From NCBI RefSeq assembly GCF_027580225.2, contig NC_073354.2, forward strand, positions 12,621,501 through 12,685,500: a stretch of 64,000 nt of DNA. The letters are read 5' to 3'. Position numbers and translations under genes: made by a program. Numbering within the stretch: the first letter of the stretch is position 1; each line of letters opens with the position of its first letter. This DNA comes from Misgurnus anguillicaudatus. Taxonomy: Eukaryota; Chordata; Actinopteri; Cypriniformes; Cobitidae. The notes under the pieces were generated by a model, which worked only from the letters and a program-made list of their open reading frames with translations, searched no databases and was not told where the DNA came from. Positions 1 to 64,000 of this stretch are shown here, piece after piece.

Positions 1-560
1 CATTAGATGTTTCCTGCAGGTAAAAAGACATGTGACCGCCAATGGCCAGCTTTGACCAACTAAACCATGCAAAACCAGCTACCATCAGAAGGTGATTTTA
101 TGTTGACTCAGCAGTGTTTGTTTAAAAGGCTTTTAGACTAAGTGGTTTCATTTATATATGTGTTTATGGCTGTGATAGCTGTTTCAATAATGTGTGAAAA
201 GCTTTCTTCTTCAGAGTGAAAAGTTAGAGAAAGTGTGAAAATTGCACCCATGCATGTGGCCCGAGTAGACCTTCACACATCTCTCTCTCTCTTTTTTTTG
301 CTGGTGCATTTCAGTGGAGAGTTTGTGTTGTGTGCATCAGTGTGTTTGTATTTCCCTTTCAATACTTGACAGATCTGGTGAAAGAAATAAGTGAGATAAA
401 AAATAAAAAATGTGCAATTTGAGCTTAAGAACTTTATTTTCTGGTACAGTTGACATCAAGTTAGTTTATGGTTACTTGATGCTGAGTTAATGTAAACTTA
501 GTAAGCGGTCTTCTACCATTCAACCAAGTAGAACTTATGACTAAAATAACTGCATATATG
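1..560. other. AT-rich non-coding sequence
   Basis: No coding signal or recognisable element. It contains a short CT/T tract near 281-299 and otherwise looks like unique intergenic or intronic fish DNA. Confidence 0.5.
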
Positions 561-563
561 ACC

Positions 564-925
564 GTGCATAGACATTCTGCATAGACATTCTTTAAGTGCA
601 TAGACATTCTTTAAAGCAACACTATGTAGTTTTTTTACCTTTAAATAATGTCTCTAAAATTATTTCAGTGATAGAACAACTTTTAACTGGACAAATTGTA
701 CTGTTGCTGCAACCCGAGCAACCTCCTAGCTGCTACAAGCACACTCTGAAAGTGGCAGTGGAGGGTAGAGCACACAGCCCCGCCCCTCCCCCTGCCTGCA
801 GAAGAATGTCTGATACCAGGGACTGCTGCGCTTTTCAACCACATGGGGGTGCTGTAAGTCATTTTTACATGGAAACTACATAGTGTTGCTTTAAATGGAC
901 GTTAAGTGCATAGACATTCTTTAAA
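564..925. repeat. Short direct repeats of a GCATAGACATTCT motif
   Basis: The motif GCATAGACATTCT occurs near 565-578, 579-591, 598-610 and 908-920. The third copy is split from its TTTAAATGGAC continuation by a MITE, while the fourth is uninterrupted and serves as a local copy of the empty target site. Confidence 0.8.
610..895. mobile_element. MITE with AGCAACACTATGTAG terminal repeats, TTTAAA flanks
   Basis: Terminal inverted repeats of about 18 bp lie at 615-632 and 873-890 (AGCAACACTATGTAG and its complement). TTTAAA flanks both ends. Comparison with the uninterrupted neighbour copy near 918-930 shows that TA, TTAA or TTTAAA was duplicated; the palindrome makes the exact length ambiguous. 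TTAA would fit a piggyBac-type mechanism. The interior has no transposase, and the frame through it is a chance one. Confidence 0.8.
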
Positions 926-1487
926 TGGACTTTGAAGACAGAGGTAAGAGGGGAGTGGAAGACGAGAGAGGGTTAACCAGGGACATTATAACTTAATTTG
1001 GTGTTCCAGTGTTGTGTTGATAGCTGTTTGTTTGCTGAGTACATGTTTTCAGTCAGGTTGTCATGGCTATGATTGCCTTTCTGCTGTGTGTACCTGTTTA
1101 TTATGCTGAAAGCTTAATGTGATTTAGCCAAGTAGGACATGTTTCTTGATCAACATCCTTTGCAACAACATTTCTATCAGATTTTAAATTTAGCATGTTG
1201 CTCTGTTCTGGCTAGCTTCTAAATGGTGAATAAGATGTCAATGTTAAATGTATTGTTAAGGATTAGCAATTTAAGGTTAAAGGTTTAAGAATATAAGAGT
1301 TGATCTTAAAGTTAGGATTTAGCCTTGCAAGTGAGGGGGAGATAGATGCTAGAAAATATGTTTTTTTTTACAGGATCCAGTCAATAATGCTATAGGCTTT
1401 ATTTATTCTTTGCCACCCCCACTGTCTACACTGCTGGGTTGTTTTATTCATGCTTTGGTAAAATATGGAAAAACACAAATTTTGATT
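896..1487. other. AT-rich non-coding sequence
   Basis: No gene or element recognised. A poly-T run lies near 1361-1370. Confidence 0.4.
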
Positions 1488-2402
1488 TAAAGGCCACATA
1501 TTGAGCCCATTTTTACAAGATGTAATTTAAGTCTCAGGTGTGCCTAGAATGTGCTTTCTATGAAGCTTTGTGTTAACAGTGCGCAATATGTTCATGTTTT
1601 ACGTATAAAAAAACATATTATTTTTCACACAATTTACTTGTCTGTAGCCTATATCGCTGCTTTCACTGTCATAAAAACGGGCTGATGTCTTTCTTGTTCT
1701 ATGAAGTCCCTCATTCAGAAATATGTATCGAGTTCTGATTGTGTAGTTTGTTTAGTGTGTTGTGATTCGATAGCAGCTTAGCTTGTCGTTCGCTTAGCTG
1801 GCGACTGACATATTCCTGTGGGCGAAGTTTAGTCAAAAAACTGTTCTACTAACGTCATTAAAGCAGGAAGTAGAGGGCTGTAGTCTGAACAGGCCGTTCA
1901 CTGTAGGCTTTGAAAGGCGAATTCTGTTTAAGAAAATATATCGCCTGGCAGTGAACTTTGAGCTTTATCATTTTACAGGTATTATTTATGTTATTACAGC
2001 AACATTACACACTAACTAGGGTTTAATAAATGGGATCAGGAAGAATGTGACCTGCACATGGTGCAAAAGTGCACCCTTAGCGCTTTTGGTTAAAAATAGA
2101 TATGATTCCTGTGAATACAGTCTCAGACAGACACATTAGCACTACACTTTGCTAACAAACACATTTACTGTGAAAAAGGGTCAAATTAGGGGTAAAATTA
2201 ACCAGTCAGTCAGTGGCTGTGGGCGTGGCTGTATCAGTGTGACATCACATTAACAAGAGAAAATCAAAAGAGCATGTCTTAGTTGGTTTAGTTGGGATTT
2301 AAAAAGGAGAGGTTTTTTTTATTGTAGGTTTGATGTGTTTACACTGCCAACACATTTATGTCCAAACATCTTGTAAAAGTGGATTTTGCATAATATGTGC
2401 CC
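1488..2402. mobile_element. Non-autonomous DNA element with imperfect terminal repeats
   Basis: The left end (AGGCCACATATTGAGC, then TTTTTACAAGATGT) is matched in reverse complement on the right by ACATCTTGTAAAAGTGG near 2366 and TAATATGTGCCCTGT near 2391-2405. The motif set resembles the abundant cyprinid family with ends of the type 'aggg(g)ac.tatt...tttacaag'. No transposase is seen. Confidence 0.5.
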
Positions 2403-2454
2403 TGTGTGTATGACCGAACCATGGTTTGAAACAACCCAGCGTGTATGTTAATTT

Positions 2455-3181
2455 TAGGGATGCACCGAATCGAGGATTCGGATTCGGCCGAATAGCCTAC
2501 TGGGCTTTTTGACGGGGTTCGGGTTCGGCCGAATCCTAGATTTTTTTTCCACCGAACCGAACCCTAGGCTTGCGGTACGCTGTTTGACGTCACACGGCCG
2601 TTGATTACACACATCGGGTGCTGATGTGGAGATGAGCTTTTTCTTTTGGTGAGCCTTAGTGGCTGGACACACCAAAACTTTTAAACACGGCTGAAAATGC
2701 CTTGAGGACGCCAAATGCCAGCGGTTTTTCAGCCGAGCGCTTGGTAGCTGTGATGCTTCAGCTGTGAGCCGGTTGGTTGCTGTGGTAATGTCCCGCCCCT
2801 CCTCCACTGTAATTGGACGGCCGTGTGAAAACTGACATTGACGAGCGGAGCTTCTCACTCAAAGTTAAATATAGTTTTCAGCGCGGAGCTGCTTGCTTAT
2901 TGGAAAAACGAACGTGTTGCAACGCATCGCTTTCATTATGCATATGCTTATGGTAATTGTCAAAATAGTTTTTCCAACTTGTCATCCTGGCATAATGTAC
3001 AGTTAAAATTAAATAAAATGAAAAATACACTGCTGTGGACGTTGTTTACTTCATTAATGTGTTTTACTGTGTTAATGGAATAAGGATGCGAGTAGGATTC
3101 GGTTTCGGATTCGGCCGAATCTTAAACGGTGGATTCGGGATTCGGCCGAACCTAAAAAAATCTGGATTCGGTGCATCCCTA
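2455..3181. mobile_element. Non-autonomous hAT element, 8-bp TSD
   Basis: Terminal inverted repeats TAGGGATGCACCGAATC and GATTCGGTGCATCCCTA are perfect over at least 17 bp. The flanks GTTAATTT (2447-2454) and ATTAATTT (3182-3189) match at 7 of 8 positions, as expected for an hAT target-site duplication. Subterminal regions repeat GATTCGGCCGAA-like blocks in both orientations, probably transposase-binding sites. The 727-bp interior lacks an hAT transposase. Confidence 0.9.
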
Positions 3182-3293
3182 ATTAATTTAAACCCAACAG
3201 TGTGCTTGTCCATACGGTTATAAAAAAATTTAACCATGTTTTTTTTTTATTATAGTACAAATGTAGTAACTATGGTTTATTGACATACTCTGT

Positions 3294-3436
3294 AAAAAGT
3301 TACTTCAATTGGTAAAATCTAAAAATGTAAAGTTCATTGAACTTACATTTTTCACCTAAAGTAAAACTAAAGTGAAAATTTAAGTTAAATAAACTTACAT
3401 TTTTAGGTGTTACCAACTGAAGTAACTTTTTAAGTT
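3294..3436. repeat. Small foldback repeat
   Basis: AAAAAGTTACTTCAATTGGTAA at the left pairs with TTACCAACTGAAGTAACTTTTT at the right (partial matches), and ACTTACATTTTT-type blocks repeat between them. This is a compact palindromic MITE. Confidence 0.6.
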
Positions 3437-3510
3437 GATCCAACTTTGCATGACTTTTCATGTATTTTTTTACTATGGTTACTGTAACAAAATTATGTGG
3501 TGTTTAACTG

Positions 3511-3725
3511 TAGGAATGCACCAATATATCAGCCTATAATTGGTATCAGCAGGTAAGGGTTTTTCCCACTATTGAACATCGGAATTGAGTCACAATGACA
3601 ACAGATTTGAAGTTTGTACTCTCTACATTTTTAGGATTTCACAAATTAACACTTTGAAACAAGGAGTTAAAAACAAAACTGTTGGTATCTATTGGTATCG
3701 GTATATGCCACAATGAAACTAAAAT
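3511..3725. mobile_element. Degraded hAT fragment
   Basis: TAGGAATGCACCAATATATC at 3513-3532, followed by TTGGTATCAGCAGG and later TATTGGTATCGGTATATG, resembles the fish hAT end TAGGGATGCACCGATATATC. No matching right terminus is visible, so it is a partial, diverged copy. Confidence 0.5.
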
Positions 3726-4500
3726 TTTTTATTTTCTTTTTTTGTGTAATTGAATAAAGATCTTCTCCAGCAAACACTAGATACCTCATTTGTTTAGCTC
3801 ATAAATGTGTACTCCCTTAAGCAAACAGACCCAAACCCCTGTAGAAAAAAATTATGCATTCCAGCAGGTATTGCCTTCAGCTTGTGCCTCGGGTAATGTC
3901 CCGTGCACTGTGTTATTATGAGGACCCAGCTGCCCTAAATGAAGCAGCTATTTTACTCTCAGGTTTATAATACTGTGTATGTGTGTGACCTTACCTAGGC
4001 TCACAGTATAAAAGGTCACTTTCCTGTCACAGTGCATCAGAGGTGTTTAATTCAGGCCTCATCCCCGAGGCTGGGCTGTCTGGACCAGCCTACCTCCGAG
4101 TCCGACTGTCCCGTCAGCTGTATTCAGCCGTCTTTAGAGCGACTCCTGTGAATTTGCTGTGGTTAAGATCTGCAGTCTCCTGCGGGCGCTGCAACTCACC
4201 TGCTGCACTTATAGGTCATCTAAAATAAACTTTTCAGGGAGGTGATAGAGAGACAGCAATGAGGAAAGCAAGGCCTTTTCCTAAATCATTAGCTAAACTA
4301 ATATCGCACAAGCAGTACTGAATAACATATTATGTTGAAGAACTGTCAACAGCAGGCCAGCACAAACATAACGACAGCTTTAAAAAAAATCACTCTGTAA
4401 CAGCGTGACAGGATCACCCTATTTGTGTAATCAATGTATGGAATATATGGCAGAATAGATTGTTGGCATTTGGATTTGGATTCATGATTTAACACTTCAA
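3726..4500 (+). other. Unique sequence with a TATA-like motif
   Basis: Mostly unremarkable AT-rich DNA. TATAAAAG at about 4008-4015 is followed some 30 bp later by a locally GC-richer stretch (4043-4228), open for 61 codons, with no homology I recognise. A core promoter with a first exon is possible but unproven. Confidence 0.25.
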
Positions 4501-4502
4501 TG

Positions 4503-4579
4503 CACACGCATGTATGCATGTAAACATGCACACACGCACGCACAGCGCACACACGCACACACGCACACACGCACACACG

Positions 4580-4640
<61 letters not shown>
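4503..4640. repeat. (CA)n microsatellite
   Basis: Interrupted CACACG/CACGCA repeats pass into a pure (CA)n run at about 4583-4640. Frames through it on both strands encode only His-Thr or Cys-Val runs and are not genes. Confidence 0.95.
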
Positions 4641-4849
4641 TCTGGTTTCCATGTTTTGGGACATTCCATAGTCGTTATGCATTTTATACTGGACAAACTG
4701 TATATTCTATTCCCAAACCCTAACCCCAACCATCACAGAAATTTTTCTTGTACCTTAGATTTTCAATAAACATCATTCTGTTTGATTTATAAGCTTATTT
4801 CCTCATGGGGACCTCAAAATGTCCCTACGAGGTCACAAATTTACCAGGT

Positions 4850-4852
<3 letters not shown>

Positions 4853-4888
<36 letters not shown>
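4853..4888. repeat. (CA)n microsatellite
   Basis: A pure AC-dinucleotide run of about 36 bp. Confidence 0.95.
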
Positions 4889-4889
<1 letters not shown>

Positions 4890-5510
4890 TTGTTGTCATG
4901 CATTACCTATAATTGAAAATATTTTAAATCTAAAATGTGAATGAGTCACTAATGGAAGGAAGTGCAAGAAAAGTGGATCTTGGCAATTCTTGTGGAAATT
5001 CCATATAAAAGGCGAGTTGTTTTTGTGGCTTTTTAACGATGGTAACACACATACAGATACATCTGAATTCACACCCACAACTGTAAACACACTCAAAAAA
5101 TATACATATATGGATTCAGTAGTAATAATGTAACTCCTACAGCCCCTTTCTTACAAAAAACTCTAATTACAAGGACCCAAACATCCTTTCTTCCATGCCA
5201 TAGCTCATATGGGCCCAAAAGCGAGCAGGCCCACACTGACATTTTATTCCTGGCACCATGAACTTTTGTCCTGCCTTAAGGAAATGTTGTGATCCAACAA
5301 GTCATTTTTCTTTACAAAGAAAAAAGGATGATTAAAATCAAAAGCATTCCACTTCTGTTTGATATATGGAACGACAAGTATATCACATTTGGTTTAAGAT
5401 ATAGACATTTGGTATATAAATGAAATATTCATGCTGTTAAGTTTAAATGAGAGAATATAAGATTCTGTCACAATGAGGCTCGTTAAGTGTGTTAAAATTT
5501 GTGAGCTTTT

Positions 5511-6181
5511 CCATTGGGTGCGGTACATAGTACCCGATACTTTTTTTTAGTACCACCTCGGTTGGGTTTCCAAGCGACCCGAGCTGATACCAAAACATGA
5601 CGTGAAAACACTGAAGATCACTGATTGGTCTGAGAGAATCGTCACTACCAGCGTCATCGCTATAATGTAAAAGATTAGCTTTACCTTCATGCTAGCTTGC
5701 CTTGTCTCCAGTAAACCTGTAGTCATCTGTGCTTTGCTGTAAGTTCCCAAACTCCCTTTGAGCGATGAAAAACATCCACAAGTTGAAAATCAGGAACACC
5801 ATACCAGTTTTTTTTCCAGACTTGCAGTTTGTTGCGGCACATTCGCGACGCACATGTCCGCATATATGCAACTTAAATGAGGCTCAGCGGATCGCGTCAA
5901 CTGACGCCACACGTTTGTACAGAAACTGTCATGTCAGACAGAGATAGTGATAAACGCAATGTGCAAACATCTATTTGTGGTGGTCAATTTTAATTTTTTG
6001 GGGACTGAGAAAAAAATGAATGTACAGGAATGTACAACGAAGCTCTCTATAAGACACGCCTATAATTCCTCCCACTGCCAAGTGATACTAAACTCGATGG
6101 AAAAGCTAACCAAGCCAAAGTGAGGTGAGCTGACCCGACCTGACCCAAACCAGATCGTGGGGTACTATGCAATGGAAAAGT
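5511..6181. mobile_element. Non-autonomous DNA element with CTTTTCCATTG ends
   Basis: CTTTTCCATTGGGTGCGGTAC on the left is mirrored by GGGGTACTATGCAATGGAAAAG on the right. The inner GTACC blocks also pair, giving a composite terminal repeat. The frames on either strand inside it show no transposase motifs. Confidence 0.7.
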
Positions 6182-6209
6182 GCCATTTGAGTAGGTCAAC
6201 AAGTTGTTT

Positions 6210-6450
6210 AAAGGGGAAATTTCACAAGACTTTTTTAAGATGTAAAATAAGTCTTTGGTGTCCCCAGAAAATGTATGTTAAACTACCCAACAGATAATTT
6301 ATTATAGCATGTTAAAAGTGGCACTTTGAAGCTGTGAGCAAAAATGTGCCGTTTTGGGGTGTGTCCTTTTAAATGCAAATGAGCTGATAAAATGCAAACA
6401 CTGATCGCCATAATGGTGGTTTGTTGAAATTGAAAGTCAATTGTGCTGTC

Positions 6451-6493
<43 letters not shown>

Positions 6494-6733
6494 CTAACTG
6501 GCAGTGCCATGTTTGGATAGTGCAGATTAAGAGGCGGTATTATTATAATAAGATCCCCTTTTGACATCACAAGGGGAGCCAAATTTCAATTTTCATATTT
6601 TTCCACATGCTTGCAGAGAATGGTTTACCCAAAGTAAGTTACTCGGTTGTTCTTTTTCACATTTTCTAGGTTGATAGAAGCACTGGGGACCCAATTCAGA
6701 TTCAGTCAGATTTTAATGATATGTCCCCTTTAA
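6210..6733 (+). mobile_element. Cyprinid MITE with AAAGGGGA..TCCCCTTT ends (copy 1)
   Basis: The ends TTTAAAGGGGAAATTTC and ATGTCCCCTTTAA form short terminal repeats next to TTTAAA/TTTAA. The same internal order (CAAGACTTTTTTAAGATGT, a GTGCCGTTTT block, TGCAAATGAGCTGA, ACATCACAAGGGGAGCC) occurs in reverse complement at 50119-50558. This copy carries a (CT)n insertion at about 6454-6490. Confidence 0.85.
6454..6490. repeat. (CT)n microsatellite inside a MITE
   Basis: About 18 CT units lie inside the MITE and are absent from its sibling at 50119-50558, so the array grew after transposition. Confidence 0.9.
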
Positions 6734-7915
6734 GATAAGTGATTTGATGTAATTCGATTTTGCAGTACTGTATTGATTTACGATCACAAATATATGCAAA
6801 ATCCTTTTCTGCAAAAACAACTGTATTCATGCATGTGTATATTATTGTATTCTTCTAATGTTCACCTTCTAAGGTGGGATAGTTTTGCTACTGTGATTTG
6901 CATTCTTACATATAATTTCCATACTGAATCATAATTGTATCTTATCTAGCACTTATTTAACCTGCTGCCTTTTCACTGCCTTTACAAATGTGTCTTTTAA
7001 ACGCTTATGCACAGTTAAATGACACATAGAATCAGTGCACTAAACCTAAGCATACATAGAACTTTACCAATATTCTTTCGCTGCCTTGCAAGCATTGCCT
7101 TTATAAGCACTGTGAATCAAGTTAAATTTTTCATTTTGCTAAACGTGCAATTAAATCATCATGCATCATTTTTAGCATGGCTGATGCCAGCAAAAGCCTG
7201 AAACGTGCTTTGATATTTTAGGAGATAGATGATGTTGGCTGAATAACGTATTAGGATGCCGTTTAGTGCAATTCAACACAACTGTAATTGACAAAAAAGA
7301 GAGAATTTGTATTAGTCGACTGATCTGATTTTGAGTTCTGTATGGTTTAGAGCTAATAGATAAGTGCTTGAGCTTATAAAGCTGACACCTTTTAGGCTGT
7401 GTGCTCAGGAGTAGCACTTAGGCAGCAATAACACTGAAGGTCCACTAAGGTCTCGCTCACACGTCATGCAGAAGTTGTGTTTTTCTTAGATACGGTATAT
7501 ACATGTGGAGAGAGTGATGGGTAAGGAGAGGTTTGCACTCTATACTTTTCCGCAGCAGGTCCGTGACATCCACAGTCAATAGCTGCTAATACTGGAGGGG
7601 TTAACAGCAAATCCATCAGTTGTGTTGTCTGAGAAAAATAAGGACAGTGTCAGTGAGATACAGCATAGGGAACTGAGATGTCTCTGGAGGGTTTTAAAAG
7701 TTTAAAAGACAAAAAGGTGGAAAACAACAGACTGTGAAATAGGTGTGTGTGAAGCATAGTGTGCACTAGAAAAGTTTTTTAAGAACACCACTTTCAGCTT
7801 CTTTCACGGCTGTGTGGCCCCAAAGATCAATCTATTGGAGAGCAAGGTGAACCAAAATACTCTGCAGTGGATTTTTTTTGTTTTTGCATGGATCCTAACG
7901 TGGCTCTAAAAGTTT
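6734..7915. other. AT-rich non-coding sequence
   Basis: Nothing recognisable beyond short A/T tracts. The short frames on both strands carry no domain signal. Confidence 0.4.
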
Positions 7916-7917
7916 TA

Positions 7918-8345
7918 TTTTAAAGGCAGAATATGTAATTTTCGCCGCTTCAGGTTGGTAAACAACAACAATGGCCACAGCTTGATGCTGCTAGGAAAGA
8001 TCGTAAAACGACTGGAGTTGTACTCTACACCTTCAATGTTGATAAGAATCGATCTGACAGGCTCACAAATCATGTTTGTAGATGAAATGTTGAATTAAAG
8101 TTTTATAAGCTTTTCATAATAATGTAAGCACACAGTGTGGCTTATAGACGCCACAAGAAAACAATGAACTGGACATTATTACTCTCTCATATATCTGCTT
8201 GCCGCTCTGCACAAAATGATCAGGATATGACATGAAAATATCGTGAGAGTATTGTATCTCCTGATACGTTGACGTCATAGGCTGATCGGCCTGCGCAGTG
8301 CCAAGTGAAGGGGTGGAGCACGTTTTTTAAAATTTGTCTGCTCTC
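7918..8345. mobile_element. Probable MITE (AAAGGCAGAATATGTAATTTT family)
   Basis: AAAGGCAGAATATGTAATTT followed by TTCGCCGC and a TAAACAACAACAA block matches my memory of a common cyprinid repeat. The right end is not clear, so the boundary is approximate. Confidence 0.4.
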
Positions 8346-8420
8346 TAACTTTAAAAAATCTTATGTTCAAACGGACAAAAGCCAAATGTTCCTAGTGGAG
8401 ATTCCATTAAAAGATGCAGT

Positions 8421-8450
8421 GATGTACCAAGAGAAATGTATTTTAGGTTA
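8421..8450 (+). repeat. Isolated terminal fragment of the 10524-11273 family
   Basis: GTACCAAGAGAAATGTATTTTAGGTTA-like sequence matches the terminal repeat of the element at 10524-11273 (TACCAGGAGAAA then TTTTAGGTTA). No second terminus is nearby. Confidence 0.5.
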
Positions 8451-8722
8451 GCCTGTGTTGGGTAGAATAGCCAAGGGTAACGGCATTGACAAGCGACCCT
8501 ATAAACAGGGGTGGAACATTTTTTAAACTGCAAATTCATTGGATACAAACATTGTTGAAAACATCTGGGATAATGTGCAGTAAGTAACATTAAAGGGGGG
8601 GTTCAATGGTATTTCATGCATTCTGACTTATTAACACAGTTTAAGAGTTGTTTCTTCGTGATAATCAAATGCAAAGTGTCAAAAAAGTCGATGGACATGT
8701 TACAGAGTATTTCTGTGCTGAA

Positions 8723-9308
8723 CAGTGTAATTTAATTACTTTTCCCTTGAAAAAGTAAAGGATTACTCTTATTTTTCTTGTAATCTAACTACAGTTTCTT
8801 CGGATGTAACTAAATACTGTGTATAGACTCTAAAACAATTATGTATACTATAATACAATAGTGGATTTAACATGGTTTAAGTTTACAATTCTCACTATTA
8901 ACTGGTTGATTATTAACATTAATGAGATGTTGGCTGTTTATTAATACTTAATAGCACATATTAATGCCTGATTCTGCCACACCTACCAATACTCAAAATT
9001 AACAACTTCTTTAGTATTAATAAGCAGAAGTTGGAGTATATTGAGGCAAAAGTAATTAATAATTAGTTAATAGAGAGAATTGGACCCTAAAGTGGGATAA
9101 TTGAATAATTGATGTACTTTTGTACATTTTTTCTTCGAGCCAATTCAAGCCTGTCATTGTATCATGTACTGAATAGGATTTATAAAGTAATAAGTTATAT
9201 AAGTAAATAAATACTATTTGGAGAGAGTAATTTGTAAAGTAATCTAATTACATGATTGAAGATGTAATTAGTAATTAATTACTTTTTTAAGTAACTTACT
9301 CAACACTG
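8723..9308. mobile_element. hAT element with perfect 8-bp TSD GTGCTGAA
   Basis: The ends CAGTGT..ACACTG are flanked by identical GTGCTGAA at 8715-8722 and 9309-9316. Inner end sequence (AATTACTTTT, GTAATCTAACTAC, GTAACTTACTC) matches the fish hAT type built around 'GTAACGCGTTAC/AAAGTAAGGGATTACTC'. At 586 bp it carries no transposase. Confidence 0.92.
8881..9100. mobile_element. Innermost repeat, CAATTCTCACTATTAAC ends
   Basis: ACAATTCTCACTATTAAC on the left and GTTAATAGAGAGAATTGGACC on the right are imperfect inverted repeats. The interior GCACATATTAATGCC is characteristic of a widespread fish repeat. It sits inside the hAT and is therefore a third nesting layer. Confidence 0.7.
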
Positions 9309-9689
9309 GTGCTGAATGCACTTCGCCAGGGTTTGTACAAGTTTCTGAAAGTTTTTTTCGAATACGGGTCCAGCTGATGTATCAGGGGTAAGCCCTACTC
9401 ATCACTTATTTTTATAGACACTTCCCCTAGAAAAGCACACCCACCCGTCAATCAGCGGGAGAGTGAGAACAGTTTTATATCAAGACTCAACAATGACATG
9501 AATGAAGAAATGTGTTTTTGGATGTAAGGTAAAGAAAGCCAGCATTATAGAAACAATGGATATAGTTTGTTTACGTGTGTGTTTGTTTAACGCTGGATTT
9601 CATAAAAAAGTCCCAACCGTGTCATGAGTTTCATGCGGTAAGTAAAACTTCTGTGTTATGTTGGAAATAGGCGCGTGCATATTCGCGTA

Positions 9690-10365
9690 CCTGTTGTTTA
9701 AGAAAAAATTTTAAGATTTTTTTGCTTACCCCATTGGCAGATTTTTTTGCTTGTTTTAAGCCCGGAATACACTGCACGATTTTTGTCCTCTTATAAGATC
9801 ATTACCTTATCACACTGTGCGACATGTATCGTTTAAACTCGGGTACGAGAGGCATGTAGACTGTACGATGATGACACGAAAGCTTCGGCGGCTGCGTCAC
9901 ACGTTGCGTAACGTCATCAGCATGCGCTCGTGGTAAACAAATACCGGTGCGCAGGTCGTAGCAGCAAGCACACTGTGCGGTGATCATGCCGAATTTCTGA
10001 CACTGCCAGAAAACTATCGTAGGCTATCTTTGGACGCAAGACCGGGAAAACGGCCGTCTTTGAACCTCTCTCACTGTACGACATAGAACCACCGATGGAG
10101 AGCCACGATCACAGAAATCGCGACGATAGTTTCACGATGGCAATCTTTCGTCTGGGACAGCCAATTATCGTGCAGTGTATCCCGGCCTTTATGCACAAAA
10201 TCACTTAAATTTGATATTTTTAGTCTAAAAACTAGACTTATATTCTTGGGTCGTTTGCTCATTAAGAAAAAGCATCTTAATTTAAGATTTTTTTTGATAT
10301 TTTCACTGAAATCAAGACAAAAATACTACGAATTTTCTTGAAAATCATTTTTTTGCAGTGTAAGG
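9690..10365 (+). mobile_element. Half of the palindromic family at 38755-39203, interrupted
   Basis: TTTTTTGCTTACCCCATTGG, GCACAAAATCACTTAAATTT and a final CATTTTTTTGCAGTGTA-type end match the right arm of the complete copy at 38755-39203. The left arm is missing. A Harbinger-like element splits it at 9759. Confidence 0.8.
9759..10188. mobile_element. PIF/Harbinger-like MITE, 3-bp TSD TTA
   Basis: The termini AGCCCGGAATACACTGCACG and CGTGCAGTGTATCCCGGCCT are inverted repeats of about 22 bp with small differences. Comparison with the uninterrupted sequence at 39020-39035 shows TTA (9756-9758 and 10189-10191) was duplicated, which fits the TWA target of PIF/Harbinger. The 430-bp interior is GC-richer and lacks a transposase. 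Confidence 0.88.
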
Positions 10366-10523
10366 TGGTATGTGCTAGAAATGGGTAAACCACTAGAAAT
10401 AAGTCTGCCCGTGGGTTGGGTCCACCGCCGCGCCAGGGAGTGTCCCACATTGTCCCTCAGAAACATATCCCTTGTACCCCCTTGGGCTTATTAGCAGGTG
10501 GTCACCCTAGTTCGAGCGGTATA
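10366..10523. other. Short unique stretch
   Basis: Slightly GC-rich sequence with no recognisable gene or element. Confidence 0.35.
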
Positions 10524-11273
10524 TACCAGGAGAAATCCATTTTAGGTTATGCAAAAATGTAGGGAGAGATCTGTATGGCGATTGAGCCTGGGTTGGCTTT
10601 ATTGCTTTACACATGCTGCCAGTTCTACACTTTTATATATACAGTATGTACAGTAAATTCTAACCAATAACGTTCTTGTTTATATGTTGTTAAAGCCCCC
10701 AACACCAGCCGACTGTAAAATCTCATAACTTCAGCCAGTTATGATGTCATGCATGGCCGTGCTATATAGAAGATGTGACATTTTTCCTTTTCCGTGGTTC
10801 TGGTTCATTTGTCAGTTCTGCCCTTCGTTCCACCCACAGGGTTTTCAATCAAGCTTTTAGCATGAAGCTTTTCAGTAATGGGCTGTGTAAGAGTGTTGAC
10901 AGTCTGACGGACGCAATTAAAGCTCTCTTTTTCTCCAACGGCAGCAAAGCCTATCGGAGCAGAAGAGGGCCTTCACACAAACGTCGATATTAAACAGCTA
11001 AACCCCCCTTCCAGGGCCAAAGCTGGGGCCAGTGGTCTCGCCACAACGGCTAAAGCTGTTACTGCCGACCGCCATACGTTTCTAACTCCTCCGCGTAGAC
11101 CCCGTCCCTGAAGAGCTAATCAAAACCAACATGTCAGAGTTTGTCAAAATAAACTAGAGGGGATTTTCAGTAACAAAACACAACATAAGCATGCAATTGC
11201 TCTCTTTATTGTGCTACACAGGCGTACGTCTGCCTACATTTCTGGATAACCTAAAATACGTTTCTCCTGGTAC
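10524..11273. mobile_element. Unclassified element with ~45-bp terminal inverted repeats
   Basis: TACCAGGAGAAATCCATTTT at 10524 runs on through AGGTTATGCAAAAATGTAGG. It is mirrored from 11273 back to about 11229 at roughly 85-90% identity. Weaker pairing continues inward. Fragments of the same family lie at 8421-8450 and 14839-14926. A GC-rich centre (10775-11130) sets it apart from its surroundings. Confidence 0.7.
10775..10993 (+). CDS. Unidentified 72-codon reading frame inside the element
   Basis: I do not recognise this product. The frame starts at ATG 10775 and ends with TAA at 10991-10993. Its C-terminus is basic (a Ser/Arg/His/Lys/Arg-rich tail of about 20 residues), and the middle holds a plausible amphipathic stretch around residues 30-52. 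It lies wholly inside an element with long terminal inverted repeats and is too short for a complete transposase. It could be an exon or remnant of the autonomous parent's protein, or simply a chance frame in a GC-rich block. A TATATAG motif sits just upstream near 10763, and no polyadenylation signal was located. Confidence 0.25.
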   Translation: MTFFLFRGSGSFVSSALRSTHRVFNQAFSMKLFSNGLCKSVDSLTDAIKALFFSNGSKAYRSRRGPSHKRRY

Positions 11274-11550
11274 ATAGCACTGCGTCTTTCGGTTTGGAGT
11301 GTCCACTAGAAGCACTGGAGGTGCTTGTTTTTTTCTCCATTTTAATGCGAGCTCATTAACGGTTACAAAGCAGACAATACTGATTATTAGAACTTGTTGT
11401 TTGTAGGATGGATAGTGGCGAGTGGCAACTTTGCATGTTTTCTCTATGGCATTGTGGGTTTACTCCCACAGTCCAAAAAACATGCATGTTAGCTGAATTG
11501 GATATAGTAATTGCCCTTCAACCAACTTGTGTGTGGATTAAAGGGATAGT

Positions 11551-11782
11551 TCACCCAAAAATGAAACTTCTGTCATCATTTACTTACTCTCATGTTGTTA
11601 CAAACCCATATCAATTTCTTTGTTCTGATGAGCACGAAGGAAGATATTTTGAGAAATGTTTGTAACCAAACCGTTCATGGACACCATTGACTTCCATAGT
11701 ACGAAAAAAGAATATTATTGAAGTAAATGGGTTCCACAAATGGTTTGGTTACAAACATTTCTCAGTGGTTGAGTCAACTCAG
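11551..11782. mobile_element. Foldback MITE (AAAGGGATAGTTCACCC family)
   Basis: AAAGGGATAGTTCACCCAAA begins a classic cyprinid inverted-repeat MITE. GAAATGTTTGTAACCAAACC at about 11653 pairs with GGTTTGGTTACAAACATTTC at about 11744. The right outer end is missing or diverged after the loop, so the copy is truncated. A minus-orientation relative lies near 50790-51005. Confidence 0.8.
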
Positions 11783-11925
11783 GAATTTGCTTATTGTTTA
11801 GGTATCACTTTAGGTTGGTTCAACTTGTTGGTTTAAGTTGACATTACTCAGTAAATTGAGTTAGATGAACAACATCACCCAAAAGTTGAGTAAACTCAGA
11901 AAAACTGTGCAGCAAGTTGCCTTAG
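11783..11925. repeat. AGTTGAGT(C/A)AACTCA repeat fragment
   Basis: GGTTGAGTCAACTCAGG near 11767 and AAAAGTTGAGTAAACTCAG near 11880, with TTAAGTTGACATTACTCAGT between them, form an internally self-complementary repeat common in cyprinids. Confidence 0.6.
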
Positions 11926-12802
11926 CCTGATCCGAATCCGGTGTACCGTCGGCGGCACACTGCGTGTGTTTTGGTTGATAACATTGGGAAATACAACAAC
12001 TTAAAAAAGACAAACCTAAACACATCATATATCATTAAAAAGCTGAGATTCTTGTGATTCGAACGATGTAAACCATTTTAAGATACAGTCAACACAGTCA
12101 GTGCAATCAGAGTGTTTGTCAAACAACCAACAACCAAAAAACCAGCTTACAAACAGGGTATGAAAATGAGTAAACTGACCTATAACGCCTTCTTGTAGTC
12201 CAAAGATCCATAAAATTCCAACAAAAACGGTGTAGTTACACTCTGAAGGGTCCAGTAAATCCAATTCAGTGAAATATTTAGTCCACAGCACATGTATATG
12301 TCAATAAACATCCAAGGAACATAGTAGTTTCATTTATAAATAGCCGACAAAGCCACCAAGTCTCCGACGCATTCGGTCGTGTAGCGTCTCTTCACTTGTA
12401 AACATTGCAGATGTGTTCATGTCAAAATGGCCGCTGAACTCTGCCCTTTTGATTGACACCTCATTTGAGCGAATAGGTGCTTCTCAGAGGTGACAACAGG
12501 CAAGAATACGCAAGGAACGCCCTTGCGCGAGGATGGGACCTTCCCCTATTTGATTGACAATAGATTGATTCTGTCGCGTCAAAGTTTGCAAATGACGGGC
12601 GTATCTGATAGCCAATAAGATTCTGAAAAGATTGACACAAAGCTTCCCTAGAAGGATTCAACCTGTAACCCGATTGGTCGTGCACAAACATACACTTGTT
12701 TGGTGCGCCCTGTGTGCGTAAATCCCAACAGTGACTAGCGGCCGTGCGCTAAAGCTGCTAACGCTGTGCTAGGAAAGCATTGAGCGTCTAAAAAGTTTTA
12801 CA

Positions 12803-12974
12803 ATGTCGAAAAGAGCAAGTAAAAGAAACTTTTCACTTGAAGAAGTTGTCGAGCAGTGTACCAGGCGTGAGAGTGATTTGTTGGAGGAAGACGTTTCAGA
12901 CGAAGAGAGCGTTTCCTCCGTCGACCCAGTAGCGGAAGAGATTTTTTGGATGGGGGAGACGTCACTCTCGACAA
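12803..12974 (+). pseudogene. piggyBac transposase, N-terminal exon
   Basis: ATG at 12803 opens a frame starting MSKRASKRNFSLEEVVEQC and continuing into a highly acidic stretch (Glu/Asp-rich, residues ~30-50). This resembles the N-terminus of PGBD-type piggyBac transposases, which commonly begin with a short 'SLEEVL'-like motif before an acidic, poorly structured region. The exon appears to end at the donor GTAAGT at 12975, leaving 172 nt (phase 1). Read-through past the donor reaches a stop at 12995-12997. The next recognisable coding piece is the distal C-terminus at 13636, so most of the DNA-binding and RNase H-like catalytic core is absent. It is non-functional as found. The piggyBac assignment rests mainly on the downstream C-terminal domain. 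Confidence 0.7.
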
Positions 12975-13592
12975 GTAAGTGCTTTATTGTATTATAAAAC
13001 ATATTTTACTGTTGGTACTTTGGTTTGAGTTTGGATGCGTGTTTTGTTAGGTGAGCCCCTGCATGAGTGTGTTTGTATGCGCTCATGCACAGGTATCTGT
13101 GCCCATGTTTGCATGTGTGTGTCTGTGTGTGCTTCTGCGTTACTTTATGCAAGTAAAATAGTAGTATATAGATTATAAGTAAGTGCTCTATTATAAAACA
13201 TATTTTACTGTTGGTACTTTGGTTTGAGTTTGGATGCGTGTTTTGTTTGGTGAGCCCCTGCACGAGTGTGTATGCGCTCATGCACAGGTATTTGTGCCCG
13301 TATTTGCGTGTGTGTCTTTGTGTGCTGCTGCGTTACTTTATGCAAGTAAAATAGTAGAATATAGATTATAAGTAAGTGCTTTATTGTATTATGAAACATT
13401 TTACTGTTGGTACTGAGGTTTGAGTGTGGATGCGTGTTTTGTTAGGTGGGCTCTTGCAAGAGTGTGTTTGTATGCGCTCATGCACAGGTATTTGTGCCCG
13501 TATTTGCGCGTGTGTGTGTGTTCCTGTGTGTGTGTGCTTCTGTGCTTCTGCGTTACTTTATGCAAGTAAAATAGTAGAATATAGATTATAAA
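12975..13592. repeat. Minisatellite of ~193-204-bp units in the piggyBac intron
   Basis: Three tandem units begin at about 12975, 13179 and 13372. The first two are 204 and 193 bp long and the third runs to about 13590. Each starts AGTAAGTGCT(T)TATT, includes ACTGTTGGTACT, GTGTTTTGTT and a TG-rich segment, and ends GCAAGTAAAATAGTAG. The splice donor GTAAGT of the first exon is repeated with every unit. Minus-strand frames through it are repeat artefacts. Confidence 0.92.
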
Positions 13593-13635
13593 TGAAAAAA
13601 ATATGTGACTCAATGTTGTTGTATCTGTCTTACAG

Positions 13636-14053
13636 GTGCATGCTGGAGTGGACCTTTCCAATGCCCTAATCAGCTATTATAAACTGATCCACAAAACCCA
13701 GAATTGGTATAAGACCTTTTTTATCATTTCTAAGACATTGCCACTGTGAATGCCTTACTGATTTACAAGCATATCACAAAAGGTAAAGGGGAGGTGCCAA
13801 TGCACCAGAAGGCCTTTAGGGAGACACTAGTGAGTAGCTGGCAGCGGTTGCTGACATACCCGCTCCATCGCCCACTTCACACAGAGCACATCACAAGCCT
13901 TTGCATATTAGTGGATACGGCACCACAGTTCGTCTAAGGTGCAGGCACTGCCATGCAAAGACTACTGTAAAATGTTCTTCATGTGATGAGCCTTTGTGCT
14001 TTTTGCCAAGCCGTGATTGTAATAACGAGTGGCATGTTGCCAATAACCTGTAA
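13636..14053 (+). pseudogene. piggyBac transposase C-terminus with cysteine-rich domain
   Basis: After a splice-acceptor-like TGTCTTACAG (to 13635) the sequence encodes GVDLSNALISYYKLIHKTQ followed by NWYKTFF. This matches the strongly conserved end of the piggyBac catalytic region. A 1-bp frameshift in the T-run near 13717-13722 and a stop codon (TAA at 13731) interrupt it. It then continues as DIATVNALLIYKH and an 'MHQKAFRE' segment. After another shift, 13937-14053 encodes a cysteine-rich finger (pattern C-x2-C-x7-C-x2-C-x5-C-x6-C-x4-H) ending at TAA. That is the cross-brace zinc domain piggyBac uses for end binding. At least two frameshifts and one stop make it a pseudogene. Confidence 0.85.
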
Positions 14054-14802
14054 TATTGTAAAATTTCTAAATAGTTTTTATATACATTTATATATTTAGA
14101 TTGTGGTTTTTCTAATATTAAAAGTATTTTATTACTATAGAACTTGTTTTGTATCTTTATTTTTACAAGTATAGTTTCAAGAATATAGTTTTTTTCAACA
14201 CTATAAAGTGTTTATGCTTCATTTACTATGTGTCAGCAATTATTGACAGTGAATTTGGACATGAAATAGAGTAGCTCTAAGTGTAAACTTTCATTAGAGC
14301 CCAAAAATATGATTGTACATTGAAGCATTCAAGAAAAACAGCATTTTATGTCAATGGTTACAAAGGGCCATTTGGTGTCTCCAAGTGCCCTTTATAGAAG
14401 GCCGCCTAGACATAAACTTGGATAAACATGTGAAAAAGACACATTTTCTAAGATATTGTAATCAAATTTGCTTGGTAAAGCTTTGTAAGGCTTCATGCTA
14501 TGATCCCAATGTGTTTTTCAGCTAATAGCTCCCCATTATTAGTCCTCTGCAGGCAACTGTTAACAAAAAAAAAGTAGGCGGAATATTTTTTTCCTCTCTT
14601 TCAGTGTGTTTAAAATTCTATTACTTTATAACAGTAAGACTTACAGTGATTCTGACTGTATAGAAACAAACCTCAGAGTCTCACCTTTCAAAAGACATCA
14701 AAACCATGCATATACTCCAAATACTTCAAGAACAGTATGCAATTTACTTTGGGTATGTTTTTTTTAGGCGTTTTTGCAAAAAATAGCAGGATTGCAAAGG
14801 GG

Positions 14803-14806
14803 TTAA
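14803..14806. other. Probable piggyBac 3' target site TTAA
   Basis: The element-like end ..GCAAAGGGG at 14793-14802 abuts TTAA. piggyBac inserts at TTAA and its ends typically finish in CCC/GGG, so this is the best candidate right boundary. Confidence 0.5.
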
Positions 14807-14838
14807 ACATTTATCTTTTATTTTTCACAATGTTTTTT

Positions 14839-14926
14839 AAGTTTTGCAGAAATGTAGGAAGATGTATGTAAGGCGAGTGAGCCTGGGTTTATATTATACT
14901 TGGCTCTGTATTGCTCACAATGTGCC
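14839..14926 (+). repeat. Fragment of the 10524-11273 family
   Basis: GCAGAAATGTAGGAAGATGT, then GGCGAGTGAGCCTGGGTTT, matches AAAAATGTAGGGAGAGATCT and GGCGATTGAGCCTGGGTTGG of the element starting at 10524. No second terminus is present. Confidence 0.6.
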
Positions 14927-15190
14927 GGTCAATTTGTTTGTAGGGGAGAGCAGGAACGAAAGTAACATTTTTCAGAAAAACGTAATTTTTAAAGATAATG
15001 TTTTAGACGACGATATATTTTTGCTGTGGTCAATAACTCACACATGTGTTCTATCAATACTAGGTGGAATTTTGTAAAAATGTGAAATGATTTAAGTTTA
15101 CTTTAAACTTAAGTAGTGAATTGTTACTTTTGACCCCACCAGCAGGGACGAAAGTAACACACAGGTGGATCAAAAGTAACACAACAAAAC

Positions 15191-15640
15191 TGTCAGGGTT
15201 TTTGAGACACAAGACACGAACCCAAATGCAGACGTTGACGAAAAGGGATTTATTAACAAACCGGGTAAAACAGAAAAACAAAACCCAGGGGGCAAAACAA
15301 GACAAGGAATACACAACACTGAACTAACACTAAACTTGAACAAAACATTAAACAGACTAAGACTAGATATAACTCACAGGAACCAACTGGAAATGCGACA
15401 AGACGAACATGCACAGAACAGCAAACACAAGGACAATAAATAGGGACAAAGTAAATTACATACACCTGGAAATCATTAAAAGTAAGGGATCGGGGAAAAA
15501 GTGACAAGACACGGGAAATGCATGGTCAGAATAAACCAATACTAAAACCACGCATCTCCCACATAGAACATATGTACTGTCAGAACCCTGCCATGCTAAA
15601 CTAGATCTAAATACAAACAGGATCTGGCAGGATTCTGACA
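15191..15640 (-). mobile_element. Solo LTR with 5-bp TSD AAAAC
   Basis: The 450-bp unit begins TGTCAGGGTTTTTGAG and ends GGATTCTGACA, giving TG..CA termini, and is flanked by AAAAC at 15186-15190 and 15641-15645. On the minus strand it carries an AATAAA signal (plus-strand TTTATT near 15250) towards its 3' end. A small hairpin lies near its 5' end (GTCAGAACCCTGCC with GGCAGGATTCTGAC). No internal retroviral coding region is present, so LTR-LTR recombination removed it. A Ty3/gypsy-type origin is likely but not proven. Confidence 0.9.
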
Positions 15641-16013
15641 AAAACAAGATAGATTCTGGTGTTACACGTGTTTTTATTAAAAATACATAACTGTGACCTT
15701 GTTCATTTGTAACTGCAAACATATTTTGTAATTTATCTTTGCAAAAAATAATGAAACTACATTTTCATTTTAAATTTCAGTTTTATCAAATGTTTCAAAA
15801 GCAACCAACAGTACAAACTTAAATTGTTGAGAATAAAAAATGAAATTAAATCAAATTAGAATAATATAACATTTTCAACATATACAACATTATTAGCAGT
15901 GGGACAAAAGTAACAAGTGTAACTTTCGACCCCACAGGATCTCCTCACATTTAAACACGATTTACTTTAATTTTGTAAACTCAGAGAAGTCAAACTTCAG
16001 GATGTGTAACTGT

Positions 16014-16289
16014 GGGTTTACACCAGATACAAGATCAACGATTTGCGCGAGTAGATTGCATACAAAGTCAATGCAAAGACGCGATCAGACGTGTCCTCGT
16101 GTGGGGCGATGCGAATGACGCGATATGGGCGGCGTGTTTGCCGTGAAAATGGCTTTTCGCCTCAAACGCGTCTTTGCCCAAGTTGAAAATATTCAACTCG
16201 AGCAAAAAATTTGCAAGACACAAAGTTAAATCCTGTGAGTAATCTAGAGCGAGCAATGCGATTGCACGCTTCGTGTTTGGTGTAAACCC
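16014..16289. mobile_element. MITE with GGGTTTACACCA ends
   Basis: GGGTTTACACCAGATAC on the left and GTTTGGTGTAAACCC on the right are inverted repeats. The interior is rich in GCG motifs (GACGCGAT, CAAACGCG, GCGAGCAATGCG) in both orientations, as in a known CpG-rich cyprinid MITE. Confidence 0.8.
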
Positions 16290-16560
16290 AACCCAGTTAG
16301 AGCACTAAACAACCTGTAGATTGATCAGTACTTTAACACATGAAACGAGAGACACAACGCGTTATAAGAAAAAAAATGACCGCTTTAGGAATTTACTTAT
16401 CATGGTTGAAAACACCTTTCTGGATCTACAGGCGGAAAACAGTGAGTAAATAACGCGATATTTGTCAGCTCTGTCAAGGGTTTGTGTGCTTAAGATGCTA
16501 GTTTGGGATGCAAATGTTATCAGGGCTCGGAGAAAATCGCTTTGTTACTTTCGTCCCACG

Positions 16561-17042
16561 TTAAAGGAATAGTCTACTCATTTTCAATATTAAAATATGT
16601 TATTACCTTAACTAAAAATTGTTGATACATCCCTCTATCATCTGTGTGCGTGCACGTAAGCGCTGGAGCGCGCTGCGACGCTTCGATAGCATTTAGCTTA
16701 GCCCCATTCATTCAATGGTACCATTTAGAGATAAAGTTAGAAGTGATCAAACACATCAACGTTTTTCCTATTTAAGACGAGTAGTTATACGAGCAAGTTT
16801 GGTGGTACAAAATAAAATGTAGCGCTTTTCTAAGCGGATTTAAAAGAGGAGCTACATTTTATGGCGTAATAGCACTTTTGGGAGTACTTCGACTCGGCGC
16901 AGTAACACCCTCCCTCTCCCATTATGAGAGTGAGAAGGGGAGCGGACTTTTCAGGCGAGTCGAAGTACTCCCAAAAGTGCTATTACGCCATAAAATATAG
17001 TTCCTCTTTTAAATCCGCTTAGAAAAGCGCTACGTTTTATTT
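16561..17042 (+). mobile_element. Palindromic MITE (TTAAAGGAATAGTCTACTCA family), right-truncated
   Basis: The left end TTAAAGGAATAGTCTACTC is followed by CTCGCGT-type and GCATTTAGCTTAGCCCC motifs. The arms 16808-16896 and 16955-17042 are nearly perfect inverted repeats around a ~58-bp loop. The right arm stops at 17042 and its outer part is missing. Confidence 0.85.
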
Positions 17043-19640
17043 TTTTATTTATTATGGGGTGGAGACGCGAGCGCAAGGTGGAGTTTCAAGTGGAGCGGGG
17101 ATTGGATGAGAGCAGTCGACCAATATAAGCTGTTCGGCCGGACAGCTTACATTGATCAACTTCTCTGCCGCTTTACACCCAATAGAGTGAATGGATTTTT
17201 TTCATTCTTTTTTCTCTTTATATTGTTAGGATTTTACTGTAGAACCATAACCAGCATCTAAATGAGGTTATTAATAATGAACAATCTTTGAAATCATAGA
17301 CCATAGCTTTAATGCTGCATTTTTACAGTGGTGCGGTATAGTGAACTGCATTCCAATGTGATGCATTACATGTTACTGACTTCTACAAGTGGGAATTAAT
17401 TGAAAGGTCCTTCACTCAAACTGACAAGATCAGCAAAGACATTGCTTGATGTACTGGATCAGTATTCAACGTGATGAGTAACACGCACATTACACACGAA
17501 TCCTATCATGTTCAGTAAACACGTCACATTTCCTCTCTTGTGCACTTGTGTGAATGACAGAAAACAGGCAGAAGTTGGAAGCCCCTGAATCATATCTTGA
17601 AAAAGCCTCTTTGGAGATTGTCGCCATTGTTATTTTACTGTATGAAAGGACGTTGGAGATAAAATGTTTTGTTTTGTTTGCGCTGCATCATTGAGGTCTT
17701 TTATTTGGCTAGCATCTCAGACGATTGGCTGCACTTCAAAGAGTTGAAAAAAAACTGCAGTTGGAAGCACAATCTGAATTATTATTATTAATAACAGTTT
17801 CATTTCATCTGTGCATATGCTTTCTTGGAGCAGGGACAGTAAAAATCCACTTCTCTCTCTGTGTAGTCGGAAATGAAGTCCGACTGTTAATGAAACGTAG
17901 TCCAAAATGATTTTCATGCTACCAGCACTCACCAAAGTGGAAATTAGCATATTTTTAATTAAATGCCTTGATATTTCGAAATAATCCAAACTAACTTGTC
18001 ACTCTCAACATTTTGGCGTTAATTAATTAATGTTTGCCCTTGACTCGTCAGCACTAACATGTTTATTCATCATTTTGAAGCTTTTTTCTGTAACCCCTGG
18101 AGGATGGGAAGACTTCTTGGGTGAAGCAGCGTAAGATTGGGAAAGTGCGAGTTAAATTACTGCATGCAAATTTTGACAGTATAAGCTAGTTCCGGTAAAT
18201 GTGCGATTTAATAACGCCATCGTGAGCAAACATTAAATTGTTCTGCCTTTCCTCGGCCAACCGTCATGCAGTGGATTGGTTGCCATGGCAGCCTTCTGGC
18301 TGGCTGGCCCTGTGAGTTGCTGACTGAGCGGAGTGGATATTCTGGTGTGTGCTTGGCCCAGGTTTGATGCTGACTGGCATCTGTGCGTGTTTGCCTGTCA
18401 TCTGACACAAGGTTATCGTGAAACAGCTTGGAGCCGTAATTGATCACTAGCCTAGAGCTACAGACCATTAAAAAATCCAATAAGATCACTAGAAATCTCC
18501 AGTGGACCTTGATGACGTCTTTTCTGATCTTTTATTATGAATATTATAAAGTGTGCTGCTTTTTTCAGCGACAGAGATTTCACTTTAAGCCTCATGGTGT
18601 GGACTAAAGGTGTTTGGGATCTACTGCAGAGCAATTAATGTTTATGAATGAGATTTATTATTTATTAGTTCTTTTCTCTTTATGTCTGAATCATTACCAT
18701 ATTTCGTGATCACTGCCACTAACAAAACATTATCCACCTCTTGAAAGAAGCAGTCACTGTCTGTGGATTATGTTATGTGTGTACTGTAAAAAATGCTATA
18801 TATACTTATTCAGATCCCTCAGTTCCATTTACAATAGCTTCTTGGTTTTCCTGCTGTAAATTGCTCCACAAATGGATGTCAAAGGGAATTGTTTGACTTT
18901 CTTGCAGCCTGAGAGGAATACTCAATAGTGCTTTACAATGAGAGAGAAAGAGGGAAAGAAACGGAAGGGGCGGAGGTCATTTTGTATCATGGGTTCCGAA
19001 TGTAACCATGACTTGAAAGTAATTGTAATTACTTAACGTTATTTAATTAATTATGGTAGTTAGTAGATGTGCGGCCAAACGATAAACGAATCACGGCACT
19101 CCTGTCGTGATATCTTTCAGGAATGACCGCAGTGAGGATGTTAATTTCCTCATCAGGTTAAAGATGAGATGAAATTGTATTTGGCCTTAATCTGAAGCTG
19201 GCCCGTATTAAATATCTCTAACATAAGGTGCATGTCCCTGTTATTGAATGGGCCTTACTGGCAGGAATTAGACGAAGCCATTTGGCCGGCATACTGCATT
19301 TTTCACACGTTTATTTGGTCACTTATTCACTTTATTTATTCACACATTGCATCAGACCTACTGTGCAGTATATCTTCATGCATCAAACGCGTATTACATT
19401 GGTAATACATTGGATAAAATGTTAAACATTACAAATATTTATGTTTTTTAAAATAAAAGTCAACAGTTTTCATCAAATTCATAAGTGAGAATAGAGGTAA
19501 TTATATGGGTTTCTTTGGTAATATTGATTGATATCCAGTGTAATGATTTTTTATATGCGAGTCATTTTTGTAATTTACTGTTTTCTACATAAACTCATCC
19601 TACATAATGTAAAGAAAATTTACTGAAAATAGGTCTGTCA
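17043..19640. other. Unique AT-rich sequence
   Basis: No transposon termini or coding exon recognised. The stretch around 18230-18440 is more complex in composition and could be conserved non-coding sequence. GAGA-rich short tracts lie near 18940-18970. Confidence 0.4.
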
Positions 19641-19659
19641 CGAATATGAAATTCGGCTG

Positions 19660-19857
19660 ACAGTTAAGTAAGGGATAATCCACGGCTAGCCATGCATTAA
19701 AGGGCTTTAATGCACGACATAGAGGCGAAGAACCACCCGACAATGGCACTACTTTTTTTAAATAAAGTAGTGCCATTGTATTGCTTTTTATCTTTAAAAT
19801 CACATTTATTTAAATTCATTATTAAAAAAGAGAGACAGAGAACTGAAAGAGAAGGAC

Positions 19858-19897
<40 letters not shown>

Positions 19898-20085
19898 TAA
19901 CTGTGTTACTATGGTTACCAATGTTTATAGTAGCGGATTAATTTCTAACTGTAATCAAACTGACTGGAACTACCTGTGCATTAAACGGTTTTAATTCACA
20001 CCTTCCAGCCAATCAGAATCGAGTATTTAAACAGACCATGGTATAATTGACCAATAAATTGTGGCAATTATGACAATTAATTGTC
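19660..20085. mobile_element. MITE with GGGATAATCCACGG end
   Basis: GTAAGGGATAATCCACGGCT and CATGCATTAAAGGGCTTTAA at 19691-19711 match a common fish MITE. A hairpin (AATGGCACTACTTT, then AAAGTAGTGCCATT) lies at 19743-19779. The right end near ACCATGGTATAATTGACC (20035-20052) is an imperfect complement. Confidence 0.6.
19858..19893. repeat. (GA)n microsatellite
   Basis: A pure AG/GA run of about 34 bp inside the MITE. Confidence 0.95.
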
Positions 20086-20341
20086 TGTTTTATTGCTTTG
20101 ACATTTAATTCTCATACATTTTTTGTTCAACATTATCTCACAAATTTCCGTGAAATAGTCACGCAATATTTTGCTTTTTTTTGTGTGTCATTGTCAGGTA
20201 TTTCCACCATTTTATGTGCCCTTGCCACGACTTTCTTTTTCGTGTAAGATTTAAGTATTGATTACTCAACTGTTTTTCCTATTTTTAAACCATTGTCGCT
20301 TCGGTTTGGGGTTAGATTTGCTGTTTGCGTTAGGATGTCAC

Positions 20342-20600
20342 TTTAAAGGTGCAGTGTGTAAATTTTAGCAGCATTTAGTGCTAAAATGCTCAGTCCACTG
20401 CTCACCCCTCACTTTTGAATCGCACAGAGAAGCTACAGTAGATGTCACCCGAAAACGTCATCGTCGGAGAAAAAAGTTTGTCCGTTAAGGACTTCTGTTG
20501 AAACATGGCAGCACAAAATGGCGACTTCCACGTAAAGAGACCCTCGGTGTATGTAGATAAAAAATGTAACGGCTCATCTAACCCCAAACAAGTAACAATG
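20342..20600 (+). mobile_element. Cyprinid MITE fragment (AAAGGTGCAGTGTGTAAATTTT family)
   Basis: AAAGGTGCAGTGTGTAAATT and the internal CCACTGCTCACCCCTCACTT, GAAACATGGCAGCACAAAAT and ACCCTCGGTGTATGTAG segments match a very common cyprinid MITE. The usual right terminus (TTACACACTGCACCTTT) is missing, so it is 3'-truncated. Confidence 0.75.
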
Positions 20601-20744
20601 GTAGGAAAATAGGATAAACAGTTGAGTAACCAATACATGAAACTTATAAAATATTGCATGACTATTTTACGGATTTTGTGAGATCAGGTTGTTTTTGATT
20701 GTTCATTAAAAAAATTTCACACATTGTTGTGATTCTTTAAATCA

Positions 20745-20870
20745 AAGACAATTAAAAGTAAAAGTATCTGGCCAGAATTATACTTGAGTAAAAGTAAAAA
20801 AGTACCACATTAAAATTGTACTTGAGTATTAAAAAAGTAAAAGTAACAGTAAGAAGGAAAATGAGAGATT
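20745..20870. mobile_element. hAT-end fragment (ACTTGAGTAAAAGTA family)
   Basis: ATACTTGAGTAAAAGTAAAA followed by TTGTACTTGAGTATTAAAAA resembles the subterminal repeats of the hAT at 41165-42905. No clear terminus or TSD is present. Confidence 0.5.
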
Positions 20871-20977
20871 CATGTTTAAGCTTTTAATCTCTAAAAATAT
20901 GAAGTGAATGAACCACATACAAGGTTTTATCCTTTACAGCTGTTTGTAGTAAATTGTATTTCATATCTCAGATCTTC

Positions 20978-21112
20978 AGATCTCCGCATTTTTCCGTCGG
21001 TTAGGAGTTAGGAGTTAGGAGTTGGGTTTGGATGTCAGGAAAAACAATTGAGTAACCAATACGTGAAAATGACATGGAAAAGAAAGTCCGTAGTACAGAC
21101 ACAGAAAAATGC
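20978..21112. repeat. Inverted repeat around a TTAGGAG tract
   Basis: GATCTCCGCATTTTTC at about 20980 pairs with GAAAAATGCGGAGATC at about 21104. A short GTTAGGA tandem lies between them. GAGTAACCAATAC is shared with 20629-20641. Confidence 0.7.
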
Positions 21113-21225
21113 GGAGATCCGTGACAATGACAATGTATGCAACATGCTACTCAAAATTGTAAAACCTCGAATTCAAGCTCTATCAAGCCTCTCACAGGCA
21201 GCTGGTGAAGGAAGAGGTGTATTAG

Positions 21226-21661
21226 ACCTTGTTCACATTGTCAATTCAAATCCGATTTTGGTGCATATCAGATAGGAATCCAATCACATTTAGAACGTGT
21301 GAACGGCTAAAAACCAAATGAAATCTGTTTTTTCTAATCCATTTCAGGCTACATCCAGAGGTGCTTTGAAATCCTTTTCAAATCGGATTTCTGGAAATCC
21401 ATTTCAGTCTGACCGCCCTGATCGCATTTGTGTAGCTTTTCGGTTACGTCATGCTGTCACGTCACATAAAACACGTCATACGTCAAGGTAGATTGTCGTG
21501 CCAGCGCAACGTCATTCCCATAAAAACAGTGCACATAATCCGGGAAACGGCTACAGGACGCACAGCTCGGATCTGAACAGTTGTGATACACAATGTGGAC
21601 AGTGAGTCTGTCAATTTGGATATGCACCAAAATCAGATTTGGACTGACAGTGTGAACAAGG
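21226..21661. mobile_element. MITE with ACCTTGTTCACA ends
   Basis: ACCTTGTTCACATTGTCAAT on the left and GACAGTGTGAACAAGGT on the right, plus inner GATTTTGGTGCATATC and GATATGCACCAAAATC, give terminal repeats of about 45 bp with mismatches. The interior is CpG-rich (TACGTCATGCTGTCACGTCA) and non-coding. Confidence 0.85.
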
Positions 21662-22894
21662 TATCAGTCTTGATAGAGAGGCTGCAAACAGCAGGAAAGG
21701 TGTCACACTTCATGTGTTGTCGGTTTCAAAGAAGCGAAAAAATCTTCATCATTAGATGAACTGTTGGACAATTCCTTAGTGTGGTCCAAAGAGTCTACAT
21801 GTACTGGACCACATGTCTGTAGTGACTACAAAAATATAAATTCCTAACAGATCCTTAAGAATAGCATCCTTCACTTCCCTAAAATTGGAATTGTTTTGGA
21901 AATTCATGTTTTGCCAGTTCATACGGCTTATCAAAGTTATGCAGCATTTCTTTAAATGCTGTTTTCTGCTGTATTGAATGGCTTTGCAATGTATCGCGTT
22001 ACACTGTCAGTTACACTGATACTGTCCCGTTTATAGAGCAGCTCCCCCTTGTGTTTTTTAGAGAGATATGCAATCATTGCGGTGATCTGAAATCATCGCG
22101 ATAAGATCAAGCGATAGCATGAGACGATTATTTAATAATTGTGACCAAGTGAAAATACAAGCTTGATATACAGTATTTAATATTGACTGGGTAAGGTTGT
22201 GTCAAAGATTGAACGAATGAAATCAAACTTTGATGCCCCTAATATCATATTTAGATAATCATATTTAGCCTAGATTTCACAGACAGGGTTTCTTCCTGTA
22301 TTACTTTTTATATGTTTTCTGTAAGTTCCATAACTAACAAAAAGATACTTCCTAAATGACATTACAGTATTTTCATTTTTGTTGCCCCAAAAATCAGTAA
22401 GCAGATTAAATTATTTGATCCCACTCTGTATAACGTCTCTCTGTGTACTTACACAAGAAAAAATGTATAAAAAGTATACTATTGTGTGCATATGTGTTAG
22501 TACATTTCACCTACATTTAATGCATTTGCTTGTAATTACACTCTTCACAACATAACCCAGAATAGCACGTAGGTACACTAAGCATAATGTATTAAATGCT
22601 TTTTATGTATTTACACAGTAGTTAACTGCGCCATATATAAAATAGGACTATTAACTTGATTGTTTTCTCCATCTCTTTATTTTACAGAGGCAAAGGAGTG
22701 CTGAAATGCCTCCGGGACCTCTATCTGATGCTTAAGCAAAGCAATAATATTCCTTTACACTGTGCTTTAAAACTATGGAAAAAAATCACAATCCTAACCA
22801 CGATCTCCATCCTCAAATTCCAGATGACCAGACAGCTGTTAGTTTCTCATGAATACGTAAGATATTAAAGTCCAGGATGCCATGAACCTGGAGA
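21662..22894. other. Unique sequence, no gene recognised
   Basis: AT-rich. A frame at 22656-22868 follows an acceptor-like CTTTATTTTACAG but has no homology I recognise and no convincing donor. Confidence 0.35.
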
Positions 22895-22902
22895 ATATAG
22901 TG

Positions 22903-23179
22903 CAGTGGTTCTTAAACTGGGGGCCGGGGCACCCAGGGGGGCCGCGAGATGGTGCCGGGGGCCCCAGTTTTATAAAATACATTAATTTATCATGAATTCT
23001 CTGTAATTAAACCTAACGAAATTAGGCTACTAACCGCTACTTTGTATATTTTAATGTTTTGTTTAATTAAAATGTTAAGTTTTAGCATTGTTTTTGTCAT
23101 AACTTTTCTTTGGGGGGGCCGCCAAGGAATGCACCGCACACAAGGGGGGCCGCACGTTGAAAAAGTTTGAGAACCACTG
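22903..23179. mobile_element. Short hAT MITE with 8-bp TSD ATATAGTG
   Basis: The terminal repeats CAGTGGTTCTTAAACTGG and AAGTTTGAGAACCACTG are near-perfect. ATATAGTG is duplicated at 22895-22902 and 23180-23187. GGGGGCC blocks near each end are typical of this family (CAGTGGTTCTCAAACTG). The element is 277 bp long and non-coding. Confidence 0.93.
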
Positions 23180-23187
23180 ATATAGTG

Positions 23188-23402
23188 TACTCCTTGAGTT
23201 TATAAAAGCTTATCTTAAATGCGTGAAATTAGTCAATCGGTTCAAAATCGGCTGTTAAGACTTTAGTCTCACTTGAAATGAGCAAAGGCTTGAATCCGGA
23301 AACGGTACTCCTTACATCATCACATGTATCCTTCAGGAGCGCTGTCCATGGTGCTGAAAACGAGAATCTAATGAGGATTTACTCATACATACGTAGACAT
23401 TG
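23188..23402. other. Short unique stretch
   Basis: No gene or element recognised. Confidence 0.35.
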
Positions 23403-23808
23403 TTTAAAGCGTAACTAAACCCCTGGTCAGAGCCTGACTCCACCCACTGGCAATATTTGAAAAATGCAAGAAAAGTGGGCAGATCCCAACGAAGATAGAG
23501 GGGACGTACCTAAGCTCGTACCAAGCATGTGGTGAGATCGTAACAAGGGCGTGGTAAGCTTGAACCTGCTTACATCACAAGTTACATTTTGGACCCAACA
23601 TCCAATAGGAAAATTCAACTGCAGTAGCCACCGTTCAACCTGAAGAGGGCAGCACTCAGACGTTTTTACATCATCTATTGTAGTATTGAAACACTTTATA
23701 TCCAAATGTCAAAAAACTTACTAAAATCAATAAACAGCACTAATAAAGCATCATTCTTACAGATCATTAACTAAAAAAAGTTGGTTAAGGGTTTAGTTAC
23801 TCTTTAAA
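23403..23808. mobile_element. MITE with TTTAAAG(C/A)GTAACTAAACCC ends
   Basis: TTTAAAGCGTAACTAAACCC and GGGTTTAGTTACTCTTTAAA are terminal inverted repeats, with TTTAAA at both edges as in the element at 610-895. The interior shows no transposase. Confidence 0.85.
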
Positions 23809-24976
23809 CACTCAATGTATTGTCACATTGTATTCAGTGAGCTTTTGGTGATGTCAGGAATGCCTAGAATTTATGGGATATGTTTTGATCATCATCAGGG
23901 TTTGTATGGTGCATTTTGTAAAACTATTCATTGTGTTTGTTTAGGCTCCAGCTTGTATGTGCCTCAGGTGCATCATCTGCGTATCTGTAAAAAAGCAGCA
24001 GTCAGTTTACATTGTTAGCATGTTGTAAGAACTACTTCATTCAGAGTAATCCAAGGCCAGCTGTAAATCAATTTACAGAGCCACGCGAGTAAGAAAAATG
24101 CCTGTGTCAAAGAAACGCGTTGGTTAGTGCAGTAATTCACCCTGGTGTTCACACTATATCACAACAAAAGCGTAAGCGAGCCTTTATAGCCATCAACATC
24201 TGCGCGAAAGCGTTGTGTGCAGCATTTATGTTCGTCGCTTTTGCTTATACATTCCAAGTGTAGACGCTCTAATTAACAGTGTCTGTAGAGAGAACAGAAG
24301 AGGTGAGAAAAGAGTGCAGTTCTCTTCTTGGCCGGCCTGTACCCTGTTATCTGAGAGCTGTCATTAGGGAAGGCTTTGTTTTGCTACTGTTCATTAGCAT
24401 TCCCACTGTGGCCTCTTTACCTCTGCTACGCTGTTAGGGAGTGTCGCGAGGAAAAGCACAGCCTACGATGTAATTAGCATTAGCATGTTTGTGCTCTGAC
24501 TAAGTGTGATGACAGCTAGGTTTAATGTGTCTTAGCGCAACACGTTTACTTAGCGGAGCTTTTAAATGCAGGGTGCGATCAAAGCTCTGGCAGGCAGGGG
24601 GTACGCACGCTGCATTTAATTGGGAGAAAGAGGGAGCTGCGCTAACCCAGGCATGGCTTGATAGTGTCGCTTTGAGTTCAGACTTGTGATCAGTTCATTT
24701 GAATATTCATATATTTGAGTAAATAAATGAGTAGTCATTTAGTTGATGCTTATTAAAAAGAGACAGTCTCACAGAAGCAACATGGGTGTGCGCAGTAGCT
24801 AAAAGGATACAATTCTGGTCTGCTTTAAAATTTATTCTAGTCAAGAACTGCCCACTTCTTGACCATAAACTGTAAAAAGATGGACGACAAGTCACTTTTC
24901 GATTGTAAAAGAAAAGCCAAAATATCTTAAAAATGACCACTGACATCGTGCACCGATTATGTAATGTGGAGCCAGA
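23809..24976. other. Unique sequence, some of it possibly conserved
   Basis: Contains CCTGGTGTTCACACTA near 24140, which resembles the start of a fish MITE whose end I cannot find. The 24340-24680 stretch has non-repetitive, mixed-composition sequence with several TTAGCATTA-type motifs. AACTGTAAAAAGATGGACGA at about 24867 matches, in reverse, the end of the repeat at 32560-33142. Confidence 0.35.
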
Positions 24977-26668
24977 CGCTGCATCTGAAACCGCCTAGTT
25001 CCATATTATATAGTAGGTGAAAAGCAGTAGGCAAGGTGAGAAGTATTCATAGTATTGCAAAAACAGTAGGCGAAAAGTACCCGGATGACCTACTACTTCT
25101 GGCAAGATACCGAAGTGTTCATTCGATGAACACTTTACTATCCCAGGAGCCCTCATGAAAGGAGTTATCCAATAAAGAAGAAGAGGGAGAGGAGTTGTTT
25201 TATTTAAAAATGTCCAAAAGTGGTATATTAAACAGCTGTCCCATTCTGTCTCATTCCAGTTAATGACTAACTTGTTGTTATGACGAAGTCTTTAGTGTAA
25301 ATCTCTTTTCTTGGACTACAACAAACACACAGATTGTAGGCAACAGTTTACTTCCTGGGATTGGTGATGTCGAGAAGACCAACATTATCATAATTCCTCA
25401 TGCTTCGGACTTACAGCCTGTAAGTTAAAGGATTAGTCTATTTTCTTAAAAAAAAAAAATCCAGATAATTTACTCACTACCATGTCATCCAAAATGTTGA
25501 TGTCTTTCTTTGTTCAGTCGAGAAGAAATTATGTTTTTTTAGGAAAACATTTCAGGATTTTTCTCATTTTAATGGACTTTAATGGACCCCAACACTTAAC
25601 AGTTTTAATGCAGTTTAAAATTGCAGTTTCAAATGACTCTAAAAGATCTCAATTGAGGCATAAGGGTCTTATCTAGCAAAACGATTGTCATTTTTGGCAA
25701 GAAAAATAAAAAATATGCACTTTTAAACCACAACTTCTCGTCTTCTTTCAGTCCTGTGATGCACCAGTGTGACCTCACGTAATACGTCATCACGTCAAGA
25801 GGTCACGGATGACCTATCGAAACTACGCCCCAGTGTTTATACGTGTGGAGAAAGAGGACCGTTTCGACGTTGTTGTATGTCGATTGATACTAATTAATGT
25901 CTTTGTGTCAGTTTATTGTTTAAAATGGTCCACAAATGTGCGTTTCATATATGTAACATGTGACCTTTCAACGGCATAACGCAACTACATGAGGTCGCGC
26001 TGGCTCACCACACAGCCGGAGGAAGAAGAGAAGCCGTGGTTTAAAAGTGCATATTTTTAAAAAATGACAATCGTTTCACTAGATAAGACCCTTATGCCTC
26101 GTTTGAGATCGTTTAGAGTCCTTTGAAACTGAAATTTTAAACTGCATTAAAACTGTTAAGTGTTGGGGTCCATTAAAGTCCATTAAATAAGAAAAATCCT
26201 GGAATGTTTACCTCAAAAAACATAATTTTTTCTTGACTGAACAAAGAAAGACATCAACAGTTTGGATGACATGGTGGTGAATAAATTATCTAGATTTTTT
26301 ATTTAAATGGAGTAATCCTTTAACTCCTGTCAGCATTGCATTGTGAGCGACTCTTTCAAACATGGTAAGGAGCGTCACATTTCCAGCTGACATCAGAGGT
26401 ATTCAGGCCAATCACAACATACAGATTAGCTAGCCAATCAGGGACACAGCGCTTTTCAGTTCAATGAGCTGTACAAAATCAGAGCGTTTGAGGAAAGCAG
26501 TATATCTAGAGCTACAAAAATGTACAGTATGTGAAAAGTAATGTGTTCTTTTAACCATAAACCACGCAAACACATTGTATTATACTAAATACACGAAAGG
26601 TAAGCAATGAAATAGGTGCACTTTAATTCAGTTCCTATTGTCACAGTATGCGATTTCAGACGCTATGG
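24977..26668 (-). mobile_element. Diverged copy of the GCTGCGTCCGAAACCGC family, interrupted
   Basis: CGCTGCATCTGAAACCGCC near 24977, then ATATAGTAGGTGAAAAGCAG, corresponds in reverse orientation to the right end of the element at 40132-40978. GTATGCGATTTCAGACGC near 26647-26664 is the other end. A TTAA-flanked element (25429-26319) lies inside it. Confidence 0.65.
25429..26319. mobile_element. Palindromic MITE (AGGATTAGTCTATTTTC family), TTAA flanks
   Basis: AGGATTAGTC and GAGTAATCCT-type ends are flanked by TTAA at 25425-25428 and 26320-26323. Long inverted arms share AATGTTGATGTCTTTCTTTG / CAAAGAAAGACATCAACA, CTTTAATGGACCCCAACACT and GCATAAGGGTCTTATCTAG. The centre holds GACGTCATCACGTCAAGAGG-type sequence. 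A second copy spans 60595-62435 with two insertions. Confidence 0.85.
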
Positions 26669-28430
26669 TTTTAAGGCCCCGCCCATTTCCCTGTTTGACT
26701 CACATAGCTCTTACACCCCTTTTAAATAGCATCTAATAACCAACTTAAACCAAACCTATTAGTATGAACACTCAAAAGTACATTAATGATAAGAAATAAG
26801 TAAAATAACAGAAATCATTGTTTGCAAAAGTTGATTTCAAGTGTAAATTGATTGAAGTTTAAAGTTCGGCTCGCGTTCATGACCTACACTGCAGCCAACT
26901 AGGAGCGATCAAAATGTTTTGGCTTCACCTTTCTAGACGTGTGCGGCACCCCTGAAAGTAATCAAAAATATGTCGGTAATGTTTGTTTTGTTAGAAAATT
27001 TTGTTATTTAAAAACAACACTTAAAAACAACCAAATAACAAATGACTTTGTTTTCCTATGGGTAAAGACCCATACATGCTAACCAATCAGATTTAAGCCT
27101 TGTACATTTAAAAACAAAAATCTTCTCATTGAAGCACATCTTTACACTACTGGGTGTAACATTCAACCACCCTTACACTTTTGTCCCACCCTTACGAACA
27201 CCCTAGCTAAGATTATGTCAGCCGACAGGTTTTTGCAGGTTTAAGCTCCACCAGAGTACAGCAACACAAAGAAATGGATTTAGCCAAGATTTTGAAAGCA
27301 TGGATTTGGAGTCTACTCCTCCCTCGTACAACTGCCTTTTGCGCTTCTTTCAGAGATTTGAGGTTTGATCTCCATGGCAGCAGTCATTCCGAGCCATCAC
27401 ACATCTGACAGAAAGAAATCATTGCCGTATGTGTCCTCAACAAAATGAAACCGACCAATATAACATGCTGGTCTGCTGGGCATAATATTCTCTCTGAATA
27501 TGGGGTATATTGAAAGTCGAGAGGGCAAATGTGACCCATCTGTCATTACATGGACATCATGTGTTATGTGATTGGCCACATCTCAAGACTGTCTTTATAG
27601 TGTCTCACTGCTGGCACCTTGCAGGGCAATTTTCCATATTTCAATGCAATTTCTCCTGAAGCCTCACACTCACCCAGGGAGCAAATGCTTCACACTTCCA
27701 TGATTGTTCTCTCTCATTCTCTCTGTCTCTCTCTCTCTATATATTTTTTCTCTATCTATACTTATTTCTCCACATTTTTTATTGCTGAAAATTACCAGAT
27801 CGGGCTTTTTAATGATTTTAATGTTATGAAAGCAGTCAGTGATCCATTAAATCAAGAGCGAATTTAATTTGAAAGTGAGCTTTACTATGCCCCACTGTGA
27901 AGTCTCATACAGTCTCAAACAGTATAAAGTAACATTAAAAACACCCTCCACAAACGCATATTGTGCTTTTATTTTGTTTTGAAAGTTACCTTGATGGCCT
28001 ACCAGCAAAAATCATGTTAACAGCAGTTAATCTGTGTCAAATAAAATTTCATATTATTCAATCACCCATGGTAAACATGGCGTAGTCCATCATGGCGTAG
28101 TCCATCTTTTTTTACAGTCTATGATTTAGACATAAATGTGTGTTGGAAGTGTGAACACAACAACCCTACATTGAAAAAAATCCACCCCGTCCTTCGTTTT
28201 AAATCTCATTGTGCTCATTAGACATGCTCTTTTGATTATCTTGTTAATGTGAGATCACACAAACAAAGCCACTCACAGACTGGTTAATTTTTTGTTTGTT
28301 AGCACATTGTAGCTCTAATGCGGCTAAAGGTAATATTGTCTCAGACTGTATTCACAAAAAATCTGATCTATTTTAACCATAAGTGCTCATTTTCTGTTTG
28401 TAAGGAAGTGAGGAGCTGTAGGTCATTTGC
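26669..28430. other. Mainly unique sequence
   Basis: No gene seen. The stretch 26880-26952 (GCGATCAAAATGTTTTGGCT, then GTGCGGCAC) is an inverted match to 32650-32715. A duplicated CATGGCGTAGTCCAT lies at 28077-28106, and TTTTTTTACAGTCTATG at 28108-28125 is the same repeat tail seen at 33125-33142. Confidence 0.4.
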
Positions 28431-28432
28431 AT

Positions 28433-28612
28433 TTAAAGGTACATGCATAAAAATGCTTTTTGCTCTCAACCAAATAGGGGCACTTTATATTAAAATAAAT
28501 TATCTGTGAGGTATTTTGAGCTGAAACTTCACAGACACGTTCTAGGCACACATAAAACATATTAAATCTTGTAAACATGTCCATAATATATGAAGAGTTT
28601 GGTTCCAAAACG
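28433..28612. mobile_element. MITE fragment (AAAGGTACATGCATAAAAATGC)
   Basis: AAAGGTACATGCATAAAAAT, ATAGGGGCACTTTATATT and TTTTGAGCTGAAACTTCACA follow the internal order of the 6210-6733 superfamily, but the ends differ. Probably a related non-autonomous family. Confidence 0.5.
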
Positions 28613-30360
28613 CAATGAATCCATTTTGACTAATTTCGGTAAAAACGTGTTTTCTATACCAGGAAAGTGACAAGATGAAAACCACTATTATATGTTACAA
28701 ACTTTCACATAGCATCTTTAGGTTGTAATAACATTAAATATTAAAATCCATAAAGATTTATTATAAATACTGATTATTTTTTCTACAAAATGTTCTGCAA
28801 AGTTTTTTTTTCAAAATGCTATAAAACTATTGAATTAATATTTAAATGCATTCATCTTTGATTTTTGTTTAAAATTTTCCTTTAAATAATGCAGTTTGGA
28901 ATCACCCCAAACACACACTGGCACTGTACAAGATTGCATTAAGGAATGTGCATGCATGTGTCTACAGTTAAATATCACCCACTGTAGCCAAATTGGAATA
29001 AAGTAAAATGCGGTCTGTGTAAACAGTGAGCAGCACTGACACAGAAGCAAAACTGGGACGCACTTTAGAAGAGAGAGACAAGCCAGAGAGAAAGCCTGGC
29101 AAGATCTGTGCTACTGTTTAAATTGCCCAAGCTGTTGAATAGCTTGACCAGTTAGGACTCTCCTCTGCTCTCTAGGGTCCTCCTGTTCATCTGTTCTCCT
29201 CTTTGCTACACTCTTTCAAATGAGTGCACCCCCTCAGGGCAGCACATGGCACTAACAGGCCACCTCCACCCCCCCCTCTCTCTCTATCTCTCTTCCTGTC
29301 ATACACACACACCCTGCAGTTAGGTTATAGTAATGAATTGTTCACAGGTGCTGATGATGAGCCCCTGAGCATCACCGTGGAGACGGGATGTGCCAGGCAC
29401 AGGCCAAGTGGAAAAGAACAGATGCACGCTTAGAGTCCCCATACACCCCTCTTCTCCTAATAACACAATCTTCAAAATAAAGGTTCCAATTAAGAACAAA
29501 AAGGGTTTTATCGCCTGATGCCATGCAGCTTTATAAGCTCCATAAATACGTTTTTTTAGCTTAACTTATAGAGACAGCTACAGTATAAGTAAACTATTTG
29601 TATGTTGGTATGTCAATAAAGTGTGAACGCTGTGGCTTTGCATTACATGTTCTGTTTGTTTGAGTATGATAGAGGTTCTGTGTTGAATCTGCAAAGAACC
29701 ACTGAACAATTACAATAATGAGTCTTTACTCTATAAATGTGTTCTCAGTCTACTTCACCTGAACCATATTGGGGACTAAAGAAATGATTGGGGCTTGAGG
29801 ACATGCTATTTGAAATAATAAAGTGCCAGGTACTCCAAAAGCTTCAGATCTCAAGCACCCTACACGGCGAAAAGATTTTCGATACAAAGTGGCTTCTTCG
29901 CTGGTGTTACAAAGAACCATAAACAAACCTTTAGTTGAGAAATACATTGCCAGTCTGGTCTCATGATAGTCTTTGCACAGTTGTATGGCCCTGGTAGAGA
30001 AAACATATACAAATAACCTAGAAAAGAAAACTAGGATGCACATAAATGAGATGGGTGGTTGTCCAAAGAAAGCTTTCTAAGATACCTAATTTTAGCTAAA
30101 TTCATTGCAGAGGAGGTAATCCCATAATGTATTGCAAGAGGCTTTACAAAAATATTCATCCAAGATGATGGTGGACGAAACTTTAGGTTGGATTAACTTG
30201 CAAAACCACGTTGTTTTAACTTACAGTGTACCAAATGTATTATTGCATCATGTGGTGAGCATTATTTTAGCATGCACAGACCCCATATGGCAAAAACATA
30301 TATTTTCAAATATAATTTTAAATAAAATATACAAAAAATGGCAAAAATATATGTGCTGAA
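28613..30360. other. Unique AT-rich sequence
   Basis: No exon recognised. A CT-rich tract (about 29264-29300) and a CACACACAC run (about 29302-29312) lie within it. Confidence 0.4.
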
Positions 30361-30361
30361 A

Positions 30362-30770
30362 TATACACTCACCTAAAGGATTATTAGGAACACCTGTTTG
30401 ATTTCTCATTAATGCAATTATCTAATCAACCAATCACATGGCAGTTGTTTTAATGAATTTAGGGGTGTGGTCCTGTGACATGTGGGTGAAAATGCCTTGT
30501 TGATGCTAGAGGAGAATGAGACGACTGATTCAAGCTGATAGAAGAGCAACTTTGACTGAAATAACCACTCGTTACAACCGAGGTATGCAGCAAAGCATTT
30601 GTGAAGCCACAACACGCACAACCTTGAGACGGATGGGCTACAACAGCAAAAGACCCCACCGGGTACCACTCATTTCCTCTACAAATAGAAAAAAAAGGCT
30701 ACAATTTCATGAGCTCACCAAAATTGGGCAGTTGAAGACTGGAAAAATGTTGCCTGGTCTGATGAGTAAT
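30362..30770 (+). mobile_element. 5' part of a Tc1/mariner element
   Basis: ATACACTCACCTAAAGGATT, then ATTAGGAACACC, is the recognisable terminal repeat of a fish Tc1-type family. It is followed by leader sequence and the transposase start. The element ends abruptly at about 30770 without a right terminal repeat. Confidence 0.85.
30516..30770 (+). pseudogene. Tc1-type transposase, truncated and frameshifted
   Basis: The frame opens MRRLIQADRRATLTEITTRY and continues through a basic stretch (KRPHRVP, then NRKKRLQF). This corresponds to the helix-turn-helix region and linker of Tc1-family transposases, which bind the terminal repeats. A frameshift between about 30705 and 30722 moves the coding into another frame, where 30722-30766 reads NWAVEDWKNVAWSDE. 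That segment leads into the first catalytic aspartate of the DDE domain (codon 30761-30763). The sequence stops there, so about two thirds of the usual ~340-residue enzyme is missing. It cannot be active. I infer that the copy was cut by a deletion, since unrelated AT-rich sequence follows. Confidence 0.85.
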
Positions 30771-31692
30771 CAATAAATGTTTGTTTTTTTACTTATTTTT
30801 GCATTCTGCTGAGAAATTATATTGTAGATAATTAATATTTGTTTTGTTATGTCTAAAGTTTTGAAACCAGTTTCCTTAGAATGTACCAAACACAAACGCT
30901 GTGAAATCAGCCTATATTTTCTTTTATTTTACAAAAGGAGAAGCATCAAACATGTGTACTTAAATCGTTTAATATTAATTTATGACAGATGTCGTTTAAT
31001 CTACATCAGTTCCCAGGCTATCCCTGTACAAAAACAAACACTCATACACATGCTTTCATTTGTCGAATGACCATTAGTAGTGCTGGTAGGCTTTACTACT
31101 GGCTACAGGATGACTAATAGAGGTCTATAAAGTCATATCTCTCTTTCACTTTCTTTTTCTATACCTTTGTGCTTTCTCTTTCTCCGCCCCTCTCTCTTCC
31201 CTTCGCACTTGTTCCTTGCTTCTCCCTCCATCCCTTAAGGCTTATAGATTATGTTCTAACGTGCCACTAAAATACTCATTACTCATCTGCCATAAGGATG
31301 GATTAACACTTTGGCGTGAGGCAGTTTTATGTATGGTTGTATGGGGACACAGTGGTTTCACTATGAGCAGATCTGCTTGACTGCTGTGCTGTTTCCAGGC
31401 TGCTCATCATTAGCAATGTAATATGACTGATGTTGCTTCACTCTTCACTGTTTACTTTTGCTTCAAAAGCCTTCATGGTTGTTTTGGTACCAGCGGGAAT
31501 TGAAATGAGCGACTTATTGTAAAATGTAACTAATTACTGTTACGTACATTTGTCTTTATTTTGGATAATTATGCATTATGGTTTTTTAAAGTGAAAGTGA
31601 CAAGTATGGTCACTTTAACCTCATTTAACCTCTACTAATATAACCAATATAATTAGTAAACATATGCACTATACTGTAAGTTGTAAACAGTG
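30771..31692. other. Unique sequence
   Basis: No gene or element recognised. A pyrimidine-rich stretch lies at about 31137-31230. Confidence 0.4.
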
Positions 31693-31828
31693 AGAATCAC
31701 TGCAGTGCCCAGGGAGAAACTGGGGTTAAGGTGCCTTGTTCAAAAGGCACATCATTGACTTTGAGACTCGAACCGGCGACCTTCGGGTTACAAGCCCGAC
31801 ACCCTATAACCAGGCCATGACTGCCCCC
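31693..31828 (-). mobile_element. tRNA-derived SINE fragment
   Basis: On the minus strand it starts GGGGGCAGTCATGGCCTGGT (A-box-like) and contains GTAACCCGAAGGTCGC then GGTTCGAGTC (B box). It is followed by a body that includes a GGCACCTTAACCCC-like segment. The 3' end of a true tRNA acceptor stem is missing, so it is a SINE rather than a tRNA gene. The 3' tail is truncated. Confidence 0.8.
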
Positions 31829-31853
31829 AAAACAAGGTGCTTTATTACAAGGT

Positions 31854-32190
31854 AGTGCTGCCTCACGATTGCAGAATAAAAGTTTTTGTTTACATAATAT
31901 ATGTGGGTGTACTGTGTATAATAATTATGTATAAATGCACACAGACATACGCATGTATGTAAATAAGAAACATTTGCATGTGTATATACATGTTTACATT
32001 TATATATAATTTAAATTATATATAAATAAAAAGATTTATTATATAAATGTATATTTTTCTTAAAATTATACATGTATGTGTTTGTATTTATATATACATA
32101 ATTATTATACACAGTAAACACACATATATTATGTAAACAAAAACTTTTATTCTGCAAACGATTAGTCGTGACTAATCGTGAGGCAGCACT
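31854..32190. mobile_element. MITE with AGTGCTGCCTCACGATT ends and 10-bp TSD
   Basis: AGTGCTGCCTCACGATT and AATCGTGAGGCAGCACT are perfect 17-bp inverted ends. ATTACAAGGT is duplicated at 31844-31853 and 32191-32200. Inner arms (ATAAAAGTTTTTGTTTACAT and complement) also pair. The centre is AT-rich. A 10-bp duplication suggests a MULE-like rather than hAT-like integrase. Confidence 0.9.
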
Positions 32191-32311
32191 ATTACAAGGT
32201 GCTATGAATGTAAGTGTATCCAAAGATATTGGATATTGCAAGATTGTGCACTGCTATTACTATGAACCGGGGACAATGCAATGCAATGCTCAATATAACT
32301 CATTATACCAC

Positions 32312-32540
32312 CGGGCTGTTGAATGATTTATTCTGATTGGTTGAGAAATGTTCTACATGTATGCATTATTTTTCATTATAAGCACACCTGAGCTGTCAAA
32401 TGTTTTAAAATGCATACCAGACCAATATCTTTGTCTGTGGTAACCGTGGTAAAAGCAGAAAATAATGCACGTCCAAAGTCGTAATGCGCCATGTTGTTAC
32501 ACCGTGGGTGTGCATTATTTTCAAATAATTCAACAGCCCG
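32312..32540. mobile_element. MITE with CGGGCTGTTGAATGA ends
   Basis: CGGGCTGTTGAATGATTTAT on the left and AATAATTCAACAGCCCG on the right are inverted repeats, with ATTCTGATTGGTTGAGAAAT just inside the left end. A common cyprinid MITE. Confidence 0.8.
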
Positions 32541-32559
32541 TCGTCAGTTATTCCTTACA

Positions 32560-33142
32560 TATATACCAAAGTCCCGCCTCCCAGTTTAAAGAACCAATCA
32601 TGAATCGATAAAGACTGACGATTCTCAGGAAAAGGGTCTCTGTGCACCTGTGTAACAAGCGTGCCGCACAAGCCCTGAAAAGTGAAGCCAAAACGTCTCG
32701 ATCGCCCCCCAGTGACTGGTCCCAGTATAGGTAATAAACCCGCCTCCCCATGTTATTCAATGGGACTTGAGACCAACTAAACAATTTAATTACACTTCAA
32801 TTATAATTTTTTTCTGAAGCTGGTTTCTGTCATTTACTGTATTTTTATCACGCTGATGTAAATTCAAGTGTTTGTTTTTAAAATAACTTTAAATAACGTT
32901 GTTTTTAGTTTGTTATTTAATGCTATAAAAACGGTGGTGTGACATCATGATTGACAGCTGTGATATGAGCATTCCGCGAGGGCGGCTTTACTTCCTGCTC
33001 ACTACTGCGCAGGACTGGTCTCAAAATCGCTACTGCGCAGACTCAAGACCCAAGATGTCAGCGGCGTATCGGACACTGGCGGCTTCATTTTTTACCAATG
33101 AGAGCGAACAGGCGTCGTCCATCTTTTTTTACAGTCTATGCT
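32560..33142. repeat. Unclassified dispersed repeat ending TTTTTTTACAGTCTATG
   Basis: Parts recur elsewhere: 32650-32715 is inverted at 26880-26952, and the end GTCCATCTTTTTTTACAGTC recurs at 28104 and, reversed, at 24867. The frames inside carry no motif I can name. Confidence 0.55.
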
Positions 33143-33563
33143 GTGCACATGTGCAGTAGCTGAAACGACCTTGAAAAAGGTGTTTAATTGTGATTTTAGG
33201 ATGCAATTTTAGAAATATTTGTTTTTCACCATGCGTGATGAAATAACTCCAAACATGGCCGCCCAGTGGCATGATTTCCTTAAAGGAACTTTGGCGTAAT
33301 ATAGGTTGCAGTGACATTTGTGAAATACAGTAGTAAAATAATGTTACAGATTTGATAAAAATGTATTGATTCATTCCATGTTATTTTGTCTGCTACAACA
33401 AATACGAAAATGTGTAGCACACACATTATGGAACTACGATACCTTTCACTATAACTAAAACCTACTTTTGTAGTATTTTTGTAGGTTTATAGTTCAGAGT
33501 TTTTCAAACTGTTGTTCGGGACATACTATGGGATGCACAATGGGATAATGTGGGACGTGCAAA
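33143..33563. other. Unique sequence
   Basis: AGTTTTTCAAACTG near 33497 vaguely recalls the CAGTGGTTCTCAAACTG hAT end but lacks a partner. Confidence 0.35.
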
Positions 33564-33672
33564 CCCAGACAGCAGACGACTCCGGGCCGGACCCATACCG
33601 GATTTGTGCCAAAGTCAGCAGCTCTGGTGCGGATCCGGTGCAGATCTGGCCCAGAGTCGGCTGCTGTCTGGG
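33564..33672. repeat. Small foldback element (CCCAGACAGCAGACGACTC)
   Basis: CCCAGACAGCAGACGACTC at 33564 and GAGTCGGCTGCTGTCTGGG at 33654-33672 are inverted repeats with one mismatch. Between them, GGATCCGGTGCAGATCTGG-type units occur. A related fragment lies at 45637-45710. Confidence 0.85.
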
Positions 33673-33679
33673 AAGTAGC

Positions 33680-35150
33680 TTGGCTGTAGCAGTGAATGAC
33701 ACAAAAAACAGTTTAGTCCAACTAATGACAAGCAATAAAAGATTCTTTAGATACGATTTACAATAGGGTATTATAATAAAAAATCATAAACATATATTTC
33801 ATTAATAAAATGACAAGGGGAATAAAAATCTACCCTTATAAAAGAAAATAAAGGGGCGTTTCATCATATTTCTGTTTAAAAACATGCCTATTATACCTAT
33901 TTAATTTGGGAACCTTTTAATAATATGTTGGAGAAGTAAAGCATCACTTGATAAAGTAACTTGAAAAAGAAATCTGATTATGAAAGACACCCACCGGTAT
34001 CACTGCACACTCCTCTATACAGGTGCTCTCTGTATTGCTGGCTCATGCCTCCCAATGGGGCTGTTCTCTAAATGGGGACATTTAAACCCCACCGCACCAC
34101 TCTCTGCTTTCCCGACGGCAGCTGGGAGTCTATTTCACAAAACAGAGCTGTTTTAAATTAGATTATTTTACAGAAATTGGCCAGTGACCCCTTTAAAAGG
34201 CTATCCTATGGTGAGTGTGTATACACATGCTAAATTATTTACACCCTGAAACAAGTGCGGTGCGCTCCATGAATAAATGAAACCCGGAACGCTTTGCTCA
34301 CCGGATCACCCGTGGCTGCGGCTTCTAAACACACTTTAATCAACAGATAAATATTTCACCAGTTAACCAGGGATAGCATTTAAATTCATTCAACTCCTAA
34401 TTTGATTTGGTTTCATTTGAAGTTGGAAGCAGGGAGATAGTTTGATTTATTTTCATTTTATTTTTTGTGACAGACAGATATGCATTTAAGGCAACATGTT
34501 CATTACAAACAGTGTCTGGCATGGTAATTAGCTTTGCGCAAATGACTGTAAATTGATTTGAATGCGCTAGCAGTCAAGGCAACTCCTGTAATCATAGAAT
34601 CCAAATCTCTTTGACCTTAGAGCAGCTTTAAATCCATAAGACCCACTCTGAACCCTTTCAAACCCATTAAACGTGTGCGTTGTAGATTAGTCAGTAATTT
34701 AAGTTGCGTTTTGACATGTTTAATTGCACCGTAGTTTGCCGACAAAATTTCGTAGCTTAAACATTTTACATTCCATTGCGTCCTGGCAATTAGACCAAAT
34801 TAGCTACAGATATTGAAACAAAATGAAGGCTTTTGATTGGTTCAGCTCATTTTCATCAGCCTGAATGAAAGGTACTCGCAGGTCACAGTCACGCCTGACT
34901 TTCATATCTTCTGTCTCTTAGCTTTTCTATCTTGTGTGAGTATGTGTGTAAATGGCAATTTCTCTCTAATATCCTAATGGCTCAGATCAAAATTTCTGAG
35001 ATTTAAAGAGAGAGGGAGAGAAAGAGAGTGAGGGCGCCATTAGATTTGTAGACTTATATTTTTCAAGTCAGGAATTCAATTATCAATAGTGGACCTGCAG
35101 CCCTTAGATGCATACAAGTATGCATGTTTGCAAGTTAATAGTGTTTGTGT
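33680..35150. other. Unique sequence, candidate conserved non-coding block
   Basis: No transposon signature. The interval 34440-34880 has balanced composition with TTAATTA/TGTAAATTGATTT-like motifs and could be a conserved regulatory element of a nearby gene. This is inference from composition only. Confidence 0.3.
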
Positions 35151-35159
35151 TGGTAGATT

Positions 35160-35290
35160 TGGAGAATATTCTTTTCTTACTCTTAAAAAGCTGTGTTGTT
35201 TCATCCCATGTTTGAGTAAAATATACACAAACCCAACTTACCCTAGAAAATGTCCATATTTGACCCAATCATGTTTTTTTACAGTGTAAA
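35160..35290. repeat. GGGTTGTTTCA/AACCCAAC repeat fragment
   Basis: GTGTTGTTTCATCCCATGTT and AAAATATACACAAACCCAAC recur in diverged form at 35550-35660. Confidence 0.5.
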
Positions 35291-35489
35291 TGTAAGATAA
35301 AGTTTTTATCCAAAACTTTTGTCAGTATCTCTTTTGACAATCCAAGCTTTTCTCTACAGAACAGGAAAGAAGTTTTGTGCTTTGTCAGAGCTGCTATTTT
35401 TTTTAACAAAGCCTATAGTGACCACAAGCCATCAAGCTCCAAAAGGACCTATACAAACACCATCTAACACAATAACTGTGTGAGGAACA

Positions 35490-35745
35490 GATTAAAATTG
35501 GTCACTTTTTGCTGTAAATATAGCAACATCTCAGTTGTTATTGGGTTGTTAAACCCATAGTTGGGTAAAATATGGACAAACCCATCCACATAAATAAACC
35601 AATGCTGGTTTTTGTCTCAAATGCTGGGTTGTTTCAATCTATGTTTGGGTAACAATAACCCAACATAGGTTTATTACTAGTATTATTGTCCATATTCTTA
35701 TAGTCCATATTTTACCCAAATGTATTGAAACAAACCAGGATTTTT
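35490..35745. repeat. MITE-like repeat rich in TGGGTTGTT / AACCCA
   Basis: TTGGGTTGTTAAACCCATAG, AATATGGACAAACCCATCC and GCTGGGTTGTTTCAATC alternate with AACCCAACATAGG, giving a palindromic repeat familiar from fish genomes. Confidence 0.6.
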
Positions 35746-35852
35746 TTTGACATAATTAATGTATGTAATTGTGCATTTTTAACTTTTTAGCAATGATTTT
35801 TTTTGTCATTTGCTCACATGTCTCGTTATCCATTCAACACAAAAACACTATT

Positions 35853-36389
35853 AACTCGTTCCCCGCCAGGCATTTTTTGAAAAGTTGCCCGCCAGCATTT
35901 TTTGTGCTTTCACAAAGTTTTCACAAAATGCCTTCCAGAAAAATTTTCTTCTAAAAAATATAAACATACAAATATATCAAATGAAAGAGCAGACCATCTG
36001 CTTTCAAACAAACAATAAACAAACAAACAAAACGGGAAAAAAAAGTTTCATCCTATCCATATTTTTATCTCTGCTTATAAACTCTTACATATGGGTATTT
36101 TGTCTTTAAAAATACAATTTTATGGGCAAAAAGCTAAAATATATACTTTTTTGTGAAAGAATTTTGTTAAAGATTAGATTTAGAACGATTATCAAAACAT
36201 ACACAGAGTTTAAAATGAGTAAATATCGTTTTGGCTTCAGTTTTTTCATAAATTGGGTAAGTAGTTAAGTAAAGTAAATTAGTGGATAAACGCGCTATTG
36301 CAGATTAACATAAAAAAATCTTCAGAAACACTTTTTTATGCAAACGTTTTCTCTTAATTGACGAGATAATTGGCGGGGAAAGAATTAAA
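35853..36389. mobile_element. MITE with TTAACTCGTTCCCCGCCA ends (copy 1)
   Basis: TTAACTCGTTCCCCGCCAGG on the left and ATTGGCGGGGAAAGAATTAA on the right are terminal repeats. CTTAATTGACGAGATAA precedes the right end. Copy 2 lies at 47037-47509 and shares internal order (CAAACAAACAAA, TCATC(C/A)TATC, AACATACACAGAGTTT). Confidence 0.9.
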
Positions 36390-36546
36390 TGGGCACAAAC
36401 ACTAAAGACATAGGCGGAGTTTTGTGTTTGTGCTTAGGGCACCTACCGACAAACAAGGGTACTGAAATACTTTCAGATTACTTTGAGAAAGTGCAGCTTC
36501 ATGTTTTTTTAATACAGTTTAAATAAATGAAAACTATTTTAGCCCT

Positions 36547-36778
36547 TAAGGCGGAGTGCACGATTTCTGAAAAACGCTTTGGAAAAGGAAGTCGGGCCGA
36601 CTACCTAAACACACTTGTAGCCAGTCAGCAGTAAGGTGCGTGTCTACTAAACAACATTGTTGCCTGGGTTGCGGGTCTATCAAAAGAAGGTGCAGATTCT
36701 ATTGGAGCAGGAGCGTGTTTGTTTAGGTGATTTCAATTGTCAACATTGACTTTCAGAGATCATGGACCCTGCCTTTAA
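36547..36778. mobile_element. MITE with TTAAGGCGGAGT(C)CACGAT ends (copy 1)
   Basis: CCTTAAGGCGGAGTGCACGA on the left and ATCATGGACCCTGCCTTTAA on the right form terminal repeats. A better preserved copy lies at 61003-61226, sharing GGGCCGACTAC and GGCGTGTTTGTTTAGGTGAT-like segments. Confidence 0.8.
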
Positions 36779-38754
36779 GTTACTCAGTCTACAAATTAAA
36801 ATATTAATATTCAGACAAATAAAATATGACTTCTTATAATTATATTTCATTTATAGCTCAGACAACTCATAATTGCCTGTGGTATGGGGAGCAGTACCCC
36901 CCTGCCCCCCATACTCCTCCTAACTTTGCGTTCATACCAGACGCCAAGGAAACGAATAAATCATGCTATTCGCACGTAGTTAAACATTTTGAGTTAACTC
37001 GCTTCATTCGTGCATGAAATTTGCGAAATTTGCAATTGGAGATTTGAGAGCTAGGGCATTTTAGGCGGTTTCTCGGATAAGGTTTAGATTAATCCAGGAC
37101 TAGGCCTTAGTTTTATAAGAACATTTAATTAGTTTGTACAAAAATACATCTGAAAACTACTGATGTACATATTGAGACAAAACAATGGTACTGATATACT
37201 TTAAAATATGTCAATGCAAGCTTTTTTTATTAAGACTGAAAAAAAAATTATTCATTCAATTTACTAAATTTTTTAAGGTGAGTGGTTGGAATCAATTTAT
37301 TTAAGTTACATTTAAACAAAAGTTTTTTGTTTTGTTTTGTATTCCTATTTTTTTTGTTTTATTGTTTAAAGGGACACTTCACCCATTTGCATTAAGCTTT
37401 GTATAATTAGAACCCCAGTCATGTTTTTGAATGGTCGTGCATCATTACCTCTGTTTCCCCGGAGAAATATGGATTTCAGTGTTGCACTTCCTTCTTTCAA
37501 TGATGTAAAAATCATCATTTTGCATCATTGACAACGTGATCTCATGAGAATACGTGTGTACTTTTACGTATCAGTGTGGTTGTACAATACGTACATATAC
37601 TTACGATTAAAACACACTAAAACGTACAATATCAACGTTTTGACAGGACTAATACGTAAATTATTTACGTATTTACAGCTTTACAAACGTACAAATTTGT
37701 ACGCAAGTTATTCCTATTTATAAATATTAAAATCGCGGGCATTGGCGTTTCTTACTCATAACAATGACATGTTTTCAGTCATATTTTCTGACTTATTTAT
37801 TTAAGACGGTTTACCCATTTACCTAATGAAATGATTATGATATTCAGAGAATTTCACAATATTTAACATTTTAAAACTAAAATTAATAGCATTTCTGTAT
37901 TAATATTTATTTTGTTTGCCATGACACACAAAAACGCGTTTTCTCCTCCTGTCTTCTATGCATACGTTATTATTACTACAAAGCAATAATTACAACAAAA
38001 TACAACATAAATTCACAAAAGATGTTACTTTTATTCATTTGCTGTAATCCACATCTTTAAAATTCATACGATTGCGAGGAACAGATCCAAATTCAGCCCT
38101 TTATCCAGCGATTTTGAGTTCTCATCAGCAACCGTAGTCAAATCGCGCGTTCGTTAATGTGAATTCAAATATCCCGCCTCAAGAAGCTTTACGACACATT
38201 GCTTTATGGCAGTGATATCAAAAGCTCATTGGCTGTTTGAGTGCCACATGACATATTTGCGTCATTTCCATTTCCGTTGGTGTACGTTTGAAATTAAAAA
38301 AGCGCGCCGTGACAGAGGGAGGCCAGATCAACGCTGATCAAACTCTTGGATTAATAACTTTAATACTTCTCTTTACTTTACTTCATATACTCCAGAGAGG
38401 ACCTTGGCTGCAGCACATCATCATTTTAACTACTTTTGGTACTGATTTTAATATTCGCAATAAATAAGTTGTTGTGATTACACTTGTCTGTCTGTTATGA
38501 TTTTTTAAACAGTAACGTTAAATGATTTTAATAAACTGTCTTGCGTAGGACTGTAGCACCTTAAATTATCTTTGAATGCTATATTGTTACTAATATGTTC
38601 CTAAACATATCTGTTCGTTACGTTGCATAATTCTAAAAAAATACATTACGTATTTAAACATTTTGTATAAAAAGAGTTTGGGTTTAGGGCAGGGCTGGAC
38701 TGGACTGGAACAAAAATTTGCCCCTGGCATTTTGGCCCAAACCGGCCCACACTA

Positions 38755-39203
38755 CATTGCAAAAATGTATTTTCAAGAAAAAAAAATCTTAGTATTTTTG
38801 TCTTGTTTTCAGTAAAAATATCTAAAAAATCCTAAATTAAGATGCTTTTTCTTGATGAAAATTACCCAAGAAAATAAGTCTAGTTTTAAGACCAAAAATA
38901 TTAAATTTAAGTGATTTTGTGCATAAAACAAGCAAAAAAATCTGCCAATGAGGTAAGCAAAAAATCTTGAACATTTTCTTAAACACTAAATGCAAAGCTT
39001 ACCCCATTGGCAGATTTTTTTGCTTGTTTTATGCACAAAATCACTTAAATTTAAATTTTTTGGTGTAAAAACTAGACTTATTTTCTTGGGTCATTTTGCT
39101 TATTAAGAAAAACCATCTTATTTTAAGAATTTTTAGATATTTTTTACTGAAAACAAGACAAAAATACTAAGATTTTTTTTCTTGAAAATCATTTTTTGCA
39201 GTG
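38755..39203. mobile_element. Complete palindromic element inside layer 4, TA target
   Basis: The ends CATTGCAAAAATG and CATTTTTTGCAGTG are flanked by TA at 38753-38754 and 39204-39205. The two arms of about 200 bp are inverted copies (AGTCTAGTTTT / AAAACTAGACTTATTTTCTT, AATCTGCCAATG / CATTGGCAGATT). A TA target suggests a Tc1/mariner-type or similar integrase. A half copy lies at 9690-10365. Confidence 0.88.
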
Positions 39204-39354
39204 TATAATTACAAACACCACCCTTTTTGCAAGCCTTTAAATATGTAGCAATAGCAACTCCAATTCCATAAAAGCACTAAACCCAATTAATAGCAGAAAA
39301 GAGTGAGAGTTGACACAACAAACACTTCTAGAACATGTTATTTATTAGTTTAGT

Positions 39355-39453
39355 TTAGTTTAGTTTAGTTTAGTTTAGTTTAGTTTAGTTTAGTTTAGTT
39401 TAGTTTAGTTTAGTTTAGTTTAGTTTAGTTTAGTTTAGTTTAGTTTAGTTTAG
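39355..39453. repeat. (TTTAG)n microsatellite
   Basis: About 20 units of TTTAG/AGTTT lie inside nest layer 4, with almost no interruptions. Confidence 0.97.
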
Positions 39454-40131
39454 TAATCCACACTTATGAATCCTAAAACAAGCTATTGGCAAAATTTGCC
39501 ATTGAATTGCTGACTTTTTACAAAATACAAGTCCTGCTTACAGCAATATTGAAAACGGATTATTACTTGCAGTACTTACTGTACAGGAAGTATTCCTACA
39601 TTCACTGAACTAAACTTGTGTGATTACAGTAATAGAGATTTTTAAGATTATCGGTCAAATGTGTTGTTATATACAAAAAACATATCTTTTTCTGTAAGCA
39701 GATCTCCTGGATTGTTTGATTTTGCTTGAAGAGAAATTATACGTTTTGAAACAGACAATCAACGAAAAATCTACGAATCAGATACAATCTCGTAGTCACA
39801 GAGCAAAGAGTGCAATTATTTTATTGCAGCTTTATCACCAAAATTGTGTGTTTTTGACTCAGTTTTATCAAGGGGTATCTATCTAAACTTGTGTTTTGAA
39901 AGCAGTTCTGCTTACCGCAGCCAGCCACTAACGTTACACTCACTTATCTCTCGTCTCTCTCCCTCTCCTCACTGACACACTTTGCGTGCTGGTGCTGCGC
40001 TGCCAGTGCCACCGCCGCCACCATCATCATCATCATCACCAGCGACGCGAGTTGAAGGTCCTGCTGTGTTATTTTACCACATTTTGCAGCGTCTACTGAA
40101 GAGCCTGTTTCTCCTTGCGTGTTATCTCTCT

Positions 40132-40978
40132 GGCTGCGTCCGAAACCGCATACTGTATAGTAGGTACTGAATTAGATGAAGTACCTACTTACTTGGCGTT
40201 AAAACAGTAGGTACTGTATAGTATGAATCCTGGTAGTATGAATGAGATTCGGACGTACTACATCCGCCATGTTGTTACATCACGTGACATACGTCGTCAT
40301 CACGTCCTGTCATTTCAGCGCGAAAACAGCCGCGTGCCTCTTCTTCTTCGTTGGATAACTCCTCGTCCGGGGCATCATGGGATAGTGAAGCGTCCATCGT
40401 ATGCACACTGCAAAATCTAACCGGAAGTAGTAGGTCATCCGGGTACTTTTTGCATACTGTTTTTCGAATACTATGGCTGCGTCCGAAACCGCATACTGTA
40501 TAGTAGGTACTGAATTAGATGAAGTACCTACTTACTTGGCGTTAAAACAGTAGGTACTGTATAGTATGAATCCTGGTAGTATGAATGAGATTCGGACGTA
40601 CTACATCCGCCATGTTGCTACATCACGTGACATACATCGTCATCACGTCATGTCATTTCAGCGCGAAAACAGCCGCGTGCCTCTTCTTCTTCGTTGGATA
40701 ACTCCTCGTCCGGGGCATCATGGGATAGTGAAGCGTCCATCGTATGCACACTGCAAAATCTAACCGGAAGTAGTAGGTCATCCGGGTACTTTTCGCATAC
40801 TGTTTTTCGAATACTATGTATTCGGACATACTACTCGCCTCGCCTACTGCTTTTTGCGTACTATATAGTATGTAGTAGGCGGTTTCGGACGCAGCATATG
40901 TATTCGGACATACTACTCGCCTCGCCTACTGCTTTTCGCGTACTATATAGTATGTAGTAGGCGGTTTCGGACGCAGCA
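40132..40978. mobile_element. GGCTGCGTCCGAAACCGC element, 9-bp TSD, internally duplicated
   Basis: GGCTGCGTCCGAAACCGC and GGCGGTTTCGGACGCAGCA are terminal repeats. TATCTCTCT is duplicated at 40123-40131 and 40979-40987 (9 bp). The first 343 bp (40132-40474) are repeated at 40475-40817 with only a handful of differences, and the last ~82 bp (40818-40899) are repeated at 40900-40978. Both duplicated frames at 40223 and 40566 are shadows of the repeat. Confidence 0.9.
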
Positions 40979-41164
40979 TATCTCTCTATTTTGACACGTG
41001 ATCTGACCGACGACGCATGCTCGCTTGCACAGAGACCAAAGCGGTGATTGGGCCAGCTTAATGTCAATCAAAAATAACCAATGGGCTGCTGCTGAGTGGG
41101 CCGGTCTATCTAGCAGTGGCGGTTCTACACGGAGGCCAAGGGTGGCCCGTGCCTCTGTAGACAT

Positions 41165-42905
41165 CAGAGGTGTAAAGTACTCGAGTAAATGTACTTCGTT
41201 ACTGTACTTAAGTATTTTTTGGGCTACTTTGTACTTGTACTGAGTATCAAAAATATAGGCAACTTTTACTCTCTACTCAATTACATTTTTGATTGGGTAT
41301 TTGTACTCTTTACTCCACTACATTTGAAATGACACTTAACGTTACTCGCTACATTGTTTATTCGTCAAATAAAAACGAGACGAAAGTGTCAGAGTGTGAT
41401 GATGGATAGAATCTGTGGTCGCGAGGTTACACGCACACACACAACTGAGGGACTTCATTGGCGCTACGCGGGGCAATCGTATGAAATCAAAGTACTGCGA
41501 GAGCAAATCAAATGCATATGGAGAAGTTTTGTCTTGCGGTACTTTGATGTCAAACGCTGAACGGCTTGCATTGAGCCACCGTAGCGGGACATCTGCGTGC
41601 TGCGTATGTCATAAACTGTAGAGAAAAGTTCGCGTCTGGTCCGAGAGAAGAGACAAAGAGCAAACATGGATGCATATCACATTTGCTTCAGTCAAGGGAC
41701 CCTTTGTTAAACATGTGATGCTACAATCAAAACAAAAGTGATGCGCGATCGCAGGAGGGTCATCCCGCAACTCAAAGGCAAGCACAAATGTTTATATACT
41801 CTGACGCTACTTTATCAGCTAACCTGAGCTGGTTACATAACTTGATATAACTTACTATATAAGCCAAAATAAACCAGCGATGTCCTGTACTGATTGCCCG
41901 AGTAACTTAAGTACATTATAAGATTGATAATAAGTGTACAATTTCACTGTCCTCAAATTTAACCAAGTATGCTGTAATGTATTTACTGTAAAGAGGGATG
42001 CATGACGGAAGAAATGTAGTGCACTTAATGTGAGATAGTGGTGTTACGTCTACTACATGTGTTTACAATTAATCTTTCAAATGAACAACTTCACGTTTTT
42101 AATATGCATTATCATATTTCTGTTAGTGTAATTTTCGTTTACAGGAATTTTTTAAATATTAAAATTATATCTTTTTTAGGATAGGCCTATATAAGAATAT
42201 TTGGTAATGTTAACAAGATTTTAATAAAGTAATTGTTGAAATTAACATTAACAAAGATGAATAAATGCTGTATAAGTGCAGTTCATTATTAGTTCATGTT
42301 AACTAATGTAGCTAACTAATGTCAACTAATGAACCTTATTGTAAAGTGTTACCATATGTTTATATCACAAAGTTAGGCTATATATTTTTCAGCATGGCAC
42401 ATTCAAGTACACAATGACACTAGACTAAAATTAAATGGGTTTAAATTAAATTGAATGTAGATTTCTAGACTAAAATCTCATGGCATTTAGTTGAATAAAA
42501 CTAGACTAAAACTAAATCAATTCAGATGACAAAAATATGACTAAAACTTAATTCAGTTTTTGTCAAAAGACTATCACTATGTTTAATCTGTGTTTGTTCT
42601 GCCAGGTCAAAATTTTGAGGAGTTTGATTTCTTTTCTATATTAGAAAATAAAACCTCATAAATAAACTTTCTTAGTTTTCACTGCCCAGATCTACAATGT
42701 CTCTTTGTGTTGAGGACTAGTGCATCTTTGAGCCAACATTCAGTACGAGTAAAAATACTTGAGTACTTTTAAATTGGGTTACTTTAATACTTTTACTCAA
42801 GTCGTATTGAAATTGGTAACTTGTAACTTGTAGTGGAGTAATTTTTACAGTAAGGAATTTGTACTTTTACTCAAGTATGGCTTTCAGCTACTCTTTACAC
42901 CTCTG
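41165..42905. mobile_element. Nest layer 6: hAT with TSD GTAGACAT
   Basis: The ends CAGAGGTGTAAAGTACTCGA and CTACTCTTTACACCTCTG, and perfect GTAGACAT at 41157-41164 and 42906-42913, define it. Both sides are full of ACTTAAGTA / TACTTTTACTCAAGTA subterminal repeats. The 1741-bp interior has no continuous transposase frame. Confidence 0.94.
42205..42353. repeat. Possible further inserted repeat in layer 6
   Basis: TTAACATTAACAAAGATGAA.. to ..ACTAATGAACCTTATTGTAA, then AGTGTTACC, resembles a common fish repeat beginning GGTAACACTTTACAATAAGG. It would be an eighth layer, but the second terminus is unclear. Confidence 0.5.
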
Positions 42906-43530
42906 GTAGACATGTCCCTGGCCACCCCTGTGGCCACCCCGTGCTGACCAAATAAAAAAGTATAAATGTATTTAGATTTTACACGCGAGCGCCAAAAGCG
43001 GAACGTTCTACACCGGCAAATTAGAGCGGCGCTCCCAATCACTGTAGCCGGCTGCGGGAGATGCTCGGCGAATTTGTTCCTAATCCCCCGATATTGAGAA
43101 TGTGTATGCAGGTTTGGGCACTGGTAAGGACTCTAGCTGACTTGACATTGGGACACTGTTCACTTTTTCTCCTGTGACGTGGCTGCTTAAAAGCGCTGTA
43201 ATTATGTATGCTCTTACATATACGTGCATACAATTGGAGGAATTTAATTAAATGTTACATATAAAAATTTTTACAATTTAAAATAAATATTATTTTAAAT
43301 ACTGATTAGATTGTGGTCCCTAACTGTCTAGCAATGTGTGTTTATATGTAAACTAAAACAAACGCTTGTCTTTATAAAAGTTTGCATTTCATAAAGTTTA
43401 TTGAGTAGGCTCACATGATTATCGGTTGGGGGGCTTTAGAAAAGAGCCAAGCTCCCCTTTTGCACCTGCACTCACTCTTGTATTAAATACATATTTATAT
43501 GATTGTAAAGTAAAATAAAGTTTACAGGGC

Positions 43531-43752
43531 AGTTTCCCGGAAAGGGATTAGACTAGTCCTAGACTAAAATAAATGTAAGAGCTGTCCAAACTGAAAACAA
43601 CTTGCAATGCCATATCTTAAAATACACCAGTGCCCTTTGTTTTGCTTCAAAATGCACACAAGTAATGTATTTAGTAAGGCATGTTTGTTAAAACTAGTTA
43701 TATTTCCTAATTAAACTATAAGGCCTAGTCCTGTTTTAAACTAATTCCTGTA
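43531..43752. mobile_element. Degraded second copy of the layer-0 family
   Basis: AGTTTCCCGGAAAGGGATTA, then GACTAGTCCTAGAC, and later AGGCCTAGTCCTGTTTTAAAC are diverged counterparts of the layer-0 ends. It sits in layer 5. Confidence 0.75.
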
Positions 43753-44645
43753 ACCACCCCTATTATCTTTAAATATAATTTCTTGCAATTTTTTATGTGC
43801 CCCTCTGGTAAAACACTGGCCCCTCATTGGCCCCCCTAGTGAAATTTGTCTAGAACCGCCACTGCTATCTAGGAAAAAAAGGACGATGACTGGGCCGGGC
43901 AGTCATTGGGCCAGCTTAATGTCATTAAAAAAATAACCAATGGGCTGCTGCTTAAATGTCAGTGGGCCGGTCTGTCTAGAAAAAAAGACGCTAACTGGGC
44001 TGCTCAGCAGATGTAGCGGCCCAAAAAGTACGTCGGCCCACCGGGAAACTGCCCGGTGTGCCAGATGGCCAGTCCGCCCCTGGTTTAGGGTAAGGTTTGG
44101 GGTAGGTTAAGGTGGTAACATATCGCTAAAATGGTTCAAAAGAAATTATACAGCAATCTTTATGGAATAAAAAATACGTTAATGTTTTACGTTTATTAGC
44201 TGTCAAAACGTAATAATGCTACGTTTAAATGTTGTAAATATGTCTACATTGTACGTTTTAGCATCTTTTAAACATACAAAAAATACGTTTTTTGTTGTTT
44301 ACAGTTACGTGTAAATACTACGTATTAACAGTGAGACCAGGCTGTCATTGAAAGAAGGAAGTCCTATATCTTTGTAGAGGGGATGAGACTACAAACACTC
44401 CTTTTCTCGGTCAAATAGGCACCAAATTCTACATTTATGTTACATTTCCACTACAAATATGATCCTCTTTTTATATAGATTAATGATTCCACGGGTGAAA
44501 TGCTCCTTTAAGTGTAGCTTAAATAAATTGATTGCAACCACTTACCTTAAAAAAATTGAGTAAATTAAATGAATAATTTTTTTAAGTGCACACTTATACA
44601 TGCATTTTAGCTGGGGACTAGAGTTAAGCCCTGTCCGGGAAACCG

Positions 44646-45636
44646 CCACTTTATGTACATTCGTAATTTTTTGTCCTTTTTTGCTCTTTTTTATCTTATT
44701 TTTTCGTTCACTGCATAAAAAAGTTCCTCTTTTTATGAGCTCCTTTTTTATTTTATTTAATCGAATAAATTAGCATTTCATAGACACGTCAGAAAGTTAT
44801 AACACTTATGTATAAAAATAAATGTGTCATGACCCCACTGAATTTTATTCACACTAATATCATAAAAAAAACGTACTTGAACATCAGCTGGAATGTAAAG
44901 TCTAATCTCAATCTGCAAATAGCCTCCAACTCTCAGCCCAGCTGTTTGTCGCAGCATAGTTTGGCATGTAATTTTCTTTGCACCAAACACATCTTTATCC
45001 ATCTAAAGTTACAGCAGGCACATCTGTTCGTCTATGCATGCAAGCTCTGATAGAGCCAGTCTGGCACGCGTCCTCATATCGCTCTTATTTCCATCATCCT
45101 CCCTCTCTTGCTCTCACACACGTGCACGCAGAAGCACTGACACACATGCACTCGTGCACAGTGTGGTCATGAGGGCACCATCTAAACGCTGCCATGGTTA
45201 GCTCAATTAGCCTGCAGGGAGATAAAGATAGGGATGGAGCGGTTGAGAGAGAGAGAGTTTCCTCATCTGCCAAGTCTCCCTCGTGCGCTCGTGCAGGATC
45301 TCTGGAGTCCTCCGTGGGCTGTCTTTGTGCGCCGTCTGCCCAGCCGCATTGTTTGTAAATAAGCCGTCTGGAAAATTAGCTGGGGCAGCCGCTCACTCAC
45401 TCCCTCCCGTTTGACTTGGAGAGTGAGATATGAGAGTGAAACTTTTTCAGCACAAATTTTAACTTTTACAATTACAGGAAAGCAGTGGAATTTGGCGAAT
45501 GATCCTACATTCTATACTCTGCCAACCTACGAGAGCTCTGTTATGACAATCAGCCTGCTTGTTGTTGACAATCAACATTCGAGCGCGTGGGATTTTGTTT
45601 TCACCGATTTCATGTAAATACATTTATGCCATCAGA
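44646..45636. other. Unique sequence, candidate conserved block
   Basis: T-rich up to 44760. From about 45020 to 45400 the composition is balanced and non-repetitive (for example AGCTCAATTAGCCTGCAGGG). It could be regulatory, but nothing is proven. A short GA run lies at 45246-45258. Confidence 0.3.
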
Positions 45637-45712
45637 TGACTGCGGGCCGGATCTGCACCAGATCTGAGCCGAAGTCAGCACCTCCAATGCGGAGTTGTTC
45701 ACTGTTTGGGAC
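45637..45712. repeat. Fragment related to 33564-33672
   Basis: GACTGCGGGCCGGATCTGCA and AGCCGAAGTCAGCACCTCCA resemble the interior of the foldback at 33564-33672, without its ends. Confidence 0.6.
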
Positions 45713-46719
45713 ACTATATATGCAGATTTTATGTATTGTAGCCTAGAGCGGTAATTTAATTATAATTGGCTCATATCACTGAGGCGTTGTGTATAGGGTC
45801 GCATCCCCCCACTGTTAAGGTTCCATAGCATGGGGGGCATGCACTATACATCACAAATAATGCTATGATTGTGCCAATAATAAATAGTAAGTGTGCTGCA
45901 GAGGTTGTGCATGTTCTCATGATGACATGAGGTTCAAACCTCACCTGTGTCATGTTATACATCTCTCTAAAAAGTCAAAAATCCCTAAAATAAACTACAA
46001 AAGCAATACCAGAGATCAAACGACAACATGCTAAGCCAAAAATGGCAATCGTTGAGACCAGAGAGAGGAAGACATGTGGCAGCCTGTCTTACTTGATGTG
46101 TGGTGTTGAGCTGCTTTCAGAGGGAAGTGGAGGGTGTCTTGTGGCGTTGGGCCAGTAAGCCCGAGGGTCTGCTGCCAGAGGAAGGAATGCCTGCAGAGCT
46201 CATAAATTACAGTCCTGCCTGCCTGCCTTTACATTAATGGATCCACAACTCTGGGCTTCTTACTGAAACTCCTCTGGCTTTTCCTCCTGCTCTGTGGATG
46301 TTCTCAAGGACAAGCGTATAGGACAGATCGTTCATGTCAGGTGGATTGGCTGTTAAGTTGTTTCCCTGCGGGATCATCTTCATTTACGGCGTAATGTTTC
46401 TAACGTCATTAAATGACGCTTGTCGGTAAAGGTGAAATGTGTAAAAAGTCGTGGTATCAAAGGGTAGTTCACTAAAAATGTCCTCGTGTTATTCCAAACC
46501 TAAAGCACAAAGATGTTACTGTTAGGCAGTAGGAAAAGAAAGATAGTGAAAGAATGTTAAAGAGGACAAGTATTAGTTATCTGAACCAATTTTGATTTTA
46601 CTCTCTACCATAGCTCTCAAATCTCAATTGCATTCACATGCATTAAAAATGCAACATTGTTAACCCAAAACGTCATTGGTTAATTTCTTGAGATTCTTTG
46701 TTATTGACGCCATGATGGG
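45713..46719. other. Unique sequence
   Basis: No exon recognised. The stretch 46060-46370 is GC-richer and complex, possibly conserved non-coding. AAAGGGTAGTTCACTAAAAA near 46460 is a very short remnant of the 11551-type MITE. Confidence 0.35.
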
Positions 46720-46728
46720 GGTTTAGAA

Positions 46729-47732
46729 CAGCCCATTCTCATGAAATGCGTATAAATCGCATGCAGTGTGAAAAGTCGTGCAATACATATGCCAAATTCC
46801 AAATTTGCATGCATATGATACGCCAGTCCTTCCCGTTTACTTAATACGGTGCATCTTTTCTTGTCATTTTATGTATTGTTTTACTTTTTTTCAGTTTTTT
46901 TAACATTGTCACTTGGGTTTGGGGTTAGAGCAACTTTGTGTTACATAAAATGATATCCTAACCCAAACCCCATTTCTAACCCAAACTCCAAGCGACGATG
47001 GTTTAAAAATAGACTAAAACATGGAGAAACCTATATATTAACTCATTCCCCGCCAGCCTTTTTTTTAAAAAAATGCCCATCCGCAAGTTTCACAAACAAA
47101 TATTCTATAAATATATAAACAAACAATATATTTAAAATGAAAGAACAGGCTCTCTGCTTTTAAACAAACAAACAAACAAAATGGAAAAAGTTTCATCATA
47201 TCTTTATTTGTTTTTCTTTTTATAACCTCTTAAGTTTTTTTCAAAAATACCAAATGTTGATCAAAAAGCTGAAATAATAGCATTTTTGTAAAGGACTTTT
47301 GTTAGAGATCAGATTCAGAATGATGATCAAAACATACACAGAGTTTCAAATGTTGTTGAATAGCTGATGCTTCAGTTTTTTATAATTTGGGTAAGAACGC
47401 CACTTTGAATTACAGATTTCCGTATAAACTCGTCAGGGAAACGTCGTTGGCAGGGAAATGTTTTCTCTTAATTGACGAGATAACTCGTCAATGGCGAAGA
47501 AAGAGTTAAATGACATCCTAAAGGAAATCCCAAATCTAAACTCCACCCCAAGCAACAATGGTTTAAAAAACAGAAAAACTTTGAGAAACCAATAAATAAA
47601 ACGACACAAAAACGACACTTCATATTTAGTGAACAGGAAGGACTTGCGTATATGCACGCAAAATTGAAATTTGGCGTATTTACTGCACGACTTTTTACAC
47701 TGCTTGCTATACGCCTTTCATGAGAATGGGAC
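46729..47732. mobile_element. Element with ~100-bp terminal repeats, TSD (G)GTTTAGAA
   Basis: CAGCCCATTCTCATGAAATG on the left mirrors TTTCATGAGAATGGGAC on the right. Pairing extends about 100 bp (AAAAGTCGTGCA / TGCACGACTTTTTACAC). GGTTTAGAA flanks both sides (46720-46728 and 47733-47741), an 8-9-bp duplication. Its centre is occupied by a second MITE. Confidence 0.85.
47037..47509. mobile_element. MITE with TTAACTCATTCCCCGCCA end (copy 2), nested
   Basis: TTAACTCATTCCCCGCCAGC and AATGGCGAAGAAAGAGTTAA match copy 1 at 35853-36389. It lies inside the long-TIR element. A second internal GTTGGCAGGGAAATGTTTTC resembles its own terminal motif. Confidence 0.88.
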
Positions 47733-47879
47733 GGTTTAGAATGACATAGGAGTAAGTGATTTAAATTTTGCGGTAAACTATTGAAAAATGTATTCTTATA
47801 CCAATTTAATTGGGCATCAACAGGTTAACATGTGTATACTAAAGCCCTAAAATAATTCAATGCATTGTGGAAAAAAGGA

Positions 47880-48065
47880 TTTCTTGGTTCAACTTAAAAA
47901 AGTAAGCGTTTGTGTTGCCTTAAATTTTTGAATTATTTCAACTTAAAAATCAGTTAAAAAATTTATTATAACTCATATTTTTAAGTTGAAATAACTCATA
48001 ATTTTTGGACAGCACGAAAACTTAATTTTTAATTTAAACCAACTATAAATTTTTTGCAGTGTGGC
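47880..48065. repeat. TTCAACTTAAAAA repeat ending TTTTTTGCAGTGTG
   Basis: Short blocks TTCAACTTAAAAA, TTTTTAAGTTGAAATAACTC and a final AAATTTTTTGCAGTG resemble fish palindromic repeats of the 'CACTGCAAAAA' class. Confidence 0.5.
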
Positions 48066-49025
48066 TGTGGCTTAGAAGAAATGGTCAAAAATGGTACTTT
48101 TGCCTCAGAAATACATATTGGTGCCAAAGAGTGCATATGAGAACCCAGGGGCGGAGTGGGACCAAAAAATCTACTGGGAAATTTCGTAGACCACCGTCCC
48201 TCGGTGGTCAAAAAAATAAATAAAAAATAGCGTTGAACGTGCTCATAAACAGGAAGTAATAAATGCAATAATGTGTGCATCTTTGAATAACTGTAAGAAT
48301 ACAGCTTTGAAATATATTTTTGTCATAAAGTTTTGAGAAATAATAATGTTGTGAGGATATTTATTGCCATGTGAGACGTTTATTGCCGTTGAATACTTAC
48401 GTATATAATATGGAAATCATATATACATAGTAGGAAATATATAATATTTTATACTGCAAAGTTACCATGCTAATCATTATTTATGATACATGTGGAGATT
48501 TTTGTGGAAAAAAGGATGCTTTGTTATATTGTTTATGCGATCATAACGAATCACACAATCATTTTATACGCAGAAGCAGCGGTCAGCAGCTGCAGCGCAC
48601 TTGGATCCAACTGCATACATACTGCAATAAACCAATAAACAGGTGTTCGGCGTTTTTTTACACCAAAGGCCGACAGGCTATGCTATTTAAGGAGGACCGC
48701 TCACCGATTCCTGTATTTTTGTTAATCCTGGACATGGTTAGACCTGCCGAACGGGTTGAGCACTTTTATACTTTGTTGAGCAGAGAGGCTGCACAGTTTG
48801 ACCAGCGGGACAGACACCAGACAGTGTTAACTCGCAATGTATAGCTATTATCAGACCAGCCCAATAGGAAAAGTCCAGACTCTCCCGATTGCCACTCCGG
48901 GACTGTTAGAACCTCAACAGTACATATTGATACCACATATATACATACAGTATCTGTATCTAAAGAGTAGATATTAGGACCTTTGTAAAGGTTACTGCCC
49001 CCGTGACAGATTGGGACCATTTTTT
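48066..49025. repeat. GGTAC(C)-rich repeat split by a hAT
   Basis: AATGGTACTTTTGCCTCAGA, ATACATATTGGTGCCAAAGA and, after the hAT, AGTACATATTGATACC and TTACTGCCCCCGTGACA resemble the repeat at 60248-60416 in diverged form. Confidence 0.45.
48146..48905. mobile_element. hAT element, TSD TGAGAACC/TTAGAACC
   Basis: CAGGGGCGGAGTGGGAC at the left and GATTGCCACTCCGGGACTG at the right are imperfect hAT-type ends. The flanks TGAGAACC (48138-48145) and TTAGAACC (48906-48913) match at 7 of 8 positions. A 125-codon frame inside (48467-48844, plus strand) shows no hAT dimerisation or RNase H motif I recognise. Confidence 0.78.
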
Positions 49026-50118
49026 GATCATTGCTTCTGTTTGTTTGAACAGTCCATGTCTGTGGCGTCAATGCTAACCAGGTCTATCTGTAACTGACTA
49101 CTTTGGCTGAGCAATGGAAGACAAGATGGTGGCATAATACAGCAGGACTGTTTAAGAAACCATCATTAGTTTTGCAAATACAAACTTTTACAAACTACAC
49201 ACTTTGCATTTAATAGCCGGATATGCTGTGCGTGCTGCAGACGTTAATTCCTAATAAAGAGTATCTTTCATCCTCAATAAGTTTTAGCAAGTGTACCTTG
49301 GGTATTAAAATTAGTCAGTGTCAGGTGCAGAGCAGTATTAAATCTCGCCAAAGGCTTTGATTATGCAGGTAGGATATGCTAATGCTACTTAGCTCTATTG
49401 GGTCTCTCTGAAGACCACTGACTTTAAATGCATAACCATGGACAGGTCACAGAAAGGTCACTGTGCTTTATTCTGCTTACCTTATTAAAAGTAAAACTTT
49501 TGCTCGGATCGGGCACTAAACATGCAAATTACGAGCCAATTAACAGACGATTGTTTGAGTTCAAATCCTTTAAAATAATAAAAGAAGTCTATATAAAAAA
49601 TAATAAAAGAAGTCTTCACCTACGTAGTCTCCCACAATGAAATGTTCCTCTGTTAAATACCATTAAAAGGAGCTATTAGCAGTTTAACAAAATAAATGAA
49701 AAGCCAAACCACTACAGCTCTAAACACAATAATTCGTTACACCAGTTACAGTAAATGCCAAATTTATTGCTGTCTTTTATGATTCCTGAAGGTGCTTGGG
49801 CTTTAATTCAGAGATTTGGTTGCGTATCACAATTTTCAATTTGGTACAGGGCCACATGTCACCAGTCTCCCGACAGTCTTTTCAGCAAATTAGCTGCAAT
49901 TATTTCAATTAGATATCAAAGACACGCAGAAAATAATCATTACTTTGTAATCAACTTTAGCAGTTTTGGAAATTGCTTCACACTGTTAAGCATCATGACA
50001 ATTTAAATCTGTATCTATCCATCCACCCATTTTTTTCTGTTGGCTAGCATCCAGGGTCAAAGCGATTCTGATGGTTGCTGGTTTCCAAAGCACTCTGTTT
50101 CGTTGTGGGTAATCCCTT
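49026..50118. other. Unique sequence, candidate conserved block
   Basis: A short direct repeat AATAATAAAAGAAGTCT lies at about 49575-49616. The interval 49740-50005 contains several ATTA/TAATT-type motifs in a non-repetitive context (AAATTAGCTGCAATTATTTC), suggestive of a regulatory element but unproven. Confidence 0.3.
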
Positions 50119-50558
50119 CAAAGGGGACATATCATGAAAATCTGACTTTATCCATGTTTAACTGCTATAATTGGGTCCCCAGTGCTTTTATCATCCTAGA
50201 AAATGTGAAAACGAACAACCTAGTAACTTAGATTTGGTAAACCATTCTCTGCAAGCATATGAAAAAATAACTAATTGAAATTTGGCTTCCCTTGTGATGT
50301 CAGAAAGGGATAATACTGCCCCTTAATCTGCACTATCCAACCACGGCACTGCCATTTAGTACAGAGATTAGCTCATTTGCATTTTAAAGGACACACCCAA
50401 AAAACGGCACATTTTTGCTAACACCTACAAAGTGGCAATTTTAAGATGTTATAATAAATAATATATGTGATATTTTTAGTTAAAACTTCACATATGTACT
50501 CTGGGACACCAAATATTTATTTGACATCTTAAAAAAGTCTTGTGAAATGTCCCCTTTA
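50119..50558 (-). mobile_element. Cyprinid MITE with AAAGGGGA ends (copy 2)
   Basis: AAAGGGGACATATCATGAAA on the left and AAATGTCCCCTTT on the right, with CTTGTGATGTCAGAAAGGGA and TGCATTTTAAAGGACACACC, give the reverse complement of copy 1 at 6210-6733. It lacks the CT microsatellite. Confidence 0.88.
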
Positions 50559-50789
50559 ACAAAATGTATCCACATAGACTATGTGAATTTTGTTTACCTA
50601 CTGATTTTTTGCGAAAGATAAGACTTCGGATAAAATCCGCCTCTGGCAAAGTCCCGGGATATATGGTATTGCATGTATGGAAGAAAGAATTTCCTGTCAT
50701 CTTTACTAAACGGTTCACATTTGCATTGGTTTGTCAAACTGATCAGACTTCTCAAATTGCTTGCTTTGGGGTTTCAGAGATCACTTTCT

Positions 50790-51005
50790 TTAATGCTTTC
50801 TGTATATATTTTGACCAATGTTCTTTTGTGGAATACAAAGAGAGAAATTCTTGTACTTGGCTGGTTTTTCATGCTTATTAAATGAATGTTGACTTTAACA
50901 AAATCATTTGTAAATGAATCATTTTGATTTACATTTAGCTTTTGTGAACCAGAACAAAAATAATATTGGAGTGAAACAACATGAGGGTGAGTAAATAATG
51001 GCAGA
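50790..51005 (-). mobile_element. Diverged 11551-type MITE fragment
   Basis: AATGTTCTTTTGTGGAATAC, then GTGAAACAACATGAGGGTGA and TAAATAATGGCAGATAA, correspond to the reverse strand of the AAAGGGATAGTTCACCC family. The outer end is decayed. Confidence 0.55.
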
Positions 51006-52490
51006 TAAATTGGCAGACTATTGCTTTAGGGCAAAGCTTTTAATAATGTGTTGTGTAATAATGTCTGTGTTTGTGTATGTGAGAAAAACATGTCTGTTTG
51101 CACATCGTCTCTCTTTGTGTAAGAAACAGGGCCGGGTGAAGGTGAGGAAAGACACCAGATGAAGTGTGAGAGCAGGAGGACCCCAGTCTGGCCTCTGTAT
51201 GCATTTGTGTCTGTGTGAAAGAGGGTCTTGGCATGGTCCCTGTCAGCATGAGTCTGATCTACTCATGTGTGGAGCACTCATCATGGGCAATTAGGGCCAA
51301 GCAGGGGGCCCGGCCTTCCCCTCATGTCCTTGAAGAAAGAAAGTAAAGGGGGCAGGAAGAAGGATTGAGGTGGGGTGTCACAGAGGGAGGGAGGGGAGGG
51401 ATTTCTACTATAGTAGTTTGCTGGAAAACAGGGAGTTGGTAGCAGTTATTATCGAAGCCCCAGCCAAGCGTCAGGAAGACAAAAGCGTGACCGTGCTCTG
51501 TAATATCTTTGTTTCTTCTTCCCCTCTGGTGCTTAAATAGATTCTCACCACAGGATGATAATCACCATTTATTATTCACACTTTAGATGGCCATTAAAAG
51601 TCAATCTAGAAAATCCTGGAAAATGGCCTTGAATTCGCCCTGACTTTGATATTGTGTTCCAATTTTGCCCAAATTGAGGTTCCTCTTTAATGGTGCTCGT
51701 AAGAGGAGGGGGATTCATGGAAATGCGATCCCTTTGGCTTGTAGTCGATGACTTATTAATTTCATGTTCTGTCAGAGTTGGAATGAATAATCTTTTAATA
51801 TTTAATTTGTCATGCACATGGCAGAAACATGAAGGAGAACATTGGATTTGTAAAAAACTGATTTTTTGCACTCATGGTCTAATTCAGGAGGATGTTTCAA
51901 TAAGAATTAAGTGTCTAAGAAATTTATAATAAATGTTGAGAAGTTGATTTTTCCTGATGCACTGAATGATAGGATAGTAAAAAAACCTGTTTTATTATTG
52001 GGTTCATCTCAATGCCCTGTGCTGAACTGATCTTGACGATGATTTTGTTGTTTTCTATTTACATGCAATAAAGTGGGCTAGCAGACATGAGACAGTGCGT
52101 ACTCCCTTGTAAACAAGAGTAGGCTGCTCAGTAGTATCAAAATACGAAAACAAAAAATGACAGTAACACGAAAGTAAAAAGATAGCTTTTAGAACAGGCA
52201 GATGAACTGTGATGATGAATTTCTTTCTTCAGTTGAACACACATAAATAATTTTACAATAATATGCCATCATGTTATCTTCTTATACAGTAGGAGCCAAC
52301 CAAAACGCACAAACATCCATCATTAATGGATTTGTTATTTCGAAAACATCTTTGCAGAAATCACCCATTTACGCCTAAATTTGTGATCCTGGACCACATA
52401 ACCAGTCATGTGTGTCAATTTTTGTTAGGATATGACAATATTTGGCGATACGATTGAGATACGACTATTTAAGGGTGTTTTCAGATCTGA
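51006..52490. other. Unique sequence
   Basis: No exon recognised. 51110-51330 is GC-richer and complex. GGGAGGGAGGGGAGGG (about 51387-51402) is a purine-rich tract that could form a G-quadruplex. Confidence 0.35.
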
Positions 52491-52496
52491 GCCATT

Positions 52497-53254
52497 GGGT
52501 GTTTCTCAATATGCGTTCTTCATATGCGATCCTGGTGTTCTTCATATGCGATCCAAAGTTCAATTCCTATTCTCAAGAACGCAAGTACAGAGAATTCATG
52601 AAAATACCCAGATGTGTTCTTGATAACGAGGATACATCAAGTGTATACTTGCGCACTGAAATAGGCTGTTTCTCAATTCCAAGAACGTAAAGAACGGACT
52701 TGCGTTCTCGTGGAGATCGGTATTGCCTGACTACCTTGGAACAACAAACTCAGAAGGTCGCGAGAACACAGAACGCACTTGTGAGAATTGAGATGTGTGC
52801 GATCTTCTTGTTGGTCACCTGACCTCCGCCATTGGTTTTGCCCCAATGACTTCTTAGGCGTAAAGCGATTTCAGCGGGCAGGTCTGCACTCGATGCATCC
52901 TCGCTATCAAGTACACATCCAGGTATTTTCATGCGTCCTCTGTACTTGCGTTCTGGAGAATTGGAATTGAACTTTGACGGTTAATGATGACGTAGAGCGA
53001 GGACACAAGAATGCAAGATCGCTGAAGAATGCATATTGAGAAACAGCCATAGCTTTACGCTCCAAAAGTCATTGTGGCAAAGCAATGGCAGAGGTCAGGT
53101 GACCAACAGGAAGATCACACAAATCTCAATCCTCACAAGTGCACACAAGTTTCGCACGACCTTTTGAGTTCGTTCTTCCAAGGTCGCCTGGCAAGACCGA
53201 TCTCCACGAGAACGCAAGTCCATTCTTTGTGCTCTTGGAATTGAGAAACAGCCT
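52497..53254 (+). mobile_element. TGTTTCTCAAT-ended element split by its own sibling
   Basis: The left part (52497-52663) begins GTGTTTCTCAATATGCGTTC. The right part (53049-53254) ends GGAATTGAGAAACAGCC. Together they follow the order of the inner copy read in reverse complement. Matching landmarks include AAAGTTCAATTCC, AACGCAAGTACAGAG, AAATACCCAGATGTGTTCTT, GGTCAGGTGACCAACA and CGATCTCCACGAGAACGC. Confidence 0.85.
52664..53048 (-). mobile_element. Same-family element inserted in reverse, TSD ATA
   Basis: The ends GGCTGTTTCTCAATTCCAAG and GCATATTGAGAAACAGCC form terminal repeats GGCTGTTTCTCAAT. ATA at 52661-52663 and 53049-53051 is duplicated relative to the host's continuous CTGAAATAGCTTTACG. 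A 3-bp target is close to the TWA of PIF/Harbinger. The 385-bp interior has no transposase. Confidence 0.87.
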
Positions 53255-54627
53255 TTGTTTTGGAACCTGGTGCATTTTCTCCCTTGGTTCGGGTTCGATA
53301 ATTCGTTTAGGAATAAGTGAACACGGCAATCATGCTCGGATCCGAATCAAAACCCCTGCCCGATTGCAAACGAAATCTGGAGCGGTTCGGTCCCAATGGA
53401 CAAACATGGTAAGAATGTTGCCCCACCTAAGTTTTGATTACTCCTCAAAATAATGAAGTAAGATAACCGCAGTTACCAAAAATACCAAACAATAATCAGG
53501 CAAGGCTGCTGTCTGTCAATGACTTTGAGTGGCATCACAGAAAATAAACAGATGCACCTTGACCAATTAAAGAGGAGTTTACTCGCATGTGACTTTTGAG
53601 TGTTAACAAATGTGTACAAAGTCTGGTTTGTTATATATTGCCTTGTGAATTCAAAAAGCAAAAAAATCTAAATATTGAATAAATTGCTCTTAAAATTGTT
53701 CAGATGAAGTCCCCAGTAACACGTATTACTAATGATATATAGCAATATGGCTATTGCTATAAATATACCTGTGCTACTTTTGACCGGGGGGTCACATTTA
53801 GTGAGCCTATTTGGACTATTTATCATTGGTTACATAATAAACATGTAAAACCTTTAAAAATTTAATACTTTTCTATACTGTACAGATTAATACATGATGA
53901 TCACTGGGTATCAAATTCGGTATCAATTTTATTTAGATTAAATAATGACCCTGCACAATTAAGAAAAACTGTACCACTAAACTAATACCTGCTGTATGTT
54001 TAGAACAACTAAAGTGTTTTTATCCCTGTGGTATAATCTAATTGAATGCACTAATTAAGCTCTAAAATAAAAAAATTAGGTGCGTTGCCCTTTTAAATAG
54101 TTATTTATAATCTAAAAGAAGCATTGCGTGTTCTTATAATAACACAATATCGCTCAAATGATTAAGCTGCATTCAGTGCGCAGTGTTTTGCCCAGCTAAT
54201 GGCTGTGGCCCGGAGAAATTAACCTATATTTGTTAGCCATAACCCTCGTTCGCTTCATTGTCACAATTGTATTTACTCATTAGATCAGACTAAGAAACAA
54301 TGCTGAGGAGTTGGTTAGAGATCGAACAGCTTGCGTTCTGTTTCTTTGACCCACTTCTCTTCTCCTCATTACTCCTCCCTCTCTGTGTTTTTTCTCTTCT
54401 TTGTCTCTGTTCTCACTCTGATGGTTAATGAGTGAACATCATGGTTTCATGATTAATTTCACATGACTCGGTGTCGTGACGAAAAGGTCATTTCTTTCTT
54501 TTCTCTGGCTGTTTCTTCTTTAAACGTCACATTGAGGTTTGAATTGTCTGGTTTCCATCCACGCGAGAATCTGTTTATAATGCTTCACAGCAGCAAATGA
54601 AAACAGTGGTTGCATAGGTGCTCGACC
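53255..54627. other. Unique sequence
   Basis: No gene recognised. 54150-54310 (GCAGTGTTTTGCCCAGCTAA, then GGAGAAATTAACC) is complex and could be conserved non-coding sequence. A pyrimidine-rich stretch lies at 54350-54420. Confidence 0.35.
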
Positions 54628-54886
54628 TGATTTTGGTAGGTAACAGATGTCCTCAGGGCAACATATTGTGTTGACCCAAGAACAAAATTTTTGTCAGTAA
54701 AACCTAAACCCACCCCAATCCCCAACCCTAACTGAACCCTAAAATCTGAGAGAAATTATACGTTAAAAACAACGGTCTAGAAGCTAATCCTGGTTGTAAG
54801 TTTAACTATCGAAACTGGTTGATTTAAATGATGTCCCAGGGTCAACATAATGTTGCCCCGAGGACATCAACCACTTGGCAAAATCA
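54628..54886. mobile_element. MITE with TGATTTTGG ends
   Basis: TGATTTTGGTAGGTAACAGA and GATGTCCTCAGGGCAACATA on the left are mirrored by ATGTTGCCCCGAGGACATCA and CCACTTGGCAAAATCA on the right, about 48 bp of inverted repeat with mismatches. Confidence 0.85.
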
Positions 54887-54939
54887 GAAGAGCCTGGGAT
54901 AAGTCATACATTCTCCATTCTTTATATGTATAGTGCTTA

Positions 54940-55507
54940 AAGTCGGCATGAAACGGAAGTAGTGATTGTCTTTTTTTTCTGCACCCAGGGAAAACACAGA
55001 CGACTTCCGGCAAATTTAGATTTGCTCTGCAAGTAGTCTGGCATTCAAGCCCATTTCTAATGACAAGAAATCGTGGCACCAATCAGAAACATTGGGGCGG
55101 GCTTTACACGATGACGACAGTGCAGCGTCGGTGAATCAGATTTTGTACATTACAAAGATGGATGCCGCCGTGAAACATCACTCGTTCGAATCAGCTACCG
55201 CGTCTGTTTTAAGCGATTTAAACTTTTCCTTTTCATTAAAACCCGAGCAAAGAACACACGAAGCCTTTATATCTAAAAAAAGATGTTATCGCTGTCTTAC
55301 CGACTGGATCCGGCAAAAGTCTGATATAGCTCTGCATACGTCATCTTCATCAATGTGATTGGTTTTGGTCTATCCAATTGGATACAGAGGCATTTGAGAG
55401 ACGTCCGTTGCAGGGTGACGCCCCTTTGGAAATGATTTGTCTATGAAGCTTAGCCAGACCATAACTCAGTTGCTACTGAGAATGGTCTGGTTTTAACCAG
55501 GCTACTT
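54940..55507 (+). mobile_element. Non-autonomous element carrying a helicase gene start
   Basis: GCTTAAAGTCGGCATGAAAC begins a cyprinid repeat that includes the first exon of a RecQ-like helicase, and AACCAGACCA-type sequence (GGTCTGGTTTTAACCAGGCT) ends it. Inside the right end, CAGACCATAACTCAGTTG and CTACTGAGAATGGTCTG form a hairpin. I infer an internally deleted derivative of a larger helicase-encoding element; the superfamily is unknown to me. Confidence 0.55.
55158..55329 (+). pseudogene. RecQ-like SF2 helicase N-terminus, frameshifted
   Basis: From ATG 55158 the frame encodes a short N-terminal segment, then LNFSFSLKPEQRTHEAFISK, which looks like the Q-motif region of RecQ-type helicases. 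At the A-run near 55274-55280 one extra A shifts the frame. In the corrected frame 55276-55326 reads KKDVIAVLPTGSGKSLI, which contains a Walker A motif (GSGKS, 55306-55320) preceded by the typical LPTG. The coding then stops (TAG, 55327-55329), and the Walker B/DEAH and later motifs are missing. RecQ-type helicases unwind DNA 3'-5'. This copy cannot do so. It sits in a repeat, so it is a transposon remnant rather than the host RECQ gene. Confidence 0.75.
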
Positions 55508-55519
55508 TTCCTGTATATC

Positions 55520-55792
55520 CAACACTATCTCACGAGAATTCGTACATATTTTACGAGTTGGCAAATTCGTTTCAATTCATACGACCACATTCGTAACTTT
55601 TGGTACAATTTACCTTATCCCCTGTGACGTTGGGGTTAGGTGCACGTTAGGAGCGGGGTTAGGGGTTCAGTTTCGGTTTCATTGTTGTTGTTTATCATGA
55701 GAATCGTAAGATTTTGCACGATTACCTTCGTATGAATTGATACGAATAGGCCAACTCGTATAATATGAACGATTTCAGGCTGGTATATCTGA
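55520..55792. mobile_element. MITE with TCTCACGAGAATTCGTA
   Basis: ATCTCACGAGAATTCGTACA and ACGAGTTGGCAAATTCGT on the left are matched by ACGAATAGGCCAACTCGT on the right. GGTTAGG and GGGGTTAGGGGTT lie in the middle. A common cyprinid non-autonomous repeat. Confidence 0.7.
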
Positions 55793-56436
55793 GTAAAACG
55801 GCTTATGAAATGAGAATAAAATGTGGGGCAGGACTTGATTTTGTCCACCGAGAACTGATTGAATCGTTGAAAGTTAAGCTGCATGCTGATGCATTCCTCA
55901 TGACAGGAAGTAAAGAAAGGTTGTTTCAAGGAGGGAAAGGAGATTAGCGTTTTTGATTAAGATTATGGGGACAAATTAATTTTAATAAAAATAAAGTCCA
56001 CATATAAATAATTTATAATAAACACTATGATTGTGACATATGTGTGGACAAAGGCAGGCAGAAGCAGCGGATCCATATGCAAGTGACTTTTAATGATAAC
56101 ATAAAGCGATACAAAATAATACTAAAAGTGTAAAACTGAAACAAACACAAAAGCAAACCTGAACCACATACATCCATTCAACGACTGATACAAGACAACT
56201 GATACACTGGGCTTATATAGATGGTTTCAGCAGTAACAACATAAACACGCAGCTTTCGTGGTCATCACGTAACTTCCGGTAAACTCTGCGAAGAACAAAT
56301 ATCAACAAAGTCCTTTTAAAGTAATTTATTTATATAACAAGCTAAATAAACAACACGTAGATTACATAGGAAAGCAAAACATTTGTTATTTTCGATGAGG
56401 TATTTGTTTAAGAGTTCAGTTTCAGCAACTAGTCAG

Positions 56437-57925
56437 GGCTGCGTTCCCGAAACCTTCTTAGCTCTACGTCATTCTTAAGTTGTACCTTAAGCTGTACCTT
56501 ATCGTTAATACGTGTTTCCCGAAACGTTCTTAGTTACGTATCCCTTCTGTAAGTCATACTTTCGGAAGGTTGGTCTGAAGCACTCTTAGCTATACCTTAT
56601 CCCACTTGACTCCACTAGGGGCCATCACTGTGATAAAAGCTTAGATTGCAGTCTATATAACTAAATATTTGTAAAAAATAAAAAAAAGTTGCAATACACT
56701 CCTTGTTCAATTAGGCAAATATTTTTATATTTAAAGAATAAAACATTAACATAATTAGACATAATTACACTGATGGTTGTTAGAATTTTAATCATGTTTC
56801 CGAAATGAACATCAGCTTCGAGCTATTAAATGCTACAGACTTAAGAAACTATTTAAAAAATATATTTTGGGTGGAGGAGTTGGTGAAACTATGGCAGTTA
56901 TACAGCGAATTTCACTATTTCATTTGTGCATTTCATATCCGTTAAATCTTTAGTTTACCGGCTATTTTAGCTGCAAAAAATAAATAAAAATCAAGTAAAA
57001 AATCGCACTCCACGGGAGCACATTCATCCTAAATCATAATTGTTGATTTTCCTAAATATTATTATTGATGTTGATTCGACTTTGCATCGAAGTTTTTTTA
57101 ATGTTTTATAATTTTGAGGCAACTGCATGCCATATTCTTTATAAACATTCAAAAGAAACTGCTCCACTTGATTACTGCTTGTATAGTCTCCTAAGGTCAA
57201 CAAAATTTCCACATTAAAACTAATCAAAGCTAAAATCTAATGCAATCATAATATATATTTATATATAATATAATATATATTTTTATGTTATATTTAACAG
57301 GAGCGGCTCCAGAAATGCGTCTTATCCGCATTGTAACCACGCTTGCGCATCCAGTGTCCAAGCACAATAAACGTGTGAACTAATGAACGACAGTTTGTTT
57401 ATATATATATTTTAATTTTAATGCACATCCAAGCAGGTGACTTTCACGACCCACCTTATTCCCCTGTGCAGCGCTGGGAACCCCTAATATAAAGTATCCT
57501 TTAAAGTGAAGGAATAGCGGATGCATTGGAGCAGTTTATGCATGATACGTTTGGAAATGAATTGCGGGTTTTGCACGGGTTTGATATATAATAAAAGGTT
57601 GAATTTAGTTGTTTGCAATATTCCTAATAAATGTAACTTGAACTATTTCTGAAATATTTCTTTAATAAAGAACACTGCTATCTCATAACGCAGCGAAACC
57701 TATTACATAAAGTGAACAATTGATTGTCGAGCAATCGATATCAACCTATTCAGCACCATCTCCATGGACAGCACCTGGTAACGTCGTACGTAAGAAGGAA
57801 TACCTTAAGAAACCCGCTAAGGTACAGTTCGGGAAACACGCCTGGAAAAGGTATACCTGTAGTTAAGATTTAACTTAAGAGTCTTCGTAGCGCGCTAAGA
57901 GACAACGTTATCGGGAAACGCAGCC
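56437..57925. mobile_element. DNA transposon with GGCTGCGTTCCCGAAAC ends, TSD CAG
   Basis: GGCTGCGTTCCCGAAAC and TCGGGAAACGCAGCC are terminal repeats with CAG at 56434-56436 and 57926-57928. Subterminal TTCCCGAAACG.TCTTAG motifs repeat in both orientations (AAGGTACAGTTCGGGAAACA). At 1489 bp it is larger than the other MITEs and holds one suspicious minus-strand frame (57024-57227). Confidence 0.8.
57024..57227 (-). CDS. Small unidentified frame inside the transposon
   Basis: The 67-codon minus-strand frame begins MISFNVEILLTLGDYTSS and holds a helical stretch, VEQFLLNVYKEYGMQLPQNY, then KTLKKLRCK. The pattern (Leu-rich helix, Tyr, Leu-Pro, Thr-Leu-Leu/Lys) is reminiscent of a short N-terminal domain I recall from fish transposon-encoded proteins, which I cannot name with confidence. 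It lies entirely inside a DNA transposon with clear ends, so a role in the autonomous parent's protein is plausible. No catalytic motif, splice structure or promoter is visible. It may equally be a chance frame. Confidence 0.3.
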   Translation of the reverse strand: MISFNVEILLTLGDYTSSNQVEQFLLNVYKEYGMQLPQNYKTLKKLRCKVESTSIIIFRKINNYDLG

Positions 57926-58165
57926 CAGACCATTAAACAAACAGAAACCGGAAGTAAAGTTCGGACCAGACGCTTATCACGTCACCGCACGTGCACCCGA
58001 TGAAACGATCTATACACTAAAGGGGTAACAAGGAAACAAGACACACCTGGGGAACAATCAGCACACAGACCAAATAAACAAAAGAACTACAAAGAACTAC
58101 AGAAATGGAAGACAAAGACCAAACTTCAAAATAAGGGCACAGGACAGAGGAACATAAGACATGAC

Positions 58166-58891
58166 TGTGATTATTATATACAATATTACATATATTAAAA
58201 AAATAATTATTTTAATTTCATGACGACTTTAACATATTTTTAAGACCACCGCCCAATGTAAGGTTTGTGCCACAGTGCCCTAAACCCAAAATATTTTTTT
58301 TAGGTTTCTGTAATGGTTAATCCATTAGTATGTGTATGATAAAAATAATTGTTGTATAGTAGTAATCCATTAATTTTCAAATGTACTGTTTTACAAGAAA
58401 ATGCAGAAAAATAGTAAATCATATTATTCAAATTTATTATTGAGATGCCCAATTACACTTATTTACTTGCATTCCTTAATAGTATTTTTTATAACGGTTT
58501 AATACCCTTGAGAGCTTTGACATTGAATTTGGGTATAAAAGAGCAAATTTAATTTGACACTTCTCACTCCTGTTCAAAATTCAATGTCGAGTACTCTCTA
58601 AAAACAGGGCAAATAGACAGTTGGTTTAATACATTTGTTATGCACTTAGATAGACAGGGGGTTTCTTATGGACAGGTGATGTCTACAATTGCCGTTTCCT
58701 CTTTAATGTCCCCTCTTCTTCACCATACCTCCCGACTTGACACATGGCTCTTGGCTTAATGAAGATCTTGCACCAGCATATGGGTGTGATGAGGGCTGGA
58801 ATAGGCTTTCATAAAAGACCGCCATAGATGTTCCTGTGTATTAACACTGCTGTCATATTACATTGCTTGTTATTCTCTTTGTTACATGCAG
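58166..58891. other. Unique sequence upstream of the candidate exon
   Basis: No element recognised. A pyrimidine-rich TTATTCTCTTTG immediately precedes the acceptor CAG at 58889-58891. Confidence 0.4.
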
Positions 58892-58948
58892 GTGTTTTAC
58901 CCACCACTGTTGAGCTTTATTATGGAAACCAGATGTGGAGAGGCCGTG
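58892..58948 (+). CDS. Candidate 57-bp host exon, gene unknown
   Basis: The acceptor context TTCTCTTTGTTACATGCAG ends at 58891 and the donor GTGAGT begins at 58949. The 57 nt between them have a length divisible by three, so skipping or inclusion would keep frame. In one phase the exon reads VLPTTVELYYGNQMWRGR with no stop, which looks like ordinary globular protein sequence. A second frame is also open, and the third has a stop. It lies in a repeat-poor stretch (58166-60090). I do not recognise the protein. If real, this window would be mostly intron of a large gene on the plus strand. No other exon was identified to support it. Confidence 0.4.
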
Positions 58949-60090
58949 GTGAGTACTGTATTCTTAAATACTCATATTTTGTCAGTAACTGGCCATTGAC
59001 TCTGTCCCTGTTAGCCCAAAAAAGCAGTCTGATGGGAAATATTTAAGTTGGCTCCTGAAATATAAATGTAACCAAGTTTATCTTTAAAAAAGTATAACTT
59101 GTACTGTACTGTATTGTACAGCATTACTCCAACACTGCAAATCTGAATCATCTGAATTTAAAATGCTCCATTAAATTGTGCATCTAGATATTTTCTTCCC
59201 AGTTATAGCCCTCTTTTTCATCATCTGATCATTGTTTGATGAATTACCATCGTGATCATTAGAAAATGTACTCAGACATCTCTTTTGAATAAAATTCTGT
59301 TTAACGCCTGCTGTGTGAAAGCAAAACATTTATTTTAGCAAACAAACAGCAGATACAGTAGCAGAGTTTTGTAAATGAGAGCAAATTTATAATGTATAAT
59401 TTACATATAAAGGAATGACAGCCACTCAGCACTATTTCAGTCCTTTCAGCGCCTGATTTTCCTTCAATTCTGCACGCGAAGGTGTTTTAGCTGTTCAATG
59501 GTTTCACCGCTGAATTTTTACAGTCTTGTGCAATGTTATTTTATTTGCACTCGCTTGAGTCCCTGTGTGCTTTGTCTACTTTGCATGCGCATTTTCAGTT
59601 TTCCATTCAGACTTCATGCAGTCTATTTGTTCTGTATTACACATGCCAAATAAAACTGAATGTAATTTAGAGTAAGATGACACCTGGCACCTTCATATGT
59701 TTGAAAATGCAAAGAAAATGTTTGCTCAGTGCCATTGCAGTTTGTCTTAGAAGCTATTTCTGGATGGGTCCTCTAGTGATGCTGAGTAACTGACCTCTGA
59801 CTGGCTCATCATGAGGTCAAGTGATCTAAACGTTTGTTTCTTCACACGGAGAACACTTTGTCTCTTGCTTTCATGTCACTGCACTTACAGTACGGTGTAA
59901 TAGTTGCCTATGCTGTGGCCCGTGATATGCTTGTTTGAATTGAGCCTTCAAAGAGGCTTTTGTGCTTCTGTAAAGTCTTAAGGGGAAAAAAACTTTGATT
60001 TTCATGAGAATTTACATTTGCAGTTTATTTTACAGTACTTGCACTTACATTATACCTACCCAACAAAATACTGGTAACTGCTTAAATAAC
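58949..60090. other. Unique, repeat-poor sequence
   Basis: No transposon signature or further exon recognised. Confidence 0.4.
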
Positions 60091-60093
60091 ATT

Positions 60094-60222
60094 AAATTGG
60101 CAAATTACTTTATCCAAAGCGATTCACTGTGCATTCAAGGTATACATTTTTATTGTAATGTGTGCTCCCTAGGAATCAAACCTACAATATTTGCTTTGTT
60201 AATGCCATGCTCTCCACTGGGA
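60094..60222 (-). mobile_element. tRNA-derived SINE
   Basis: On the minus strand CCCAGTGGAGAGCATGGCAT is A-box-like and GGTTTGATTCCTAGGGAGCA contains a B box. The tail AATCGCTTTGGATAAAGTAA, then TTTGCCAA, is a diverged form of the CTTTGGATAAAAGCGTCTGC tail shared by many fish SINEs and L2-type LINEs. It is nearly full length but decayed. Confidence 0.82.
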
Positions 60223-60247
60223 TGTCACAGAAACTGAGATGTCACTG

Positions 60248-60416
60248 AGGGGGTACATGTTTGTGCCTTTGTGATACCAGTATGCACCTCTAAGGTACCA
60301 ATGTGTATACCTTTAAGGTATCAATATGCACCAGCTACAGAAGTCTACTTTTTAAAAAGGTACCGCCGCAATGACAAATTTTGTACCTTTATGTACCTTT
60401 TTTTCTGATAGTGTAC
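60248..60416. repeat. GGTACC-rich MITE
   Basis: GTATGCACCTCTAAGGTACC, ATACCTTTAAGGTATCAATA, AAAAAGGTACCGCCGCAATG and TTTGTACCTTTATGTACC are the tandem motifs of a known fish repeat. A decayed relative hosts the hAT at 48146. Confidence 0.6.
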
Positions 60417-60781
60417 CAGTTGAGCTAAAGGAATGTTATTAAGGTTAAGGTTAGGTTTAGGGCTGTTACCTATTAATTACATAGTTAAATGGCTACGTGT
60501 AACATGACTGTATAATAAAATGCTACCAAATGTACATATTTTGACCAGAGTGACTAACGTAAGGTCACTATGGTGACCTGCGCTGATTGGTCCATTTAAA
60601 AAAAAAATCCAGATAATTTTCTCACCACCATGTCTTCCAAAATGTTGATGTCTTTCTTTGTTCAGTCGAGAAGATATTATGTTTTTTAAGAAAAACATTC
60701 CAGGATTTTTTTCATTTTAATGGACTTTAATGGACCCCAACACCTAACAGTTTTAATGCAGTTTAAAATTGCAGTTTCAAA

Positions 60782-61813
60782 CAGGGCCGCTGGAAGTCAG
60801 TTTGAACAGAGGGGGTGCTGTGAATTTTTTTTTTACACAAAACTATGAGCCTATAGGCCGATTTAAAATACATTTTAAAAATAAATACATTGAGTTTCAC
60901 TATTGTGATACACTTCAGTGCACACACCCAGGGTCTGAAACACACAGACATCATCAGTTCTCAGATAAATATATGCGCTATATAAAGCAGAAATAGCCTA
61001 CTTTTAAAGGCGGAGTCCACGATGTTTGAAAAACGCGTTGGAAAAGGAGACGGGCCGACTACCAAAACACACTTATAGCCAATCAAATCAAATCAAATGC
61101 TGGTTTGCGTATGTGTGGGGCGGGTCTATCAACAGAAGGTCCAGATTCTATTGGGGTAGGGGCGTGTTTGTTTAGGTGATTTCAAATATCAACATTGGCT
61201 TTCAAACATCATGGACTCCGCCTTTAATAATCCCAGAGGGAATTACTTTCGTAACTTTAGATATACATACATCATATTTACATACAACATATAATATTAT
61301 AACAACATTTAATACGAATTAAACTTCACAATTTTCAATGTCCGTGCGGACGAACATATTTTACTTTCGTTTTTAAGTTAGGATCACACGTCAATTAACA
61401 GTGGTAAAATATTCTCACAGTAACATACTATTTTTTATAGATCTTTTGTTTTTACTAAAAACTGTACTATTACTGTCTGTTTTGAAACTTAAAAATAATT
61501 CATAAATAATAAAATGGGTTTAATTCTGATATTGTATACTTTTATAAAGAAATAAATGGTGTATAATTACATTTTATGAATAAATTAAGCTTTTGGTGTT
61601 TCCTTTTTGTACATTACATTAATCCCTCACTAACGGACTATCTTAAAAACTGAATAATATTCTTTTACATTTTAATCCTTTAATTATTAATATTTAAAAG
61701 CGTTTTTGTGCTGCTGCGCATCCATGTATGGAATAAGCAAACCCACGTTGTCATCCCTCTCGCCAATAGGGGGTGCTGGAGCACCTGCAGCACCCCCACT
61801 TCCCGCGGCCATG
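60782..61813. mobile_element. hAT element with TSD GTTTCAAA
   Basis: CAGGGCCGCTGGAAGTCAG on the left and CTTCCCGCGGCCATG on the right are imperfect hAT ends. GTTTCAAA is duplicated at 60774-60781 and 61814-61821. GGGGGTGCTG occurs in both subterminal regions (about 60812, and about 61769 as AGGGGGTGCTGGAGCACC). It contains a MITE at 61003-61226. Confidence 0.88.
61003..61226. mobile_element. MITE with AAAGGCGGAGTCCACGATG ends (copy 2)
   Basis: TTTTAAAGGCGGAGTCCACG and CATCATGGACTCCGCCTTTA are near-perfect ends. GGGCCGACTACC and GGGGCGTGTTTGTTTAGGTG are shared with 36547-36778. A short ATCAA tandem lies near 61083-61097. Confidence 0.9.
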
Positions 61814-62435
61814 GTTTCAAAGCACTCTAAACAATCCCAAATGGGTCCATAAGGGTCTTATTTAGCAAAACGATTGTCATTTTTGGCAAGAAAAATTAAA
61901 AATATGCACTTTTAAACCACAACTTCTCATCATCCTCTGGTCATGTGACGCGCCAGCGCGACCTCAAGTAATATGTCATCACGTCAAGAGGTCACGGATG
62001 ACGTATCGAAACTACGCCCCAGTGTTTACAAGTGTGGAGAAAGAGGACCGTTCTGACGTTGTTGTATGTGGAATGATACTAATTAATGTCTATGTGTCAG
62101 TTTATTGTTTAAATGGTCCGCAAATGTGCATTTCATATATGTAACACGTGACCTTTCCACGGCATTACGCAATTACCTGAGGTCGCGCTGGCTCATCACA
62201 CAGCCGTAGAATGAAGAGAAGTTGTGGTTTAAAAGTGCATATTTTTTATTTTTCTTGCCAAAAATGACAATCGTTTCGCTAGATAAGACCCTTATGCCTC
62301 GCTTGAGATCGTTTAGAGTCCTTTGAAGCTGCGTTGAAACTGCAATTTTAAACTTCATTAAAAACTGTTAAGTATTGGGGTAAAATTAAAGTCCATTAAA
62401 ATGAGAAAAATCCTGGAATGTTTTCCTCAAAAAAC

Positions 62436-62879
62436 TGTAACGGGTGCTTTAATGAAAGCATAGAAGAGGGTGAATCCATTTGCGAAAAGGTTTTATTAGA
62501 AAAATCCCAAAAAGGGCCAGCAAACATATCCAGTAAGGGTGATCCAAAAACGTAATCCAAAACAGGCACTAGGTCAAGGCAGGCAGAGTCACAATCAAAA
62601 TCCAAATATACAGGCACGGGTCAAACACAGGCAGATACACAGGCAGAATACAAATAACAGAATACAGGAAAACAGATTACAAGGAAACGGGGTGGTTGGG
62701 CTAAGCATTAATCAGCAGCTAACAGGTGAACAGGAAGTGACTTATATACAGACAGACAGGAAGTGTGAACTGTGACATGGCATGATGAATATCAAAATAA
62801 AAGTCAGAACAGAGCAGGGTATCAAAATAAAAGTCCAAAATACACAGAACACAAGTAAACACAGAACAAAACCATTACA
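62436..62879 (-). mobile_element. 3' LTR of a minus-strand LTR retrotransposon
   Basis: The unit runs TGTAACGGGTGC...ACCATTACA (444 bp, TG..CA). On the minus strand it has a TATATAAG box (plus CTTATATA near 62741-62748) and AATAAA (plus TTTTATTA near 62491-62497). It directly follows a purine tract on the minus strand, as expected for a 3' LTR. The other LTR and the TSD lie beyond the window. Confidence 0.88.
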
Positions 62880-64000
62880 GAACCCCCCCTCTAAAGGGCG
62901 ACTCCCGGAGCCCAACAAACAAAATATACAGTCCAATAGAGGGTGGGGGGGCGGGCCAGGACCTCTTGGCGAAGGCAGGGCAGTTCAGGAGAGGTCCTGG
63001 GTCATATGGCCAGGATGGTCCAAGAACATGAGGCAGATGCGGGCCTGGGTCATGGGGCAGATGCGGGCCTGGGTCATGGGGCAGATGTGGGCCTGGGTCA
63101 TGGGGCAGATGCGGGCCTGGGTCATGGGGCAGGCTAGGACCTGGGTCATGGGGCAGGCTAGGACCTGGGTCATGGGGCAGGCTAGGACCTGGGTCATGGG
63201 GCAGGCTAGGACCTGGGTCATGGGGCAGGCTAGGACCTGGGTCATGGGGCAGGCTAGGACCTGGGTCATGGGGCAGGCTAGGACCTGGGTCATGGGGCAG
63301 GCTAGGACCTGGGTCATGGGGCAGGCTAGGACCTGGGTCATGGGGCAGGCTAGGACCTGGGTCATGGGGCAGGAATAGACCTGGAACACAGGGAGAGGAA
63401 GGGTCCGAGCACACTTCGGCCTCCGCCTTGGTGTCCTCTGCCTCCTCCCTGTGTCCGGGTACTACCCCCCCCAAAAAAAAACTTGGGAAAGCTCCCAAAG
63501 CCCAGGGTGGCGATGTCCCAGGTGGTGGACCAGATGAATCAGAATAGTCAGTTGAGCCAGGTGAATCAGACAAGACAGGTGAATCAGGCAGGACAGACGA
63601 ATCATGTGAATCAGACGGGACAGGTGAATCGGGCAGGACAGACGAATCAGATGAGTCGGGCAGGACAGACGAATCAGATGAGTCGGGCAGGACAGACGGA
63701 TCAGATGAGTCGGGCAGGACAGACGAATCAGATGAGTCGGGCAGGACAGACGGATCAGATGAGTCGGGCAGGACAGACGGATCAGATGAGTCGGGCAGGA
63801 CAGACGGATCAGATGAGACGGGCAGATCAGACGAATCAGATGAGACGGGCAGATCAGATGAGACGGGCAGATCAGATGAGACGGGCAGATCAGATGAGAC
63901 GGGCAGATCAGATGAGACGGGCAGATCAGATGAGACGGGCAGATCAGATGAGACGGGCAGATCAGATGAGACGGGCAGATCAGATGAGACGGGCATATCA
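62875..64000 (-). CDS. Repeat-rich 3' reading frame of the LTR retrotransposon (partial)
   Basis: The frame is open from the right window edge to its stop at 62875-62877, just at the LTR boundary, for more than 370 codons. From the N-terminal side it consists of Pro-Val-Ser-Ser-Asp-Leu hexamers, then 9-residue Ser-Asp-x-Ser-Val-Leu-Pro-Asp units, a short unique linker with a Gly/Val/Phe-rich segment, then 8-residue Gly-Pro-Ser-Leu-Pro-His-Asp-Pro units. It ends SIGLYILFVGLRESPFRGGVL. All three arrays have periods divisible by three (18, 27, 24 bp), so the frame survives. The first Met (63994-63996) is a variant of a Leu codon in the array and is unlikely to be the true start. No Gag zinc knuckle, protease, RT or integrase motif is visible in this part. 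It may be the tail of Pol, an extra ORF or a decayed env-position ORF. Function unknown. Confidence 0.6.
   Translation of the reverse strand, partial: DMPVSSDLPVSSDLPVSSDLPVSSDLPVSSDLPVSSDLPVSSDLPVSSDLPVSSDSSDLPVSSDPSVLPDSSDPSVLPDSSDPSVLPDSSDSSVLPDSSDPSVLPDSSDSSVLPDSSDSSVLPDSPVPSDSHDSSVLPDSPVLSDSPGSTDYSDSSGPPPGTSPPWALGAFPSFFLGGVVPGHREEAEDTKAEAEVCSDPSSPCVPGLFLPHDPGPSLPHDPGPSLPHDPGPSLPHDPGPSLPHDPGPSLPHDPGPSLPHDPGPSLPHDPGPSLPHDPGPSLPHDPGPSLPHDPGPHLPHDPGPHLPHDPGPHLPHDPGPHLPHVLGPSWPYDPGPLLNCPAFAKRSWPAPPPSIGLYILFVGLRESPFRGGVL
62880..62896 (-). other. Polypurine tract of the LTR retrotransposon
   Basis: The minus strand reads TTTAGAGGGGGGGTTC just before the LTR's TGTAATGG. This is the usual primer site for plus-strand DNA synthesis in LTR retroelements. 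Confidence 0.8.
63030..63385. repeat. 24-bp minisatellite
   Basis: About 14 units of 24 bp: four of CATGGGGCAGATGCGGGCCT type, then ten of CATGGGGCAGGCTAGGACCT type, each followed by GGGT. The later units are identical, suggesting recent expansion. Confidence 0.95.
63540..63815. repeat. 27-bp minisatellite
   Basis: Units of GATGAGTCGGGCAGGACAGA followed by CGAATCA or CGGATCA, preceded by more irregular related units (GTGAATCAGGCAGGACAG). Confidence 0.9.
63810..63996. repeat. 18-bp minisatellite
   Basis: About nine to ten units of CAGATCAGATGAGACGGG reach the window edge. The last visible unit carries CATATC instead of CAGATC. Confidence 0.95.

Follow-up and report, generated by a model that had tools for sequence, protein, structure and literature searches.

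Transposons nested within one another are an already known kind of structure, and the question raised by the locus described here is how far the order of seven such layers can be read as history: whether each element arrived in its host at this site or came along inside it, and whether the order of the layers also orders the families to which they belong. The nest lies within a 64-kb window (the whole stretch of DNA that was analysed; C18:12621501-12685500) of a genome of 1.12 Gb in 61 contigs, and that same genome provided the search space for further copies of each element. Each DNA search scored the best 40 of 344 to 5094 candidates; copy numbers given below are lower bounds, and counts of empty sites cover the best 40 places. 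Among the open-access papers on nesting, chronology and self-insertion that a literature search listed, none concerned this locus.

Inverted repeats were listed, and ends and flanks were measured for every proposed element. The outermost layer (layer 1; 37064..44647) is a GGCGGTTTC..GAAACCGCC element of about 240 bp without its contents. It encloses a foldback element (layer 2; 37234..44588, the start being approximate), with arms at 37241-37316 and 44507-44583, which in turn encloses a MITE with a TTAA target site duplication (TSD) (layer 3; 37370..44507; 318 bp without contents) and, within that, an ACAxCxTGGTCTCA element with the TSD CATTG (layer 4; 37531..44345; 1414 bp without contents). 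The three innermost layers, each delimited by its ends and its TSD, are hAT-like: layer 5 (38690..44082; TSD GTTTAGGG), layer 6 (41114..43864; TSD CTATCTAG) and layer 7 (41165..42905; 1741 bp; TSD GTAGACAT). The TSDs of layers 3 to 7 are exact, at 4, 5, 8, 8 and 8 bases respectively. The seven layers, their order and the duplications CATTG, GTTTAGGG, CTATCTAG and GTAGACAT were thus all found where a preliminary description of this DNA had placed them, as was a microsatellite that it counted among the side elements, (TTAGT)22 at 39345..39454 in layer 5. The seven-layer nest is real, and both the order and the identity of its layers are confirmed. A search for a further outer layer, in which the flanks of layer 1 were compared with the 5.4 kb to the right, returned short matches only (the best of 26 bases; 92%, E 5e-5).

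The hAT-like character of the inner layers was also recovered by a blind scan of the window for CA..TG ends, an exact 8-bp TSD and at least 10/12 matching terminal bases, which returned five candidates, three of them being layers 5, 6 and 7; 100 first-order Markov sequences of equal length yielded four candidates in all at the 10/12 cut-off and none at 12/12. Elements of the hAT superfamily have short terminal inverted repeats (TIRs) that start with CAG and end with CTG. The terminal bases of layers 5 to 7 match at 12/12, 12/12 and 10/12 positions, and the 8-bp duplications expected of hAT elements are exact in all three. No hAT domain was detected by Pfam in four translations from the nest, and the four had no match of any kind above the curated cut-off, in line with non-autonomous elements; one sub-cut-off match of a nest reading frame to a ZNF451 zinc finger (E 0.0028) was taken as chance. 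Rfam likewise gave no match that reached the gathering score. When relatives were sought by sequence pattern in contig collections, one pattern had no match in a genome contig collection; in a viral contig collection, three of four patterns had none, and the fourth was found in two stretches, neither with a BLAST match to the window.

Elsewhere in the window lie a 277-bp hAT-like element (22903-23179) with the exact TSD ATATAGTG and 11/12 matching termini, and a weaker hAT-like candidate (60782-61813; TSD GTTTCAAA; 10/12 termini), a 108-base stretch of which recurs (89%) at 36671-36778, just left of the nest. The window also holds a Tc1/Tc3-type transposase fragment (30510-30773, plus strand; Pfam HTH_Tnp_Tc3_2, E 4e-14) and, at 63044-64000, minisatellites of 18, 24 and 27 bases that are open in several frames (for example as PHDPGPSL repeats on the minus strand).

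If each layer inserted into the previous one, other copies of the host should run uninterrupted across the point at which it is split here. Of the six inward steps, four gave rejoined hosts that align across the cut after in-silico excision. With layer 3 removed from layer 2, all seven other fetched layer 2 loci align across the site; with layer 5 removed from layer 4, the same holds at 40/40 of the best-scored places (90-98% identity) and at 12/12 fetched loci; with layer 6 removed from layer 5, it holds at 40/40 of the best-scored places (78-94% identity), and the rejoined site was also read in fetched loci; and with layer 7 removed from layer 6, it holds at 37 of 39 other places, the other two having no match to that part of layer 6. 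None of those 37 carries layer 7 at the window's site. The statement in the preliminary description that every split host resumes correctly on the far side stands on these counts for layers 2, 4, 5 and 6, and is likely to be right for layers 1 and 3. The same results bear on the idea that unrelated repeat copies were misjoined during assembly: the region consists entirely of repeats, which speaks for it, but misjoins do not create exact TSDs at element ends, nor would they leave hosts whose other copies read on with no base missing, and we consider an artefact of this kind barely credible.

Some features of these junctions deserve separate mention. The TTAA duplication of layer 3, seen in one copy, flanks the element on both sides (TIR 13/20) and fits piggyBac or Kolobok alike, without discriminating between them. 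On joining at this site, the layer 2 arms pair for 4 bases past TTAA, which was equalled by 11 of 635 TTAA controls, and the total of arm matches is ordinary (127 of 635 controls). Self-alignment of layer 6 around layer 7 gives a weak palindrome only (score 22). In most other layer 6 copies, the alignment is broken into two pieces at query 327-343, with tens of bases between them; the window's copy has no such gap and is apparently a member of a shorter subfamily. Layer 5 contains a tandem pair of units of about 100 bases (41041-41113 and 43899-43979), the first of them cut by layer 6; once the first is rejoined, the two units are identical at 93 of 110 positions.

For the two remaining steps, the evidence is of another kind. 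The termini of layer 1 form a TIR of 16/20, and its flanks, ATTTTA and ACTTTA, match at five of six positions, an exact TSD being absent. Rejoined layer 1 is identical to a family member at 43527-43759 at 169 of 224 aligned positions and to one copy at locus L045 at 68% across the full 240 bases; going by these diverged relatives, layer 2 likely inserted into layer 1. The two arms of layer 2 are 91% identical to each other. The foldback of the preliminary description is present, with true ends that lie outside the arms: family ends read from loci L008 and L010 are CACTGAAAA-like termini about 6 nt further out, flanked in the window by AA and CA where TA is expected, and TA does stand to the left of the L010 copy. 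Removal of layer 4 from layer 3 leaves a CATTG duplication, a 5-bp TSD read in the window copy alone, and joining restores the central palindrome of layer 3. The sole match to layer 3 across 85 fetched loci was a 65-base end piece; the duplication and the restored palindrome in the window's own copy make it likely that layer 4 inserted into layer 3.

An empty site in other copies speaks for insertion at the locus, and an occupied one speaks for a guest carried in by that host. Of four further elements within the nest, two are passengers in this sense. The first is the layer 1-family copy within layer 6 (43527..43759, minus strand), which the preliminary description had not listed: none of 39 other layer 6 places runs across this site, 36 of them show both sides with a gap between (226-254 bases in 35, 387 in one), and three of three fetched layer 6 copies hold the guest, at 298/301, 298/305 and 293/302 identical positions. 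A late local insertion was considered for this copy and rejected, since the guest is present in other layer 6 copies. The second is a palindrome in layer 5 (38755..39203) with TA on both sides; like layer 2, it was considered as a possible member of the Tc1/mariner-like elements, a group whose TSD is TA. Of 20 fetched layer 5 copies, 12 carry it at this site (in one aligned piece in 11, in two at L069), the other eight being uninformative: the right junction only was seen at L078 and L086, L079 and L084 are cut-off pieces, and L071, L072, L082 and L087 gave no match. Described earlier as a side insertion, this palindrome is indeed present and TA-flanked, but it came with layer 5. Both elements travelled with their hosts.

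The layer 1 family is therefore found both outermost and inside layer 6, and the nesting is silent on when it was last active. The claim of a strict relative order among seven or more families has to be narrowed accordingly: the local order holds for four steps, and it is not a chronology of families, given two passengers. Nesting orders events at one locus, and does so only where a guest was not carried there by its host.

The passengers also show that composite jumps occur in these very families, and it might be supposed that several of the main layers arrived inside a jumping host, in which case the depth of the nest would exceed the number of ordered local events. Such an arrival would be compatible with the evidence for layer 2 in layer 1 and for layer 4 in layer 3, and one composite jump into the locus by a rare copy of a host would leave the same pattern throughout. 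Against it, the other host copies that were scored have an empty site for layer 3 in 2, layer 5 in 4, layer 6 in 5 and layer 7 in 6. At the right end of layer 7, furthermore, the 39 other scored copies (97-100% identical) stop at the end or within 11 bases of it, and none of the 39 runs on into layer 6. We regard composite transposition of the main layers as unlikely; at four of the six steps, empty sites elsewhere support successive local insertion.

The last side element, a MITE of 422 bp, required a closer analysis of its target site. Its outer copy (40132..40978, plus strand) sits in a TC run of layer 5 and had been described as an element with a 9-bp TSD. The 9-bp flank match, TATCTCTCT, is exact as read, and a 3-bp duplication at the same place (TCT/TAT) has one mismatch. 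A search for the family gave 40 scored places (the window's own included) at 99-100% identity, of which 30 were fetched. Eleven of the 30 (L021-L023, L025-L028, L032 and L038-L040, on contigs C13, C16 and C1, eight of them on one contig) lie within a single surrounding that is 99.3-99.9% identical over about 3.4 kb. This surrounding is a long repeat that carries the MITE and was recently amplified, a further instance of the composite movement considered above, and its 11 copies were counted once, leaving 20 independent insertions. Fifteen of these have an exact 3-bp TSD (among them the window's own self-insertion, described below), none has a longer one and five have no exact TSD. Among the fetched layer 5 copies, the empty site expected after removal of 3 bp was found exactly in three of 20 (L070, L071 and L073), and that expected after removal of 9 bp in none of 20; the 9-bp match is accidental, because the TC run sits there in the 20 fetched layer 5 copies. 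The 9-bp duplication is thus withdrawn. With the outer MITE excised, the alignment is continuous, with good flanks, at 38 of the 40 best-scored layer 5 places; the two exceptions are L093, which has a long TC run, and L092, which holds a MITE copy of its own, in the opposite orientation, at the same TC run.

Three superfamilies were considered for this MITE. Mutator-like elements make TSDs of about 9 bp, and such an assignment is ruled out by the 3-bp TSDs in 15 of 20 insertions and by the TC run. PIF/Harbinger elements have a 3-bp TSD of the form TWA; the length agrees, but TAA or TTA occurs in none of the 15. Zator elements combine a 3-bp TSD with a Zator transposase, and the 422-bp MITE may be a candidate Zator: its 3-bp TSD fits, and no transposase or autonomous partner was seen. 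Read in both directions, the 15 sites give the target consensus A-N-A-C-NNN-G-T-N-T, with C next to the TSD in 26 of 30 readings and A three bases further out in 25 of 30. A diverged MITE of this family on the reverse strand of the window (24978-26663), with matching end pieces about 1.4 kb apart, is perhaps another interrupted copy.

Within the outer MITE lies a second copy (40475..40896, plus strand; TSD TAT) that the preliminary description did not list; the outer copy rejoins around it without a gap and with 5 differences in 422 bases. The inner copy occupies the middle of CGAATAC-TAT-GTATTCG, which is the MITE's sole perfect 7-3-7 palindrome (the whole window has 10) and also the one place at which the MITE fully matches its own target consensus (AC-NNN-GT occurs twice). 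The exact 24-base junction pattern, with the guest in either orientation, was found five times in the genome, as against none for a reversed control, a count that amounts to a few cases of one exact pattern at one position of the MITE. Besides the window, the sites are L044, with an older MITE-like guest and a right-hand host end that was not found, and L042, L043 and L045, where the guest is a relative about 450 bases long and the right-hand TSD copy reads TAT, ATT and TGT, respectively. All five guests share one orientation, and the end flanks differ among the loci. This relative, whose ends are GGCTGCGTCCGAAAAC, was seen at the TAT site of the MITE in L041, L042, L043 and L045; in L041/L043, the interrupted MITE is separated by 15 bases from an intact one. 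It is conceivable, although we hold the idea only tentatively, that a near-ideal internal target makes this family and its similar-ended relative nest at one nucleotide and in one orientation. If so, a built-in self-target could act as a landing pad, as a brake on copy number or as a maker of composite elements. The internal target site allows the role of target preference in self-nesting to be tested by counting.

A target preference of this kind raises the further possibility that the locus itself is a trap that draws transposons beyond chance, to which the opposite-orientation MITE at the same TC run of another layer 5 copy (L092) would also lend itself. A model of uniform insertion without loss, in which the depth of a base is Poisson distributed with mean ln(growth), already expects a few places at a depth of at least seven. 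Under inputs that are assumptions (the TE fraction, and a genome of 1.4 Gb where the actual one has 1.12 Gb), about 17 kb would lie at such depth at a TE fraction of 0.52, with 0.77 such bases expected in any given 64-kb window, and about 1.6 kb at 0.40; in a small simulation run alongside, no base exceeded depth 6. More than half of the zebrafish genome is reported to consist of TEs (PMC9341512). Under this model, depth-seven nests should be rare yet present genome-wide, and we consider a local trap quite improbable.

The account that we favour, and in which we place high confidence, is that successive local insertion, passengers and self-insertion of a MITE together built the nest. A depth-seven cluster of non-coding DNA transposons would have formed mainly by successive insertions at the locus, each younger element being placed into a resident one by transposase that we infer to have acted in trans, and leaving a TSD; absolute times for these steps could be suggested only by inference of the same kind. 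Elements that had earlier inserted into the progenitors of layers 5 and 6 would have come along with their hosts, and the MITE with the 3-bp TSD would have inserted into its own copy at an internal match to its target motif. The missing exact TSD of layer 1 counts against this account. As an interpretation of the locus, the order of the nest is partly supported: four steps hold locally, the other two likely do, and a general chronology of families fails. Before age is read from nesting, other copies of the host need to be checked for the guest, a check that two pieces here fail, and the nest may serve as a worked example, most of its layers being testable against other copies within the same genome.

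Nested transposon clusters have been read as chronology by REANNOTATE (PMC2672092), TinT (PMC3014933) and TRANScendence (PMC5657132). As described there, their nests resemble the present one in that elements lie within elements, host halves are joined and depth is taken as insertion order, whereas here a single locus of DNA transposons is concerned. The TinT model, as outlined there, assigns one activity period to each element and has no target preference (PMC3014933), assumptions that the passengers and the target motif of the MITE break. Self-insertions and multimers are described for P-element constructs in Drosophila (PMC4744444), and the MITE has similarly inserted into its own copy; unlike those constructs, it is a natural element that sits at a defined site of three nucleotides, central to a palindrome, and a related family is found at that very nucleotide. 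Finally, plant LTR retrotransposons are reported to favour particular regions of other elements when they nest, with palindromes as frequent targets (PMC6911290), a position-biased nesting at palindromic targets that is shared by the present case, in which a different class of element, a short DNA element with a 3-bp TSD, is involved.
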